DNA from: Kitasatospora azatica KCTC 9699
GTDB lineage: Bacteria; Actinomycetota; Actinomycetes; Streptomycetales; Streptomycetaceae
Length of the DNA: 64,000 nucleotides
Assembly (NCBI RefSeq): GCF_000744785.1
Contig: NZ_JQMO01000002.1
Span: 2,294,001-2,358,000, forward strand
Direction of reading: 5' to 3'
Part shown: one piece after another, positions 1 through 64,000 of the stretch
Position numbering within the stretch: position 1 is the stretch's first letter
How the letters are laid out: each line of letters opens with the position of its first letter
Translations under genes and position numbers: made by a program
The notes under the pieces: model-generated
Databases searched by the model: none
What the model was told of the DNA's origin: nothing
The model's input: only the letters and a program-made list of their open reading frames with translations

Positions 1-88
1 CCCGGCCGTGCTCGTCCCGGAACCGGTAGACCCCGGGCGAGGTCGGGATCGCCCCGGGTGCCGGCCGGTAGGTGGACGGGTCAGCCAT
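1..88 (-). CDS. uvrC: UvrC excinuclease subunit, N-terminal end only (cut by window edge)
   Basis: The minus strand from the ATG at 88 reads [20 protein letters not shown] and then YRFRDEHGR before the window ends. This is the characteristic opening of UvrC, whose N-terminal GIY-YIG nuclease domain begins with the SPGVYxFxD strand. UvrC makes both incisions around damaged DNA after UvrA and UvrB load. A purine-rich ribosome binding site (AAGGGGG) sits just upstream of the ATG. The gene follows the Rieske gene and uvrA in the same direction, the usual streptomycete order. Only 29 codons are visible, so the rest of the protein cannot be judged. Confidence 0.9.
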
Positions 89-123
89 CGTGGTCCCCCT
101 TGTGCTGCGCTGCCATCAAAACC

Positions 124-576
124 CTAGCTCGCGGTGGTCACCTGAAGCTTTCCGTCCGCGACGGTGACCTGGTACGCGGGCAGCGGCTTGGGCGCCGGAC
201 CGTCCTGGACCGAGCCGTCGCCGACGGCGAACCGGCTGCCGTGGCAGGGGCAGCGGATGGTGCCGTCGACCACCTGGTCCACGATGCAACCGGCGTGCGT
301 GCAGCGGGCGCTGAACGCCTTGTACACCCCGGCGCTGGGCTGGGTGACCACGATCTTCTGGTCGCGGTAGACCTTGCCGCCGCCGACCGGGACGTCGGCC
401 GCGGCGCCCAGGTCGACCGGGGCCGAGGACTTGCCGCCGCCCTGCGAGCCGGAGTTGCTGCCGGAGCTGCTGGAGCAGCCCGCCACCGCGACCGCGGAGC
501 CGCCGGCCAGCACTGCCGCGCCGCAGCAGAGCAGGGTCCGTCGGGAGGTGGTGGGCATCTCGGCGGCCTCGGACAT
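124..576 (-). CDS. Rieske [2Fe-2S] lipoprotein, probably exported
   Basis: 150 residues. The N-terminus has a twin-arginine-like SRR stretch at 11-13, a hydrophobic core and a lipobox ending in Cys34 (VAGC), so the protein is probably exported and anchored to the outer face of the membrane. After a Ser/Gly-rich linker comes a Rieske domain: box 1 C92-T-H94-A-G-C97 and box 2 C109-P-C111-H112-G-S. These supply the two Cys and two His cluster ligands plus the Cys97/Cys111 pair that forms the stabilising disulfide in the family. It lies between uvrA and uvrC; this position is conserved in streptomycetes but says little about function. A redox or electron-transfer role is likely; its partner is unknown. 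Met7 is an alternative start. Confidence 0.9.
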   Translation of the reverse strand: MSEAAEMPTTSRRTLLCCGAAVLAGGSAVAVAGCSSSSGSNSGSQGGGKSSAPVDLGAAADVPVGGGKVYRDQKIVVTQPSAGVYKAFSARCTHAGCIVDQVVDGTIRCPCHGSRFAVGDGSVQDGPAPKPLPAYQVTVADGKLQVTTAS

Positions 577-651
577 CGTGCGGCTCCTTCGCGGGCAGCG
601 GCTGGGGACGGCGGCAGTCTAACCGCGCGTCCTCAGCCGCTCCGCGCGCCG

Positions 652-3558
<2,907 letters not shown>

Positions 3559-3808
3559 TGCTACTGGCGCCTTTCTCCGGGAACGGACAACAAAAGAGCT
3601 TTTCCAGTGTCGCCGATCAGCGTATAGCTCAGGCGTTCGATTATCGACCTTGTCCAGCCGACACCACCCGAAGGAGTGAACACCACACCACTGACAATCG
3701 GGCCGGCGTCGGGAAACCCCCTGCTCAGCCTCGCCCCCGGCGATAGCCTTCGGCTGTTCCAACGAGTCCGGCCCAGCCAAGGCAACGCCCACCCAGGAGG
3801 CCCGCCCG

Positions 3809-4579
3809 ATGACCAGCGACCCGGCCCAGACCGCCGCCGCCACCCTGCGCACCGTCGAAGCCAGCACCGAGCACCTGCTGCGCACCGTCGCCGAGCTGCC
3901 GCCCACGGCGGTGGCCGAGCCCAGCGCGCTGCCCGGCTGGACCCGCGGCCACCTGCTGGCGCACCTGTCCCGCAACGCCGACTCACTGGTCAACCTGCTG
4001 GAATCGGCCCGCACCGGCCAGGACATCCCGCAGTACGCGAGCGAGCAGGCCCGCGAGGACGGCATCCAGCAGGGCGCGCCCCGCCCGCTCGACGAGCAGC
4101 TCGCCGACCTGCGCAGCTCCGCCGAGCGGCTGGCCGCGGCCGCCGCCGAGCTGCCCGCCGAGGCCTGGGCGGCCGAGCTGAAGCACCGGCACGGCTACAC
4201 CTTCCAGGCCAGCGAGCTGCCCTGGAAGCGGCTGGCCGAACTGGAGTACCACCACGTCGACCTGGCCGTCGGCTACACCCCCGCGCACTGGCCCCAGGAG
4301 TTCGCCACCGTCGAGTTCGGCAAGCTGGCCCGCCGGTTCGCCACCCTGGACGGCCTGCCGAGCGTCGAGCTGGTCGCCGAGGACACCGGCGACCGGGCCC
4401 GGCTCGGCACCGGGGCGGCCGCCGAGGCGCCGTTCGAGCTGCGGGTCGAGGGCCCGGTGCGCGCCCTGACCGCCTGGCTCTCCGGCCGCTCCGACGGCGA
4501 CGGCCTGCAGGTGCACCGGGACGGCCACCTGCTCGCCGACCCGCGCACCGCCCTGCCCACCCTCCCTCCGATGGGCTGA
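3809..4579 (+). CDS. Maleylpyruvate isomerase/DinB-fold mycothiol-dependent enzyme family protein
   Basis: 256 residues, the usual length of the mycothiol-dependent maleylpyruvate isomerase family. The N-terminal four-helix DinB-like domain carries His52 (GHLLAHL), Glu144 and His148 (LAELEYHH). These positions match the zinc ligands known for the Corynebacterium enzyme (His52, Glu144, His148), so the metal site looks intact. A smaller alpha/beta C-terminal domain follows. Family members use mycothiol, the actinobacterial low-molecular-weight thiol, for isomerisation or S-transfer. No gentisate-pathway genes are nearby, so the substrate is probably not maleylpyruvate. It is divergent from uvrA and followed 47 nt later by a metallo-hydrolase. 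Confidence 0.85.
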
Positions 4580-4626
4580 CGGAGGATCATGGTGTCCACC
4601 CTGGACAGCGGACTGAGGAGTGACCC

Positions 4627-5280
4627 TTGAGCTACCACGGAGACGTCCACGTCGGCGGGCGGCCGGACCTGCGGGAACTCGCCCACCTGATCATCACCAA
4701 GGTCGCGGTCGGGCCGTTCGACAACAACGCCTACCTGCTGCGCTGCCGTGCCACCGACGAGCAGCTGCTGATCGACGCGGCCGCCGACGCCCCGACCCTG
4801 CTGGAGACCGTCGGCGAGCAGCTGGCCACCGTGGTGACCACGCACCGCCACCACGACCACTGGAACGCGCTGGCCGAGGTGGTCGCCGCCACCGGCGCCC
4901 GCACCGCGGCCGGCCAGTTCGACGCGGAGGGCATCGAGGTCCCCACCGACCTGCTGCTCGCGGACGGCGACACCGTGCGGGTCGGCGAGGTGTCGCTGAC
5001 GGTCCGTCACCTGGTCGGCCACACCCCGGGCGCGATCGTGCTGATCTACGACGACCCGGAGGGCCACCCGCACGTCTTCACCGGGGACTGCCTCTTCCCC
5101 GGGGGTGTCGGCAATACCTGGAACGACCCGGCGGCCTTCGACAGCCTCTACCGGGACGTCACCACCAAGCTCTTCGACGTGCTGCCGGACGAGTCCTGGG
5201 TCTACCCGGGCCACGGCAAGGACACCACCCTCGGCGCCGAGCGCCCGCAGCTGCCGCAGTGGCGCGAGCGCGGCTGGTGA
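4627..5280 (+). CDS. MBL-fold metallo-hydrolase (glyoxalase II-like)
   Basis: 217 residues. The metallo-beta-lactamase signature is H73-R-H75-H-D77-H78. Downstream metal-binding motifs are GHTPG, GDCLF and YPGHGKDT, as in glyoxalase II and related thioester hydrolases. The start is the TTG at 4627, placed by GAGGAG about 8 nt upstream; no in-frame ATG fits. The gene lies just after the mycothiol-enzyme-like gene in the same direction, so a role with mycothiol thioesters is possible but only inferred. The last codons sit in a perfect tandem duplication that repeats the stop codon (see 5277-5304). Confidence 0.87.
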   Translation: MSYHGDVHVGGRPDLRELAHLIITKVAVGPFDNNAYLLRCRATDEQLLIDAAADAPTLLETVGEQLATVVTTHRHHDHWNALAEVVAATGARTAAGQFDAEGIEVPTDLLLADGDTVRVGEVSLTVRHLVGHTPGAIVLIYDDPEGHPHVFTGDCLFPGGVGNTWNDPAAFDSLYRDVTTKLFDVLPDESWVYPGHGKDTTLGAERPQLPQWRERGW

Positions 5281-5304
5281 ACGCCGCCCGGTGAACGCCG
5301 CCCG
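5277..5304 (+). repeat. 14-nt tandem repeat spanning the stop codon of the MBL-fold gene
   Basis: GTGAACGCCGCCCG occurs twice without mismatch (5277-5290 and 5291-5304). The first copy contains the TGA that ends the metallo-hydrolase gene; the second carries another TGA 14 nt later in a different frame. Confidence 0.95.
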
Positions 5305-5452
5305 GGGCCTCCCGGGCGGCCCCGGGCCTCTCCCCTGGAACGGGCTTTCGGCGATGATCGTCAACGGGTAGGGTCCGTACCGGTCAGCATCCGGCGATCA
5401 CGCCGTTGAGCTGCTGATCCTTCATCAGCTGTTCACCACAGGGGGAATTTCC

Positions 5453-6547
5453 ATGACCACTCGTCTGTCCCGCACCGCGCTGCGCCTGGCGGTCGGCGCC
5501 GCCGCCGTCGCGCTGGCCGTGAGCTCGGTCCCGGCCAACGCCCTGACGGTCGGTCCGATCGGCGTGGTCTCGCCGCCGAACGACTTCCAGCTCACCATCA
5601 ACACCGGCCCCAACGGGGCGCCGTACCACACCGTCCGGCACGCCGACGGCACCTGGAGTGCCTGGGACTCGGTGCCGGACATGTACTTCAACCCCGGCGC
5701 CACCTCGTCGCTGACCCAGGCCGAGAACGGCTCCGGAAGCACCTTCCTGGCCTCGATGTTCGCCGACGAGATCCAGTTCCTGATCTACAGCCAGAACTCC
5801 GGCTGGGTCTCGCCGACCGGCACCACCGCGCCGATCAGCAGCTCGATCCCGATCGTGCACTCGCAGTTCAGCCCGCCGACCACCCCGGTGGTCAAGCTGG
5901 CCGCCTCCGTCGTGGTCGGTGGCGAGTTCCACCTCTTCGCGATCGCCGGCAACGGCGGCCTGTACGAGATCGTCCGGCACACCGACGGCAGCTGGACCAA
6001 CTGGTCCGACCTGAGCCTGTCGCTCAACGGCATCGGCAGCACCACCGAGCTCGCCGCCGCCAGCACCGACGGCACCGACACCCAGCTGGTGGCCGTGGCC
6101 GGCGGCAAGCTCTGGCACGCCAAGCGGGCCGACAGCGCGAGCGCCTTCTCCAGCTGGGGCGACGTCTTCGCCAACTCCAGCAACCCGGGCACCGCCGAGC
6201 ACGTCGCCGTGGGTGGCGTCAACGGCCAGCTGCAGGTGGTGGTGAGCGGCAACAACGGGACCGGCGTCTACCACGCGATCCGCAACGCGACCGGCAACTG
6301 GACCGTCTTCGGCAACGTCGAGGCCGCCGCCGGCAACCCCGGCAGGATCACCGGCGTCGGCGCCTCCGGCACCAGTGCCATCACCGGCAGCCCGGTGCTG
6401 CAGATCGCCGTGCTGACCGACAACGGCGGGCTGTTCCACACCCTGCGCGACACCACCGGCCACTGGACCTCCTTCGGCAACGTCAACGCCGCCGTCCCCG
6501 GCTCCTACTCGGGCACCGCGGTGACCGTCGCGGGCGCCGGCGAGTAG
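5453..6547 (+). CDS. Secreted PLL-like beta-propeller (tectonin/fucose-lectin-like) protein
   Basis: 364 residues. A classical Sec signal peptide (TRLSRTALRLAVGAAAVALA, then an Ala-rich end near residue 30) precedes a repetitive domain. At least five repeats share the pattern 'hydrophobic-xx-R-xx-DG/TG-x-W-S/T-x-W/F': YHTVRHADGTWSAW, YEIVRHTDGSWTNW, WHAKRADSASAFSSW, YHAIRNATGNWTVF and FHTLRDTTGHWTSF. This spacing (about 55-65 residues) and the aromatic endings fit PLL-type propeller lectins, which bind fucose and other sugars. No catalytic domain is present. ATG at 5453 follows GGGGGAA. It could act as an extracellular glycan-binding protein; the ligand is unknown. Confidence 0.75.
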   Translation: MTTRLSRTALRLAVGAAAVALAVSSVPANALTVGPIGVVSPPNDFQLTINTGPNGAPYHTVRHADGTWSAWDSVPDMYFNPGATSSLTQAENGSGSTFLASMFADEIQFLIYSQNSGWVSPTGTTAPISSSIPIVHSQFSPPTTPVVKLAASVVVGGEFHLFAIAGNGGLYEIVRHTDGSWTNWSDLSLSLNGIGSTTELAAASTDGTDTQLVAVAGGKLWHAKRADSASAFSSWGDVFANSSNPGTAEHVAVGGVNGQLQVVVSGNNGTGVYHAIRNATGNWTVFGNVEAAAGNPGRITGVGASGTSAITGSPVLQIAVLTDNGGLFHTLRDTTGHWTSFGNVNAAVPGSYSGTAVTVAGAGE

Positions 6548-6557
6548 CACCCGTTCC

Positions 6558-6592
6558 GCGGGCGGCCGGGGACTCAGCCCTCGGCCGCCCGC
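6558..6592. terminator. Bidirectional terminator hairpin between convergent lectin-like and terC genes
   Basis: Perfect 11-bp stem GCGGGCGGCCG / CGGCCGCCCGC around a 13-nt loop, lying between the two convergent stop codons and running into the last codons of terC. There is no U tract, as is common for streptomycete hairpin terminators. Confidence 0.7.
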
Positions 6593-7497
6593 AGCTCGGC
6601 CCGCAGCTCGGCCCGCCTCGAGGCCCGCAGGCTGGTGACCGTGGTGACCGCCAGGACCAGCACGATGAAGCCCAGCGAGAGCGGGATGCCGATCTCGGGC
6701 ACCCGCACCCCGCTCTCGTGCAGGGCGTGCAGCACCAGCTTCACGCCGATGAAGCCGAGGATCACCGAGAGCCCGTACGAGAGGTGGACCAGCTTCTTCA
6801 GCAGCCCGCCGAGCAGGAAGTAGAGCTGGCGCAGGCCCATCAGGGCGAAGGCGTTGGCGGTGAGCACGATGTACGGCTGCTGGGTGAGGCCGAAGATGGC
6901 CGGGATCGAGTCCAGCGCGAAGAGCAGGTCGGTGGTGCCGATCGCCAGCATCACCACGGTCATCGCGGAGATCGCCGGGAACCGCCGCCGGACGGCCGTG
7001 AGCAGCCGGTTCTCCTCGAACTCGGCCTCCTGACGGCCCGCCCGGGCCTCCTTGACCAGCTTCCAGGCCGTCCAGACCAGGAAGGCGCCGAAGAAGTAGA
7101 AGACCCAGGAGAAGGTGGCGACCAGGGCCGCGCCGCCGGCGATGAAGACCGCCCGCAGCACCAGCGCGATGATCACGCCGACCATCAGCACCCGGGCCTG
7201 CTGGACCTTCGGCACCGCGAACTTGGCCATGATCAGGACGAAGACGAAGAGGTTGTCGACGCTCAGCGACTTCTCGGTGACGTAGCCGGCGAAGAACTCC
7301 CCGGCCGGCTGCCCGCCGAACCGCCACCAGAGGAAACCGCCGAAGATCAGCGCCAGCACCACCCAGACCGCGGTCCAGGCACCGGCCTCCTTGATCGAGA
7401 CCTCGTGCGGCTTGCGGCCGCCGATGAAGAAGTCGGCGGCGATCAGGGCGACCAGCACCCCGATGGTGGTGATCCACAGGGTGAGAGAGACGTCCAT
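6574..7497 (-). CDS. TerC-family integral membrane protein (probable Mn(II) exporter)
   Basis: 307 residues with 7-9 hydrophobic segments. TerC hallmarks are visible: EKSLSVDNLFVF near residue 79 and TTDLLFALDSIPAIFG about 115 residues later. Each contains conserved acidic residues in a membrane segment, thought to form the ion path. TerC/Alx proteins export manganese, some to exoenzymes. The ATG at 7497 has GGAGGAG 8 nt upstream, and this Shine-Dalgarno sequence lies in a perfect hairpin downstream of a candidate yybP-ykoY element, so translation is probably controlled by Mn(II). A TerD-family gene lies immediately upstream in the same direction. The C-terminus ends in short Arg-Ala-Glu-Leu repeats. 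Confidence 0.9.
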   Translation of the reverse strand: MDVSLTLWITTIGVLVALIAADFFIGGRKPHEVSIKEAGAWTAVWVVLALIFGGFLWWRFGGQPAGEFFAGYVTEKSLSVDNLFVFVLIMAKFAVPKVQQARVLMVGVIIALVLRAVFIAGGAALVATFSWVFYFFGAFLVWTAWKLVKEARAGRQEAEFEENRLLTAVRRRFPAISAMTVVMLAIGTTDLLFALDSIPAIFGLTQQPYIVLTANAFALMGLRQLYFLLGGLLKKLVHLSYGLSVILGFIGVKLVLHALHESGVRVPEIGIPLSLGFIVLVLAVTTVTSLRASRRAELRAELRAAEG

Positions 7498-7507
7498 GGA
7501 AGCTGCT

Positions 7508-7534
7508 CCTCCGGCAGGTGTCGACTGCCGGAGG
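7508..7534 (-). promoter_or_regulatory. Shine-Dalgarno-sequestering hairpin of terC
   Basis: Perfect 10-bp stem CCTCCGGCAG / CTGCCGGAGG with a 7-nt loop. The 3' arm contains the GGAGG of the terC ribosome binding site. The 5' arm begins with CCTCCG, the same bases that can close the P1 helix of the upstream riboswitch, so the two structures exclude each other. Confidence 0.85.
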
Positions 7535-7661
7535 TCTCTTCCGTCCGCCTGCTGAGGGACGTCTGGTCGGGAACGTCTGCTCAGGCGGACCGGTGAACCC
7601 GGGTGACCACCAGAAAGGTCACCGTGATGACGGGAGCACCGTAGGGGAATACTCCCCTCCG
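7529..7661 (-). promoter_or_regulatory. Candidate yybP-ykoY manganese riboswitch upstream of terC
   Basis: Read on the minus strand, the leader starts with CGGAGGGGAGTA and ends with GGCGGACGGAAGAGACCTCCG. GGGGAGTA and the closing GGAAGAGACC region are the conserved parts of yybP-ykoY elements, which bind Mn(II) and often precede terC/alx or mntP genes. P1 can form between CGGAGG (5' end) and CCTCCG (3' end), and an internal helix between GTCCGCC and GGCGGAC closes the second arm. A further hairpin, CACGGTGACC with GGTCACC, lies inside. The assignment is by motif and context; a covariance-model search (Rfam RF00080) was not run. Confidence 0.75.
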
Positions 7662-7706
7662 ATACCAAGGAGAGTACCAGTGATTCCCAAGAGAAGGTAA
7701 AGAGCT

Positions 7707-8291
7707 CTACAGGAACGGCTCGATCGCGGGCAGCAGGTCCTGGAAGGTCCGCGCCTTGGCCGGCGCGCCGATCGCCTGCATCCCCCAGCCGCCGCCGCTC
7801 GGCTCGCGGAAGACCTTGGCCATGATCTGCCCGGTGTGCCCGCCACCGCCGGCCAGGTCGTAGCGGGCCAGCTCCTGGTTGGTCAGCTCGTCCAACAGCC
7901 GGCAGTGCGCGTTCTGCACCTCGGCGAAGGTCTGCCCGGTGTACGAGCTGACGGTGAAGACCACCTGGGTGATCCGCTCCGGGATCCGGGTCAGGTCCAC
8001 CACGATGGACTCGTCGTCCGCCCCCGCCCCGGCGCCGCCGACCAGGTTGTCCCCGGTGTGCCGCACCGAGCCGTCCTTGCTCACCAGCTGCTGGAAGAAG
8101 ACCACGTCGGCCGGGGTGTGCTCGGCGTAGAGCAGCGCGGAGGCGTCCAGGTCGATCTGCCGGGTCCGGCTGCCGAACAGGCCGCGCTTGGGCGCCGCCC
8201 GCCAACCCAGGCCCATCCTGACCAGGCTCAGCGACTCCCCGCTTGCCTTGCGCAGGCTCACCTGCTGGCCCTTGCTCAGACTCACCGACAC
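7707..8291 (-). CDS. TerD-family stress protein
   Basis: 194 residues. The opening VSVSLSKGQQVSL is the canonical TerD start, followed by LGLGW-type and DLDASALLY motifs, a calcium-binding-like acidic loop (DDESIVVDL, with DNLVGGAGAGADD before it) and the conserved IGxIxNAH-like stretch AEVQNAHCRLLDE. TerD proteins are cytosolic calcium-binding proteins linked to tellurite, envelope and development phenotypes. I chose GTG 8291, 6-8 nt after GAGGGGG; an ATG at 8324 would add 11 basic residues. It lies directly upstream of the riboswitch-terC unit in the same orientation, so a shared metal-stress role is plausible. Confidence 0.87.
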   Translation of the reverse strand: MSVSLSKGQQVSLRKASGESLSLVRMGLGWRAAPKRGLFGSRTRQIDLDASALLYAEHTPADVVFFQQLVSKDGSVRHTGDNLVGGAGAGADDESIVVDLTRIPERITQVVFTVSSYTGQTFAEVQNAHCRLLDELTNQELARYDLAGGGGHTGQIMAKVFREPSGGGWGMQAIGAPAKARTFQDLLPAIEPFL

Positions 8292-8335
8292 TGTGCGGCC
8301 CCCTCTTCGTTTCGCCCTGCTCACCCTAGGCCCTG

Positions 8336-8362
8336 GGCGGCGCCCGGGCCAGGGGCGCCGCC
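8336..8362. terminator. Terminator hairpin downstream of uvrB
   Basis: Perfect 9-bp GC-only stem GGCGGCGCC / GGCGCCGCC with a 9-nt loop. It lies between the uvrB stop (8376) and the TerD start (8291), both on the minus strand, and so separates the two transcription units. Confidence 0.65.
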
Positions 8363-8375
8363 GTCGCCGGGGCTA

Positions 8376-10469
8376 CTACGCGATGCCCGCCTCACGCATC
8401 TGGCGCAGCTCCTTCTTCAGCTCCTTGACCTCGTCGCGCAGCCGGGCGGCCAGTTCGAACTGGAGCGAGGCCGCGGCATTGTGCATGCGCTGCGTCATGT
8501 CCTCGATCAGCGCGGCGAGTTCGGTGGCCGGCAGGCTCTTGGCCTGCTTGCGGTCGGCGCCCAGCGCCGGCACCGGGGCCTTGCCCTTGGCCTTGGTGTC
8601 CCGGTAACCGGTGGCCATCAGCTCCTCGGTGTCGATCTCCTCCCGGGCCAGGGTGTCCAGGATGTCGCCGATCTTCTTGCGCAGCGGCTGCGGGTCGATG
8701 CCGTGCTTCTGGTTGTAGGCCTGCTGGACCTCGCGGCGGCGGTTGGTCTCCTCGATCGCCTTCTCCATCGACGGGGTGATCCGGTCCGCGTACATGTGGA
8801 CCTGGCCGGAGACGTTACGGGCGGCGCGGCCGATGGTCTGGATCAGCGAGGTGCCGGAGCGCAGGAAGCCCTCCTTGTCGGCGTCCAGGATCGCCACCAG
8901 CGAGACCTCGGGCAGGTCCAGGCCCTCGCGGAGCAGGTTGATGCCGACCAGGACGTCGTACTTGCCGGCCCGCAGCTCGCGCAGCAGCTCGACCCGGCGC
9001 AGCGTGTCGATGTCGCTGTGCAGGTACCGGACCCGGATGTCCAGGCCGAGCAGGTAGTCGGTGAGGTCCTCGGACATCTTCTTGGTGAGCGTGGTGACCA
9101 GCACCCGCTCGTCCTTGGCCACCCGGTCGCGGATCTCGTGCACCAGGTCGTCGATCTGGCCCTCGGTGGGCTTGACGATCACCTCGGGGTCGATCAGGCC
9201 GGTGGGGCGGATGATCTGCTCCACCTGACCGTCGCCGCGGGAGAGTTCGTAGGGGCCGGGGGTGGCGGAGAGGTAGACGGTCTGGCCGATCCGGCCGAGG
9301 AACTCCTCCCACTTCAGCGGGCGGTTGTCCAGCGCGGAGGGCAGCCGGAAGCCGTGGTCGACCAGGGTGCGCTTGCGCGAGGCGTCGCCCTCGTACATCG
9401 CGCCGATCTGCGGGACGGTCACGTGCGACTCGTCGATGACCAGGAGGAAGTCCTCCGGGAAGTAGTCGAGCAGGGTGTTGGGCGGGCTGCCGGGCTCGCG
9501 GCCGTCGAAGTGCATCGAGTAGTTCTCGACGCCGGAGCAGCTGCCGATCTGGCGGAGCATCTCGATGTCGTAGGTGGTGCGCATCCGCAGCCGCTGGGCC
9601 TCCAGCAGCTTGCCCTGCTTCTCCAGGGTGGCCAGCCGCTCCGCCAGCTCGACCTCGATGCCGTTGATCGCCCGCTCCATCCGCTCCGGCCCGGCCACGT
9701 AGTGGGTGGCGGGGAAGACGTGGATGGAGTCGTCCTGGCTGATGATCTCGCCGGTCAGCGGGTGCAGGGTGTAGAGCGCCTCGATCTCGTCGCCGAACAT
9801 CTCGATCCGCAGCGCGAGTTCCTCGTAGACCGGGAAGATCTCCACGGTGTCGCCCCGGACCCGGAAGGTGCCGCGGGTGAAGGCGAGGTCGTTGCGGGTG
9901 TACTGGATGTCGACGAAGCGGCGCAGCAGCGCGTCCCGGTCGATCTCCTCGCCGACCTTGAGCCGGACCATCCGGTCCACGTACTCCTGCGGGGTGCCGA
10001 GGCCGTAGATGCAGGAGACCGAGGCGACCACGATCACGTCCCGGCGGGTGAGCAGCGAGTTGGTGGCGGAGTGGCGCAGCCGCTCGACCTCCTCGTTGAT
10101 CGAGGAGTCCTTCTCGATGTAGGTGTCCGTCTGCGGGACGTAGGCCTCGGGCTGGTAGTAGTCGTAGTACGAGACGAAGTACTCGACCGCGTTGTTCGGC
10201 AGCAGCTCGCGGAACTCGTTGGCCAGCTGGGCGGCCAGGGTCTTGTTCGGCGCCATCACCAGGGTGGGCCGCTGGAGCTTCTCGATCATCCAGGCGGTGG
10301 TGGCCGACTTGCCGGTGCCGGTGGCGCCGAGCAGGACGACGTCCTTCTCGCCCGCGCGGATGCGGCGCTCCAGCTCGGCGATGGCCGCCGGCTGGTCTCC
10401 GTTGGGCTGGTAGGGGCTGACGACCTCGAAAGGCGCCGTGGTCCGCTCAATGCTCGTGATGGGTCGCAC
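8376..10469 (-). CDS. uvrB: UvrB excinuclease ABC subunit B
   Basis: 697 residues. UvrB verifies damage and nicks DNA together with UvrC. Walker A GATGTGKS is at 48-55. The beta-hairpin that threads DNA ([21 protein letters not shown] region) follows at about 95-115. The DEAH-like VIDESH motif, helicase motif V/VI (TIGRAARN) and a C-terminal UVR domain that contacts UvrC complete the protein. I chose the GTG at 10469, giving the family start [17 protein letters not shown]; the ATG at 10502 would add 11 residues without a good ribosome binding site. Two stop codons (TAG TAG) end the frame. It is about 5 kb from uvrA and separately transcribed. Confidence 0.96.
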
Positions 10470-10517
10470 GAGACCACCGTACGACCCACCACGGACATTC
10501 AACCGGGGATCAGCCGA

Positions 10518-12773
10518 TCACCCGCAGCTGAAGGGCGCGACCTCGGGCCGCCAGAGCTGTCCGTCGCCCGCCTTGTGGGTCGACGGGCTGTAGCCGAGCG
10601 GCTCGAAGTGCAGGTTGGAACCGGCCGGTGCGGTCGAACCGGTCCACAGGTTGATCTTCTGCCAGGCCTGCCCGTCGATCACCGAGACGGTGTCGGGCTT
10701 GCCGCCGCAGGAGTTCGCGGTGATCTGCCGGCGGCCGTGCGCGGGCGAATCGGGCACGCTGGTGTTCCAGACCCCGAGGTTGGCCGGCGCCGTCCACGGG
10801 CCCAGCAGGCTGGGGGCGGTCGCGTAGCCGGTCCCGGTGCCCGAGCAGAAGCCGCAGTTCTTGTCGGCGTAGGTCAGCACCCAGGTGCCGGTGGCGGTGT
10901 CCCGGTAGACGCCGGTGGACTCCACGCTGCTGAGTCCGGCCAGGCCGGTGACGCCGGTGCCGGTGCCGTCGGTGCCCCAGTAGCTCAGCTGCTCGAGCGC
11001 GAGCGAGGTGGTGCCGGCCTGCGGGCAGACCAGCGCGATCGCCCCGTTCTCCGGCGAGGTGGTCAGCCCCGCGTCGCCGTTGGCGCCGTTGCACTGGTGC
11101 AGGTTGGGACGGTGGGTGGTGCCGTAGGGCGCACCGGCCGAAGCGCCGCAGGGGCCCGCCGGGCCGTTGCAGCCCATCGCCACGTAGCCGTTCGGGGCGC
11201 CGAGGTTCAGGTACCCGGGCGCGTTGAACCAGAGGATGAAGACGCCGTCGTTGGCGCCCCAACCGGAGCGCTGGATCATCCGCGGCGAGAAGCACCCGGA
11301 GCCACTGGCGCAGACCGCCTGGTAACTGTTGTTGTTGTTCAGCGGGTCCGCCGCGTTCGGTGAGAACAGCAGCGTCGGGGTGGACCACGGCCCGTTCATG
11401 CTGGTCGCGGTGGAGACGCCGAAGCCGCACCAGGTGGTGGGGTTCTTCAGCCAGGTGTAGCCGCAGTTGTACATCGTGCCGTACAGGTAGTACGTCGAAC
11501 CGAACTTCTGGATCTGACCGTCGTGCAGGTCCACACCGCTGATCGTGACGGGCGCCGGCAGGGTCGTGGTGCTGGGCGTGTCGGTGCAGCCGAACGGTGC
11601 CAGTTCGGGACGCCAGACCTGGGCGTCACCGGCGGTACGGGTGCTGGGAGTGAAGGTGAGCGGCTCGAAGCGCAGGCCGGCACCCTTCTCGTTCATCGCG
11701 CCGGTCCACAAGTCGACCTTCTCCCAGGCCTGGCCGTCGATCACCGAGACCGTGTCGACCTGCCCGCCGCAGGAGTTGGCGGAGAACACCCGACGGGCGT
11801 CGGCGGACTGGCCGACGCCGAGGTTGGTCGGCGCAGTCCACGGGCCCATCATGCTGGGCGCCGTCGCGTAGCCCGCCCCGGTGCCCGCGCAGTAGCCGCA
11901 GTTGCGGTCGGCGAAGGTCATCACCCAGGTGCCGGTGGCGGCGTCCCGGTAGGCGCCCATCGCCTCGGCACTGCTCAGGCCGGCCACGTTGGTGACGCCG
12001 ACGCCGGTGCCGTTGGTGCCCCACTTGTCGAGCTGCTCGATGGAGACCGAGGTGGTGCCGACTGCCGGGCAGATCAGGGCGATCGAGCCGTTCTCGGAGC
12101 TGGCGGTCAGCCCCGGGTCGCCGTTGGCGGTGCCGCACTGGTGCAGGACCGGGCGGTACGTGCTGCCGTAGGGCGCACCGGCCGAGGCGCCGCACGGGCC
12201 CGCCGGGCCGTTGCAGCCCATCGTCATGTAGGCGTGCGGGGCCGTGTTCGGGGCCGGCAGGTTCATGTAGGCGGGCGCGTTGAACCAGAGCACGAAGACG
12301 CCGTCGTTGGCCCCCCAGCCCGAGCGCTGCACCATCCGCGGCGAGAAGCAGCCCGAACCGTAGCCGCCACAGATCGCCTGGTACGTGTTGCCCGGGTTGT
12401 ACGGGTCGGCCGCGTCCTTCGAGAAGAGCATGGTCGGCGTGGTCCACGGGCCGTTCATGCTCGGCGCGGTGGAGACGCCGAATCCGCACCAGGGCGTGGG
12501 CGCCTGCAGCCACTGGTAGCCACAGTTGTACATGGTGCCGTACAGGTAGTACGTCGAACCGAACTTCTGGATCTGACCGTCGTGCAGGTCGACGCCGGTG
12601 ACCGTGACCCCGGCCGGCGGGGTCGTGGCGGCGGGGGCGACGACGGCCGGGGCAGTCGGGGTGGCCGGGGTGGCCGCCTGGGCGGCCTGGGCGGCCTGGA
12701 CAGTGCCGAAGAGCGCGGCTATCAGCAGCAGGACGGCTGCGAGCAGGCCGGGACGGCGGGTGGCGCGGGGCAT
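10518..12773 (-). CDS. Secreted protein with two tandem GH43-like five-bladed propeller modules
   Basis: 751 residues with a Sec signal peptide (LLAAVLLLIAALFGTVQAAQA). Two homologous modules of about 345 residues follow, at roughly 55-405 and 408-751. Each begins VDLHDGQIQKFGSTYYLYGTM and contains CGFGVSTA.SMNGPW, CFSPRM.QRSGWGANDGVF, GCNGPAGPCGASAGAPYG, GYATAPS..GPWTAP and a final WRPE.APF.C. Many paired Cys suggest disulfides. The 'D-G-x-I-x-K-x-x-x-x-Y-Y-x-Y-G' opening and the recurrent GPW blades resemble GH43/GH32-type propellers, so a glycan-active or glycan-binding role is likely, but the active site is not proven. ATG 12773 has GGAG about 8 nt upstream. The duplication is recent enough that DNA segments are still identical. 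Confidence 0.8.
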   Translation of the reverse strand: MPRATRRPGLLAAVLLLIAALFGTVQAAQAAQAATPATPTAPAVVAPAATTPPAGVTVTGVDLHDGQIQKFGSTYYLYGTMYNCGYQWLQAPTPWCGFGVSTAPSMNGPWTTPTMLFSKDAADPYNPGNTYQAICGGYGSGCFSPRMVQRSGWGANDGVFVLWFNAPAYMNLPAPNTAPHAYMTMGCNGPAGPCGASAGAPYGSTYRPVLHQCGTANGDPGLTASSENGSIALICPAVGTTSVSIEQLDKWGTNGTGVGVTNVAGLSSAEAMGAYRDAATGTWVMTFADRNCGYCAGTGAGYATAPSMMGPWTAPTNLGVGQSADARRVFSANSCGGQVDTVSVIDGQAWEKVDLWTGAMNEKGAGLRFEPLTFTPSTRTAGDAQVWRPELAPFGCTDTPSTTTLPAPVTISGVDLHDGQIQKFGSTYYLYGTMYNCGYTWLKNPTTWCGFGVSTATSMNGPWSTPTLLFSPNAADPLNNNNSYQAVCASGSGCFSPRMIQRSGWGANDGVFILWFNAPGYLNLGAPNGYVAMGCNGPAGPCGASAGAPYGTTHRPNLHQCNGANGDAGLTTSPENGAIALVCPQAGTTSLALEQLSYWGTDGTGTGVTGLAGLSSVESTGVYRDTATGTWVLTYADKNCGFCSGTGTGYATAPSLLGPWTAPANLGVWNTSVPDSPAHGRRQITANSCGGKPDTVSVIDGQAWQKINLWTGSTAPAGSNLHFEPLGYSPSTHKAGDGQLWRPEVAPFSCG
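11476..12591 (-). repeat. Internal gene duplication, period 1059 nt
   Basis: Identical DNA blocks mark the two halves of the secreted propeller gene. The stretch starting GTGCCGTACAGGTAGTACG is found at 11476 and again at 12535 and is the same for over 50 nt, to about 11531 and 12590. The offset of 1059 nt equals 353 codons, the module length in the protein. Confidence 0.85.
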
Positions 12774-12874
12774 CGATGAGCTCCAGCGTGAGAAATGACG
12801 GATCGTCCGGTAGTGGACGAACCGTCATCGTAGGAAGCCGGCATCACGAGCCGCTCATCGCTCGATAACGGCGA

Positions 12875-13978
12875 TCAGGCCCGCGCGCTGTCCCGGGCCA
12901 GCGCCACCAGGCGGGAGATCGCCCGCAGGTACTTCTTGCGGTAGCCGCCCTTGAGCATCTCCTCGGAGAACACCTGGTCGAACGGGACGCCCGAGGCGGT
13001 GATCGGCAGCTCGCGGTCGTACATCCGGTCGGCCAGCACCACCAGGCGCAGCGCGGTGGACTGGTCCTCCACCGGGCAGACGCCGCGCAGGAAGACGGCG
13101 TGCACGTCGTCGAGCAGCGCGCCGTAGCGGCTGGGGTGGACGGCCGAGAGGTGGGCCAGCAGGTCGGAGAAGTCGTCCAGCGCGGCGCCGGGGGTGCCGG
13201 TGGCGCGCTCGGTGACCTCCTCGTCGGTGCAGGGCGGCGGGGCGTCCGGCAGGCCGCGGTGGCGGTAGTCCTGGCCGTCGATCCTCAGCGGGCGGAAGTG
13301 CGCCGAGAGGCCCTGGATCTCGCGCAGGAAGTCGGTGGCGGCGAACCGGCCCTCGCCGAGCTTCTCCGGCAGCGTGTTCGAGGTGGCGGCCAGCTTCACC
13401 CCTGCCTCCACCAGCCGGGAGAGCAGGGTGGAGACCAGCACGGTGTCGCCGGGGTCGTCCAGCTCGAACTCGTCGATGCAGAGCAGCTTGTGCCCGGACA
13501 GGGTCTGCACGGCCTGCTGGAAGCCCAGCGCACCGACCAGGTTGGTCAGCTCCACGAAGGTGCCGAAAGCCTTCGGCCCGGGCGCCGCGTGCCAGAGCGA
13601 GGCCAGCAGGTGGGTCTTGCCGACGCCGTAGCCGCCGTCCAGGTAGACCCCGGCCGGGCCGCTGGGGGCCGCGGGGGCCCGGCGGAACCAGCCGCGCTTG
13701 GGGGCCTCGGCGGCATTCAGCCCGGCCGCGAACTCCTCCAGGACGGTGACGGCCTCGTACTGGCTGGGCTGGGTCGGGTCCGGCAGGTAGGAACCGAAGC
13801 TCACCCCGGCGAAGCGCGGCGGCGGCACCATCTCGGCGACCAGCCGCTCGGCCGGGACCACCGGGCGGCGCTCGGCGAGGGCCACCGGCGCGGTCGTCGT
13901 GGCGGTGGCTATGGCATCAGGGTGGGAGGCTCCGGGCACGGTAGTAAAGGGTACGCGTCGTGGAACACTGCCAGTCAT
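12875..13978 (-). CDS. zapE: AFG1/ZapE-family ATPase (cell division-associated)
   Basis: About 367 residues from the ATG at 13978. Walker A GGYGVGKT is at 115-122, Walker B LLCIDEFELDD about 60 residues later and a SATSNT-like sensor I (AATSNTLPEKLGEGRF) follows, all typical of AFG1/ZapE P-loop ATPases. In E. coli ZapE binds the FtsZ ring; in actinobacteria the role is less studied. The start is uncertain: the ATG at 13978 overlaps, on the opposite strand, the ATG of the reductase gene, while GTG 13939 would give a shorter protein. I kept 13978 because GGAGAG lies upstream. Confidence 0.82.
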   Translation of the reverse strand: MTGSVPRRVPFTTVPGASHPDAIATATTTAPVALAERRPVVPAERLVAEMVPPPRFAGVSFGSYLPDPTQPSQYEAVTVLEEFAAGLNAAEAPKRGWFRRAPAAPSGPAGVYLDGGYGVGKTHLLASLWHAAPGPKAFGTFVELTNLVGALGFQQAVQTLSGHKLLCIDEFELDDPGDTVLVSTLLSRLVEAGVKLAATSNTLPEKLGEGRFAATDFLREIQGLSAHFRPLRIDGQDYRHRGLPDAPPPCTDEEVTERATGTPGAALDDFSDLLAHLSAVHPSRYGALLDDVHAVFLRGVCPVEDQSTALRLVVLADRMYDRELPITASGVPFDQVFSEEMLKGGYRKKYLRAISRLVALARDSARA

Positions 13979-14747
13979 GCGCCAGCTGATCTCTCCGTCA
14001 CATCGCGATCTCTCCTCACTGGAGGCGCTCGCCGAGACGTATGCGTACCCCGAGCAGGTGAACCTGGGCCGCCCCTGGCTGCGGGCGAACATGGTCTCCT
14101 CGCTGGACGGGGCGGCCAAGCTCGCCGGTCTCTCCGAGGGCCTGTCGGGCGATGCCGACAAACGGATCTTCGGGGTGCTGCGGGCGCTCAGTGACGTGGT
14201 GCTGGTCGGCGCCGAGACGGTAAGGGCCGAGGGCTACCGGCCGGCCCGGGCGCGGGAGGCGTTCGCGGCGGCGCGGGAGGCGGCCGGTCAGGCGCCGGCG
14301 CCCGCGATCGCGGTGGTCAGCCGCAGCCTGACGCTGGACCTGACCGCCCCGCTGTTCACCGAGCCGCTGGTGCGGACCGTGGTGATCACCACCGAGGACG
14401 CCCCGGCCGCCGCCCGGGCCGCCGTCGCCGAGGTCGCCGACCTGGTCGCGGTCGGCCGCGGCTCGGTCGACCTGCCGGCCGCCCAGGCCGCGCTCACCGC
14501 CCGGGGCTGGACCCGCCAGCTCACCGAGGGCGGCCCGCGGCTGCTGGCCCAGCTCGCCGCGGCCGGGCTGCTGGACGAGCTCTGCCTCTCGCTGGCCCCG
14601 CTCGTCACCGCCGGCGACGCACCACGGATCATGCACGGTGCCGAAATGGCTGACGCGCAGCGGATGCGACTGGTCTCATTGATCGAGCAGAAAGGTTTCC
14701 TCTTCACTCGCTACTGCCGTACCCCCGTCAGCAGTCCGGCCTTTTGA
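13977..14747 (+). CDS. RibD C-terminal/dihydrofolate reductase-like pyrimidine reductase
   Basis: 256 residues. The fold motifs of the RibD_C family are present: VNLGRPWLRANMVSSLDGAA near the N-terminus, the FGVLRALSDVVLVGAETVR helix-strand, and the NADPH-loop region LTEGGPRLLAQL toward the C-terminus. Such stand-alone reductases reduce pyrimidine or pterin-like rings; a true riboflavin role is not shown, because no other rib genes are near. It is divergently transcribed from zapE with start codons sharing CATG at 13976-13979. No strong ribosome binding site is visible; leaderless or weakly initiated translation is possible. Confidence 0.83.
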   Translation: MRQLISPSHRDLSSLEALAETYAYPEQVNLGRPWLRANMVSSLDGAAKLAGLSEGLSGDADKRIFGVLRALSDVVLVGAETVRAEGYRPARAREAFAAAREAAGQAPAPAIAVVSRSLTLDLTAPLFTEPLVRTVVITTEDAPAAARAAVAEVADLVAVGRGSVDLPAAQAALTARGWTRQLTEGGPRLLAQLAAAGLLDELCLSLAPLVTAGDAPRIMHGAEMADAQRMRLVSLIEQKGFLFTRYCRTPVSSPAF

Positions 14748-14857
14748 TCACTCCCACGTGGCCCGTGCGCCGTGTGTGCCGCGTGAGGAAAGCTTCCTCC
14801 GGGCACTATGGGAGGGGACACCGGACCCCGGGGGCCTGCAACACGGAAGGGACTCTT

Positions 14858-15316
14858 GTGTTCAAGACCGTATTGATGATCGAAAAGGCGCTCTCCGACG
14901 CCGACGTGGAGCTGGTCACCACGCTCCACGGCGAGGAGAAGGTCTCGTTCGTCGTCCTGATGCAACCCCGTGGCAAGACGGACGAACTGCTGCGCGCCCT
15001 TGACGACGTGGCCCTCGGTCATCTCGACAAGGCGGTGCACGAGCGCGAGGAGCCGGGCGGCCCGAGCGTGGCGGGGGAATCGCTCGAGCACAGCCTGCGC
15101 CACCTGCGCCAGGCCGGCGCCGAGGCGGTCGGCAAGGTGGTCGAGGACCACCCGCTGGACAGCCTGCGGGCCGTGGTCGAGGAGACCGGGGCGGACGAGG
15201 TGCTGGTGCTCACCGCCCCGCACTTCGTGGAGGAGTTCTTCCACCGCGACTGGGCCTCCCAGGCCCGGCACAAGGTGGGCGTCCCAGTGCTGAAGCTGTT
15301 CGCCAGCGAAGCCTGA
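14858..15316 (+). CDS. Conserved actinobacterial protein, UspA-like; often mislabelled indole-3-glycerol phosphate synthase
   Basis: 152 residues from the GTG at 14858, which has GGAAGGGA 5 nt upstream. The sequence is a small alpha/beta protein with VEDHPLDSLRAVVEETGADEVLVLTAPHFVEEFF in its second half. That is the 'asp/his-pair, then beta strand ending in an Ala-Pro' pattern seen in universal-stress-like Rossmann proteins. From memory, streptomycete orthologues sometimes carry the name indole-3-glycerol phosphate synthase, but the protein lacks the length (about 260 residues) and TIM-barrel motifs of TrpC. I would not use that name. It precedes murC in the same direction, with two hairpins between them. 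Confidence 0.75.
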   Translation: MFKTVLMIEKALSDADVELVTTLHGEEKVSFVVLMQPRGKTDELLRALDDVALGHLDKAVHEREEPGGPSVAGESLEHSLRHLRQAGAEAVGKVVEDHPLDSLRAVVEETGADEVLVLTAPHFVEEFFHRDWASQARHKVGVPVLKLFASEA

Positions 15317-15349
15317 GGCGGTCGGCGAGAACCGCCGGTTGGTGCAGAA

Positions 15350-15379
15350 TCGTCCTTGCGGGCAGGCCCGCGAGGACGA
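15350..15379 (+). terminator. Hairpin between the UspA-like gene and murC
   Basis: TCGTCCT-T-GCGGGC pairs with GCCCGC-G-AGGACGA: 13 pairs plus one T.G wobble, with a 2-nt loop. A second, smaller hairpin (GGCGGT/ACCGCC) precedes it. Together they probably end the upstream transcript; attenuation ahead of murC is an alternative. Confidence 0.6.
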
Positions 15380-15380
15380 T

Positions 15381-15404
15381 TCGCCACTCACTTCGCCACT
15401 CACT
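15381..15404 (+). repeat. 12-nt perfect tandem repeat just upstream of murC
   Basis: TCGCCACTCACT occurs twice in a row, 15381-15392 and 15393-15404, ending 5 nt before the GGAG that serves murC translation. Confidence 0.9.
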
Positions 15405-15417
15405 ACGGAGCACTCCC

Positions 15418-16806
15418 TTGAACGACGCCGCCCACGACCTGCACGCCCCGCACTTCATCGGCATCGGCGGGGCCGGCATGTCCGGTCTGGCGAAGATCCT
15501 GACGGTGCGCGGCGCCAAGGTCTCCGGGAGCGACTCCAAGGAGTCCGAGACCGTGCTGGCGCTGCGCGCGCTCGGCGCCGCCGTAGGGGTCGGCCACGCC
15601 GCCGAGAACGTGCCGGAGGGCGCCAGCTGCATCGTGGTCTCCAGCGCGATCCGGGCCGACAACCCCGAGCTGGCCGCGGCCCGCGAGCGCGGCATCCCGG
15701 TGGTGCACCGCTCCGACGCGCTGGCCGCGCTGATGGGCGGGCGCCGGGCCCTGGCGGTGGCCGGCACCCACGGCAAGACCACCACCACCAGCATGCTCGC
15801 GGTCTCGCTGGCCACCCTCGGCCTGGACCCGTCCTACGCGATCGGCGGCGATCTGGACGCCCCCGGCTCCAACGCCCACCACGGCGCCGGCGAGATCTTC
15901 GTGGCCGAGGCGGACGAGAGCGACCGCAGCTTCCACAAGTACGCCCCCGAGGTGGCCATCATCCTCAACGTGGAGCTCGACCACCACGCCAACTACGCCT
16001 CGATGGACGAGATCCACGACTCCTTCGGGGCCTTCGTGCGGCGGATCCAGCCCGGCGGCACGCTGGTGATCTCCGCCGACCACCCCGGCGCCCGCGAGCT
16101 GACCGCCCGGGTGCTCGGCCTGGACGGCCTGAGCATCGTCACCGTCGGCGCCGCCGAGGACGCCACCGTGCGGGTGCTGTCGGTCGTCCCGCGCGGGATG
16201 ACCAGCGAGGTCACCGTGGAGCTGGAGGGCGCCGAGCTGAGCTTCACCGTCTCGGTGCCGGGCCGGCACTACGCGCACAACGCGGTGGCCGCGCTGGCCG
16301 CCGGGATCGCGCTCGGCGTGCCCGCCGAGGAGCTGGCCGAGGCGCTCGGCTCGTACACCGGCGTGCGCCGGCGGCTGCAGCTCAAGGGCGAGGCCGCGGG
16401 CGTCCAGGTGATCGACTCCTACGCGCACCACCCCACCGAGATGACCGCCGACCTGGAGGCGATCCGGGAGGCCGCCGAGGGCCGGCTGCTGGTGGTCTTC
16501 CAGCCGCACCTGTTCAGCCGCACCCAGCAGCTGGCCGAGGAGATGGGCCAGGCACTGGCGCTGGCCGACGCCTCGGTGGTGCTGGACATCTACCCGGCCC
16601 GCGAGGACCCGATCCCCGGCGTCACCAGCGATCTGATCATCGAGGCCGCCCACCGCGCCGACGCCGACGTGACCGCCGAGCACGATTTCGCCGCCGCCCC
16701 CGCGCTGCTGGCCGGAATGGCCAAGCCGGGCGATCTGGTTCTCACCATGGGAGCCGGGGACGTCACCAACCTCGGCCCGGCGATCCTGGAGGAGCTGGCC
16801 CGATGA
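15418..16806 (+). CDS. murC: UDP-N-acetylmuramate--L-alanine ligase MurC
   Basis: 462 residues. MurC adds L-Ala to UDP-MurNAc, the first amino-acid step of peptidoglycan stem-peptide synthesis, in the cytoplasm. The dinucleotide-like GIGGAGMSG is at 15-23, the ATP loop GTHGKTTTTSML starts at 116, the catalytic EADESD region follows, and NVELDHHANY and the C-terminal DSYAHHPTEM motif are intact. The start is the TTG at 15418, with CGGAG 8 nt upstream; no ATG fits. The gene is outside the division/cell-wall cluster. It overlaps msrB by 4 nt (ATGA). Confidence 0.96.
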   Translation: MNDAAHDLHAPHFIGIGGAGMSGLAKILTVRGAKVSGSDSKESETVLALRALGAAVGVGHAAENVPEGASCIVVSSAIRADNPELAAARERGIPVVHRSDALAALMGGRRALAVAGTHGKTTTTSMLAVSLATLGLDPSYAIGGDLDAPGSNAHHGAGEIFVAEADESDRSFHKYAPEVAIILNVELDHHANYASMDEIHDSFGAFVRRIQPGGTLVISADHPGARELTARVLGLDGLSIVTVGAAEDATVRVLSVVPRGMTSEVTVELEGAELSFTVSVPGRHYAHNAVAALAAGIALGVPAEELAEALGSYTGVRRRLQLKGEAAGVQVIDSYAHHPTEMTADLEAIREAAEGRLLVVFQPHLFSRTQQLAEEMGQALALADASVVLDIYPAREDPIPGVTSDLIIEAAHRADADVTAEHDFAAAPALLAGMAKPGDLVLTMGAGDVTNLGPAILEELAR

Positions 16807-17213
16807 CCTACGAGATCAACAAGACCGAGGCCGAGTGGCGCGAGCAGCTCAGCCCGCAGGAGTACCACGTGCTGCGCGAGGCCGGCACCGAGCGGCCGTT
16901 CGTCGGCGAGTACACCGACACCAAGACGGTCGGCGTGTACGGCTGCCGCGCCTGCGGGGCCGAACTGTTCAGCTCCGAGACCAAGTTCGACAGCCACTGC
17001 GGCTGGCCGTCCTACTACGCGCCGCTGGCCGAGGACCGGGTCGAGTACATCGAGGACAGCTCGATGGGCATGCGCCGGGTCGAGGTCCGGTGTGCGCGCT
17101 GCGGCGGCCACCTGGGCCACGTGTTCGAGGGTGAGGGCTACGGCACCCCGACCGACCAGCGGTACTGCATCAACAGCATCTCGCTGACGCTGCGGCCGGC
17201 CGAGAGCGACTGA
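16803..17213 (+). CDS. msrB: Peptide-methionine (R)-S-oxide reductase MsrB
   Basis: 136 residues. MsrB reduces the R-epimer of methionine sulfoxide in proteins. The zinc site C48-x-x-C51 / C97-x-x-C100 and the catalytic Cys122 in RYCINS are present, as is the HCGWPS motif at 65-70 (HCGWPSY). The ATG at 16803 overlaps the murC stop (ATGA), so the two genes are translationally coupled. A strong terminator follows. Confidence 0.95.
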   Translation: MTYEINKTEAEWREQLSPQEYHVLREAGTERPFVGEYTDTKTVGVYGCRACGAELFSSETKFDSHCGWPSYYAPLAEDRVEYIEDSSMGMRRVEVRCARCGGHLGHVFEGEGYGTPTDQRYCINSISLTLRPAESD

Positions 17214-17225
17214 ACGAGGGCGACC

Positions 17226-17266
17226 GGACGGGAGCGGGGCGAGGCGATCTCGTCCCGCTCCCGTCC
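17226..17266 (+). terminator. Terminator of the murC-msrB operon
   Basis: Perfect 13-bp stem GGACGGGAGCGGG / CCCGCTCCCGTCC. The loop itself can form CGAG/CTCG, extending the helix. It starts 13 nt after the msrB stop. Confidence 0.8.
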
Positions 17267-17296
17267 AGTGCCCCGCAGGTCGGCCGCGCCGACCGT

Positions 17297-17325
17297 GGAA
17301 CCTATTTTCGGCCCGGGTGCGACCG
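17297..17325 (+). promoter_or_regulatory. Possible ECF-type promoter for the sigma/anti-sigma operon
   Basis: GGAACC at 17297-17302 matches the -35 box favoured by ECF sigma factors, about 120 nt before the membrane-protein gene. The -10 is unclear, so this is only a candidate for autoregulation. Confidence 0.25.
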
Positions 17326-17420
17326 ACCCGGTGGTCCGAACCGTCCTGGTGTGCAGAGCCCCGCGCAGGAGCGGGTCCGCATGGCCGGCGTGCGGTTGAC
17401 CACCAGAGGAAGCAACCGAA

Positions 17421-18350
17421 ATGAACGAGGAAGTCGAGTTCCACTCCGACGAGTTCCACAGCACGCTGGCCACCGAGCTGGCTGCGCTCGGCGCGCCGCC
17501 GCTGGGTGACCTGGTGGGCCAGGCCACCCGGCGCGGGCGTCGGCAGCGGCGGTGGCGGACCGGGGCGGCGCTCGCCGGTTCGGTGGCCGCCGTCGGCGTC
17601 ACGGCCGCACTGCTGGTCGGGACACTGGGTGCCGCGGGAGGCAACGGCAAGCAGCCGAACGAGCTGGCCGCGGCAGCGGGTCCGTCCGCCGCCGCGTCAC
17701 CGGGCACCGCCGGCAGCGCGGCGGCCTCCACCACCCCCGGCCCCGCCGGGTCGGCGAGTGCCTCCGCCGCCGGGTCGGCTGCTCCGTCGGCCACCCCGTC
17801 GGCCGACCCCGGTCCGCTGGTCGAGGCCAGCCCGGCCGGTCTGCTGGCCGCTGTGCTGAACTCCCTGCCGGACGGGGTGACCACCGACCACTACGCCGCC
17901 AACCCGAAGCGGACCCTCCCCGACGGCTCGGTCCTGACGCCGGCCGTCCGCACCTTCGTGAACACCCCGAGCGGCACCGGCCAGATCATCGTCACGGCGT
18001 ACAAGGACGACCCCGACAACCCGCTGAACTGCAAGCCGAGCCCGAAGGGCTCACCGTTCGTCGACACCTGCCTCCAGGACGCCAAGGGCAACCTGGTCCA
18101 GGTGGAGACCAACTCCACCAACTGCATCCAGGCGACCGCGATCACGGTCCGCCGGGCCGACGGCGTCGACGTCAGGATCGACATCGGCAGCTGCCTGGCC
18201 TCGGACAGCGGGAAGAACCCGCCCGCCGTCCCGGCCCTGACGCAGGACCAGGCCGTGGCCCTGGCCGACAACCCGGCGATCGGCCTCACCATGCCGAAGG
18301 CCTTCGTCGAGGGTGCCGACGCGAAGTACCCGAATCTGCCCACCATGTGA
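17421..18350 (+). CDS. Membrane-anchored protein, candidate anti-sigma factor for the adjacent SigE-family sigma
   Basis: 309 residues. A 45-residue cytoplasmic N-terminus ends in a basic run (RRGRRQRRWRTG). One transmembrane segment (about 48-70) and a long Ala/Ser/Pro-rich linker (75-140) follow, then an extracellular domain with several Cys (CKPSP, DTCLQD, TNCIQ, GSCLA). The layout fits a single-pass anti-sigma factor, but no zinc-binding HxxxCxxC motif is present, so the assignment rests on topology and on the sigma gene 71 nt downstream. In most such pairs the sigma gene comes first; here it is second. ATG 17421 has AGAGGAAG upstream. Confidence 0.6.
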   Translation: MNEEVEFHSDEFHSTLATELAALGAPPLGDLVGQATRRGRRQRRWRTGAALAGSVAAVGVTAALLVGTLGAAGGNGKQPNELAAAAGPSAAASPGTAGSAAASTTPGPAGSASASAAGSAAPSATPSADPGPLVEASPAGLLAAVLNSLPDGVTTDHYAANPKRTLPDGSVLTPAVRTFVNTPSGTGQIIVTAYKDDPDNPLNCKPSPKGSPFVDTCLQDAKGNLVQVETNSTNCIQATAITVRRADGVDVRIDIGSCLASDSGKNPPAVPALTQDQAVALADNPAIGLTMPKAFVEGADAKYPNLPTM

Positions 18351-18421
18351 CGCACCGTCACCGCCGCGGCCCCGGGACGGGGCCGCGGCATCCCCTTCAA
18401 CCCCACCGAAACCGGGAGCCG

Positions 18422-18922
18422 ATGGTGCGCAACGAAGCCGATTTCACCGCTTTCGCCGAGGCGAACGCCACCCGCCTGCGACAGATCGCCTACCTGATGT
18501 GCCGGGACTGGCACCTGTCCCAGGACCTGACCCAGAGCACGCTCACCAAGATGTACCTCGCCTGGAAGCGGCTCTCCCGCCAGGGCGGCGACCCGTTCGC
18601 CTACGCCCGCAAGGTGCTGCTCAACACGCTGCTCGACCACAAGCGGCTGCGCAGCACCGGTGAGCTGGCGGTGGACCAGCTTCCGGACCGCCCGCAGCAC
18701 AGCGACCCGACGGCCGAGCGGCTGACCCTGCTGAACGCCCTGGCGCTGCTCCCCCACCGGGACCGGGCGATCGTCCTGCTGCGCTACTGGGAGGACCAGA
18801 GCGTGGAGCAGACCGCCGAGACGCTGGGGGTGAGCACCTCGGTGGTGAAGTCGCAGAGCAGCCGGGCGCTGGCGCTGCTCCGTACCCAACTCGGCGAGCA
18901 CCGCGAACTGCTCTTCAGCTGA
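18422..18922 (+). CDS. SigE-family ECF RNA polymerase sigma factor
   Basis: 166 residues. Region 2 is represented by FTAFAEANATRLRQIAYLMCRDWHLSQDLTQSTLTKMYLAW, and region 4 by LPHRDRAIVLLRYWEDQSVEQTAETLGVSTSVVKSQSSRAL. Both match the actinobacterial 'SigE family' type of small sigma factor. There is no region 3. The ATG at 18422 lies 5 nt after CGGGAG. It is co-directional with the upstream membrane protein and probably forms a regulatory pair with it. The sequence after its stop contains three 13-nt repeats, each with a stop codon. Confidence 0.9.
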   Translation: MVRNEADFTAFAEANATRLRQIAYLMCRDWHLSQDLTQSTLTKMYLAWKRLSRQGGDPFAYARKVLLNTLLDHKRLRSTGELAVDQLPDRPQHSDPTAERLTLLNALALLPHRDRAIVLLRYWEDQSVEQTAETLGVSTSVVKSQSSRALALLRTQLGEHRELLFS

Positions 18923-18924
18923 GC

Positions 18925-18959
18925 CGGTAAACCCGGCCGGTAAGCCCGGCCGGTAGTCC
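18925..18959 (+). repeat. 13-nt tandem repeats, each with a stop codon, downstream of the sigma gene
   Basis: CCGGTAAACCCGG, CCGGTAAGCCCGG and CCGGTAGTCCC follow one another directly after the sigma-factor stop at 18920-18922. The added stops TAA (18928), TAA (18941) and TAG (18954) fall in all three reading frames. Confidence 0.85.
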
Positions 18960-19066
18960 CCCCGGTGTGGCGGCCGGACAACAGCGATCGCGCCGCGGTC
19001 ACGATTCGGTATCGCGCGACCGGTTTGTCCTGCCAGGACGGGCATCGGCGGTCTACAACAGGGCCC

Positions 19067-19864
19067 ATGTGGTTGCTCTTCCTGGTCCCGGCCTGTGTCG
19101 TCGCGGTGCTCTCCTGTCTGCGCCTGGTGCGCGCGGCGGCCACCGCCGACGCGATGGCGGGACTCACGGACGAGGAGTCGGAGTCGGAGTCGGTGGCGAT
19201 CGGGCTGTACGAGACGGCGTACCTGGCCGGCGGGCCGCGCCGGGTGGTGGACCTGGCGCTGGTGCTGATGACCGGGCGGGGCCGGCTGCACCTGGCGCAC
19301 ACCGGCTGGACCACGGTGGTCGACCCGCAGGGCCGCAGCCGGCTGGAGCGGGCGCTGATCAGCGAGATCGGGCCGGACGGGCAGTGCCGCACGGCCGAGC
19401 TGCGCGAGTCGCTGAGCGGGCACCCGACGGTGACCGAGATCGGGGTGCGGCTGTCGCTGGCCGGGCTCGCCACACCGGCGGGGGTGCGCGAGAGCACGGT
19501 GCTGGCGGTGCGGCAGGTGCGCCAGGCGCTGCTGCTCGCGGTGCTGCTGCTGACCGCCGCGCTGACCCTGACCTGGCCGGGCGACGGCGGTACGCCGGCC
19601 ACCCTGGCCTGGTTCTCGCTGCCGCTGATCCTGACCACCGGCACCCTGCTGATGGCCCGGGTGGACGTGCATCCCTACACCCGCTGGGCGGCGCCGGCCG
19701 GGCTCGAGCTGCTGCGCGAGATCCGCGTCCCGCAGCAGCTGGGCACCGGCCGGCAGCCGGTCGATCCGGCCGGTGACGCCGAGCGGCGGCTGCTGACCGC
19801 GGTGGCGATCGAGGGCACCGAGGCGCTGCCGGACGCCCGGCTGCGGGCGGCGCTGCGCGGCTGA
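19067..19864 (+). CDS. TIGR04222-type membrane protein
   Basis: 265 residues. An N-terminal membrane segment (MWLLFLVPACVVAVLSCLRL) is followed by the LYETAYLAGGPRRVVDLAL..L..RGRL motif that defines the TIGR04222 domain. A second hydrophobic pair lies around 165-205 and the C-terminal part carries LLTAVAIEGTEALPDARLRAAL. Members are common in actinobacteria, usually in several copies, and have no proven function. The start at 19067 places the membrane segment at the N-terminus; no strong ribosome binding site is seen. It converges with hemQ, whose stop is 29 nt away. Confidence 0.72.
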   Translation: MWLLFLVPACVVAVLSCLRLVRAAATADAMAGLTDEESESESVAIGLYETAYLAGGPRRVVDLALVLMTGRGRLHLAHTGWTTVVDPQGRSRLERALISEIGPDGQCRTAELRESLSGHPTVTEIGVRLSLAGLATPAGVRESTVLAVRQVRQALLLAVLLLTAALTLTWPGDGGTPATLAWFSLPLILTTGTLLMARVDVHPYTRWAAPAGLELLREIRVPQQLGTGRQPVDPAGDAERRLLTAVAIEGTEALPDARLRAALRG

Positions 19865-19892
19865 GAGACCCGCGCAGCGCCCGCCGGACCGG

Positions 19893-20606
19893 TCAGGCCA
19901 GGCCGTTGAGCAGCTCGCTGACCGGCTTGCGACGGCCGGTGAAGAACGGGACCTCCTCGCGCACGTGCAGCCGCGCGCGGGACGGGCGCAGGTCGCGCAT
20001 CAGGTCCACGATCCGGTGCAGCTCGTCCGCCTCGAAGGCGAGCAGCCACTCGTAGTCGCCCAGCGCGAACGAGGCGACGGTGTTGGCCCGCACGTCGGGG
20101 TAGCCGCGGGCCATCTGGCCGTGCTCGGCCAGCATCGCCCGGCGCTCCTCGTCGGGGAGCAGGTACCACTCGTAGGAGCGGACGAACGGGTAGACGCAGA
20201 CGTACTCGCGGGCCTGCTCGTCGGCCAGGAAGGCCGGGATGTGCGACTTGTTGAACTCGGCGGGGCGGTGCAGCGCCATGTTCGACCAGACCGGCTTCAG
20301 CAGGCGGCCCAGTCGGGTGCGGCGGAAGCGGTTGTACGCCTCCTGCAGGTCGTCGGACTTCTCGGCGTGCCACCAGATCATCAGATCGGCGTCGGCGCGC
20401 AGGCCGGAGACGTCGTAACTGCCGCGAACCGTCACGTCCTTGGCGGCGAGCTGCTCGAACAGCTCGTCGACCTCGGTGGCCAGCGCGGCGCGGTCCTCGG
20501 GGAGCGCGTCCTTGAGCTTGAACACCGACCACATGGTGTAGCGGATGACCTGGTTCAGGTCGCGGGCCTTCTTCTTCTGCGGCTGCTGCTCGGTGGTCTC
20601 AGTCAT
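19893..20606 (-). CDS. hemQ: HemQ/ChdC coproheme decarboxylase (chlorite dismutase family)
   Basis: 237 residues. HemQ oxidatively decarboxylates coproheme to protoheme, the last step of the coproporphyrin-dependent heme pathway of Gram-positive bacteria. Visible motifs are the dimeric beta-barrel opening [24 protein letters not shown], the catalytic Tyr segment [16 protein letters not shown] and the heme-ligand His segment [13 protein letters not shown]. Its ATG overlaps the stop of the upstream oxidase gene (ATGA), so the pair is translationally coupled. Confidence 0.93.
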
Positions 20607-22015
20607 GCCCTCATTGTCCCTTCCGTACCGGCCGCGCCCGGCGCCGGGGTCAACAGAACGTCGACGGCGCGGCGGGCACTGGCGATGCAGGCCGGGATGC
20701 CCACGCCGTCGTAGGCCGCGCCGGCCAGTGCCAGGCCGCCGAGCTCGGCCGCCCGGGCGCGGATCCGGGCCACCCGGTCCTGGTGGCCGACGGGGTACTG
20801 CGGCAGGCCGGCCCGCCAGCGGGTCACCGTCGTGGCGTACGGCTGGGCGGTCAGGCCGACGGCCTCGCGCAGGTCGGCGAGCGAGCGCTTGACCAGCTCG
20901 GCGTCGTCGAGGTCGAGGGCCGCCTCCTCGCGGTAGCGGCCGAGCGAGGTGCGCAGCAGGAAGGTCTCGGGGGCGGCGCGGTCCAGCCAGCCCCACTTCT
21001 GGCTGGAGAAGGTCGCGGCCTTGATCGCGCGGCCGTCCACCGGCGGGACCAGGAATCCGCTGCCGGGCGGCGGGGCGGGCAGGTCGGCGCGGTGGAAGGC
21101 CATCGTGACCAGCGCCATGCCCGCGTACTCGATCCCGGCCAGCTCGGCGGCGACCGCCGGTGCCGCCTGGGCCAGCAGCTCGGCGGCCACCGGTGCGGGG
21201 GCGGTGAGCAGGACGGCGTCGAAGGCCCGGCCGTCCACCGACCAGCCCTCGGGGGTGCGACGCAGCTCGCCCACCGGGTTGTTGCGCCGCAGTTCCACGC
21301 CTGCCCGCTCGCAGGCGGCGGCGACCGCGACCGGCAGGGTGCCGATGCCGCCGCGCAGGCCCTGGAAGACCGGTCCGCCCGCCTGCGGCCGGTCCAGCAG
21401 CCGGTGCACGCCCTCGACCAGTGAGCCGCCGCCCTGGGCGACGGCGAGCAGCTGGGGGACGGCGGCGCGCAGCGAGATCTCCTCGGCCCGTCCGGCGTAG
21501 ACGCCGCCGAGCAGCGGTTCGATCAGCCGGTCCACCACCTCCTGGCCGAGCCGCTCGGCCACGTAGGCGCCGATCGCGACATCCGTGCCGAGTTCGGCCG
21601 GCTGCTCGGCCCGCACCCGGGCCAGGCCCTGTTCGGTCAGCACGCCGGAGGCGGCCAGCGCGTCCAGGTCGCCCGGTACGCCCATGAGTTGGCCGCCGGG
21701 CAGCGGGCGCAGCGCGCCTCGGGTCCAGACGGCGGCCTTGGCGGTGCTGGGCGGCTCCAGGAAGTCGGCCAGGCCGACTTCCCGGGCGAGCTGGACGGCC
21801 TCGGGGCGGCGGGCGAGCATCGACTCGGCGCCCAGGTCGACCTGGACCCCGCCGACCTCGCCGGTGCGCAGCTTGCCGCCGAACCGGTCGGTGGCCTCGA
21901 AGACCGTGACCGCCGCCCGGGGCGAGCCGTCGGCCACCCCGGCGAGCTGAGCGGCGGCGGTGAGGCCGGCGATGCCGCCGCCGATGACCGCGACCTTGGG
22001 TAGTGCTTCTGCCAT
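20603..22015 (-). CDS. hemY: HemY/CgoX coproporphyrinogen III oxidase (protoporphyrinogen oxidase family)
   Basis: 470 residues. An FAD-dependent oxidase: the dinucleotide-binding [14 protein letters not shown] is at 8-21, the second FAD motif ([12 protein letters not shown]) about 20 residues later, and a C-terminal [20 protein letters not shown] closes the FAD site. In actinobacteria this enzyme oxidises coproporphyrinogen III rather than protoporphyrinogen. It overlaps hemQ by 4 nt, so oxidation and decarboxylation enzymes are made together; hemE lies about 1.2 kb away on the same strand. The ATG at 22015 is preceded by a weak ribosome binding site. Confidence 0.93.
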
Positions 22016-22178
22016 GCTCCGCAGTCTCGCACCCGCCGAGGGGCGGACCTGGGTGCGGGGTAGGGGTAGCGGATGGTGTTCGTTCTGTGATCGGTTCGCA
22101 ACCGGAGAGGTGAAACCTCGTCAACTACCGGCCCGTCCAAGGGTGGACGGATTCACCGGCAACGGGGAGGGACACCAC

Positions 22179-23177
22179 ATGGAGCATCGGGCAAGAGCCG
22201 CCGCCGCACTGGCCGTGGCAGCAGTCATCGGGGTGGCCGGCTGCAGCGCGGGCAGCTCGTCCCACGACAGCGCGGCGGCGCACGGGGCCTACCCGGCCCC
22301 GGCCGCAGGCACGGGCGGCGGTGTGGGCGGGGGCGCGGCGACCGGCGCCGCCAAGGTCCCGGGCGCCGCCGGGACCCCCGCACCCGTCCCGAGCGCGGCC
22401 GCCGACCGCGCGATGGCCTACACCGGCAAGCTCGACCTACAGGTCGACGACGTCACCACCGCACTGACCCGGGCCCAGGACCTCGCCACCGCCCAGTCCG
22501 GCTACGTGCAGCACGAGAACGCCGCCGGCGACACCGCCGAGCTGGTGCTGCGCATCCCGTCCGCCTCCTTCGCGGGCGCGCTGGACCAGCTGGCCGCGCT
22601 CGGCAAGGTGCTCGACCGCACCTCCCAGGCCGACGACCTGACCGAGCAGAAGGTGGACCTGGACAGCCGGGTGAAGAGCCAGCAGGCCAGCGTGGACCGG
22701 GTGCGGGCGCTGATGCAGGACGCCAAGACGCTGGCCGACGTGGTCTCGTTGGAGAGCGAGCTGAGCAAGCGCGAGGCGGACCTGGAGTCGCTGCAGCGCC
22801 AGGCTCAGGAGCTGGCCGGCAAGACCTCGCTCTCCACCGTCACCCTGGAGCTGAGCACCAAGCCGACCCCGGCCGCCCCGCCACCGGTCCCCGCCGCGCC
22901 GGCCAAGCCCGGTTTCTGGGGCTCGATCGGCCACGCGCTGGGCGGCGGCTGGCACGTGCTGGTCGCGGTGCTGCACGGTCTGCTGGTCGGGATCGCCGCG
23001 CTGACACCGTTCCTGCTGGTGCTCGGGCCGCTCGGCTGGGCGCTGCGCTGGTTCCTCCGGCGCCGTCCGGACCTCGACCGGCGTCGGCCGCGCCCCGCCC
23101 CGGCGGAACCGGCGGAACCGGCCGAAGCGGGCGAAGCGGGCGAACCGTCCGAGGCGGGCGGCGCACCCGCCGAGTGA
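22179..23177 (+). CDS. DUF4349 lipoprotein with C-terminal membrane anchor
   Basis: 332 residues. Signal peptide with lipobox VAGC (Cys22), then a low-complexity Gly/Ala/Pro stretch and a DUF4349 domain. The domain begins MAYTGKLDLQVDDVTTAL and includes a helical coiled-coil part (LTEQKVDLDSRVKSQQASVDRVRALM to LESLQRQAQELAGKTSLSTVTLEL). A hydrophobic segment at about 255-285 and an acidic Ala/Glu-rich tail end the protein. Function is unknown; the domain resembles coiled-coil periplasmic-type scaffolds. GGGGAGGG precedes the ATG at 22179. Its TGA touches the hemE stop from the other strand (TGATCA), with no base between them. Confidence 0.85.
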   Translation: MEHRARAAAALAVAAVIGVAGCSAGSSSHDSAAAHGAYPAPAAGTGGGVGGGAATGAAKVPGAAGTPAPVPSAAADRAMAYTGKLDLQVDDVTTALTRAQDLATAQSGYVQHENAAGDTAELVLRIPSASFAGALDQLAALGKVLDRTSQADDLTEQKVDLDSRVKSQQASVDRVRALMQDAKTLADVVSLESELSKREADLESLQRQAQELAGKTSLSTVTLELSTKPTPAAPPPVPAAPAKPGFWGSIGHALGGGWHVLVAVLHGLLVGIAALTPFLLVLGPLGWALRWFLRRRPDLDRRRPRPAPAEPAEPAEAGEAGEPSEAGGAPAE

Positions 23178-24254
23178 TCAGCGCGCGCTGGCCTCGTGCA
23201 CGAAGGCCACCAGACGGGACAGCGCGTCCGGGTCCATGCTCGGCATGACGCCGTGGCCGAGGTTGAAGATGTGACCGCTGGTGCCCAGCGCGGAGGCCGC
23301 GTGCAGCACCTCGCGGGCCTTGGTCTCCACCACCTTGGTGGGGGCGAAGAGCACCGCCGGGTCGAGATTGCCCTGCAGCGCCTTGCCGGGACCGACCCGG
23401 CGGGCCGCCTCGTTGAGCGGCACCCGCCAGTCGACGCCGACCACGTCCGCGCCGGCCTCGCCCATCAGTCCGAGCAACTCGCCGGTGCCGACGCCGAAGT
23501 GGATCCGCGGCACGCCGTACTCGGCCACCGCGTCGAAGACCTTGGTGCTGGCCGGCATGACGGAGCGCCGGTAGTCGTCCGGCGCCAGCGAGCCGACCCA
23601 GGAGTCGAAGAGCTGCACCGCGGAGACACCCGCATCGAGCTGCACCTTGAGGAAGCCGGCGGTGATCACCGCGAGGCGGTCCACCAGCTGCGCCCACAGC
23701 TCGGGCTCGCCGTACATCATGGCCTTGGTGCGCTCGTGGCTCTTCGACGGGCCGCCCTCGACCAGGTAGCTGGCCAGCGTGAACGGCGCGCCGGCGAAGC
23801 CGATCAGCGGGGTGGCGCCGAGCTCGTCGACCAGCAGGCCGACCGCCTCGGTGATGTAGGGGACGTCGTCCGGCTCCAGCGGGCGCAGCCGCTCGAGGTC
23901 GGCGGCGGTGCGGATCGGGTCGGCGATCACCGGGCCGATGCCGGGCTTGATGTCGACGTCGATGCCGACCGCCTTGAGCGGGACCACGATGTCGCTGAAG
24001 AAGATCGCCGCGTCCACCTTGTGCCGGCGCACCGGCTGCAGGGTGATCTCCTTGACCAGCTCGGGCCGCATGCAGGACTCGAGCATCGGGATGCCCTCGC
24101 GCACCTTGAGGTACTCGGGCAGCGAGCGCCCGGCCTGCCGCATGAACCAGACCGGGGTGTGCGGCACCGGCTCGTGCCGGCAGGCACGCAGGAAGGCGGA
24201 GTCGTGCGCGGCACTCCGGCGCGCGGAAGGCTGGGCTGCGGTCGTCTCACTCAC
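23178..24254 (-). CDS. hemE: Uroporphyrinogen III decarboxylase HemE
   Basis: 358 residues. HemE removes four carboxyl groups from uroporphyrinogen III to give coproporphyrinogen III, the substrate of HemY. Signature segments are [16 protein letters not shown] near the N-terminus, [16 protein letters not shown] in the middle, then [10 protein letters not shown] and [12 protein letters not shown]. The start is the GTG at 24254, with GGGAGG 6-8 nt upstream; an ATG farther out adds residues that are not part of the family. It is convergent with the DUF4349 gene and divergent from the DUF3000 gene. Confidence 0.95.
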
Positions 24255-24380
24255 CCGGCCATCCTCCCACGCGCCAGGCGCCCCAATGGCGCGGCCCACT
24301 CGTGGGATAGTCCAACGACGACCCGGTGAGCTGCGTGCCGGTCCTTAGGGAACTGCCGGGCAGGGCCTAGTCTTCAGCTC

Positions 24381-25031
24381 ATGGCATCGGTCGGTGGGAA
24401 CCCCTCGCAGCACGGCGGAACGGGCAAGGAGTCGGCGCCGATGGGGTTCCGCAACGCGATCGAAGCGCTCGCGGGCACCTCGCTGCGCCCGGAGGTTCGG
24501 CTCTCCCCCACCCCCGCGCCCCGGCGGCTGGCCCCGTACAGCTGGGCGGTGACCGCCGAGGTGGAGGTGGACGGCGAGGAGCTGGCCGACGGCCGCTTCG
24601 TGCTGCTGCACGACCCGGCCGGCCAGGAGGCCTGGCACGGCGAGTTCCGGGTGGTCACCATGACCCGGGCCGAGCTGGAGCCGGAGATCGCCGGCGACCC
24701 GATGCTCGGCGAGGTGGGCTGGGCCTGGCTGATGGACGCGCTGCAGGCGCACGGCGCGGGCTATGCCGAGCCGGGCGGCACGGTGACCCACTGCGCCTCG
24801 CAGTACTTCGGCGCGCTGGCCGAGCGGCCGGCCTCCACCGAGATCGAGCTGCGGGCCTCCTGGACGCCGGCCGACGGCCGGTTCGAGCGGCACCTGACCG
24901 CCTGGGCCGACCTGCTCTGCGTCTGTGCGGGGCTGCCGCCCTCGGCACCCACGCCCCTGCCGCTGCCTGACGCGCCGTCACTCGGCGGAGTGGTCCCGAT
25001 GCCGGCCCGGCGCCGTCCGCGCTCACACTGA
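24381..25031 (+). CDS. DUF3000 family protein
   Basis: 216 residues. After a variable 20-residue N-terminus comes FRNAIEALAGTSLRPEVRL, then LAPYSWAVTAEV, DGRFVLLHDPAGQEAWHGEFRVV and GEVGWAWLMDAL. This is the conserved DUF3000 pattern that sits next to hemE in actinobacteria. The function is not known. No ribosome binding site precedes the ATG at 24381; translation may be leaderless, or start at the ATG at 24441. It is divergent from hemE by about 125 nt. Confidence 0.85.
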   Translation: MASVGGNPSQHGGTGKESAPMGFRNAIEALAGTSLRPEVRLSPTPAPRRLAPYSWAVTAEVEVDGEELADGRFVLLHDPAGQEAWHGEFRVVTMTRAELEPEIAGDPMLGEVGWAWLMDALQAHGAGYAEPGGTVTHCASQYFGALAERPASTEIELRASWTPADGRFERHLTAWADLLCVCAGLPPSAPTPLPLPDAPSLGGVVPMPARRRPRSH

Positions 25032-25334
25032 AGGCTGACGGGCCCGCGACCCCGCCGAACCCGGGTACCTCCTGCTCACAGGCCATTACGGGTCGTCAAC
25101 TAACGACCTCTGGCTGACCGTTTCGTATCGATCACATTCGATTTTGACCGACTTCTGGGCATGTCGTATCAGTCGTCCGCTCGAAATGTCCGTATTGTGA
25201 CTCACTAGATCGTGATCATTCGCTAAAGCCGGGCACGGATGATGCCGAAGCAGTCTGTGACCCTTTCCACACGCGGAACACTCCGACTCCTTCGCCCATC
25301 GGGGTTCCGTCCGCCACTCCCCTCAGGAGGCACG
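25032..25334. other. 303-nt intergenic region upstream of the response regulator
   Basis: No gene is supported here. The stretch from about 25090 to 25230 is clearly richer in A and T than its neighbours and probably contains the promoter of the response regulator gene. TTGACC at 25144-25149 could be a -35 box, but no convincing -10 follows at the right distance. Confidence 0.4.
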
Positions 25335-26051
25335 GTGTCGGTCCTGCTAGAGCACCCCGCAAACGTGGTCGCCTACCGTCCGACCAAGCCCACCGCGATG
25401 GTGGTGATCGCCGACCCGCGGGTCCGCAACACCGTCACGCGTCATCTGTGGGCGCTCGGTGTGCGCGACGTCATCGAGGTGTCGTCGATCGCGGAGGCCC
25501 GGCCGCGGGTCTCCACCCCCCGGGACATCTGCGTGGCCGATGTCCACCTGCCGGACGGGTCGGGGCTGACCATCCTGGCCGAGACCCGCGCGGCGGGCTG
25601 GCCCAACGGCCTGGCGCTCTCCGCGGCCGACGACATCGGCGCGGTGCGCAGCGCGCTGGCCGGCGGCGTCAAGGGCTACGTGGTCACCGGGACCCGGACC
25701 AATGTGGCGCTGCCCGGCCGTCCGGGACTGCCGCTGGGCGCGGGCGGCCTGGCGGGCCGGATGCGCCGTCCGGGGATCCCCGGCGCGCCCGGCCACGTGG
25801 GTGCCCCCGGGGCTCCCGGCGCGCCCGGTGTGCCCGGCGCCCAGCCGGCCGCCTACCGGGAGCTGTCCGGCCGCGAGGTCGAGGTGCTGCGGCTGGTCGC
25901 GGAGGGCCAGTCCAACAAGGCGATCGGCGTCGCGATGGGCCTGTCCGCGCTGACCGTGAAGAGCCACCTGGCTCGGATCGCCCGCAAGCTGGGCACCGGG
26001 GACCGGGCCGGCATGGTCGCGGTGGCCTTGCGCACCGGCATCATCCACTGA
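25335..26051 (+). CDS. Atypical response regulator with LuxR-type output and collagen-like linker
   Basis: 238 residues. The receiver domain (about 18-120) keeps the phospho-acceptor Asp (VADVHLPDGSG) and the Lys (VKGYVV), but the usual N-terminal acidic pair is reduced to ADP, so phosphorylation may be absent or unusual. A linker follows with eight Gly-x-y triplets rich in Pro (GIPGAPGHVGAPGAPGAPGV, then PGAQ). The C-terminal LuxR helix-turn-helix reads LSGREVEVLRLVAEGQSNKA and then IGVAMGLSALTVKSHLARI. No histidine kinase is adjacent (orphan). GTG 25335 has AGGAGG 5-6 nt upstream; upstream ATGs are less likely. The gene lies between DUF3000 and RNase D, as in other streptomycetes. Confidence 0.88.
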   Translation: MSVLLEHPANVVAYRPTKPTAMVVIADPRVRNTVTRHLWALGVRDVIEVSSIAEARPRVSTPRDICVADVHLPDGSGLTILAETRAAGWPNGLALSAADDIGAVRSALAGGVKGYVVTGTRTNVALPGRPGLPLGAGGLAGRMRRPGIPGAPGHVGAPGAPGAPGVPGAQPAAYRELSGREVEVLRLVAEGQSNKAIGVAMGLSALTVKSHLARIARKLGTGDRAGMVAVALRTGIIH

Positions 26052-26057
26052 ACGGCG

Positions 26058-26094
26058 ACGGCGGTCCGGAGGAACGTTTCCTCCGGACCGCCGT
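26058..26094 (+). terminator. Terminator of the response regulator gene
   Basis: Perfect 17-bp stem ACGGCGGTCCGGAGGAA / TTCCTCCGGACCGCCGT with a 3-nt loop, 7 nt after the stop codon. No U tract. Confidence 0.85.
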
Positions 26095-26162
26095 TGGCAT
26101 TCGAGCTGGTCCACGCCTGACGATCAGGGTCGGCCCCGCAAGGCTCGTCGTACCCTAAGGGG

Positions 26163-27407
26163 GTGACCGACGCCGCAGAAGCCATCGCCCTAGAGACCAC
26201 CCCGGTGCCGCTGCTCGAACCCCGGGAGGGTCTGCCACCGGTGGTGGCCGACGAGACGGCGCTGGCCGCCGTGGTCGCGGCCTTCGCGAAGGGCACCGGC
26301 CCGGTCGCGGTGGACGCCGAGCGGGCCTCCGGTTACCGCTACGGCCAGCGGGCCTATCTGATCCAGCTGCGGCGGGCCGGCGCCGGCACCGCGCTGATCG
26401 ACCCGATCGCCTGCCCCGAACTCGGCGGGCTCGGCGAGGTGCTCGCCGACGCCGAGTGGGTGGTGCACGCGGCCACCCAGGACCTGCCCTGCCTGGCCGA
26501 GGTCGGGATGCGCCCGCAGCGGCTCTTCGACACCGAACTGGCCGGCCGGATCGCCGGGTTCGCCCGGGTCGGGCTCGGCCCGATGACCGAGAACGTGCTC
26601 GGCTACAGCCTGGCCAAGGAGCACTCCGCGGTGGACTGGTCGACCCGTCCGCTGCCCGAGCCCTGGCTGCGGTACGCCGCGCTGGACGTCGAGGTGCTGG
26701 TCGAGCTGCGCGACGCGCTGGAGGCGGAGCTGACCGAGCAGGGCAAGCTGGAATGGGCACTGGAGGAGTTCGCGGCGATCGCCGCGGCCCCGCGCCCCGC
26801 GCCCCGGGTGGACCCGTGGCGGCGCACCTCCGGGCTGCACAAGATCCGCCGGCGGCGGCAGCTGGCCGCCGTGCGCGAGCTGTGGCAGGCCCGCGACCGG
26901 ATCGCCCAGGACCGCGACGTGTCGCCTGGGCGGGTGCTCTCGGATGCCGCGATCGTGGCCGCCGCGCTTGCCATGCCTACTAATTTGCAAAGTTTGCAAA
27001 GCCTGCAGGGCTTCGGACCCCGCGTGCACCGGCGCCAGCTGGAGCAGTGGCTGGGCGCCCTGGACCGGGCCCGGGCGATCCCGGAGGCCCAGCTGCCGCC
27101 GGCCGCCGCACCGCACGAGGGCCCGCCGCCGCCGCGCGCCTGGGCCGAGAAGGACCCGGTGGCCGCCGCCCGGCTCTCCGGCGCCCGGGCCGCGATCAGT
27201 GAGCTGGCCGAGCAGCTGAAGCTGCCGGCCGAGAACCTGATCACCCCCGAGCTGGTCCGCCGGGTCTCCTGGGAGCCGCCCACCGAGATCACCGCCCCCG
27301 CGGTGGCCGGAGCGCTGCGCACCCTCGGCGCCCGCCGCTGGCAGGTCGAGCTGGTGGCCCCGGTCGTCGCCGAGGCCTTCACCAAGGCGGCCACCCCCAG
27401 CGAGTGA
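26163..27407 (+). CDS. Ribonuclease D-like 3'-5' exonuclease with HRDC domain
   Basis: 414 residues. The DEDD exonuclease domain shows motif I D51-A-E53 (VAVDAERASGYRYGQ), motif II VHAATQDLPCL and motif III YAALDVEVLVEL. The HRDC helical domain follows (RRRRQLAAVRELWQARDRIA). RNase D trims 3' ends of tRNA precursors and other RNAs. The start is the GTG at 26163; the ribosome binding site is weak (GGGGG). An A+T-rich codon patch near 26984-27010 encodes a repeated Leu-Gln-Ser and stands out from the gene's usual codon choice. It is followed by the fadA-fadB operon. Confidence 0.92.
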   Translation: MTDAAEAIALETTPVPLLEPREGLPPVVADETALAAVVAAFAKGTGPVAVDAERASGYRYGQRAYLIQLRRAGAGTALIDPIACPELGGLGEVLADAEWVVHAATQDLPCLAEVGMRPQRLFDTELAGRIAGFARVGLGPMTENVLGYSLAKEHSAVDWSTRPLPEPWLRYAALDVEVLVELRDALEAELTEQGKLEWALEEFAAIAAAPRPAPRVDPWRRTSGLHKIRRRRQLAAVRELWQARDRIAQDRDVSPGRVLSDAAIVAAALAMPTNLQSLQSLQGFGPRVHRRQLEQWLGALDRARAIPEAQLPPAAAPHEGPPPPRAWAEKDPVAAARLSGARAAISELAEQLKLPAENLITPELVRRVSWEPPTEITAPAVAGALRTLGARRWQVELVAPVVAEAFTKAATPSE

Positions 27408-27586
27408 GCTCACGCAGCGGCCCACGGGCCACCGGGTGACACACGTGGCGCGGGACACATCCGAGTGCACGGGCCCTGCCCTGGGCAAGTTGGTTACCGA
27501 CCAGTAGCATGGCCGGTGAAGCAGCGCTGCTCGTTTGCGAGCGCGGATCTGCGCACCATGTCATGTCCCCTGGGAGGAGAGCCCCC

Positions 27587-28804
27587 GTGCCTCGTACCGC
27601 GAGGGACGTCGTCTTCGTTGACGGCGTCCGCACCCCGTTCGGCAAGGCCGGCCCGAAGGGCATCTACCACGAGACCCGTGCCGACGACCTGGTCGTCAAG
27701 TGCATCCGGGAGCTCGTGCGCCGCAACCCGAACCTGCCCGTCGAGCGGATCGACGAGGTCGCCGTCGCGGCCACCACGCAGATCGGCGACCAGGGTCTGA
27801 CCATCGGCCGCACCGCCGCGCTGCTGTCGGGCCTGCCGAAGTCGGTCCCCGGCTACGCCATCGACCGGATGTGCGCCGGCGCGCTCACCGCCGTCACCAC
27901 CACCGCGGGCGGCATCGCCTTCGGCGCGTACGACATCGTCGTCGCCGGTGGCGTCGAGCACATGGGCCGCCACCCGATGGGCGAGGGCGTGGACCCGAAC
28001 CCGCGCTTCGTCTCGGAGAAGCTGGTCGACGAGTCCGCCCTGTTCATGGGCATGACCGCGGAGAACCTGCACGACCGGTTCCCGCACCTGACCAAGGAGC
28101 GCTGCGACGCCTACGCGGTGCGCTCCCAGGAGAAGGCCGCCAAGGCCTACGCCAACGGCGACATCCAGCCCGACCTGGTGCCGATCGCGATCCGCAACAC
28201 CAACCCCGAGGTCGGCGAGACCGGCTGGGGCCTGGCCACCGTGGACGAGCCGCTGCGCCCGGGCACCACGATGGAGTCGCTGGCCAACCTGAAGACCCCG
28301 TTCCGTCCGCACGGCAACATCACCGCGGGCAACTCGGCCGGTCTGAACGACGGCGCCACCGCCTCGCTGCTGGCCGCGGAGGACGTGGCCGAGGAGCTCG
28401 GCCTGCCGGTCAAGATGCGCCTGGTCTCGTACGCCTTCGCCGGCGTCGAGCCCGAGGTGATGGGCATCGGCCCGGTGCCGGCGACCGAGAAGGCGCTGGC
28501 CAAGGCCGGTCTGACGATCGACGACATCCAGGCCTTCGAGGTCAACGAGGCCTTCGCGATCCAGGTGCTGGCCTTCCTGGACCACTACGGCATCGCGGAC
28601 GACGACGAGCGGGTCAACCCGTTCGGTGGCGCCATCGCCTACGGCCACCCGCTGGCCTCCTCCGGCGTGCGCCTGATGAACCAGCTGGCCCGCCGCTTCG
28701 AGCAGCGCCCGGACGTCCGCTACGGCCTGACCACCATGTGCATCGGCTTCGGCATGGGCGGCACCATCATCTGGGAGAATCCCCACTTCGAGGGTGGCAA
28801 GTGA
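27587..28804 (+). CDS. fadA: Acetyl-CoA C-acyltransferase (thiolase), beta-oxidation
   Basis: 405 residues. Thiolase cleaves 3-ketoacyl-CoA with CoA, the last step of beta-oxidation. The catalytic Cys96 lies in DRMCAGAL, the His in GGAIAYGHPLASSG and the second Cys in TTMCIGFGMGG. The GTG at 27587 follows GGGAGGAG. The stop overlaps or abuts the start of the downstream multifunctional enzyme gene, so the two form a fatty-acid oxidation operon coding the trifunctional complex. Confidence 0.95.
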   Translation: MPRTARDVVFVDGVRTPFGKAGPKGIYHETRADDLVVKCIRELVRRNPNLPVERIDEVAVAATTQIGDQGLTIGRTAALLSGLPKSVPGYAIDRMCAGALTAVTTTAGGIAFGAYDIVVAGGVEHMGRHPMGEGVDPNPRFVSEKLVDESALFMGMTAENLHDRFPHLTKERCDAYAVRSQEKAAKAYANGDIQPDLVPIAIRNTNPEVGETGWGLATVDEPLRPGTTMESLANLKTPFRPHGNITAGNSAGLNDGATASLLAAEDVAEELGLPVKMRLVSYAFAGVEPEVMGIGPVPATEKALAKAGLTIDDIQAFEVNEAFAIQVLAFLDHYGIADDDERVNPFGGAIAYGHPLASSGVRLMNQLARRFEQRPDVRYGLTTMCIGFGMGGTIIWENPHFEGGK

Positions 28805-28806
28805 CC

Positions 28807-30936
28807 ATGACCAACACCACTGATCTCCTCAAGCGCGGCGCCGAGCTGTTCCCCGGCGAGGTCGTCACCACCGCGCACGTGCGTCACCTGGACCTGCCGC
28901 TGCAGGCCGGCAAGCTGGCGCTGATCACCCTGGACAACGGCTTCGACCACACCAAGCCGACCACCTTCGGCCCGGGCTCGCTGCTCAAGCTCTCCGAGGC
29001 GCTGGACCAGGTCGAGGCCGAGGCCGCCGAGGGCAAGGTGGTCGCCGTCGCGATCACCGGCAAGCCGTTCATCTTCGCGGTCGGCGCCGACCTCAAGGGC
29101 GTCGAGATCCTCAAGGAGCACGCGGACGCGCTGGCCATCGGCAAGGGCGGCCACGAGGTCTTCAAGCGGATCGCCGCGCTGCCGGTGCCGAGCTTCACCT
29201 TCTACAACGGCGCCGCGATGGGCGGCGGTGTCGAGGTCGGTCTGCACTGCACCTACCGCACCGTCAGCTCCGGTGTGCCGGCCTTCTCGCTGCCCGAGGT
29301 CTTCCTCGGCCTGGTCCCCGGCTGGGGCGGCTGCACCATCCTGCCGAACCTGGTCGGCCCGGCCAACGCGGTCAAGGTCATCATCGAGAACTCGATGAGC
29401 CAGAACAAGCAGCTCAAGGGCAAGGAGGTGTTCGAGCTCGGTATCGCGGACGCGATCTTCGAGCCGGCCGACTTCCTGGAGCAGTCGCTGCTGTGGGCCG
29501 CCCAGGTCCTCAAGGGCGAGGTCACCGTCGAGCGCCCGGAGATCGACCGCGGCGACAACTGGGACCAGTGCATCGCCTGGGGTCGCGCGGTCGCCGACGC
29601 CAAGGTGCACGGCGCCGCTCCGGCCGCCTACCGCGCGCTGGACATCATGGCCGCGGCCAAGGACGGCGACCTGCAGGCCGGCTTCGACGCCGAGGACGTG
29701 GCGCTGGCCGACCTGATCATGGGCGGCGAGCTGCGGGCCGGCATCTACGCCTTCAACCTGGTGCAGCGCCGGGCCAAGCGCCCGTTCGGCGCGCCGGACA
29801 AGTCGCTGGCCCGCCCGGTCTCCAAGGTCGGCGTGGTCGGCGCCGGCCTGATGGCCTCTCAGCTGGCGCTGCTCTTCGCCCGCCGCCTCGAGGTGCCGGT
29901 GGTGCTCACCGACATCGACCAGGAGCGGATCGACAAGGGCGTCGGCTACGTGCACGCCGAGATCGACAAGCTGCTGGCCAAGGGCCGGGTCAACGGCGAC
30001 AAGGCGAACAAGCTCAAGGGCCTGGTCTCCGGTCACCTGGACAAGGCCACCGCCTTCGGTGACGCGGACTTCGTCATCGAGGCCGTGTTCGAGGAGATGG
30101 GCGTCAAGCAGAACGTCCTCGCCGAGCTGGAGGCCGTGGTCTCGCCGACCACGATCCTGGCCACCAACACCTCCTCGCTCTCGGTCAGCGAGATGGCCTC
30201 CAAGCTCCAGAACCCGGAGCGGGTCGTCGGCTTCCACTTCTTCAACCCGGTCGCGATCCTGCCGCTGCTGGAGATCGTCCGGGCCGAGAAGACCGACGAC
30301 GGCTCGCTGGCCACCGCCTTCGCGGTCGCCAAGAAGCTGAAGAAGACGGCCGTGCTGACCAAGGACGCCCCGGCGTTCGTGGTGAACCGGATCCTGACCC
30401 GCTTCATGGGCGAGATCCAGAACATCATCGACGAGGGCACCTCCTTCGAGACCGTCGAGCAGGCCGTGCTCCCGCTGGGTCTGCCGATGTCCCCGATCGC
30501 GCTGCTCGAGCTGGTCGGCCCGGCCATCGCGCTGCACGTCTCGGAGACCCTGCACGGCGCCTTCCCGGAGCGGTTCACCGTCTCCGAGAACCTCGCCAAG
30601 GTGGTCAAGGCCGGCAAGCGCGGCTTCTACATCTGGCAGGACGGCAAGCAGGTCCTCGACCCCGAGGTGCTGGCGCTGCTCTCCTTCGGCGACTCCGTGC
30701 TGACCGAGGAGCAGGTCCGGACCCGGGCGCTGGACGCCGTCGCGCAGGAGATCGGCCTGATGCTGGACGAGGGCGTGGTCGGCGAGGCGCAGGACATCGA
30801 CCTGTGCATGATCACCGGCGCCGGGTGGCCCTTCCACCTGGGCGGGATCACCCCGTACCTGGACCGCGAGGGCGTCTCCGAGCGGGTCACCGGTAAGAAG
30901 TTCCTGGCTCCCGGCCTGGCCAGCATTCCGGCCTAA
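28807..30936 (+). CDS. fadB: 3-hydroxyacyl-CoA dehydrogenase/enoyl-CoA hydratase fusion (beta-oxidation alpha subunit)
   Basis: 709 residues. The N-terminal enoyl-CoA hydratase domain (about 20-260) includes GADLKGVEIL and the oxyanion-hole region YNGAAMGGGVEVGLHC. The NAD-binding dehydrogenase domain starts KVGVVGAGLMASQLALLFA (the usual Gly after GAGxM is Ala). It is followed by NTSSLSVSEM, the FHFFNPVAILPLLEIV catalytic His-Phe-Phe-Asn-Pro motif and the two C-terminal dehydrogenase helical domains (AFVVNRI, GFYIW). It hydrates and dehydrogenates acyl-CoA. ATG 28807 lies 2 nt after the fadA stop; GTG 28801 would overlap it. The stop codon is duplicated in a 22-nt tandem repeat. Confidence 0.95.
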   Translation: MTNTTDLLKRGAELFPGEVVTTAHVRHLDLPLQAGKLALITLDNGFDHTKPTTFGPGSLLKLSEALDQVEAEAAEGKVVAVAITGKPFIFAVGADLKGVEILKEHADALAIGKGGHEVFKRIAALPVPSFTFYNGAAMGGGVEVGLHCTYRTVSSGVPAFSLPEVFLGLVPGWGGCTILPNLVGPANAVKVIIENSMSQNKQLKGKEVFELGIADAIFEPADFLEQSLLWAAQVLKGEVTVERPEIDRGDNWDQCIAWGRAVADAKVHGAAPAAYRALDIMAAAKDGDLQAGFDAEDVALADLIMGGELRAGIYAFNLVQRRAKRPFGAPDKSLARPVSKVGVVGAGLMASQLALLFARRLEVPVVLTDIDQERIDKGVGYVHAEIDKLLAKGRVNGDKANKLKGLVSGHLDKATAFGDADFVIEAVFEEMGVKQNVLAELEAVVSPTTILATNTSSLSVSEMASKLQNPERVVGFHFFNPVAILPLLEIVRAEKTDDGSLATAFAVAKKLKKTAVLTKDAPAFVVNRILTRFMGEIQNIIDEGTSFETVEQAVLPLGLPMSPIALLELVGPAIALHVSETLHGAFPERFTVSENLAKVVKAGKRGFYIWQDGKQVLDPEVLALLSFGDSVLTEEQVRTRALDAVAQEIGLMLDEGVVGEAQDIDLCMITGAGWPFHLGGITPYLDREGVSERVTGKKFLAPGLASIPA

Positions 30937-30974
30937 GGTTCAGCCGCAGCACACCTAAGGTTCAGCCGCAACAC
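30932..30974 (+). repeat. 22-nt tandem repeat duplicating the fadB stop codon
   Basis: CCTAAGGTTCAGCCGCA followed by G/A-CAC is found at 30932-30952 and again at 30954-30974, one mismatch in 21 aligned bases, period 22. Each copy holds a TAA; the second is out of frame with the gene. Confidence 0.9.
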
Positions 30975-30976
30975 GA

Positions 30977-31010
30977 AGGGCGCCTCTCTCCGACCGGAGG
31001 GAGGCGCCCT
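30977..31010 (+). terminator. Terminator of the fadA-fadB operon
   Basis: Stem AGGGCGCCTC / GAGGCGCCCT, with an inner CTCCG/CGGAG helix, and a short TTTT-like run after it. It begins 41 nt after the fadB stop. Confidence 0.85.
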
Positions 31011-31096
31011 TTCGGCTATACAGTAAATCCGGACAAAGCGCATAATACCGTTAGGCCAAGCGAGTCAGACTTGCACACCCGAAGGAGGCGAGTCGT

Positions 31097-31543
31097 ATGG
31101 CCGACGTCTCACATCGAGCCGGTGATCTCCGCACGCATCCGGACATCGCGGAGATGCGGACCCGGTACGCACGCATGATGGACGGACCGCAGGGAGTAGC
31201 CGTCGACGGACTGGTTGTCCTCGCGGGCCTGTACCTGGCCATCTCGCCCTACGTGGTGCACTTCAGTGCCGCCAGTCACGAGCTGGTGATCTGCAACCTG
31301 ATCCTGGGAATCGGCATCGCCGCGCTCGGACTCGGTCTCACCCTCGCCCCGGCCCGGATGTTCGGGCTGACCTGGGCGATGGCCGCGACCGGCGTGTTCC
31401 TGATCATCTCCCCCTGGGTGGTGACCGTCGGACACACCGCGACCCGGGGCATGATCTGGAACCAGGTGATCGTGGGCGGCCTGACCTGCCTGCTCGCCTT
31501 CACCGCGGCCGGCATGGTGATGGGTACTCGTCGCCGAAGCTGA
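31097..31543 (+). CDS. SPW repeat-containing small membrane protein
   Basis: 148 residues with four predicted membrane segments. Two copies of the SPW-repeat pattern are visible: LVVLAGLYLAISPYVVHF and a second with FLIISPWVVTVG about 65 residues later. Each is followed by another hydrophobic helix with an Asn at a similar place (VICNLILG; MIWNQVIVG). The family is widespread, with no known function. GAAGGAGG precedes the ATG at 31097. It converges with the glycosyltransferase gene; a bidirectional hairpin lies between. Confidence 0.85.
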   Translation: MADVSHRAGDLRTHPDIAEMRTRYARMMDGPQGVAVDGLVVLAGLYLAISPYVVHFSAASHELVICNLILGIGIAALGLGLTLAPARMFGLTWAMAATGVFLIISPWVVTVGHTATRGMIWNQVIVGGLTCLLAFTAAGMVMGTRRRS

Positions 31544-31556
31544 CCACTCACCCGCA

Positions 31557-31587
31557 GACCTGCTCGGCCGTCGCGGCCGGGCAGGTC
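31557..31587. terminator. Terminator hairpin between SPW protein and glycosyltransferase genes
   Basis: Stem GACCTGC / GCAGGTC with inner CGGCCG / CGGCCG, followed by ACTCTTT on the plus strand. It can end both convergent genes. Confidence 0.75.
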
Positions 31588-31615
31588 ACTCTTTCGGCGG
31601 ATCGCCCGCGGACTT

Positions 31616-31654
31616 CTTCAGCAGCTCACTTCAGCAGCTCACTTCAGCGGGTCA
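31616..31654 (-). repeat. Three 13-nt tandem repeats duplicating the glycosyltransferase stop codon
   Basis: CTTCAGCAGCTCA twice, then CTTCAGCGGGTCA (31616-31628, 31629-31641, 31642-31654). On the minus strand each copy begins with TGA. Because the period is 13, the three stops fall in three different frames; the last one (31654-31652) is the real stop. Confidence 0.9.
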
Positions 31655-33205
31655 CTTCTTGAGCTGGTACACCATGGTGTCGCCGTAGGCGCCCACCACC
31701 TGGTAGCGGCTGTCCAGCAGGTTCTGGATCTCGTGCACCAGCGACGGCTGGTAGGGCGCGTTGCCGGAGTCGTCCACCACGATCTCCGGCAGGCCGTTGG
31801 TGACCAGGTCCTTGTCGAAGGTCTGCCAGGCGTCGGCGACGCTGTACTGCTCGCCGACGTTCTCGGCACCCTTGCCGCCGCTGAAGTTGGTCAGGAAGCC
31901 GGCGGTCAGGTAGCGGGAGGCAGGCTTCCGGTCGGCCAGCCAGTAGAGCTCCGGGTGCATCCCCCAGACCAGCATGCTGTCCTGCGGCTTGGAGCGTTCG
32001 GCCACCGCAGTGGCCACCTGGGTGGTCTGGCTGAGCTGCTCCCCCGGCCAGGCCATGGCCAGCGTCCAGAAGGCGGCGGCCGCGGCGGTGCTGTAGACCA
32101 GCACCGGCTTCCAGCGCACCGCCGAGGTGGAGACCGCGCCGACGCCGAGCAGCACCAGCGGCGGCATCAACTGCAGGTAGTAGTGGCCGAAGAAGTGGAA
32201 CCCGGTGGCCACGGCCACCGCCGAGGAGGCCAGCCAGACCCACAGGTCGCCGACCGATCCGTGCGCCTCACCGCGGGTCGGCAGCGCGCTGCCGGTCCGG
32301 TGGCGCATCCAGAGCCGGTGGCCGAGCGGGAAGAGGAAGCCGAGGCCGGCGGCGAGCAGGATGGCCGAGTTGCCGAGCGCCCGGCCGATCATCTGCAACC
32401 AGTCGCCGCCCAGCGAGGCGTAGTCGCCGCTGCCGGTGACCACCCAGAACAGGAAGCCCTTGGGCTTGGTGAGGATCGCCGCGACCAGCGCTATCGGCAG
32501 CGCGAAGCCGAAGGCGACCTTGGCGGCGGCCGGCCGCCAGCGTTCGCCGCGGTGCCGGGCGTCCTGCCAGAGCATCCAGAGCACCGGCAGCAGCACCGCG
32601 CCGCCGGTCTGCTTGGTCAACGAGCAGACCGCCACCGCGATGCCGGCGGCCAGCCAGCGGCGCCGCTCGGCGTAGCGGAAGGCGGCCACCATGGCGGGCA
32701 GCATGAAGACCTCGAAGGTGGCCGCCTGGGTGTCCTCCGGGGAGAGCCCGATGGAGACCATCAGGTAGAGCGCGCCGGCCGCGGCGCCGGCCCGGTTGCC
32801 CCAGCGGCCGCGGGCGATCGAGGCCAGCAGGATCGCGGTGACCAGGTGGGCCACGATCGCCAGGGTGCGCAGCGGCCAGAGCGAGAGCGAGCCGAAGATC
32901 GAGAAGCAGGCCTCGTAGAGCCAGGGCAGCAGCGGCGGCTTGCGGTCCACCACGGTGTCGTAGAGCACCCCGCCGCTGGCCAGCATCCGGGCCTGGGTGG
33001 CCAGGTAGCCCTCGTCGGGGCTCCAGACCGGCCGCATGAAGGAGGGGATGTGGGTGACCACCGCGAGCAGCGCCAGCACCGGGACCAGCCTGCTCCAGTA
33101 CCCCGCGCGGATGCGGTCGACCAGCCGCCCGGCCGGCGAGGTGGCCGGTGTGGCCGGCTGGGCGGGGCGCACGGGGCTTGCGGTGTCGGTCGGCACGAGG
33201 GGCAC
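31652..33205 (-). CDS. GT39/ArnT-like integral membrane glycosyltransferase
   Basis: 517 residues. About ten hydrophobic segments fill residues 40-400. The first external loop carries RPVWSPDEGYLATQARMLASGG, with the acidic Asp-Glu typical of GT39 (PMT/ArnT) enzymes that use polyprenyl-phosphate sugar donors, and DRKPPLLPWLY follows, as in family members. A soluble C-terminal domain follows. It may glycosylate a lipid or protein at the outer membrane face; the acceptor is unknown. The start at 33205 places Pro-rich residues before the first helix. Confidence 0.78.
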   Translation of the reverse strand: MPLVPTDTASPVRPAQPATPATSPAGRLVDRIRAGYWSRLVPVLALLAVVTHIPSFMRPVWSPDEGYLATQARMLASGGVLYDTVVDRKPPLLPWLYEACFSIFGSLSLWPLRTLAIVAHLVTAILLASIARGRWGNRAGAAAGALYLMVSIGLSPEDTQAATFEVFMLPAMVAAFRYAERRRWLAAGIAVAVCSLTKQTGGAVLLPVLWMLWQDARHRGERWRPAAAKVAFGFALPIALVAAILTKPKGFLFWVVTGSGDYASLGGDWLQMIGRALGNSAILLAAGLGFLFPLGHRLWMRHRTGSALPTRGEAHGSVGDLWVWLASSAVAVATGFHFFGHYYLQLMPPLVLLGVGAVSTSAVRWKPVLVYSTAAAAAFWTLAMAWPGEQLSQTTQVATAVAERSKPQDSMLVWGMHPELYWLADRKPASRYLTAGFLTNFSGGKGAENVGEQYSVADAWQTFDKDLVTNGLPEIVVDDSGNAPYQPSLVHEIQNLLDSRYQVVGAYGDTMVYQLKK

Positions 33206-33259
33206 CCTACCGGGCGGGCCGGAGCGGCACAGCGCCCATACCGGCCTTGGTTATGACCG

Positions 33260-35185
33260 TCACTTTGTCAGACCACTGACCTCGACACCGATGTCCAGCC
33301 GGGAGACCAGAGCGGTCACCTGGCGGGCGATGTCGGTGGCGGTCAGGCCGATCTCGGCCAGGATCTCCTCGCGCTTGGCGTGGTCGAGGAACTCCTGCGG
33401 GATGCCGAAGTCGCGCAGCGGCAGGTCGATCTCGGCGTCCCGCAGTGCCTGGGCGACGGCCGAGCCGACGCCGCCGGCGCGCCCGTTGTCCTCGACCGTG
33501 ACCACCACCCGGTGCTCGGCGGCCAGGCCGGGCAGCGCGGCGTCCACCGGCTTGACCCAGCGCGGGTCGACCACGGTGGCGCTGATGCCCTGGGCGTCCA
33601 GCAGTGCGGCGGCCTCCAGGCAGAGCGGGGCCAGCGCGCCGACCGAGACGATCAGCACGTCCGCGCGCTTCTCGCCCTCGGGCGCGGACTCGAGCGAGCC
33701 GTGCAGCAGGTCCATCCCGCCGATCCGGCCGAGCGAGGCGACCGCCGGGCCGACCGAGCCCTTGGAGTAACGGACCACCGTCGGCGCGTCCTTGACCTCG
33801 ACGGCCTCGCGCAGCTGGGCGCGCAGCTGCTCGGCGTCACGCGGGGCGGCCAGTCGCAGGCCGGGGACCACCTGCAGGATCGACATGTCCCACATGCCGT
33901 TGTGCGAGGCGCCGTCGGTGCCGGTGACGCCCGCGCGGTCCAGCACGAAGGTGACGCCCAGCTTGTGCAGCGCGACGTCCATCAGCACCTGGTCGAAGGC
34001 CCGGTTGAGGAAGGTCGCGTAGACCGCGACCACCGGATGCAGACCGGCGGTGGCCAGACCGGCCGCCGAGACCGCCGCGTGCTGCTCGGCGATGCCGACG
34101 TCGAAGGTGCGCTCCGGGAAGGCCTTGGCGAACGGCGCCAGGCCCACCGGGTGCAGCATCGCGGCGGTGATCGCCACGATGTCCTTGCGCTCGCGGCCGA
34201 GTTCGACCATCTCCTCGCCGAAGACCGAGGTCCAGTCCTTGCCGGAGGTCTTCACCGGCAGACCGCTGTCGGGGTGGATCACGCCGACCGCGTGGAAGCG
34301 GTCCTCGTCGTTGTTGAGCGCCGCGTGGTAGCCGCGGCCCTTCTCGGTGATGCAGTGCACGATCACCGGGCCGCCGAAGCCGCGGGCCTTGCGCAGCGCG
34401 GACTCCAGGGCGGTGATGTCGTGGCCGTCGATCGGGCCGAGGTACTTCAGGCCGAGGTCCTCGAACATGCCCTGCGGGGCGATGAAGTCCTTCAGGCCCT
34501 TCTTGGCGCCGTGCAGCGCGCCGGCCAGCGGCTGGCCGACCACGGGGGTGCGCTGCAGCGCGTCCTTGCCCCAGGTCAGGAAGCGCTCGTAGCCCTGGGT
34601 GGTGCGCAGCGTGCTCAGGTGGTTGGCCAGGCCGCCGATGGTCGGCGAGTAGGAGCGCTCGTTGTCGTTGACCACGATCACCACCGGGCGGTCCTTGCCC
34701 TCGGCGATGTTGTTGAGCGCCTCCCAGGCCATGCCGCCGGTCAGCGCGCCGTCGCCGGTGACCGCGACCACCGGGCAGTCCTGGTGGCCCAGCAACTGGT
34801 TGGCCTTGGCGATGCCGTCGGCGTAGCCGAGCACGGTGGAGGCGTGCGAGTTCTCGATCACGTCGTGCTCGGACTCGGCCCGGGACGGGTAGCCGGACAG
34901 GCCGCCCTTCATCTTCAGTCGGCTGAAGTCCTGCCGGCCGGTCAGCAGCTTGTGCACGTAGGACTGGTGCCCGGTGTCGAAGAGGATCCGCTCGCGCGGC
35001 GAGTCGAAGACCCGGTGCAGGGCGATGGTCAGCTCGACCACGCCGAGGTTCGGGCCCAGGTGTCCGCCGGTCTTGGCGACCTCTTCGATCAGGAAGCCAC
35101 GGATCTCCTCGGCGAGGGCAGTCAGCTGCCCCGGGGTGAGCCGGTCGAGATCGCGCGGTCCCCGAATGCGGGTCAGCAGGGGCAC
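33260..35185 (-). CDS. dxs: 1-deoxy-D-xylulose-5-phosphate synthase
   Basis: 641 residues. DXS condenses pyruvate and glyceraldehyde-3-phosphate using thiamine diphosphate, the first step of the MEP isoprenoid pathway. Signature segments: [14 protein letters not shown], the ThDP-binding [33 protein letters not shown] and [15 protein letters not shown]. The GTG at 35185 has GAGGAGG 5-7 nt upstream. A GC-rich hairpin (GGCAGGC/GCCTGCC) lies in its leader. It sits downstream of, but separated by a terminator from, the sugar ABC operon. Confidence 0.96.
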
Positions 35186-35296
35186 CCGTTCCTCCTCTTT
35201 CGGTACGTGTCCCGGCAGGCTTACGGCCTGCCCGGCTGGTCGAGTCTAATGTCCGCCTCTCGGACAGCTTGCGCCGGGAGGGGCGCGCAAAAGCGA

Positions 35297-35326
35297 GGGA
35301 CACGCCCCCTGACGGTGGCGTGTCCC
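35297..35326 (-). terminator. Terminator of the sugar ABC operon
   Basis: Perfect 10-bp stem GGGACACGCC / GGCGTGTCCC with a 10-nt loop; on the minus strand it is followed by TCGCTTTTGCG. It lies 19 nt past the permease stop and ahead of the dxs leader. Confidence 0.8.
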
Positions 35327-35344
35327 AGCTCACTGCGCGAATGT

Positions 35345-36628
35345 TCAGCCTCGGCCGGAGGACTTCTGGGTGCGGCGGGAGACCGAGTCCAGGACCACCG
35401 CGGCCAGCAGCACCGCGCCGGTGATCATGTACTGGATCGACTGGCTGATGCCCTGCAGGTCCAGGCCGGTGACGATGGACTGGATCACCAGCATGCCCAG
35501 CAGCGCCGACCAGGTCTTGCCCCGGCCGCCGAACAGGCTGGTGCCGCCGATCACGGCCGCCGCGATCGAGTTCATCAGCACGTTGCCGCTGCCCAGCTGC
35601 TTGTCCGCGAAGCCGGCCTGCGAGGCGATGAACAGACCGCCGACCGCGGCCAGACCGGCCGAGATCATGAAGACCGAGATCCGCACCCGGGCCACGTTGA
35701 TGCCGGCCCGGCGGGCCGCCTCGACGCCGCCGCCGACCGCGAAGACCTTGCGGCCGTAGGAGGTGCGGCGCAGCACGAAGTCGGTGACCACCACGACACC
35801 GAGGAAGACCACCAGCGCCAGCGGCAGGCCGCGGTCCTGGTTGAGGGTGTAGGCGGCGCCGAAGGCGAGCGCCGCCAGCAGCACGGCGCGCAGCACGATC
35901 TCGCTGGACGGCTTGGCCGGCAGGCCGGCCTGGCGGCGGTTCTTGGCGCCCAGCAGCGCGGCCACCAGGTAGCCGGCGACCGAGACCGCGGCCAGGCCGT
36001 AGGCAGCGGCCACCGAGTCGAAGAAGTAGTTGTCCAGGTTGGCGACGAAGCCGTCCGGGATGTTGTTGAGCGTCCCGGTGTTGCCCATCACGTAGCCCTG
36101 CAGACCGCTCCAGGCCAGCAGGCCGGCCAGCGTCACCACGAAGGCCGGCACGCCGATCTTGGCGAAGAAGAAGCCGTGCAGCGCGCCGATCAGCAGCGCC
36201 GCGACCACGGCTATCGCGGCCGCCAGGTACTCGTTGACGCCGTGCTGGATGGAGAGCACCGCCGAGACCGCGGCCGAGACGCCGGCCACCGAGCCGAGCG
36301 ACAGGTCGATCTCGCCGAGCAGCAGCACGAAGACGATGCCGACCGAGATCAGGCCCGGGCCGGCGATGTAGAGGGTGATGTTGGACAGGTTGCCGGCGGT
36401 GAGGAACTTGCCGGTCAGGCCCTGGAAGATGGCGGCGATCAGGACCAGGCCGAGCACCACGGGCAGCGAGCCGAGGTCGCCGCTGCGCAGCTTGCGCTGG
36501 AACTCGGAGAGGTAGCCGGCCAGGCCCTGCTCGCGGACCAGCAGGCGCGGGTCGACCGCGGGGATGGGGGCGGACTCGGAGGTCTCGGTCACCGTAGAAG
36601 CCTTCTGGGTGGTGGCGTGCTTGCTCAC
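35345..36628 (-). CDS. xylH: Sugar ABC transporter permease (XylH/RbsC family)
   Basis: 427 residues. Ten or so membrane segments. The conserved segment FGGRGKTWSALLGMLVIQSIVTG lies near the C-terminus, and the EAA-like loop around AARRAGINVARVRISVFMISA identifies a BPD_transp_2 permease of ribose/xylose type. It forms the membrane channel for the binding protein and ATPase encoded upstream. The GTG at 36628 overlaps the ATPase stop (GTGA), showing translational coupling. The xylose assignment is by synteny with streptomycete xylFGH and the ROK regulator; the sequence does not prove the sugar. Confidence 0.87.
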   Translation of the reverse strand: MSKHATTQKASTVTETSESAPIPAVDPRLLVREQGLAGYLSEFQRKLRSGDLGSLPVVLGLVLIAAIFQGLTGKFLTAGNLSNITLYIAGPGLISVGIVFVLLLGEIDLSLGSVAGVSAAVSAVLSIQHGVNEYLAAAIAVVAALLIGALHGFFFAKIGVPAFVVTLAGLLAWSGLQGYVMGNTGTLNNIPDGFVANLDNYFFDSVAAAYGLAAVSVAGYLVAALLGAKNRRQAGLPAKPSSEIVLRAVLLAALAFGAAYTLNQDRGLPLALVVFLGVVVVTDFVLRRTSYGRKVFAVGGGVEAARRAGINVARVRISVFMISAGLAAVGGLFIASQAGFADKQLGSGNVLMNSIAAAVIGGTSLFGGRGKTWSALLGMLVIQSIVTGLDLQGISQSIQYMITGAVLLAAVVLDSVSRRTQKSSGRG

Positions 36629-37434
36629 TGGTTCGCCTCCGCGTTCGCGTGAACGGTCGCGTCCGCGACGCGGGCCTGACGTCGGGTCACCGCGTTGTCG
36701 GTGGCGCCGGTGATGGCCGAGATGATGGTTTCGTGGCTGGTGGTGGCGACCGGGAAGACGCCGTTGTTGCGGCCCAGTCGCAGCACCGCGACCTGGTCGG
36801 CCACGGCGCGCACGTCGGCCATGTTGTGGCTGATCAGGATCACGCCGAGGCTGCGGTCGCGCAGCCGCTCGACCAGGTCGAGCACCTGGGCGGTCTGCTC
36901 GACGCCCAGCGCCGCGGTCGGCTCGTCCAGGATCACGATCTTCGGGTCGCCGATCAGCGCGCGGGCGATGGCGACCACCTGGCGCTGGCCGCCGGAGAGC
37001 GCGGCCACCGGGATCCGCACGCTGGGGATCCGGATGGACAGGGTGTCGAGCAGTTCCTTGGCCTTCTTCTCCATGGCCACCTCGTCGAGGCGCCCGCCGC
37101 GGACCAGCTCGCGGCCGAGGAAGAGGTTGGCGACCACGTCGAGGTTGTCGCAGAGCGCGAGGTCCTGATAGACCGTCGCGACGCCGAGGGCCTGGGCGTC
37201 CTGAGGGCGGTTCAGGTGGACCGGCCGACCCGCCCACTCGATGGTTCCCTCGTCGATCGGGTGCACCCCGGCGATCGTCTTGACCAGGGTGGACTTGCCG
37301 GCGCCGTTGTCGCCGACCAGCGCGACCACCTGGGAGGAATGCACCTCCAGGTCGACACCGGTCAGCACCTGGACGGCGCCGAAGCGCTTGGAGACTCCGC
37401 GCAACGCCAGTACGGGTGCGTCTGTCTGGACCAT
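36625..37434 (-). CDS. xylG: Sugar ABC transporter ATP-binding protein (XylG-like, single ABC domain)
   Basis: 269 residues. Walker A GDNGAGKST at 41-49, Q-loop VYQDLALCDNL, signature LSGGQRQ, Walker B KIVILDEPTAALG and H-loop ISHNM. Most ribose/xylose-type ATPases are about 500 residues with two ABC domains; this protein has one, so it probably acts as a homodimer. ATG 37434 lies after CGGAG. The gene is second in the unit binding protein - ATPase - permease and overlaps the permease start by 4 nt. Confidence 0.88.
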   Translation of the reverse strand: MVQTDAPVLALRGVSKRFGAVQVLTGVDLEVHSSQVVALVGDNGAGKSTLVKTIAGVHPIDEGTIEWAGRPVHLNRPQDAQALGVATVYQDLALCDNLDVVANLFLGRELVRGGRLDEVAMEKKAKELLDTLSIRIPSVRIPVAALSGGQRQVVAIARALIGDPKIVILDEPTAALGVEQTAQVLDLVERLRDRSLGVILISHNMADVRAVADQVAVLRLGRNNGVFPVATTSHETIISAITGATDNAVTRRQARVADATVHANAEANQ

Positions 37435-37497
37435 GGTTGTGGGCTCCGTGGGGAGTTGGGGGCGCGGCTCAGTCGGTCTCGCGCGGGGCAAAGCGGG

Positions 37498-37531
37498 GCC
37501 GGCCGGGCCCTTTGGTGGTGGCCCGGCCGGC
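37498..37531 (-). terminator. Intercistronic hairpin between binding-protein and ATPase genes
   Basis: 12-bp perfect GC-only stem GCCGGCCGGGCC / GGCCCGGCCGGC with a 10-nt loop, 9 nt after the binding-protein stop. Such hairpins commonly stabilise the 5' mRNA segment or cause partial termination, giving more binding protein than ATPase or permease. Confidence 0.8.
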
Positions 37532-37539
37532 GCGCGGTA

Positions 37540-38634
37540 CTACTGGATGTTGGCGGCCTTGCAGGCGTCCGCGTACTGGGCGGTGCAGATGTCGGCGGCC
37601 TTGTACAGGCCGTCGGCGATCACGGTGTCCTTGACGTTGGCCTTGGTCACCACGACCGGGGTGAGCAGCAGGGACGGGATCTTGGCGCCGTCGCTGTCGG
37701 TGGACGCGGTGGCCGTGCCGGTCACGTCCAGGTTGTGCAGCAGGTTGACGGCCAGGGTGGCGGCGCCGTCGGCCTCCGGCTTGTACGCCTTGTAGATGGT
37801 GTACGCCTGGTCGCCCGTCAGGATCCGCTGGACGGCGTCGGAGGCGGCGTCCTGGCCACCGACCGGGACGTTGCTGATGCCCTGGGCCTTCAGCGCGGTG
37901 ATGATGGCGGCGGCCATGCCGTCGTTGGCGGAGTAGACGGCCTGGAAGCCGTCCTTGCCCAGCGAGGTGATGGCGGCGCCGATCTTCTGGCTGGCCACGG
38001 TGGGCTTCCACTCACCGGACTGCTCGTAGGCGATCTTCTTGACACCGGCGTCGAGCACCTTGTGCGCGCCGGCCTTGAACATGCCCGCGTTCGGGTCGGC
38101 GTCGTCACCGTTGATCATGACGATGTTGGCGTCCTTGGCCTTGGCGCCCAGCGCCTCGACCAGGGCCTGGCCCTGCAGCTCGCCGACCTTCTCGTTGTCG
38201 AAGGAGATGTACGCGGCGACCGGGCCGGAGGCCAGGCGGTCGTACGCGATGACCTTGACGCCCTTCTTCTGCGCGTCGGTGACCCAGGAGGCGGTGCCCT
38301 TGGCGTTGACCGCGTCGAGCAGGATCACCTTGACGCCCTGCGAGACCAGGGTGTCGAACTGCTGCTTCTGGATCGCCGCGTCGCCGTTGGCGTTGTTGTA
38401 CTTGACGGTGCAGTCGCTGCAGAGCGCCTTGACCTTCGCCTCGATGAGCGGCTTGTCGAAGGACTCGTAGCGGACCGAGGAGGAGTTCTCCGGCAGGAGC
38501 AGACCGACCGTCTTGCTGTCACCCGAGTTGGCGGAGTTCGAGCTGCTGCCACCGGCCTTGCCACAGGCGGCCATGGTGAGAGCCATCGAGACCGCGGCGG
38601 TGCCGACGACGACGCGACGCATCATTGCGTTCAT
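37540..38634 (-). CDS. xylF: Sugar-binding lipoprotein (XylF-like)
   Basis: 364 residues. Signal peptide with lipobox ending in Cys24 (LTMAAC), Gly/Ser linker, then a type I periplasmic-binding fold: VGLLLPENSSSVRYESFDKPLIEA, VKVILLDAVNAKGTASWV, KKGVKVIAYDRLASGPVAAY, IVMINGDDADPNAGMF and DGMAAAIITALKAQG. The match is to the xylose/ribose binding protein family that works with the ATPase and permease downstream. ATG 38634 has GGGAGG about 11 nt upstream. In Streptomyces coelicolor the corresponding genes (xylFGH) lie next to rok7B7 and take up xylose; here that is inference from gene order. Confidence 0.88.
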   Translation of the reverse strand: MNAMMRRVVVGTAAVSMALTMAACGKAGGSSSNSANSGDSKTVGLLLPENSSSVRYESFDKPLIEAKVKALCSDCTVKYNNANGDAAIQKQQFDTLVSQGVKVILLDAVNAKGTASWVTDAQKKGVKVIAYDRLASGPVAAYISFDNEKVGELQGQALVEALGAKAKDANIVMINGDDADPNAGMFKAGAHKVLDAGVKKIAYEQSGEWKPTVASQKIGAAITSLGKDGFQAVYSANDGMAAAIITALKAQGISNVPVGGQDAASDAVQRILTGDQAYTIYKAYKPEADGAATLAVNLLHNLDVTGTATASTDSDGAKIPSLLLTPVVVTKANVKDTVIADGLYKAADICTAQYADACKAANIQ

Positions 38635-38833
38635 GGTGGGGGAAGCCTCCCTGACAGAGCCGCAACGTTGCGGCGAGGTGACAGGAGTCAACCCGTCACC
38701 CCGGCTTGTCGTCAACAAGTAAACCCAAGCCTTGAAGGATCCAAACCCTTTCGTTACCTTCCTGAAGGCTAAGCCGAGATCAAACCGACCCAGGCTGTCC
38801 CGTTTCGTCCCCCTTTCGGGGGGCGACGTTCCG

Positions 38834-40036
38834 TCAGCCGCGCGCACCCACCGCATGCGAAGCGTGCCCGATTGCACCAGTTTCGCCCATTTCGCTCATC
38901 ACCAGTGCCAGCGCCCCGAGCACCTCGGCGCGACCACCCAGGGTGCCCGGCACGATGGAGAGCTGACGGGCCGCCGACGGGATCGCATAGCGCGCCACCG
39001 AGTCGCGGATCGGGGAAAGCACCAGCTCACCGGCCTCGGCGAGGTCGCCGCCGAGGATCACCCGACGAGGATTCAGCAGGTTGCACAGGGTGGCGACACC
39101 GGTCCCGATCTGCCGGCCGGCATCCGCGATCACTCTGCGACAGCCCAGATCGCCCTGCTGCGCCAGCTGGACCACCTCGGACAGGGTCAGCTCACGGTCA
39201 TGACTCGCGTTCAAGAGGTTGAGCAGGTAGCGCGAACCCACGAAGGTCTCCAGACAGCCGCGGTTGCCGCAACGGCAGACCGGCCCGGCCTCGTCCAGCG
39301 TGATGTGCCCGATCTCGCCCGCCGTACCGCCCGGCCCCCGGTAGATCTGCCCGTTGATGACCAGTCCGGAGCCCACACCGCTGGCCACCTTGATGTACGC
39401 CAGGTCGCTCAGTCCGCGCCCGGCACCCCAGACCAGCTCGCCCAGCGCGCCGAGGTTGGCGTCGTTGTCGACGTACACCTCCATGCCCAGGCGCTGGGCC
39501 AGTTCCCGCCCGGGCGCGATGCCGGTCCAGCCCGGCAGGATCGCGGTGGAGCCCAGTGCGCCGGTCTCCACGTCGATCGGGCCCGGCACGCCCAGACCCA
39601 CCCCGATCACCTTGTCCGGCCGGAACCCGGCCTGCGCCAGCAGCCGCTCCACCATCGCCTCGGCCCGGGCGAAGCCCTGCTCGGCCGAGACGTCCACGTT
39701 CATCGGCTCGCTCTCCTCGGCCAGCACCCGGTGCGCCAGGTTGCCGACCGCCACCCGCAGGTGGGAGTGGCCGAAGTCCACGCCCACCACGATCCCGGCG
39801 TCCCCGCTCAGCGAGACGCTGCGGGCCCGCCGGCCGCCCGAGGAGGTGTCGGCCACCACCACGGTGCCGCTCTCCTTGAGCTCACGGACGATGTTGGAGA
39901 CCGTCGCCGCCGACAGGCCGGTGGACCTGGCGATCTCGGCCTGGGTGAGCGAACCCGCCATCCGCACCGCGCGCAACACCCGTTCGAGGTTGGCGCGGTG
40001 CAGTGAGGACTGCGAACCCGGCGTGTCCATGGACAT
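38834..40036 (-). CDS. ROK-family transcriptional regulator (Rok7B7-like)
   Basis: 400 residues. A winged helix-turn-helix (about 20-65; LTQAEIARSTGLSAATVSNIV) is joined to a ROK sugar-kinase-like domain. That domain contains VGVDFGHSHLRVAVG, GLGVPGPID, IKVASGVGSGLVINGQ, GGTAGEIGH and the zinc-binding Cys cluster CRCGNRGCLE. Members bind sugars or sugar phosphates and repress or activate genes of sugar uptake. In S. coelicolor the ROK gene next to xylFGH, rok7B7, affects carbon control, development and antibiotic production; synteny suggests the same here. GAGGAGGG precedes the ATG at 40036. A palindrome lies upstream. Confidence 0.9.
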   Translation of the reverse strand: MSMDTPGSQSSLHRANLERVLRAVRMAGSLTQAEIARSTGLSAATVSNIVRELKESGTVVVADTSSGGRRARSVSLSGDAGIVVGVDFGHSHLRVAVGNLAHRVLAEESEPMNVDVSAEQGFARAEAMVERLLAQAGFRPDKVIGVGLGVPGPIDVETGALGSTAILPGWTGIAPGRELAQRLGMEVYVDNDANLGALGELVWGAGRGLSDLAYIKVASGVGSGLVINGQIYRGPGGTAGEIGHITLDEAGPVCRCGNRGCLETFVGSRYLLNLLNASHDRELTLSEVVQLAQQGDLGCRRVIADAGRQIGTGVATLCNLLNPRRVILGGDLAEAGELVLSPIRDSVARYAIPSAARQLSIVPGTLGGRAEVLGALALVMSEMGETGAIGHASHAVGARG

Positions 40037-40117
40037 GAATAACCCTCCTCAGGGCCCGGGAACCCGACCGCCCCCGGCCCACGCCGCGCCGTTGCGGCGG
40101 AGCTCGCGTCTATCAGA

Positions 40118-40140
40118 AGTTCACCTTCAACTTGTGAACT
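40118..40140. promoter_or_regulatory. Candidate operator: inverted repeat AGTTCAC-N9-GTGAACT
   Basis: Perfect 7-bp inverted repeat about 80 bp upstream of the ROK gene start, in its divergent promoter region with the PQQ-propeller gene. It could be the autoregulatory site of the ROK regulator, but no second copy was found ahead of the binding-protein gene. Confidence 0.45.
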
Positions 40141-40354
40141 CTATGCCGACCCGGTGCCACCGCGCAGCCGCAGGCCGTCGCAGGACACCCGAACCGGCCC
40201 GGCGCGACGCCCGGGCGCCGGGGAGGCAGCCCTTGGGCAGCTCGTAAACCGCGCACCTCTACGATGTCCCTTATTCTCAGCCGCCCATCCAGCATCCGGT
40301 GCACCAGAGTGCGCCGGGCGGGGCGGCCCACACGGACAAATGACGGGGCATCAC

Positions 40355-42124
40355 ATGGCAGGGGATCAGCCCAGCGCGGGCGGCGGGGTACCGCAGCGGC
40401 CCGGAGTCGACCCGGCGGCGGTCGCGGACCAGATGACGCAGCTGGACGGGGCGCCGATCCCGAGCCAGCAGGCCCACCCGGCGCCGGGCGCACCACTGGG
40501 CGCACCGCCGCAGCCGGGAGCGGCCCAGGTCGCCTACCAGCCGACCGCACCGGCCTTCCCTGCCCAGCCCGCACCGCCGGCCCCGGGTGCGCCGGTCGGC
40601 CCGTACGACCCGCAGGGCGCGGCCGGCTACGGCTACCCGCAGACTCCCCCGCCGGCCGCGCCGCCCGGGTACCCCGCCGCGCAGCCCGCTCCCGGGTACG
40701 CGCAGCCGCAGCCGCAGCAGCCGTACGGCCAGCAGCCCGCCGCCCCCGGCTACGGGTACGGCTACCCCGGCCCGGCCGCCGGCGTCCCGGCACCGGCCAA
40801 GCAGCGCAACCCGATCTTCATGTTCGGCGCGATCGCCGGCTCGGTGCTGGCGGTCGGCATCGTGATCGGCCTGGTGGTGCTGTTCGGCGGTCACGACCCG
40901 GGGCCGAAGACCTCCGGCGGCACCAGCAGCGGGGTCACCGGCGGCGCCACCGGCGGTGGTGGCGGTGGTGGCACCGGCGGCAAGCTGGCCGTCAGCTGGA
41001 CCGTCCCCAAGACCGACGGCAGCGCCAGCGACCACAGCCTCATCGGCGAGTGGACCACCGACAAGCTGCTGGTGCGCGGCGACGCCACCGCGCTGACCGC
41101 CTACAACCTGAGCGACGGCAAGCAGGCTTGGACGCTGCCCGCCCCCAGCGGCACCAAGGCCTTCTGCAGCATGTCCCCGGGCCTCAACAAGAACAACATC
41201 GGCGGGGTCAGCTTCAACCTCGGCGACGAGGACTGCGCCTCGGTCGGCGCCGTCGACGCCAACACCGGCAAGCTGATCTTCAAGGTCGGCTCGCCGCTGA
41301 GCAGCAAGAGCTACGACACCACGGTCACCGTCTCCGACACCGCGGTGGCGGCCGCCAGCAGCTCGCTGCTGGCCGGGTTCAGCATCACCGACGGCAAGTC
41401 CCTCTGGAGCTACCAGGACCGCGGCAAGTACTGCAACGAGAGCGCGGAGGCGGCCGGCGGCATGGTGGTGGTCAGCGACTACTGCTCGGACGGCTCCCCC
41501 AAGCAGCAGTTGCAGGTGCTCGACGCCAACACCGGCAAGGCCTCCGAGAGCTTCGCGCTGAACGGCGAAAGCGAGCGGCTGAGCAACATCCTCTCCACCA
41601 AGCCGCTGGTGCTGCAGATCTCCTCCGGTTCGGACCAGGACTACATGGTGGAGGTCGACGCCTCCGGCAACCCGGGGACCAAGATCCCGCTGAAGGTCAC
41701 CGGCGAGGACAAGCTGCGCCCCTCGGCCGCCGGCGCCCCGGTGGCCAAGAGCCTGGTGATCGGCAACACCTTCTACGTCGAGATCGACAAGAACAGCAAG
41801 ACCGCGGTCCGGGCGATCGACCTGTCCTCCGGGCGGACCCTGTGGACGACCGACGGCAACGCCGATCAGGGCCTGCGCCTGGTGGACCGCACCACCGGCG
41901 ACGGCCCCACCGTGATCGCGATGGACGGCTACGAGAAGGGCGCCCGGCTGGGCACCCTGTCGGCCACCGACGGCAGCTTCACCGCGACAGCGAGCTTCGG
42001 CACCAAGGACATCGGCTTCATGCCGTTCCAGGACGCCCAGGTCTTCGCCTCCAGCGACGGCCAGGTGCTGACCATTCCCTCGCTGCCGATGGAAGCCACC
42101 GCCACACTGTTCGCCAAGAAGTGA
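40355..42124 (+). CDS. Membrane-anchored PQQ-type beta-propeller protein with Pro-rich N-terminus
   Basis: About 589 residues. A 150-residue cytoplasmic Pro/Ala/Gln/Tyr-rich region (repeats like GYGYPQ, PGYPAAQ, PYGQQ) precedes one transmembrane helix (about 155-175). A Gly-rich linker (GGATGGGGGGGTGG) and an external domain of propeller blades follow. Blades contain DANTGK, LWSYQDRGKYC, VLDANTGKASESF and AIDLSSGRTLWTTDG, the hallmark of PQQ-like (YWTD-type) propellers. No catalytic PQQ residues are evident, so it is more likely a structural or sensory protein. The ATG at 40355 has GACGGGG upstream; the ATG at 40340 is also possible. Its stop lies in a cluster of imperfect repeats. Confidence 0.8.
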   Translation: MAGDQPSAGGGVPQRPGVDPAAVADQMTQLDGAPIPSQQAHPAPGAPLGAPPQPGAAQVAYQPTAPAFPAQPAPPAPGAPVGPYDPQGAAGYGYPQTPPPAAPPGYPAAQPAPGYAQPQPQQPYGQQPAAPGYGYGYPGPAAGVPAPAKQRNPIFMFGAIAGSVLAVGIVIGLVVLFGGHDPGPKTSGGTSSGVTGGATGGGGGGGTGGKLAVSWTVPKTDGSASDHSLIGEWTTDKLLVRGDATALTAYNLSDGKQAWTLPAPSGTKAFCSMSPGLNKNNIGGVSFNLGDEDCASVGAVDANTGKLIFKVGSPLSSKSYDTTVTVSDTAVAAASSSLLAGFSITDGKSLWSYQDRGKYCNESAEAAGGMVVVSDYCSDGSPKQQLQVLDANTGKASESFALNGESERLSNILSTKPLVLQISSGSDQDYMVEVDASGNPGTKIPLKVTGEDKLRPSAAGAPVAKSLVIGNTFYVEIDKNSKTAVRAIDLSSGRTLWTTDGNADQGLRLVDRTTGDGPTVIAMDGYEKGARLGTLSATDGSFTATASFGTKDIGFMPFQDAQVFASSDGQVLTIPSLPMEATATLFAKK

Positions 42125-42145
42125 CCCGGCGCTGATCCGGCGGCC

Positions 42146-42188
42146 CGGCCGACAACGGCCCGGCTGACAGCGGCCGGCTGACGGGGTG
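42146..42188 (+). repeat. Imperfect 14-15-nt repeats with stop codons after the PQQ-propeller gene
   Basis: Three copies of a CGGCCCGGCYGACAR-like unit follow the gene's TGA (42122). Extra TGA triplets at 42133, 42165 and 42179 fall in several frames. Confidence 0.7.
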
Positions 42189-42211
42189 CGAGGACTTCCT
42201 CGCACCCCGTC
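42180..42211 (+). terminator. Terminator of the PQQ-propeller gene
   Basis: Perfect 14-bp stem GACGGGGTGCGAGG / CCTCGCACCCCGTC with a 4-nt loop, upstream of pepN. Confidence 0.85.
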
Positions 42212-42299
42212 GGCATTCCCAGGACGAGCAACTCACTCCGGCTACGACCGGTCCTCGTGGGAGGATGCGGCCAAGTAGCCTGACGAAGGAGTCCTGCGA

Positions 42300-44873
42300 G
42301 TGCCTGGCACCAACTTGACCCGTGAGGAGGCCCGCACCCGGGCCGCGCTCCTCCACGTGGATGCGTACGACATCGAGCTCGACCTGAGCTCGGCCCGTGA
42401 CGGGGGCACCTTCCGGTCCACCACCGTGGTCCGGTTCACCGCCAACGCGCCCGGCGCCGCCACCTTCATCGACCTGGTCGCTCCCACCGTGCACGAGATC
42501 GTGCTCAACGGCGCGCCGGTGGACGTCTCCGCCTTCGCCGACAGCCGGATCGCGCTGACCGGCCTGGCTGCGGAGAACGAGCTGCGGGTGGTCGCCGACT
42601 GCGCGTACACCAACACCGGCGAGGGCCTGCACCGCTTCGTCGACCCGGTGGACGGCGAGACCTACCTCTACAGCCAGTTCGAGGTCCCGGACGCCCGTCG
42701 GGTGTTCGCCTCCTTCGAGCAGCCGGACCTCAAGGCGAGCTTCCGGTTCACCGTCACCGCGCCGCGCGGCTGGGTGGTCGTCTCCAACTCCCCCACCCCC
42801 GAGCCGACCGGCGACGGCGAGGCCCAGGTCTGGTCCTTCTCCCCGACCGGCCGGATCTCCTCCTACATCACCGCGATCATCGCCGGCCCGTACGTCGGCG
42901 TCTTCGACGAGTTCGCGGACGGCGCGCAGCGGGTACCGCTGGGCATCTACTGCCGCCCGTCGCTGAAGGAGTTCCTGGACGCCGAGGCCATCTTCGACGT
43001 CACCAAGCAGGGCTTCCGGTACTTCCAGGAGAAGTTCGACTTCGCCTACCCCTTCGAGAAGTACGACCAGCTCTTCGTCCCCGAGTTCAACGCGGGCGCG
43101 ATGGAGAACGCGGGCGCCGTCACCTTCCGCGACCAGTACGTGTTCCGGTCCAAGGTGACCGACGCCTCCTACGAGGCGCGGGCCACCACGATCCTGCACG
43201 AGCTGGCCCACATGTGGTTCGGCAACCTGGTCACCATGGAGTGGTGGAACGACCTCTGGCTCAACGAGTCCTTCGCCACCTACGCGGAGATGGTCGCCCT
43301 GGTCGAGCCGGACGGCACCCGCTGGCCCAACGGCTGGACCACCTTCGCCAACCAGATGAAGACCTGGGCCTACCGGCAGGACCAACTGCCGTCCACCCAC
43401 CCGATCATGGCCGAGATCAACGACCTCGAAGACGTCATGGTCAACTTCGACGGCATCACCTACGCCAAGGGCGCCTCGGTGCTCAAGCAGCTGGTGGCGT
43501 ACGTCGGCCAGGACGCCTTCTTCAAGGGCGTGCAGGCCTACTTCAAGCAGCACGCCTGGGGCAACACCCGGCTCGCCGACCTGCTCGGCGCGCTGGAGGA
43601 GACCAGCGGGCGCGACCTGAAGACCTGGTCGACCGCCTGGCTGGAGACGGCCGGGATCAACGTGCTGCGCCCCGAGATCGAGGTCGACGCCGAGGGCGTC
43701 ATCACCTCCTTCGCGGTCCGCCAGGAGGCCCCCGCGCTGCCCGAGGGCGCCAAGGGCGAGGCCGCGCTGCGCCCGCACCGGATCGCCGTCGGCGGCTACC
43801 AGCTGGTCGAGGGCAAGCTGGTGCGCACCGAGCGGATCGAGCTGGACGTGGACGGTCCGCTCACCCCGGTCCCGCAGCTGACCGGCCGTCAGCGCCCGGC
43901 CGTGGTGCTGCTCAACGACGACGACCTCTCCTACGCCAAGCTGCGCCTGGACGAGGCCTCGCTCGCCACGGTCACCGCGCACCTGGGCGACTTCGCCGAG
44001 CCGCTGCCTCGCGCGCTGGTCTGGGCGGCCGCCTGGGACATGACCCGCGACGGCGAACTCGCCGCCCGCGACTACCTGGAGCTCGCCGTGGCCGGCCTGC
44101 CCAAGGAGTCCGACATCGGCGTGGTCCAGTCGGTCCAGCGCCAGGTCAAGCTGGCCCTGGACCTGTACGCCGACCCGGCCTGGCGCGAGGCGGGCCTGAC
44201 CCGCTGGGCGACCGTCGCCGAGGAGAACCTGCGCGCCGCCGACCCCGGCAGCGACCACCAGCTCGCCTGGGCCAAGGCGCTCGCCTCGGTGGCCCGCGCA
44301 CCGCAGCAACTCGCCCTGCTGGCCGGGCTGCTGGACGGCTCCGCCGAGCTCGACGGGCTGGCCGTCGACACCGACCTGCGCTGGGACCTGCTCACCCGAC
44401 TGGTCGCCACCGGCCAGGCGGACGAGGCCGCGATCGAGGCCGAGCTGGCCCGCGACAGCACCGCCGCCGGCCAGGAGCGGGCCGCCACCTGCCGCGCGGC
44501 CCGCCCGCACGCGGCCGCCAAGGCCGAGGCCTGGGCCTCGGTGGTGGACTCGGACAAGCTGACCAACTACGTCCAGGACGCGGTGATCAGCGGCTTCAAC
44601 GTGGCCGACCAGCGCGAGCTGCTGGCCCCGTACGTGGCCAAGTACTTCGACTCGCTGAAGTCGGTCTGGGAGACCCGCAGCCACGAGATCGCCCAGCAGA
44701 TCATCGTCGGCCTGTACCCCTCGTACCAGGTCGACCCCGCCACCCTGGAGGCCACCGACGCCTGGCTGGCCGCTGCCGAGCCGGCCCCGGCACTGGCCCG
44801 CCTGGTGGTGGAGTCCCGCGCCGGTGTGGAGCGGGCGCTGAAGGCGCAGGCCGCGGACCGCGCGCGCGGCTGA
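42300..44873 (+). CDS. pepN: Aminopeptidase N (M1 zinc metallopeptidase)
   Basis: 857 residues. PepN removes N-terminal residues from peptides in the cytosol. The exopeptidase GAMEN motif is at about residue 266 and the zinc motif HELAHMWFG (HExxH, then E 18 residues on in NESFATYAEM) follows. The N-terminal beta-saddle and the C-terminal helical ERAP1-like domain complete the M1 layout. The start is the GTG at 42300, with GAAGGAG 8 nt upstream. No signal peptide. A strong terminator lies 15 nt past the stop. Confidence 0.96.
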   Translation: MPGTNLTREEARTRAALLHVDAYDIELDLSSARDGGTFRSTTVVRFTANAPGAATFIDLVAPTVHEIVLNGAPVDVSAFADSRIALTGLAAENELRVVADCAYTNTGEGLHRFVDPVDGETYLYSQFEVPDARRVFASFEQPDLKASFRFTVTAPRGWVVVSNSPTPEPTGDGEAQVWSFSPTGRISSYITAIIAGPYVGVFDEFADGAQRVPLGIYCRPSLKEFLDAEAIFDVTKQGFRYFQEKFDFAYPFEKYDQLFVPEFNAGAMENAGAVTFRDQYVFRSKVTDASYEARATTILHELAHMWFGNLVTMEWWNDLWLNESFATYAEMVALVEPDGTRWPNGWTTFANQMKTWAYRQDQLPSTHPIMAEINDLEDVMVNFDGITYAKGASVLKQLVAYVGQDAFFKGVQAYFKQHAWGNTRLADLLGALEETSGRDLKTWSTAWLETAGINVLRPEIEVDAEGVITSFAVRQEAPALPEGAKGEAALRPHRIAVGGYQLVEGKLVRTERIELDVDGPLTPVPQLTGRQRPAVVLLNDDDLSYAKLRLDEASLATVTAHLGDFAEPLPRALVWAAAWDMTRDGELAARDYLELAVAGLPKESDIGVVQSVQRQVKLALDLYADPAWREAGLTRWATVAEENLRAADPGSDHQLAWAKALASVARAPQQLALLAGLLDGSAELDGLAVDTDLRWDLLTRLVATGQADEAAIEAELARDSTAAGQERAATCRAARPHAAAKAEAWASVVDSDKLTNYVQDAVISGFNVADQRELLAPYVAKYFDSLKSVWETRSHEIAQQIIVGLYPSYQVDPATLEATDAWLAAAEPAPALARLVVESRAGVERALKAQAADRARG

Positions 44874-44887
44874 GCAGGGCTGTAACG

Positions 44888-44934
44888 GCGTCAGGCCGCC
44901 GGCACCCGGGGAACCGGGGTCGGCGGCCTGACGC
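44888..44934 (+). terminator. Terminator of pepN
   Basis: 13-bp stem GCGTCAGGCCGCC / GGCGGCCTGACGC with a C/G-rich inner loop that can pair further, followed by GTTTT. Confidence 0.88.
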
Positions 44935-45003
44935 GTTTTCAGGAGTGGAAGCGGAGCCGGACCAGCAGCGCGTCCGCAGGTCAGCATCCATGCGTGGGCG
45001 CGA

Positions 45004-45426
45004 TCAGACGGTGCCCAGCGTCCAGGAGTCCTCGGCCAGGCTCCTGCGGTAGAAGACGTCGGCCTGGACCGGGTCGCAGAGGGCCAGGAACACCTGCCCG
45101 GGCAGCAGCTCGACGATCCGCTCGAAGGAGGTCGATCCGCCGCGCAGCCGAGCCACCTGGAAGGTCAACCGGTGCGTCCCGGGGTCGAGTGCGACGAACC
45201 GGGGCAGGTGGCCTTCGCAGCTGACACTGCAGAGGTCCTTTCTGCCCTCCCACGCCGTCACCACAGGGGACTTCAGTGAGAGACTCCGCACCGGCTCGCG
45301 GATCGACGCGTGCATCAGCAGGCCGGTCCCGCCGTGCTGCCTGACCCACCGCAGCCGCAGCCGCACGGTCCACGGCAGCTTCCGATCGCTCGTCAGCTCC
45401 GCCGTCCGAAGCCTTCCATGTGCCAC
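45004..45426 (-). CDS. Small conserved hypothetical protein
   Basis: 140 residues from the GTG at 45426, which has GGAGGAG 6 nt upstream. It is a compact beta-rich sequence without signal peptide or membrane segment: LPRFVALDPGTHRLTFQVAR, SFERIVELLPGQVFLALCDPVQ and a C-terminal EDSWTLGTV. The regular hydrophobic alternation suggests an immunoglobulin-like or jelly-roll fold. I do not recognise a function. It lies directly after a truncated secreted-protein fragment whose reading frame runs on over it. Codon use is normal for the genome, unlike that fragment. Confidence 0.65.
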   Translation of the reverse strand: MAHGRLRTAELTSDRKLPWTVRLRLRWVRQHGGTGLLMHASIREPVRSLSLKSPVVTAWEGRKDLCSVSCEGHLPRFVALDPGTHRLTFQVARLRGGSTSFERIVELLPGQVFLALCDPVQADVFYRRSLAEDSWTLGTV

Positions 45427-45718
45427 AGCTCACTCCTCCGGACTTCGGCGCAGCCGGAGCGTGGTTGCGCAACTCCCGCGAACCGGGCGGCACCGACACC
45501 GGCTGCACGGCACCCGAACCGGAGACCGGATGCCCCTTCACCTTCGGCTGCGCGGGCAACGGATCCGCCGCCCACGTCTTCCCCTTGTCGCGGTAACCAC
45601 CAACCATCGTATTGGCCTCAGCCAGCGGCACCACAAGCGACAACGCCACCAGCACGGTTCCGGTCCGGGCTCGTGATCTCTCCCGTGGACCCGAGAACCA
45701 GAGCAGGTGTGAACGCAC
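45427..45718 (-). pseudogene. Truncated 5' end of a secreted protein, resembling RHS/YD-repeat protein N-termini
   Basis: A GTG at 45718 with GAGGGG upstream opens a frame coding a signal peptide (RARTGTVLVALSLVVPLAEA) and a Pro/Lys/Val-rich segment (LPAQPKVKGHPVSGSG, VSVPPGSRELRNH). Such segments are typical of the start of large exported RHS-family proteins of streptomycetes. After about 96 codons the frame runs into the ribosome binding site of the next gene and then, out of frame, across it to a stop at 44981. Codons end more often in T or A than in neighbouring genes. I interpret it as the leftover head of a large gene; the family link is by resemblance only. Confidence 0.45.
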
Positions 45719-46120
45719 GCTTAACCCCTCTTGTCATTTCTGTGAGCAGATGTGCCGTCACACAGACCGCTGCTCACGCGATCCGGCGGAGCGAACCGTA
45801 TTGCCGCTCGGGTCGGCCGGCTTGTCCAGGTAGCCGTGGCTGTCGGCCCAGCCCGCGTGCAACAACATCCGCCCTCCGGAGCGTTCCAGTGACTGTCACC
45901 GCAGGACCGTATTGCCACTCGAACACCAGCAGCAATAATCTGCCCACCAGCCACTTGCATCACAGTGGTCACACCGGCTCGCAAGTCTCTGACCGAACGA
46001 CAGGTCCATGACGTGCGCGAGCAGGAACGGCGGGTCACCCCGCCACCAGGGGGAGTCAAAATCCGGCCCGTGTCACCAGGGCCGGCTTTTGCCGAATTGC
46101 TATCAGAAGGAACACTTCTC
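45719..46120. other. 402-nt region with an RHS-core-like remnant and a spaced direct repeat
   Basis: No intact gene. On the minus strand, about 45859-45749, a short frame reads GWADSHGYLDKPADPSGNTV before a stop. This resembles the conserved end of RHS cores (...GYLxKPxDPxxGxT...). A 16-nt direct repeat, ACCGTATTGCCRCTCG, is found at 45795-45810 and 45906-45921. The part next to 46121 contains the leader of the large secreted protein gene, with AGAAGG as its ribosome binding site. Confidence 0.4.
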
Positions 46121-49100
46121 GTGTCTCATCCTGGCCTCAGGCCATCCTCGCGGCGTCGACCGCAGCGTCATCTCACCCTCATAGCGGCTCTGACCACGGT
46201 CTTCGCCTCGGTGGCCGGTCCCGCGCTGGCTGCGGCCCCCGGGCCCGGCAACACCAAGCCGCCCGTCCTGAGCCAGCCGACGGATGCTCAGACGGGCCCC
46301 ACCCAGCGGGCCCAGGCGACTGCCAAGAAGACCGGAAAGCCCGTCACCATCGACGAGCTCACCACCGAGAACACTTTGACGGTGGCGAACCCTGACGGTT
46401 CATTGAGTACGACCCGTCATCTGCAGACCGCCCGGGTCAAGAAGAACGGGAAATGGACGCCGGTCGACGCTACGTTGACGAAGAACTCGGACGGGTCGTT
46501 CTCGCCCGCCGCCGCGGCCTCCGGCGTCACCCTCTCCGGTGGCGGCACCGCCCCGCTGGCCTCCTTCACCGACAAGGCCGGTCACAAGCTCGCCCTCAGC
46601 CTGCCGTTCGCGCTGCCGACCCCGACCGTCAGTGGTGACACCGCCGGCTACGCCGACGTGCTGCCGGGCGTGGACCTGAACGCCACCGTCACCGACCAGG
46701 GCGCCTTCCGCGAGGTGCTGGTCGTGCACAACGCCCAGGCCGCCGCCAACCCGGCCCTGAAGACGCTGCGCCTGGCCACCAGCACCAACGGCCTGAGCAC
46801 CAGCAGCGACCAGGACGGCAACCTCACCGTCAAGGCCGCCGACGGGAAGCCCGCCTTCACCGCGCCCGCCCCGGTGATGTGGGACTCCGCCGCCCCGCAG
46901 GCGACCCCGCGCGCCAACGCGCGCAGCGCCGACGGCGAGATCGCCGCACCCGCCGGCCCCGCCGTGGCGCCCGTCGCCGGGGCCGGCACCACCGGCACGG
47001 TCGACGCGGCCGGTGCGGACGTCTCCAGCAAGGACGGCCCGGGTCACGGCGCGCACATCTCCAAGCTCGCCGTCCAGGCCGACGACAACTCGATCACGCT
47101 GACGCCGGACCCGGCCCAGCTGGCGAGCGGCACCTACCCGGAGTACATCGACCCCGGGGTCGCGCCGACCGCCGGCACCAGCCACTTCACCGAAGTCCGC
47201 GAGAGCTGCAGCGACAACATCTACGACAAGGCGCAGACCAACGGCGAGGGCGTCGGCTACCAGCACTACGACACCTGCTCCGGGCTCTACCGCAGCTTCT
47301 TCCAACTGGACACCAGCGCGCTCAACGGCAGCATGCAGATCATGTCGTCCAAGCTGTACTTCACCGAGACGTACGGCGCCGACCACGACTGCACCAACGG
47401 CAGCTGGCCCGTGTCGCTCGCCCTCACCGGCGCGATGAACCCGAACAACAACGCCTGGGGCGCCCAGCCGGGTGTCACCACCAACATCGGCTCGCAGAAC
47501 GTGCTCACCGCAGCCGCGGGCTGCGGTGGCTACCGGACCGTGCTCTTCGACGTCACCGGTGTGGTCAACCAGTGGAAGACCAACGGCAACCTGACCTTCG
47601 GGCTGTACGGCAACGAGTCCAAGTACTCGACCAACTACGGCTTCATGCGGTTCAGCACCAACCCGTACCTGATCACCACGTACGACATCGCGCCGAACCA
47701 GCCGACCGGCATGTACACCGACCCCTACAGCGGCGAGTGCGGCTCGACCGGCTGGATCGGCATGACCACGCTGAACGGCAACGCGTCCAACATCAACCTG
47801 CACGCCTGGGTCTCCACCCCGATGAGCGGGACGAACCTGAAGACGTACTTCCATGTGTGGGACAACATGGTGAACAACGGCAGCGGCTCACCGGCCGATG
47901 CCTCGAACCCGTCCTCCGACTGGGTCGCGTCGGGCAACTGGACCTCGGCCAACATCGGCGGCCAGGTCTCCGACGGCCACCAGTACGGCTGGAACGCCAC
48001 CGCCTCGGACGGCACCCTGGGCAGCCCCGGCTCGCAGTACTGCTACTTCAACGTGGACCTGAGCCCGCCGAGCCTGGCCTCCTTCACTCCGTCCACCACC
48101 TTCCCGCCGCTGGGCAGCGGCATCACGCCGAACGCCCACGCGGGTGACACCGGCATCACCATCCCGGTCACCAGCACCGACCCCACGCCGGGCGGCTGCA
48201 ACCTGCAGGCCTGCATCAAGAGCGGTGTCGCGGCCTTCCAGTACTCGCTGGACACCAACATCCCGGTCTCCGGCGCCAGTTCGGTCCAGGTCACGTCGGA
48301 CGCCAACGGCACCGCCACCGCGAACATCCCGATCAACCTGACGGCCAGCCAGTGGGGCACCCACACGCTGTTCGTCCGGGCCGTGGACGGCGCGGGCAAC
48401 ACCCAGGCGACCGCGGCGGCCTACAGCTTCTACGCGCCGTGGAACCCGAACGCCAAGGTCACCGCGGGCGACCTGACCGGTGACGCGGTGCCGGACACCA
48501 TCGTCGCGGACCCGACCGGCAGCGGGAACCTCACGCTGGTCCCGGGCGGCAAGGACCCCGACGCCACCCCGCTGGTCGCCTCCACTCCGGCCAACAGCCC
48601 GGACGGCACCAGCTGGGACAACTACCTGGTCACGCACCGGGGTTCGCAGTCGCAGATGATGGTCGACGACATCTTCGCGTACCAGAAGAACACCAAGACG
48701 CTGTACCTGTACCGCAATGACGGCATCACCAGCGGCGGCGCCAACGGCTACTTCACCAACACCGCGAACGTCTCCACCCCCATCGGCAAGCCGGCCATCT
48801 GCCTGAGCAGCGACTGCAGCGGCTACAACGGCACCGACTGGTCGGGCCTGACCCAGCTGGTCGCACCGGGCCAGTTCTCGGGGACCAAGGGGTACGCGGA
48901 CCTGATCACGGTGGAGAACGGCAAGCTCTGGTACTACCCGGGCAGCGCCAAGCCGAGCACCTACCTCGGCAAGCCGTACCTGATCGGCTCCGGCGACTGG
49001 TCGAACACCACGCTGATCGCCCCCGGCGTCACCGGCGCCAACGTCAGCAGCGGCACCTCCACCGGCGGCACCCCGACCCTGTGGGCGCGCAACAACGTCA

Positions 49101-50185
49101 CCGGTGCGATCTCCAGCTACCCGCTGACCTTCGACCCGGCCACCGGCGCGCCCACCAGCAACCTGACCGCGCCAACCTTCAGCAACCTCAACCCCGCCGG
49201 CTCGGCCCTGTGCGTCGACATGACCGGCGGCACCGACGCCAACGGCACCCTGGCCGAGCTGTGGAACTGCGGCAGCACCCCGTGGGAGAACCAGAGCTTC
49301 ACCTGGGGCGCCGACGGCAGCCTGCACGTCATGGGCAAGTGCCTGGACGACCAGAACGGCTACGTCACCGACGGCAACCCGGTCCAGCTCTACGACTGCA
49401 ACAACACCGACGCCCAGCACTGGACTTCGGTGGCCGGCAGCCCCGGCCTGCTGAAGAACGTCAAGGCCAACCTCTGCCTGTCCGCCCCGAAGGGGAACCT
49501 GACCGCCAGCGTCAAGCTCATCGTCACGGCCTGCACGGCCGGCGCGGCCGAGCAGACCTGGAGCGCGGACGGCGCCGCACTGACCCAGCAGACGGTGCTC
49601 AACCTCGGTGTCCGCGCCGCCACCTACCCGGTCATCACCTCGCCCGGTGACGTCAACGGCGACGGCAACCCCGACCTGCTGACCATCACCGGCGGCACCG
49701 GCGGCGGCGTGATGACCGAGTACCAGGGCATCGCCCCCTCCGGCACGCTGCCGCTGCTCGGCGGGGCGACCCCGATGGGCACGGTCGACGCCCCGGTGCA
49801 GACGGACGTCCGGTCCGCCTACGACGGCAAGTGCCTGGACAACTACGGCGGCACCAACGGCACGCCGGTGGCGCAGTACGACTGCTGGGGCGGCGCCGGC
49901 CAGAAGTTCAGCTTCGCCACCGACGGCACCCTGCGCAGCGGCGGCAAGTGCGTCTCCACCGCCAACGCGGGTACCGGCAACGGCACCAGCGTGATCAGCT
50001 GGGACTGCCAGCCCGGCCACGCCGAGCAGCAGTGGGTGCTCCGCGGCGACGGCAGCATCTACAACCCGGCCTCCCAGCGCTGCCTGGAGCTGCCCGGCTG
50101 GACCACCGTCAACGGTGGCTCGCTGGACATCTGGGACTGCATCGGCGGCCACGCCAACCAGCTGTGGACGGTGCGCACCTACTAG
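46121..50185 (+). CDS. Large secreted multidomain protein: RHS-type N-terminal region, FG-GAP repeats, two ricin-type lectin domains
   Basis: 1354 residues from the GTG at 46121 (AGAAGGA upstream). Signal peptide to about residue 39. The N-terminal region (TENTLTVANPDGSLSTTRHL; VKKNGKWTPVDATL) is the type seen in front of streptomycete RHS and DNRLRE proteins. A DNRLRE-like segment at about 330-530 (SFFQLDTSALNG...) follows. FG-GAP/VCBS-like repeats (AGDLTGDAVPDTIVAD near 780; GDVNGDGNPDLLTI near 1177) and two ricin B-type lectin domains (about 1025-1150 and 1229-1354) complete it. The lectin Q-x-W-type motifs are QSFTW, QHWTS, EQTWS, EQQWV and NQLWT. No toxin or peptidase domain is evident. 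It probably binds extracellular glycans. The end of the gene shows a tandem stop duplication. Confidence 0.8.
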   Translation: MSHPGLRPSSRRRPQRHLTLIAALTTVFASVAGPALAAAPGPGNTKPPVLSQPTDAQTGPTQRAQATAKKTGKPVTIDELTTENTLTVANPDGSLSTTRHLQTARVKKNGKWTPVDATLTKNSDGSFSPAAAASGVTLSGGGTAPLASFTDKAGHKLALSLPFALPTPTVSGDTAGYADVLPGVDLNATVTDQGAFREVLVVHNAQAAANPALKTLRLATSTNGLSTSSDQDGNLTVKAADGKPAFTAPAPVMWDSAAPQATPRANARSADGEIAAPAGPAVAPVAGAGTTGTVDAAGADVSSKDGPGHGAHISKLAVQADDNSITLTPDPAQLASGTYPEYIDPGVAPTAGTSHFTEVRESCSDNIYDKAQTNGEGVGYQHYDTCSGLYRSFFQLDTSALNGSMQIMSSKLYFTETYGADHDCTNGSWPVSLALTGAMNPNNNAWGAQPGVTTNIGSQNVLTAAAGCGGYRTVLFDVTGVVNQWKTNGNLTFGLYGNESKYSTNYGFMRFSTNPYLITTYDIAPNQPTGMYTDPYSGECGSTGWIGMTTLNGNASNINLHAWVSTPMSGTNLKTYFHVWDNMVNNGSGSPADASNPSSDWVASGNWTSANIGGQVSDGHQYGWNATASDGTLGSPGSQYCYFNVDLSPPSLASFTPSTTFPPLGSGITPNAHAGDTGITIPVTSTDPTPGGCNLQACIKSGVAAFQYSLDTNIPVSGASSVQVTSDANGTATANIPINLTASQWGTHTLFVRAVDGAGNTQATAAAYSFYAPWNPNAKVTAGDLTGDAVPDTIVADPTGSGNLTLVPGGKDPDATPLVASTPANSPDGTSWDNYLVTHRGSQSQMMVDDIFAYQKNTKTLYLYRNDGITSGGANGYFTNTANVSTPIGKPAICLSSDCSGYNGTDWSGLTQLVAPGQFSGTKGYADLITVENGKLWYYPGSAKPSTYLGKPYLIGSGDWSNTTLIAPGVTGANVSSGTSTGGTPTLWARNNVTGAISSYPLTFDPATGAPTSNLTAPTFSNLNPAGSALCVDMTGGTDANGTLAELWNCGSTPWENQSFTWGADGSLHVMGKCLDDQNGYVTDGNPVQLYDCNNTDAQHWTSVAGSPGLLKNVKANLCLSAPKGNLTASVKLIVTACTAGAAEQTWSADGAALTQQTVLNLGVRAATYPVITSPGDVNGDGNPDLLTITGGTGGGVMTEYQGIAPSGTLPLLGGATPMGTVDAPVQTDVRSAYDGKCLDNYGGTNGTPVAQYDCWGGAGQKFSFATDGTLRSGGKCVSTANAGTGNGTSVISWDCQPGHAEQQWVLRGDGSIYNPASQRCLELPGWTTVNGGSLDIWDCIGGHANQLWTVRTY

Positions 50186-50201
50186 TCCGTTACTAGTCCG
50201 T
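50180..50201 (+). repeat. 11-nt tandem repeat duplicating the stop codon of the large secreted protein
   Basis: TACTAGTCCGT occurs twice without mismatch (50180-50190, 50191-50201). Each copy has a TAG; the second is in another frame. Two further TGA triplets follow at 50204 and 50208, so all frames are closed within 30 nt. Confidence 0.93.
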
Positions 50202-50211
50202 CCTGACTGAA

Positions 50212-50251
50212 CAGCGGCCCTGTCGACCCTCACCGGTCGGCAGGGCCGCTG
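50212..50251 (+). terminator. Terminator of the large secreted protein gene
   Basis: Perfect 11-bp stem CAGCGGCCCTG / CAGGGCCGCTG with an 18-nt loop and a following CTTTT. Confidence 0.88.
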
Positions 50252-50394
50252 CTTTTCGCGAGCCGCGTCTCGCACTACGGCAGCGTCGGCGTGAACCGGG
50301 CGCCCGGTGCCGCCGGTGCTGCGCGAGCGGGTCTGGTCGCTCATGGCGGCATCGTGCCGGACCCGGATGAGAATGCGATGAGCTTATGCACCCC

Positions 50395-50434
50395 CGCTGA
50401 CCTGCGCTGACCTGCGCTGACCTGCGCCGAGCTG
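50395..50434 (+). repeat. 10-nt tandem repeats upstream of the ferric reductase-like gene
   Basis: CGCTGACCTG is repeated three times in full plus a degenerate fourth copy (50395-50434), about 100 nt before the start of the redox operon. Confidence 0.9.
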
Positions 50435-50536
50435 GGCGGATGCGGGCCGGCCGGGCGTTTTGGGGCGACGGTTTCAGAGCGAACTGAGAGCTTGCAGTGG
50501 CAGGGTGACGGACCTGACCAGCGAAAGGAGCCGGCC

Positions 50537-51958
50537 GTGAGCACGATCACCCGTCGCCGGGCCGACAGCCGTCGCCGGGCCGAGCCGTCGCCACCCCGCC
50601 AACAGGCCTGCCGACCGGCCCGCCGACAGGCCGGGGAGCTGGCCCGCGCCGCACTGCCCGCCCTGCTGCCGGTGCTGATCGCGGCGGGCGCCGCCGGGGT
50701 GCTGGCGCTGTGGTGGCGGGACACCTACGCGGTGACCGGCGCCGACCAGTGGCTGACCGGCGCGGCCCGGATCACCGGTCTGCTGGCCGGGTACGCGGCG
50801 CCGGTGCTGCTGCTGTTGATGGCGCGGATCCCGGTGTTGGAGCGCGAGGTCGGCGCCGACCGGCTGGCCCGCTGGCACGCGCTCGGCGGGCGGTACCTGG
50901 TGGGCCTGGTCACCGCGCACGTGCTCACCGTGGTCTGGGGGTACGCGCTGACGGCACACCGGGGCCTGCTCTCCGAGACCGACCAGCTGGTCTTCCACTA
51001 CCCGGAGATGATCAAGGCCACGCTGGCCACCCTGCTGCTGCTCGGCACCGGCGCGGTCTCGGCCCGGGCCGCCCGCCGCCGGCTCGGCTACGAGGCCTGG
51101 TACTACCTGCACCTGGCCACCTATCTGGCGATCGCGCTCGGCTTCGCGCACCAGCTGGTGAACGGCGCCGACCTCGCCGAGGGGGTCGGGCTGCTGGGCT
51201 GGTGGGCGCTGTACCTGGGCTCGTTCGCGCTGCTCGGCTGGTACCGGCTGGCGGTGCCGTTGCTGCGCGACCGGCGGCACCGGCTGCGGATCGCCGAGGT
51301 GCGCCCGGAAGCGGAGGGCGTGGTCTCGGTCTTCCTGACCGGCCGCCGACTGGACGAACTGCGCTGCCGGCCGGGGCAGTTCTTCCGGCTGCAGTTCCTG
51401 GCCCCCGGCCTGCGCTGGGCGGCCAACCCGTACTCGCTCTCGGCACCGCCGCACCCGCGCTTCCTGCGGTTCACGGTGAAGGACCTCGGCGGGCACAGTG
51501 CGGCGGCGGCCGGGCTGCGGCCCGGGGTGCGGGTGCGGGCCGAGGGCCCGTACGGGGCGTTCACCGCGCAGCGGCGGGTGGCCCCGGGGCGCCGGGTGCT
51601 GCTGATCGCGGTCGGGGTGGGGATCACCCCGATCCGTCCCCTGTTCGAGACGCTGCCGGCCGGGCCGGGCGAGCTGACCCTGCTGTACCGGGCACGGCGG
51701 GCCGAGGACCTGCTGTTCCGCGGCGAGCTGGAGCAGGTCGCGCAACGGCGGCGGGCCGGGCTGCGGTTCCTGCTGGGCAGCCGCGCCGAGGCGGGGCACA
51801 CCCTGACGGCGGCGGGGCTGGCCCGGCTGGTGCCGGGCCTGCGGGAGCACGAGGTGTTCCTCTGCGGCCCCGAGGAGCTGGCCGCCGCCACGGTGCGGGA
51901 GTTGCGGGCCGCGGGAGTGCCGCGGCACCGGATCCACCACGAGTCTTTCGCGTTCTGA
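50537..51958 (+). CDS. Ferric reductase-like transmembrane flavoprotein (FRE/NOX family)
   Basis: 473 residues. Six membrane helices fill residues 40-250. Two pairs of His with 13-residue spacing (His114/His128, His192/His205) match the two b-heme sites of the ferric reductase/NADPH oxidase membrane domain. The cytosolic part has an FAD site (NPYSLSAPPHPRF), a nicotinamide nucleotide site (VGVGITPIRPLFE) and the C-terminal FLCGPEEL. It should carry electrons from NAD(P)H across the membrane. The GTG at 50537 follows AAAGGAG. It is the first gene of an operon with an FMN-binding protein and ApbE, so its acceptor is probably the covalently bound external flavin. Confidence 0.9.
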   Translation: MSTITRRRADSRRRAEPSPPRQQACRPARRQAGELARAALPALLPVLIAAGAAGVLALWWRDTYAVTGADQWLTGAARITGLLAGYAAPVLLLLMARIPVLEREVGADRLARWHALGGRYLVGLVTAHVLTVVWGYALTAHRGLLSETDQLVFHYPEMIKATLATLLLLGTGAVSARAARRRLGYEAWYYLHLATYLAIALGFAHQLVNGADLAEGVGLLGWWALYLGSFALLGWYRLAVPLLRDRRHRLRIAEVRPEAEGVVSVFLTGRRLDELRCRPGQFFRLQFLAPGLRWAANPYSLSAPPHPRFLRFTVKDLGGHSAAAAGLRPGVRVRAEGPYGAFTAQRRVAPGRRVLLIAVGVGITPIRPLFETLPAGPGELTLLYRARRAEDLLFRGELEQVAQRRRAGLRFLLGSRAEAGHTLTAAGLARLVPGLREHEVFLCGPEELAAATVRELRAAGVPRHRIHHESFAF

Positions 51959-51986
51959 GCCTGTCGAAGGTGTCTGAAGGAGTGTC

Positions 51987-52457
51987 ATGCGACGAACCAT
52001 CATCAGCACGGCGGCCCTCGCGGCCCTGGTGGTGCTGCTGCTCGGCCTGAAGCCGCACGGCGGGTCCACCTCGGGCGGCGGGCAGGCCTTGATCTCCTCC
52101 GACACGGGGGCACCGACCCCGCGTACGAGTACGAGCGGTGGAACGTCGACCCCGTCGACCTCCGACGCCTCGTCCGGCACCCGTACCGTCACCGGCAGCG
52201 CGATCGACACCCGGTACGGCCCGGTCCAGGTCCGGATCACGCTGACCGGCGGAAGGCTGACCAAGGTCGACGTGCTGCAGTACCCCACCGACAGCCGGCG
52301 CGACCAGGAGATCAACAGCTACGCGCTGCCGCAGCTCAACCAGGAGGCGATCGCCGCCCAGAACGCGAGGATCGACGCGGTCTCCGGCGCGACCTACACC
52401 AGCGAGGGCTACACCCGCTCGCTGCAGAGCGCCCTCGACCAGGCCGGGAGCAGCTGA
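51987..52457 (+). CDS. Exported FMN-binding protein with covalent flavin site
   Basis: 156 residues. An N-terminal signal/anchor (TAALAALVVLLLG) and a Ser/Thr-rich linker (27-65) precede an FMN-binding domain. The flavinylation motif D130-A-V-S-G-A-T136 is present; in this family ApbE attaches FMN to that Thr by a phosphoester bond. It would serve as the extracellular electron acceptor of the reductase encoded upstream. GAAGGAG precedes the ATG at 51987. Its TGA shares bases with the apbE start (TGATG), so translation is coupled. Confidence 0.92.
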   Translation: MRRTIISTAALAALVVLLLGLKPHGGSTSGGGQALISSDTGAPTPRTSTSGGTSTPSTSDASSGTRTVTGSAIDTRYGPVQVRITLTGGRLTKVDVLQYPTDSRRDQEINSYALPQLNQEAIAAQNARIDAVSGATYTSEGYTRSLQSALDQAGSS

Positions 52458-53203
52458 TGCTGCGCCACGCCGAACCGGTGATGGGCACGGTCGTCTCCTT
52501 CGCGGTGCGCGACGCACCGGCCGCCGCGCTGCGGCCGGCCATCGCCGAACTGCACCGACTGGACGCGCTCTTCTCCACCTACCGGCCCGACAGCCAGCTC
52601 AGCCGGCTGGCTCGCGGCGAGCTGACCGTGGAGCGGTGCGACCCGCTGGTGGGCGAGGCGCTGGCGCACTGCGCGTCGGTCGCGACCGAGACCGACGGCT
52701 GGTTCACCGCCCGCCCGGCCGGGCGGCTCGACCCCTCCGGCTGGGTCAAGGGCTGGGCCGTGGAACGGGCCTCGGAGCTGCTGCTCGCCGCCGGGTACCC
52801 GCACCACACGGTGACCGGCGGCGGGGACGTACAGGCGCGCGGCCAGGCTGCCCCCGGGCAGCCGTGGCGGGTGGGGGTGGCCGACCCGGCGCGGGCGGAC
52901 GCCCTGGTGGCGGTGCTGGCCGGCGGCGGCGACTTCGCGGTGGCCACCTCGGGGAACGCGGAGCGCGGCGCGCACATCGTGGACCCGAGGAGCGGGCAGC
53001 CGGTGCACGGGGCACTGTCGGTGACGGTGGTCGGGGAAGGGCTGGCCCGCACCGACGCGTACGCCACTGCGGCCTACGCGATGGGGGCGCAGCGGGCGCT
53101 GGACTGGCTGGCCGGGACGGCGGGGTACGAGGCGCTGGTGGTGCTGCCGGACGGGCGACGGCTGGGCACCCCCGGGCTGGCGCGCCACCTCGCCGCCCCG
53201 TAA
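52457..53203 (+). CDS. apbE: FAD:protein FMN transferase ApbE
   Basis: 248 residues. ApbE uses FAD to attach FMN to Thr in the motif found in the protein encoded just upstream. The sequence starts RHAEPVMGTVVSF and contains LDPSGWVKGWAVERASELL, VTGGGDVQARG and the catalytic ATSGNAERGAHIVDPRSGQP with the following TDAYATAAY, which coordinate the metal and FAD. The protein is shorter than the Gram-negative enzymes and lacks a signal peptide, so it may act in the cytosol before export. ATG 52457 overlaps the FMN-binding gene. Confidence 0.93.
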   Translation: MLRHAEPVMGTVVSFAVRDAPAAALRPAIAELHRLDALFSTYRPDSQLSRLARGELTVERCDPLVGEALAHCASVATETDGWFTARPAGRLDPSGWVKGWAVERASELLLAAGYPHHTVTGGGDVQARGQAAPGQPWRVGVADPARADALVAVLAGGGDFAVATSGNAERGAHIVDPRSGQPVHGALSVTVVGEGLARTDAYATAAYAMGAQRALDWLAGTAGYEALVVLPDGRRLGTPGLARHLAAP

Positions 53204-53224
53204 CGGCTGGGTGACACTGGTGGG

Positions 53225-53968
53225 GTGGACGGGAGCCGAGCGGTGGGTGACGGACCGTCGGCCCACCAGGAGCCCGGGCCGGCGGCCGGCGGCGGGCTCG
53301 GGACCAGGCTCAACTGGCTGCGCGCGGGGGTGCTCGGGGCCAACGACGGCATCGTCTCCACCGCCGGTCTGGTGGTCGGGGTCGCCGGCGTCACCACCTC
53401 CGCCACCACCCTGCTGGCCGCCGGCCTGGCCGGGCTGCTGGCCGGCGCGCTCTCGATGGCCTCCGGCGAGTACGTCTCGGTCAGCACCCAGCGCGACTCC
53501 GAGCGGGCCGCGCTGGCCCAGGAGCGGCGCGAGCTGGCCGAACAGCCGGCTGCCGAACTGGCCGAGCTGACCGGGCTCTTCGAGGACCGCGGCCTGACCC
53601 CCGAGGTGGCCCGTGAGGTGGCCGAGCAGCTGACGGCCCGGGACGCGCTGACCGCGCACGCCCGGGTGGAGCTGGGCATCGACCCCGAACAGATCGTCAA
53701 CCCGTGGCACGCGGCCTGGGCCAGCTGCGTGTCCTTCACCGTCGGCGCGCTGCTGCCGCTGCTCGCGATCGTGCTGCCGCCGGCCTCGCTGCGGATCCCG
53801 GTCACCGTGGTCGCCGTGCTGTGCGCGCTGCTGCTCACCGGCTGGACCGGCGCCCGCCTCGGCGACTCCCCGGTCCGCCCCTCGATGCTGCGCAACGTCC
53901 TCGGCGGCGGCCTGGCGATGGCCGTCACCTACGCGGCGGGCTCCCTGCTGGGCGCGGCCGGGGTGTGA
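53225..53968 (+). CDS. VIT1/CCC1-family Fe/Mn transporter
   Basis: 247 residues with five membrane segments. The family motif GANDGIVSTAGLVVGVAGV is at about 38-56, ALSMASGEYVSVSTQRDSER follows, and a cytosolic acidic helix rich in Glu comes before the final three helices. VIT1/CCC1 proteins export or store Fe(II) or Mn(II). The gene is 21 nt downstream of apbE, which fits a link between extracellular iron reduction and iron handling. The start at 53225 (GTG) lacks a clear ribosome binding site, so a slightly later start is possible. Confidence 0.88.
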   Translation: MDGSRAVGDGPSAHQEPGPAAGGGLGTRLNWLRAGVLGANDGIVSTAGLVVGVAGVTTSATTLLAAGLAGLLAGALSMASGEYVSVSTQRDSERAALAQERRELAEQPAAELAELTGLFEDRGLTPEVAREVAEQLTARDALTAHARVELGIDPEQIVNPWHAAWASCVSFTVGALLPLLAIVLPPASLRIPVTVVAVLCALLLTGWTGARLGDSPVRPSMLRNVLGGGLAMAVTYAAGSLLGAAGV

Positions 53969-53970
53969 GA

Positions 53971-54008
53971 GTGCCCCCGCCGCCCGTTCGCACGGGCCGC
54001 GGGGGCAC
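53971..54008. terminator. Bidirectional terminator after the VIT1-like gene
   Basis: Stem GTGCCCCCGC / GCGGGGGCAC with an inner GCCCGT/ACGGGC helix, between the convergent transporter gene and the small membrane protein gene. Confidence 0.8.
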
Positions 54009-54026
54009 GTCACACACGTACTGGGG

Positions 54027-54266
54027 CTAGTTCTTCTTGCCCTTGCCCATCGAGGGGAGCATGACCAGGCCCGCGATCACCAGGAAGGAGACCACCGGGA
54101 TCCCGACGAACAGGCCGAAGGTCTGCGCGAAGGTCAGGCCCTTGCCCGGGTCGTCGCCGTCGTCCCGCGCGTTGGCGAAGGCGGGCGACGTGATCAGCAT
54201 CATCAGCGTGGCCGCCGCGGAGACCGCACCGGCGCGCAAAGCGTTCCTCTTGTCCACGTTTTCCAC
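54027..54266 (-). CDS. Small secreted or membrane protein
   Basis: 79 residues. A cleavable-looking signal peptide (AGAVSAAATLMMLITSPAFA) is followed by a short acidic segment (NARDDGDDPGKG), a single hydrophobic helix (FGLFVGIPVVSFLVIAGLVML) and a basic tail (GKGKKN). The layout is a small type I membrane protein. The function is not known. The start may be GTG 54266 or GTG 54257. It is co-directional with malQ, downstream of it. Confidence 0.75.
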   Translation of the reverse strand: MENVDKRNALRAGAVSAAATLMMLITSPAFANARDDGDDPGKGLTFAQTFGLFVGIPVVSFLVIAGLVMLPSMGKGKKN

Positions 54267-54278
54267 GGTACCGGCCCG

Positions 54279-56486
54279 TTACCGACCCTCGCTCGGCGGG
54301 GTCGGCCTTCCGGGTCGGGCCTGCCGCGGGGCCTGCGCCAGCCCCTCGCCCAGCAGCTCGCGCAGCTCCACCGCGCCGGGCTCGGCGGCCAGCCGCTCCA
54401 GGGTGACCGGGGTGCCCGAACCGTCCGCCACCGGCAGCCGCCAGTTGGGGTACTGGTCCCAGGTGCCGGGCAGGTTCTGCGGCCGCGGATCGCCCACCGT
54501 GTCCGGCAGCCAGACCCCGACCAGCTCGGCGGGGGTGGCCAGCAGGAACCGGTAGAGCGCCTGCTGGTCCAGCGCGGCGCCGGTCGGCAGCATCCCGAGC
54601 CGGGTCAGTTCGGACCGCCAGTCGGCCAGTTCGGCGGCGGCGGCCTCCTGCTCCTCGGCCAGCGGCCGGGCCAGCAGGCCGAGCTGGTGGCGCAGGTCGA
54701 CGTGCTCGCCGGAGAGCCGGGCGGCGGTGCTGGGCAGGTCGTGGGTGGTGAGGGTGGCCAGGCAGCCGGGCCGCCAGCGGGCGGGGGCCAGCGGTGCGCC
54801 CTTGTCGCCCTCCTTGCCGGTCCAGTCCCGTTCGAACCAGAGCACCGAGGTGCCCAGCACCCCACGGGCCGTCAGCTCCTCGCGCACCCCCGGTTCGACC
54901 GTGCCGAGGTCCTCGCCGATCACGGCGGTGCCGGCCCGGTGCGCCTCCAGCGCGAGCACTCCGAGCATCGCCTCCGCGTCGTAGCGGACGTAGGTACCCT
55001 CGGTCGGCGGCCGACCGGCCGGGATCCACCAGAGCCGGAACAGGCCCATCACATGGTCGATCCGGATCGCCCCGGCGTGCCGGGCGGCCGCCCGCAGCAG
55101 CTCGGCGAAGGGGGCGTAACCGGCGGCGGCCAGCGCGTCGGGCCGCCAGGGCGGCAGCCCCCAGTCCTGGCCGTGCGCGTTGAACGCGTCCGGCGGGGCG
55201 CCGACCGAGATGCCGCCGGCCAGGTGGTCCTGCAGCGCCCAGGAGTCGGCGCCGTGCGGGTGGCAGCCGATCGCCAGGTCGTGGATCAGGCCGACCGCCA
55301 TGCCCGCCCGTTCGGCGGCCCGCTGGGCGCTGCCGAGCTGCTCGTCCAGCAGCCAGGCGAGCCAGCGGTGGAACTCGACGGCTGCGGCGAGTTCGGCCCG
55401 GGCGGCGGCGACCTGGGGGGTGTCGGGGCGGCGCAGTCCCTTGGGCCACTGCCGCCAGTCGCTGCCGTGCTCCTCGGCCAGCGCGTTCCAGGTCGCGTAC
55501 TGCTCCAGCCAGTCGCCCTCGCGCCGGACGAAGGCCTGGTAGGCGGCCTGCCGCCCGGGGCCGCGCGGGACGGTGTGCAGCACTTGCAGGGCCTCGCGCT
55601 TGACCGCCCAGACGGCGTCGCGGTCGATCAGTCCGTCGTGTTCCAGCACTTCGGCGCGCAGCCGCCCGGCCCGCTGGGCGAGCTCGTCGAGTCGGGCCCG
55701 GTCGGCGGGGCCGGCGTAGGCGTACTCGGGCAGTGCCTCGATCCGCAGGTGCACCGGGTCGGCGAACCGGCGGCTGGACGGGCGGTAGGGGGACGGGTCG
55801 GAGGGGGCCCCGGGCAGCGCCGCGTGCAGCGGGTTGATCTGCAGGAAGTCGGCGCCCAGCGCGCCGGCCGACCACTGGGCCAGCTCGGCCAGGTCGCCGA
55901 GGTCGCCCATCCCCCAGGAGCGCTGCGAGAGCACCGAGTAGAGCTGGGCGAGGAAGCCCCAGCCGCGTCCGGGCAGCGGGGCCAGGCGGTCCGGCGCCAC
56001 GATCAGGGTGGTGGACTCGGCGCGGTCGGCGAGCCGCAGGTGCAGGGTGTGGCGGCCGAGCGGCAGGTCGGCGGGCAACCAGTGCGAGCGTCCGGCGGGC
56101 AGCTGCCAGTCGCTGCCGTCCTCCAGCGCGATGCTCAGCCGCGCGGCGGCCGGCACGTCGAGCGCGGTCCGCCGGCCGGTGCGGGCCACCAGGCAGGGCG
56201 GCAGCAGTCGGGCGGCGGCGGTGGCCCGGTGCTCGGCCAGCGCCCGCTCGACGGCCTGCGGGCCGCTCGCGTCCACGCCGAGGGCGGCGAGCACGGCGAT
56301 CAGGGTGGCGGCGCCGACCTGGACCTGCTCGCCGTCGCCGGCGTCGTAGCTGCTGTCCACGCCGTGTGCGTGGGCGAGGGCGACCAGTGCCGGGCCGGGG
56401 GCGTCCTCGGACGCCGCTGCGCCCGAGGCCCCCGGACCTGAGGACTCGTCACGGTTCTCGTCGGAACGGTCGAGGTAAGCGGCCAA
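54279..56486 (-). CDS. malQ: 4-alpha-glucanotransferase MalQ (amylomaltase, GH77)
   Basis: 735 residues, the long actinobacterial form with an extra N-terminal beta domain. GH77 catalytic segments: nucleophile Asp in AIRIDHVMGLFRLWWIP, acid/base Glu in AVIGEDLGTVEPGV and the third Asp in LTTHDLPST. It transfers maltosyl or longer units between alpha-1,4-glucans, in maltodextrin and glycogen metabolism. I chose the TTG at 56486, because AGGAG lies 6 nt upstream; a longer frame to 56606 has no such signal. It is divergent from the GH84 gene. Confidence 0.88.
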   Translation of the reverse strand: MAAYLDRSDENRDESSGPGASGAAASEDAPGPALVALAHAHGVDSSYDAGDGEQVQVGAATLIAVLAALGVDASGPQAVERALAEHRATAAARLLPPCLVARTGRRTALDVPAAARLSIALEDGSDWQLPAGRSHWLPADLPLGRHTLHLRLADRAESTTLIVAPDRLAPLPGRGWGFLAQLYSVLSQRSWGMGDLGDLAELAQWSAGALGADFLQINPLHAALPGAPSDPSPYRPSSRRFADPVHLRIEALPEYAYAGPADRARLDELAQRAGRLRAEVLEHDGLIDRDAVWAVKREALQVLHTVPRGPGRQAAYQAFVRREGDWLEQYATWNALAEEHGSDWRQWPKGLRRPDTPQVAAARAELAAAVEFHRWLAWLLDEQLGSAQRAAERAGMAVGLIHDLAIGCHPHGADSWALQDHLAGGISVGAPPDAFNAHGQDWGLPPWRPDALAAAGYAPFAELLRAAARHAGAIRIDHVMGLFRLWWIPAGRPPTEGTYVRYDAEAMLGVLALEAHRAGTAVIGEDLGTVEPGVREELTARGVLGTSVLWFERDWTGKEGDKGAPLAPARWRPGCLATLTTHDLPSTAARLSGEHVDLRHQLGLLARPLAEEQEAAAAELADWRSELTRLGMLPTGAALDQQALYRFLLATPAELVGVWLPDTVGDPRPQNLPGTWDQYPNWRLPVADGSGTPVTLERLAAEPGAVELRELLGEGLAQAPRQARPGRPTPPSEGR

Positions 56487-56772
56487 CGCGGTCTCCTGGC
56501 GGCAGGTGAACAGTCGGGTTCCACTCCTACCCGGCCGAGCCCGCCACCATCCCTTGCGGCGCGCCGGAACGGGAGCGAACGGACGCCCTGTCAGTTGACC
56601 GGACAAAGTCGGATCAAACGGTCATCAGCGCAGCTCACGTTGACAGTGACGCGCCCAACTGGTGGGCTGTGGCCGCGAGGCCGGTGCGGTCGGCGGGGGG
56701 CCGGTGGAACAGCCTCGCGTGCCCGTCGACAACCCCCGTACGGCCGACTGCCCCCGGCCGCCAGGAGGCCCC

Positions 56773-59700
56773 GTGCAGGTCCGTGTGTCCGCCGTCGCCG
56801 GGAGGCGGTTGCGGCAGCAGCTCGAATCCAGTGCGGCCCTGCGGGAGATGCTGCACCACCCCGCCGTCGAAGCCACCCGCCGGGCCACCGCCCGCACCGC
56901 GCGCCGGGTCGCCCCGCGCACCGCGGACCGGCTGATCGCCGACCTCAAGGGCACCGAGCCGCTGCTCGCCGAGATCCGCGCCGAACGGAGCCCGGTCGGG
57001 CGGACGGTCACCGGCACCGGCACCGCGCACACCCTCACCCACCGTCGGGCCGCGCTGCGGGTCGCCGCCACCCTCTCGGCCGCCGCCGTGATCGGCGGTC
57101 TGCTCAGTACCGCACCGGCCACCGCCGCCGGTGCACCGGCCGCGCCGATCGCACCGATCGCCCAGCCCGCGAGCAGCACCCCCGGCTCCTCGCGCACCCC
57201 GCTGGGCAGCCTGACCAGTCCTCAGGTCTTCCCCCGCCCGCAGCAGTTGCAGCAGCAGGGCAAGCCGGTCAGCGTCCCCGCCGAGGTGGTGCTGGTGGCC
57301 GGCGCCGAGGTCGACCAGGGCGCGCTGGCGGCGGTCCGCCGACTGCTCGCCGACGCGGGCGCCACCAGCGTGGTCACCCCCGAGCAGCCGGTCGCCGGAC
57401 CCGGCGCGCTGCTGGTCTACCTCGGCGGTCCGAGCGAGCAGTCGGACCCCGGCACCGACCGGGTGCTGCACGACCTGGGCGCGACCGGACCGGCCGGACT
57501 GCCGGCCGGCGGCTACGTCCTGGCCGCCGGCCAACTGCCCACCACCGGCGGCTCCTACGGCGCGGTGGTGCTCTCCGGCGTGGACCGGGCCGGCACCTTC
57601 TACGCCGCGCAGAGCCTGCGCCAGCTGCTCAGCACCGTCCCCGCCGGCCAGGGCCAGGGCCCGGCCCCGCTCGGCTTCCCCGGCCTCACAATCCGCGACT
57701 GGTCGAGCGGCGCGCAGCTGCGCGGCACCGCCGAGTCCTTCTACGGCACGCCCTGGAGCACCACCCAGCGCCTGGACCTGATCGACTTCCTGGGCCGGAC
57801 CAAGCAGAACTTCTTCCTCTACGCCCCCGGCGACGACCCCTACCGCCAGGACCGCTGGCGCGAGCCGTACCCCACCGAGCAGAGCGAGGGCCTGCGGATC
57901 CTGGCCGAGCGGGCCCGGGCCAACCACGTCACCCTCGGCTACGCGATCGCCCCCAGCCAGACCTTCTGCTACAGCTCCCGCGCGGACCAGGACGCGCTGA
58001 TCGCCAAACTGGACCGGCTGCGCGAACTCGGCTTCGCCGCCTTCCAGTTGCGCTTCGACAACGTCAGCTACGACGAGTGGCACTGCGGTGGCGACAGGCG
58101 CGCCTACGGCACCGGGCCGGCCGCCGCCGCCAAGGCCCAGGCCCAGCTGGCCGTCGCCGTGCAGACCCGGCTGATCGACCGGCACGCGGAGCTGACCGCG
58201 CTCTCGGTGGTCCCCACCGAGTTCCACCAGCAGGGCGCCACGCCCTACCGGAAGGCGCTGGCCGGCGCACTGCCCCCGGCCGTCCAACTCGCCTGGAGCG
58301 GGGTCGGGGTGCTCCCGGGCAAGATCACGGCCGGTCAGACCGCCGACACCGCCACGCTCTTCGACCACCCGCTGGTCACCATGGACAACTACCCGGTCAA
58401 CGACTCCACCCCCGACCGGCTCTACCTCGGCCCGTACACCGGCCGCGACCCCGAGGTCGCGCGCCGCTCGGCGATGCTGCTGACCTCCGGCATGCGCCAG
58501 GCGGCCGCCTCCCGGATCCCGCTGGCCACCGCGGCCGACTTCGCCTGGAACCCGACCGGCTACCAGTCCGACGCCTCCTGGCAGTACGCGCTGCGCACCC
58601 TGGCCGCCGACGCCACCCCCGGCACCGCCACCGATGCGGGGCCCGCGCTGGCCGCGCTCACCGCACTGGCCGGCAACAGCAGCTCCTCGCCGCTGTCCGC
58701 GGCCGAGTCCGGCTACCTGACCCCGCTGCTGGACGCCTTCTGGAGCGCGCTGCAGCCCAGCGGCGGCGGCAACCCCGACCTGGGCAGGCTGCAGCAGGCC
58801 GCCGACCCGCTGCGAGCCGCCTTCGCCACCATGGCCGGCGCCCCGGACGCGCTGCGCGGCAACGACTCGCAGGCCGCCCTGCCCGGCAACGCGCTGGCGG
58901 CCGAGACCGCCCCCTGGCTGGCCCGGCTCAGCGCCTACGGCCGGGCCGGCAAGGCGGCCCTGGACATGCTGCTGGCCCAGCACAGCGGCGACGGTTCGGC
59001 CGCCTGGCAGTCCCGGGTGGAGCTGCGCCGAGCGCGCGACCAGCTCTCCGCCGGACCGGTGACGGTCGGCGCCGGTGTGCTGGACCCCTTCCTCGACCGC
59101 GCGCTCAAGGCCGCCGACACCTGGTCCGGGGTGAGCGCGGGATCGCTGGCCCCGACCACCACCATGGGCACCGCGCTCGACCACCGCCCGGCCCTGATGA
59201 CCGACGCCGCCCCCGACACCTTCTACTGGAGCTCCGCCCCGCCGCAGCCCGGCGACGCCGTCGGCCTGGACCTCGGCGACGGCCGCCCGGTGGCCTCGGT
59301 CACCGTACGGATGGGCGGCACCGACGGATCGGCCGCCGCGGGCACCGACGAGGCCGCCGCAGCCGACGACTACCTGCGCGACGGGGTGCTCGAGTACACC
59401 ACCGGCGACGGCGGCTGGCAGCAACTGCTGACGGTCCACCAGCAGAAGACGGTGACCGCGAAGCTGCCGGACGGCACGGTGGTCCGGGCGGTCCGGTTGC
59501 GCGCCACCAAGGCCCAGCAGACCGCCGTGGCGGTACGCGAGTTCAGCGTCACCGCGCCGGGCACCGCGCAGACCAGCGTGACCGGCGGACCGGCCGCCGC
59601 ACCCGGCTCCTCCGCCGCCGCGGTACTGGACGGCAACCCCGACAGCGCCTATCGGGCGGCCGCCCCGCCGACCGCCGACGACGCGCCGCTCGTCGTCGAC

Positions 59701-60810
59701 CTCGGCGGCGCCCGCCCGCTGGACCGGCTCACCGTGCTGACCGACCCCACCGTGCGGGCCACGGCCGGCGTCGAGGTCCGCCGGGCGGACGGCAGCTGGA
59801 CCGGCGTCGGCACCCTGCACCCCGGCTACAACGAGCTGCCGACCGGCGGCCAGCCGGCTGACGCGGTGCGCCTGACTTGGCAGCCGGGCGGCGACGCGCC
59901 GGTGGTCAACCAGATCGTCCCCTGGTACGCGGATCTCCCGGTGGCCCGGCTGACGCTCACCAACCCCGTGCTCGACGTGATCGCCGGCGCGCCCACGCCC
60001 GTCACCACCCAGGCCGAGGTGGCCGCGGTGCGCTCCGACGGCGCCAACGGCACCGTCCGGGTCACCACCGGCACGCCGGGCCTGACCGTCTCCCCCGCCG
60101 CCGCCCCGGTCAGCGTGCCGCGCGGCGGCCGGGCCGGCACCACGGTGCAGGTCAGCGCGGCGGCCGGGACGCCGTCGGGGACGTACCAGGTGCCGGTGGA
60201 CTTCGTCGACGGCCCGGTGACGCTGCACCAGGTACTGAAGGTGCATGTCGTCCCGCCCACCGGCGGCCCCGACCTCGCGCCCGCCTCGGTCGCCACCTCC
60301 TCCGGCAACGAGAGCGCGAAGTACCCCGCCACCGCGGTGAACGACGGCGACCCGGCCACCCGTTGGCTCTCCCCCGCCACCGACAACGCCTGGGTCCAGC
60401 TCCAGCTGCCGCAGGCCACCCACCTGGGACAGGCCGTCCTGCACTGGCAGGACGCGTACGCCACCTCGTACCAGCTGCAGTCCTCGACGGACGGCGTCAA
60501 CTGGACGACGGTCGCCACGGTGGCGGCCGGCCACGGCGGCACCGAGACGGTGCGGTTCGACGCGCCCGGGGCGGTGTACCTGCGGATGCAGGGGGTCGCG
60601 CGGGCCACCAAGTACGGGTACTCGCTGTACGGGATCGAGCTGTACGCGGTCACCGAGCCGGTGGCGCCGGTGGTGCCGCCGGTCACCCCGCCGGTGACCG
60701 TGCCGGTGCCGACGCCGTCCCCCACGGTCAGCCCCAGCGCCGTCCCGACGCCCTCCCCCTCGCCCACGCCGCCGCCCGCGAGCCCCTCCGCCAGCCCGAA
60801 GCAGCCCTGA
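56773..60810 (+). CDS. Secreted GH84-type beta-N-acetylglucosaminidase with C-terminal F5/8-type domains
   Basis: 1345 residues. The GTG at 56773 follows AGGAGG and opens an unusual 110-residue basic, helical N-terminus. The signal-type hydrophobic segment (RVAATLSAAAVIGGLLSTAP) starts only near residue 97. A GH20-like N-terminal domain (about 145-300) and the GH84 barrel (about 300-600; LTIRDWSSGAQLRGTAESFYG, VTMDNYPVND) follow. The catalytic pair usually Asp-Asp appears here as F-D-N in LRFDNVSYDEWHCG. Two discoidin/F5-8-like domains (DGNPDSAYRAAA; NDGDPATRWLSPATDNAWVQL) and a Pro/Thr-rich tail end the protein. It should act on GlcNAc-containing glycans outside the cell. Confidence 0.82.
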   Translation: MQVRVSAVAGRRLRQQLESSAALREMLHHPAVEATRRATARTARRVAPRTADRLIADLKGTEPLLAEIRAERSPVGRTVTGTGTAHTLTHRRAALRVAATLSAAAVIGGLLSTAPATAAGAPAAPIAPIAQPASSTPGSSRTPLGSLTSPQVFPRPQQLQQQGKPVSVPAEVVLVAGAEVDQGALAAVRRLLADAGATSVVTPEQPVAGPGALLVYLGGPSEQSDPGTDRVLHDLGATGPAGLPAGGYVLAAGQLPTTGGSYGAVVLSGVDRAGTFYAAQSLRQLLSTVPAGQGQGPAPLGFPGLTIRDWSSGAQLRGTAESFYGTPWSTTQRLDLIDFLGRTKQNFFLYAPGDDPYRQDRWREPYPTEQSEGLRILAERARANHVTLGYAIAPSQTFCYSSRADQDALIAKLDRLRELGFAAFQLRFDNVSYDEWHCGGDRRAYGTGPAAAAKAQAQLAVAVQTRLIDRHAELTALSVVPTEFHQQGATPYRKALAGALPPAVQLAWSGVGVLPGKITAGQTADTATLFDHPLVTMDNYPVNDSTPDRLYLGPYTGRDPEVARRSAMLLTSGMRQAAASRIPLATAADFAWNPTGYQSDASWQYALRTLAADATPGTATDAGPALAALTALAGNSSSSPLSAAESGYLTPLLDAFWSALQPSGGGNPDLGRLQQAADPLRAAFATMAGAPDALRGNDSQAALPGNALAAETAPWLARLSAYGRAGKAALDMLLAQHSGDGSAAWQSRVELRRARDQLSAGPVTVGAGVLDPFLDRALKAADTWSGVSAGSLAPTTTMGTALDHRPALMTDAAPDTFYWSSAPPQPGDAVGLDLGDGRPVASVTVRMGGTDGSAAAGTDEAAAADDYLRDGVLEYTTGDGGWQQLLTVHQQKTVTAKLPDGTVVRAVRLRATKAQQTAVAVREFSVTAPGTAQTSVTGGPAAAPGSSAAAVLDGNPDSAYRAAAPPTADDAPLVVDLGGARPLDRLTVLTDPTVRATAGVEVRRADGSWTGVGTLHPGYNELPTGGQPADAVRLTWQPGGDAPVVNQIVPWYADLPVARLTLTNPVLDVIAGAPTPVTTQAEVAAVRSDGANGTVRVTTGTPGLTVSPAAAPVSVPRGGRAGTTVQVSAAAGTPSGTYQVPVDFVDGPVTLHQVLKVHVVPPTGGPDLAPASVATSSGNESAKYPATAVNDGDPATRWLSPATDNAWVQLQLPQATHLGQAVLHWQDAYATSYQLQSSTDGVNWTTVATVAAGHGGTETVRFDAPGAVYLRMQGVARATKYGYSLYGIELYAVTEPVAPVVPPVTPPVTVPVPTPSPTVSPSAVPTPSPSPTPPPASPSASPKQP

Positions 60811-60823
60811 CACTCCCTCCCGT

Positions 60824-60864
60824 CCTCCCCCGTGCGGGCGACCTGATCGCCCGTGCGGGGGAGG
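60824..60864 (+). terminator. Terminator of the GH84 gene
   Basis: Hairpin CCTCCCCC...GGGCGA / TCGCCC...GGGGGAGG with a 3-nt internal mismatch, 13 nt after the stop codon. Confidence 0.7.
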
Positions 60865-60955
60865 CCACGGGTTCACCGGCTTCGGCGATCTCCACCGGGC
60901 TCGTTCTCGGCAGGATCTTCCGTGTCACCCCAACGACTCGGAAGGCCCGATCCCG

Positions 60956-61540
60956 ATGACCGCCAGCGCTGTTGTCTCCACCCCCGCCGGCTCGCTGAGA
61001 ATCCGTCAGCTGGCGGCCCCCGCCCTGCTCGGCGGGTACGGGCTGATCCGCCTGGTCCCCGGCTCCAAGCAGCCCGGCCTGGGCTGGACCACCGGCCACC
61101 TCGCGCTGCTCGCCGCACTCCTGCTCTTCGGCGAGATCTTCCACCAGCTCTACCGGCTCACCCGCGAACGCGGACGCGTCGCGGCGCTACTCGGCTACGG
61201 CACCGCCCTGGTCGGCCTCTGCTGCTCCCTCGGCCAGGTGGTCATCGACCTCTACGCCAGCCTCGCCACCAGTACCAGGGCCGAGCAGAACCACCTGTTC
61301 GAGCAGATCCAGAGCCACCCCGGCGTCCTCCCCGCCTTCTACCAGGTCGGCCCGCTGTTCTTCTACGTCGGCCTGCTCGCCCTGCTCACCACCCTGGCCG
61401 TCCGCCGCCGCCTCCCCTGGTGGACCCCCGTCACCGTCCTCGCCGCCACCGTCCTGATGGCCGCCTCCCTCGACCTGATGACCGTGGGAGCCGCCCTCTA
61501 CGCCCTCGCCCTGCTCCCCCTGTCCCGCCCCGCCCGTTGA
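60956..61540 (+). CDS. Hypothetical integral membrane protein
   Basis: 194 residues, four to six hydrophobic segments: LAALLLFGEIFHQLYRL, VAALLGYGTALVGLCCSLGQ, VLPAFYQVGPLFFYVGLLAL and TVLAATVLMAASLDLMTVGA. No conserved enzymatic motif is seen. GGAAGG lies before the ATG at 60956. I do not recognise the family. It precedes the deleted HAD-hydrolase gene, convergent with it. Confidence 0.7.
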   Translation: MTASAVVSTPAGSLRIRQLAAPALLGGYGLIRLVPGSKQPGLGWTTGHLALLAALLLFGEIFHQLYRLTRERGRVAALLGYGTALVGLCCSLGQVVIDLYASLATSTRAEQNHLFEQIQSHPGVLPAFYQVGPLFFYVGLLALLTTLAVRRRLPWWTPVTVLAATVLMAASLDLMTVGAALYALALLPLSRPAR

Positions 61541-61548
61541 CCCACGCC

Positions 61549-61787
61549 TCAGAGCTCCAGCAGGGCGGTGAGCGAGTGGATCTCCTCGATTCCCTCGGCC
61601 GCCGCGCGCTCGGAGTTCCGGCCGGGACCGCGGCGGTTCAGCCAGCGGGTCTGCAGGCCGGCGTCGCGGGCACCGAGGGCGTCCTGCAGGAAGTGGTCGC
61701 CGACGTGCAGGACAGCCGCCGGGTCGACGTCCCGAAGTCCCAGAGGGTGTCGTCGGCGTCGAAGGAGATCCCGGCTATCGGCGGCAT
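61549..61787 (-). pseudogene. HAD-family hydrolase pseudogene with internal deletion and frameshift
   Basis: On the minus strand the ATG at 61787 gives MPPIAGISFDADDTLWDFG, the N-terminal nucleophile motif of HAD hydrolases (D-x-D-x-T). Near 61728-61733 the reading jumps by one base to DVDPAAVLHVGDHFLQDALG and then ARDAGLQTRWLNRR, the C-terminal motif (VGDxxxxDxxGAxxAG) that ends in LTALLEL and TGA at 61549. Family members are about 230 residues; only about 18 and 60 remain, so about 150 codons are missing. The two halves are both well preserved, which suggests a recent deletion. Confidence 0.8.
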
Positions 61788-61885
61788 GCGGCCGACCCTA
61801 GCGAACGCGGCGGGCCGGCGGCGCTCCCTTTCCGAGGGTGCGTCGCCGGCCCATGAGGCTACCGGGGTACTGCGGCCTTGGCTGG

Positions 61886-62503
61886 TCAGGCGGTGAGGGC
61901 CTCCGGCTGCTCACCGCGGTGGACGGGACGGGACCGGCCCAGCGGAACCGATGCTCCCGCGTGGTCGGTATGGTCGTGGTGTTCGAAGTCACGGAACTGG
62001 TCCGTGCCGCCGTACGGCTCCAGGTAGGGCCGCCAGCGCGGGTCCTTGATCCCGGTTCCGATGATGCGCCAGGCCAGCCCGCTGGGCGGGGCAGGAGGTC
62101 GCTTCATCCGCCACCCGAGCTCGGTCAGGTGGCGGTCGGCCTTCATGTGATTGCAGCGGCGGCAGGCCGCCACCACGTTGTCCCAGCGGTGCTGTCCACC
62201 ACGACTGCGCGGGATGACGTGGTCGACGCTGGTAGCGGCGGCCCCGCAGTACACGCAACGCCCGTGGTCACGGGCGAACAGAGCGCGGCGGGTGAGCGGT
62301 ACTGGCCCGCAGAACGGCACCCGGACGAACCGGGTGAGCCGGACCACGGAGGGCGCCGTAACGGCGCTGGTGGCGCTGTGCAGAGTGACACCCGAGTCTT
62401 CCAGGCTGACTGCCTTGTGATTGAGGACCAGGATGAGGGCGCGGCGCATCGATACGACGCCGAGTGGCTCGTAGGACGCGTTGAGGACCAGGACATGCGG
62501 CAC
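61886..62503 (-). CDS. HNH endonuclease
   Basis: 205 residues. The core carries a zinc-like CVYCG, then VDHVIPRSRGGQHRWDNVVA and ACRRCNHMKADR, which together make the HNH nuclease fold (His, Asn, His with two CxxC zinc pairs). The N-terminal segment VLVLNASYEPLGVVSMRRAL is typical of the chromosomal actinobacterial HNH group of unknown role, not of restriction enzymes. The GTG at 62503 has AAGGAGG 5 nt upstream. It is divergent from mscS. Confidence 0.9.
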   Translation of the reverse strand: MPHVLVLNASYEPLGVVSMRRALILVLNHKAVSLEDSGVTLHSATSAVTAPSVVRLTRFVRVPFCGPVPLTRRALFARDHGRCVYCGAAATSVDHVIPRSRGGQHRWDNVVAACRRCNHMKADRHLTELGWRMKRPPAPPSGLAWRIIGTGIKDPRWRPYLEPYGGTDQFRDFEHHDHTDHAGASVPLGRSRPVHRGEQPEALTA

Positions 62504-62751
62504 GGATGCCTCCTTGGACGCCTGCGGCGCGTGGCTCGCGCCGGGACGAGCGGATGACCGCGCATCGCTGCGCGATCACCCCCAGTGTCGCCTTACGTGT
62601 TTGTACGGCGCCACCACTACCGGGTAACAGGCCGAAGCAGCTTCGTCCCGCACCGGGTCGTACTGATCTCTATGCCCAGACCTGCGGCTTGCCGCACTCG
62701 AACGATCGATAGGCTGAGCCCGAACGTGTCGCCCCCATAGGAGGACCCCCA

Positions 62752-63783
62752 GTGACCGACGTCACCACCAGTGCCCAGCATGCGGCCGGTTGGCTGGACG
62801 CCAACTGGCAGGCCTGGGTCGAGGGGGCAGTGCGCATCATTCTCATCGTGGTGCTCGCGCTGGTGCTGCGGGCGGTGGTGCGCAAGCTGATCGACCAGTT
62901 CATCCACCGGATGACCCGGGAGGCGGAGAACTCGGACACCGAGACCAGCAGCCGGCTGGGCGGGCTGCTGGTCAACACCGAGCGGCGGCAGCAGCGCTCG
63001 GCGGCGATAGGTTCGGTGCTGCGCAGCGTCGCCTCCTTCTCGATCATGGGCACGGCGGCCCTGATGGTGCTCTCGGGCGTCGGCGTGGACCTGGCTCCGC
63101 TGCTGGCCAGCGCCGGGGTGGCCGGGGTGGCGATCGGTTTCGGTGCCCGCAACCTGGTCACCGACTTCCTCTCCGGGGTCTTCATGATCATGGAGGACCA
63201 GTACGGCGTCGGCGACGAGATCGACATGGGCGTGGCCACCGGCACCGTGCTCGAGGTGGGCCTGCGGGTGACCAAGCTGCGCGGGGCGAACGGCGAGATC
63301 TGGTACATCCGCAATGGAGAGGTCAAGCGGATCGCCAACATGAGCCAGGGCTGGTCGACCGCCACCGTGGACGTGCAGGTCGGGTACCGGGAGGACCTGG
63401 ACCGGGTCAAGGACCTGATCCTGGCGACGGCGGCCGAGCTCGTCAAGGACAGCCCGTGGGACGAGCTGCTCTGGGAGCCGGTGCAGGTACTGGGCGTGGA
63501 ATCGGTGGCGGCGGACACCGTGGTGCTGCGGATCGAGGCCAGGACCATGCCGGGCCAGGCGGCGCTGCTCACCCGGGAACTGCGGCTGCGGCTGAAGAAC
63601 GCCTTCGACGCGGCCGGGATCAAGCTGAAGGAGGAGGCCTCGGCGGCCACCCCCAAGCCCACCACCCCGGAGGCGCTGGCACCGTCCGCGCTGGCCGACC
63701 CGGCCTCGGCCCGTTCGCTGGCCTCCCGCCCGATCCCGCCGCCCTCGCCGGAGGAGCAGGCGGCCTTCGGCAAGCTGCCCTGA
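62752..63783 (+). CDS. mscS: Small-conductance mechanosensitive channel MscS
   Basis: 343 residues. Three membrane helices; the pore-lining third helix includes APLLASAGVAGVAIGFGA followed by the MscS-domain FLSGVFMIMEDQYGVGDEI. The cytosolic beta domain and a C-terminal Pro/Ala-rich tail complete the channel. It opens under membrane tension to release solutes in hypo-osmotic shock. The GTG at 62752 follows AGGAGG. It is divergent from the HNH endonuclease. Confidence 0.92.
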   Translation: MTDVTTSAQHAAGWLDANWQAWVEGAVRIILIVVLALVLRAVVRKLIDQFIHRMTREAENSDTETSSRLGGLLVNTERRQQRSAAIGSVLRSVASFSIMGTAALMVLSGVGVDLAPLLASAGVAGVAIGFGARNLVTDFLSGVFMIMEDQYGVGDEIDMGVATGTVLEVGLRVTKLRGANGEIWYIRNGEVKRIANMSQGWSTATVDVQVGYREDLDRVKDLILATAAELVKDSPWDELLWEPVQVLGVESVAADTVVLRIEARTMPGQAALLTRELRLRLKNAFDAAGIKLKEEASAATPKPTTPEALAPSALADPASARSLASRPIPPPSPEEQAAFGKLP

Positions 63784-63838
63784 CGGGGGGGTGCCCGCTG
63801 CCGGAATCGGCGGCTGTCCGGTCCGCTAGTCTCCGTGC

Positions 63839-64000
63839 GTGAATCTGATACGAGCGGGGTCCGGTGCGCGAGGGCGTCGCGCCGACCGGACGCAGGGCAC
63901 TGCCAAGGGACCGTCCCGGCTGGGCTGGCTGGACGCCCTGCGGGGGATCGCGGCGCTGGCCGTCGCGCTGCAGCACTTCGACATCACCACCCTGGTCTCC
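63839..64000 (+). CDS. Acyltransferase family 3 protein, N-terminal part (cut by window edge)
   Basis: From the GTG at 63839, after a basic N-terminus (ARGRRADRTQG), the sequence RLGWLDALRGIAALAVALQH shows the conserved opening of membrane acyltransferase family 3 (first helix with LDxLRGIAAxxVxxxH). These proteins O-acylate sugars of cell-surface polymers or antibiotics. Only 54 codons are in view. Confidence 0.75.
   Translation, partial: MNLIRAGSGARGRRADRTQGTAKGPSRLGWLDALRGIAALAVALQHFDITTLVS

Follow-up and report, generated by a model that had tools for sequence, protein, structure and literature searches.

Does the leader of a terC gene in Kitasatospora azatica KCTC 9699 sense manganese, and does it control translation by letting two helices compete for the same six bases? 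The gene lies in the window, by which we mean the whole stretch of 64,000 nucleotides analysed here, taken from a genome of 8.27 Mb in three contigs. Its product matches PF03741 (174 bits) and TIGR03718 R_switched_Alx (333.8 bits, cut-off 246.4), which identifies the target as a TerC/Alx exporter, and its start codon is the ATG at 7497-7495 on the minus strand. A gene for a TerD-domain protein (7707-8324, minus strand) stands directly upstream of the leader, making terD and terC neighbours. The best-scoring named terC loci were those of Streptomyces tateyamensis and Kitasatospora mediocidica.

A first-pass annotation had proposed that CGGAGG (7661-7656) can pair with CCTCCG (7534-7529), and that this CCTCCG also starts a perfect 10-bp hairpin holding the GGAGG of terC. 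Both pairings were borne out, with all coordinates correct on the minus strand. The hairpin arms run from 7534 to 7525 and from 7517 to 7508 around a 7-nt loop, the hairpin alone folds at -19.4 kcal/mol, and GGAGG is paired with a probability of 0.99-1.0 in the free ensemble. The leader as a whole folds at -89.7 kcal/mol versus a mean of -64.2 kcal/mol for shuffled sequences (z -5.76), and none of 200 shuffles was as good. We read it as a Mn-sensing riboswitch of the yybP-ykoY class that turns on terC translation, with a probability of roughly 0.85; we infer both Mn as the ligand and the direction of the switch. At low Mn(II), CCTCCG would pair with CGGAGG (7513-7508) as the lower part of the 10-bp hairpin, and the closed hairpin would keep the ribosome from reaching GGAGG. 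Mn(II) would dock L1 against L3, upon which P1 (CGGAGG at 7661-7656 with CCTCCG) would hold the shared strand; of the hairpin, perhaps no more than the upper GCAG/CTGC part would remain, and GGAGG would be exposed. The features are collected in Table 1.

Table 1. Features of the terC leader and gene, in window coordinates, with the basis of each assignment.
Feature	Position	Strand	Basis
Leader promoter, -35-like TTTACC	7696..7701	-	TTTAC-N18..20-TAnnnT conserved upstream of P1
Leader promoter, -10-like TACTCT	7671..7676	-	conserved hexamer upstream of P1
Predicted Mn(II) aptamer, yybP-ykoY type, three-way junction (P1, P1.2, P3, P4; no P2)	7529..7661	-	R1 score, alx homology, covariation
P1 5' strand CGGAGG	7656..7661	-	invariant in 39/39; last two bases belong to the selection motif
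L1 5' strand GGAGTA	7650..7655	-	invariant in the alignment, but in the selection motif
Helix P3 (CGGTG/CACCG, CCCG/CGGG, GGTGACC/GGTCACC) around L3	7591..7641	-	compensatory changes
L3, putative metal loop, TCATCAC	7624..7630	-	same 7-nt register as solved aptamers
Helix P4 hairpin GTCCGCCTG/CAGGCGGAC	7543..7590	-	covariation and fold
P1.2 3' strand GGAA (with TTCC 7649-7646) and L1 3' strand GAGA	7535..7542	-	state of the P1.2 end pair in 39 leaders
Shared strand CCTCCG, forming either the 3' side of P1 or the first six bases of the hairpin	7529..7534	-	class-wide covariation with downstream partner
10-bp hairpin CCTCCGGCAG/CTGCCGGAGG hiding the Shine-Dalgarno	7508..7534	-	fold, conservation
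Shine-Dalgarno GGAGG of terC	7508..7512	-	10 nt before ATG
terC, TerC/Alx family metal homeostasis membrane protein, 307 aa	6574..7497	-	PF03741 and TIGR03718

The assignment to the yybP-ykoY class, also made in the first-pass annotation, is supported by the core nucleotides, which match those of solved aptamers. Below L1, the P1 closing helix CGGAGG/CCTCCG pairs in all 39 aligned family leaders (see below) without variation. L1 itself is an internal loop of GGAGUA opposite a GAGA-like strand with a conserved A; its role in the yybP-ykoY aptamer is described in PMC6754395. The solved L3 loops are UCA41AU43UC in L. lactis and ACA48U49ACU52 in X. oryzae, and their third base is an adenosine whose N7 contacts Mn (PMC6754395). 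In the window, L3 is UCAUCAC, which likewise has seven nucleotides with adenosine third and is identical to neither solved loop; TCA and AC are invariant in 39/39 leaders. Judged by this register, A7628 is the putative counterpart of the Mn-coordinating adenosine A41/A48. The P3 and P4 helices around the junction covary within the family, and the end pair of P1.2 is U-A in 15 leaders, C-G in six and unpaired in 18. The window leader has no P2 hairpin between P1.2 and P3 and thus lacks the four-way junction of the solved structures. P2 does not define the class, because the mgtA leader is described as a three-way-junction member (PMC9495176) and alx has, by eye, only about 4 nt between P1.2 and P3, at the place of P2. 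RNAalifold placed a GGGA/TCCC hairpin inside L1 that pairs in 39/39 leaders without double changes and is possibly an apo-state helix. Streptomyces leaders such as L053, L058 and L088 carry CAGCGACGACGCTG and a second TGCCG in the hairpin loop, as seen by eye; these might pair into an additional stem once P1 has closed.

To place the leader within its family, we located 110 Streptomycetaceae terC loci (30 from genomes of the genus and 80 named ones), which include near-duplicate strains and paralogues and are therefore not independent. The aptamer was present in 70 of these, 69 by its end motifs and one (L102) by a covariance model applied to the remaining 41, and absent from 40. All 70 aptamer leaders have CCTCCGG...CCGGAGG before the start codon. 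Thirty-nine leaders, at most 88% identical, were chosen from the 69 motif-positive ones for alignment. Selection relied on the end motifs, so GGGGAGTA and AGACCTCC are invariant by construction, yet CGGA before GGGGAGTA, G after AGACCTCC and the downstream CGGAGG were unselected and are also invariant in 39/39. Changes on both sides were found in 12 of 29 pairs, with 80 double-sided change cells versus 31.6 in shuffles (0/500 reaching this) and at most 33 in slid registers. For inner P3 we used the commoner register (92.7% of cells paired) over the first one (86.8%), which is the one in the window. P1 shows no covariation in these leaders because it never varies there. In the hairpin, two pairs show a single double change each, a level matched by 13 of 500 shuffles.

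Promoter boxes accompany the aptamer across the family. In 65 of 69 Streptomycetaceae leaders the 65 nt preceding P1 contain the pattern TTTAC-N18..20-TAnnnT, and 53 of the 69 have a TA[CG]N[CG]T hexamer whose first base lies 14 or 15 nt ahead of P1. The terC transcript is predicted to begin around 7664-7663, immediately ahead of P1. A pairing of upstream GGTACTCTCC with GGGGAGTATT, noticed by eye, was dropped because the stretch is the -10 region.

The first-pass annotation had expected a match to the covariance model RF00080 and had named its absence as a refutation. No Rfam family reached its gathering score anywhere in the window; RF00080 was absent from 7300-7800 at E-values up to 10 and gave no match in 13 terC loci at E up to 5, where its one match was to the leader of a GDT1 gene (L001). 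In E. coli K-12, used as a control, RF00080 scored the mntP leader at 41.6 bits, under the 45-bit cut-off (release 15), and reported nothing in the alx region at E up to 1. Since it does not report alx either, the absent match does not refute a riboswitch, and we rejected RF00080 as the deciding test. Its threshold does not define the riboswitch class, and we do not claim membership of the thresholded model. Across 394 genomes of the class, RF00080 had no match over the cut-off and ten genomes with a match at E up to 0.01. A match to sodF-sRNA at 7508-7593 (18.4 bits, cut-off 46) was rejected as far below threshold, reflecting the hairpins.

We built a separate covariance model, R1, solely from the 39 Streptomycetaceae terC leaders. 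The window leader, as a member of this training set, scored 90.5 bits. R1 also recognised the E. coli K-12 alx leader (L228:6376-6499) with 49.9 bits and an E-value of 1.6e-7 in 253 kb, linking the leader by homology to a known member of the class; it did not find E. coli mntP (L229), which counts against our reading, as does the absence of the aptamer from 40 of the 110 terC loci. At E up to 0.1 it matched 238 of 394 class genomes, spread over 84 of 138 genera; in a sample of the phylum, with E up to 0.001, the figure was 65 of 396 genomes. Both samples include the window and its relatives. These counts are lower bounds: searches over more than 40 genomes use stricter filters, and the genome search gave a single match in the genome of the window itself, missing a second leader there that R1 scores at 46.8 bits. 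Another match in the window, at 2574-2659 (15.8 bits, E 1.3), was weak and taken as chance.

The homology to alx also bears on the ligand. The main signal could be alkaline pH or a metal other than Mn(II), with TerC serving in pH or general metal stress; the relation to alx through R1, the citation of a yybP element as pH-responsive (PMC4681348) and an L3 that differs from both solved loops would fit this. However, the leader retains L1, the flanking helices and the coordinating adenosine, and the target is TerC/Alx, a family in which V. parahaemolyticus TerC is described as a Mn exporter (PMC13274385). We consider a pH or other-metal signal unlikely and retain Mn(II) as the probable ligand.

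The competition for CCTCCG was assessed across the class. We took 60 loci of the class among the matches listed, mostly one or two per genus and seven from one genus, and 55 of them had TerC downstream by tblastn. An exact complement of the leader's own P1 3' strand occurred within 115 nt after the aptamer in 35 of these 55 terC leaders (among the matches listed), versus a mean of 18.5 and a maximum of 27 when strands were shuffled among the leaders; none of 20,000 shuffles reached 35. This permutation test ignores phylogeny, and the 115-nt search region reaches into the coding sequence. A start-codon triplet followed within 22 nt of the complement in 35/35, counted as triplets rather than as confirmed true starts. 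Among the 18 leaders whose strand is not CCTCCG, ten had the matching complement (shuffled mean 2.7, 0/20,000; again among the matches listed). These ten represent five strand types in seven families among the matches listed: CCTTCG/CGAAGG (L189, L192, L222), CCTTGG/CCAAGG (L208), CCTCGA/TCGAGG (L203, L206, L211, L217), CCTCAG/CTGAGG (L225) and CCTCCA/TGGAGG (L182). In several variants the P1 5' strand pairs the 3' strand only partly, over four or five of six bases. When a shift of one base was allowed, 41 of 55 leaders among the matches listed had a complement, versus a shuffled mean of 23.0 and a maximum of 33. The remaining 14 of 55 had none even then (L173, L174, L177, L184, L186, L197, L200, L202, L207, L209, L216, L218, L224 and L226); by eye, several of these have partial complements and some have none.

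One strand can thus pair either with the P1 5' strand or with the Shine-Dalgarno, and both pairings are conserved jointly. The joint change of the P1 strand and its downstream partner across the class supports the P1/Shine-Dalgarno exchange, as the first-pass annotation had proposed. In the other five of the 60 loci (L179, L193, L199, L214 and L223), the gene after the aptamer is not terC; it codes for a protein of some 280-295 aa that contains a conserved DRAAIARYDYLLQTADP-like stretch. Neither Pfam nor NCBIfam gave a match to the L179 protein at E up to 0.001.

Folding energies, which contain no metal or tertiary terms, favour the apo form. Enforcing the aptamer costs 13.1 kcal/mol by minimum free energy and 13.9 in ensemble energy, and this 13.9 is the largest gap between free and P1-enforced ensembles among the 39 leaders (median 9.9, lowest 6.1). 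With the aptamer enforced, GGAGG becomes cheaper to open (4.7 instead of 9.9 kcal/mol at 37 C), and so does 7512-7495 (7.4 instead of 14.2 kcal/mol). GGAGG is then still predicted to be mostly paired (0.53-0.97), with early codons in the lowest-energy fold. An apo preference of about 13 kcal/mol is much for one metal site and counts against the switch. In this model, the choice between the two forms is probably made during transcription, because the closed hairpin form is much the more stable and because P1 is complete before the Shine-Dalgarno strand exists.

We next compared the leader with known systems, of which E. coli alx is its nearest known relative. The alx and mntP leaders have been named Mn-sensing riboswitches (PMC9603457). 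The alx leader shares with the window leader the aptamer recognised by R1, the few nucleotides between P1.2 and P3 and the TerC/Alx gene family, and its L3 is UCAUUAC versus UCAUCAC. It differs in that the hairpin competing for its P1 strand (GACCTTGCC/GGCGAGGTC, L228:6493-6514) is, by eye, without the Shine-Dalgarno and ends 66 nt before the start codon, whereas the terC hairpin in the window contains the Shine-Dalgarno. The first-pass annotation had likened the mechanism to alx and mntP; the window leader does not simply repeat the alx arrangement. The mntP leader, whose ribosome-binding site is inaccessible without Mn (PMC11647493), belongs to the same class, but its L3 contains ACAUACU and its target is MntP. 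In Corynebacterium glutamicum, cg2157 (terC) has a yybP-ykoY leader with a transcription start observed at the motif (PMC3890552). This is likewise a leader of the class before an actinobacterial terC, compared here by description only; the passage of PMC3890552 gives no switching mechanism.

A different platform is known from the same bacterial family. The yybP element before SCO2347 in Streptomyces coelicolor, which may be a TerC or a GDT1 gene, is of the same class but is presented in PMC4681348 as attenuation. The genome of the window itself contains a second Mn-type aptamer, in the leader of a GDT1 gene (UPF0016, PF01169) at C3:4357714-4357888 (L001:1501-1675). This is the 46.8-bit R1 match missed in the genome search; RF00080 gives it 29.7 bits and its fold has a z of -4.62. 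Unlike the terC leader, it has an L3 of ACAUACU, the X. oryzae type, and its GAGACCU is taken into a terminator-like hairpin before seven T instead of into a Shine-Dalgarno hairpin. One aptamer class thus serves two platforms in one genome.

These examples raise the alternative that the terC leader attenuates transcription, through Rho or an intrinsic terminator, instead of hiding the ribosome site. The GDT1 leader with its terminator-like hairpin and seven T is a precedent for this, as is E. coli mntP, where Rho terminates in the riboswitch region (PMC11647493). The terC hairpin, however, is followed by no T-run, contains the Shine-Dalgarno, and has a strand that changes together with the P1 strand near the start codon. 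We regard attenuation as quite unlikely here, and control of translation through the Shine-Dalgarno remains our preferred reading.

We then considered the 40 family loci without an aptamer, seven of which keep the Shine-Dalgarno hairpin (L056, L061, L063, L070, L075, L084 and L096). In each of the seven the promoter boxes are retained, and a P1-like strand lies 8 nt past the -10-like box; this strand can form 5 to 9 bp with the shared strand. In place of the aptamer, 25-37 nt separate the conserved GGAG and CTCC. A pattern search for this form matched three of 297 family genomes, but over the matched stretch these do not differ from L063, L070 and L084, so no new case was added. The predicted folds of the aptamer-less leaders disagree on the state of the Shine-Dalgarno, and a temperature switch was rejected, as folding at 10-45 C showed no consistent melting. 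Elsewhere in the family, the Streptacidiphilus jiangxiensis locus contains a c-di-AMP riboswitch (RF00379, 52.8 bits, L069:1-134, cut at the locus end) about 1.2 kb upstream of its terC leader.

The seven relatives, of 110, in which the hairpin persists but the aptamer is missing would suit a plain translational hairpin in the window as well, its resemblance to an aptamer being accidental or decayed. The aptamer core, the covariation in 39 leaders and the recurrence across the class make this highly improbable, and we maintain that the leader is very probably a Mn-sensing riboswitch.

A broader interpretation can be offered only tentatively, and we think it rather doubtful as a whole. The P1/Shine-Dalgarno exchange may be the common platform of an Actinomycetes-wide family of terC riboswitches unseen by current Rfam, held by three-way coevolution of the P1 5' strand, the shared strand and the Shine-Dalgarno; in addition, in one Streptomyces group the sensor may have been deleted while promoter, P1 strand and hairpin were kept, which would leave an RNA switch that lacks a sensor and has a rebuilt P1-like stem.

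Much of the setting is known already: the yybP-ykoY class, a terC leader in Corynebacterium and an element in Streptomyces coelicolor. Passages from a few open-licence papers on the subject described neither this terC leader nor the P1/Shine-Dalgarno exchange. The leader is very probably a well-formed but unremarkable member of a known riboswitch class. It offers a clean, minimal putative Mn switch in a streptomycete-like genome, in which the exchanged strand can be read by eye, and its strong bias towards the closed form recommends it for studying whether metal switches are decided during transcription. As RF00080 misses the element in a large part of the class, Mn regulation of TerC is probably under-annotated there.
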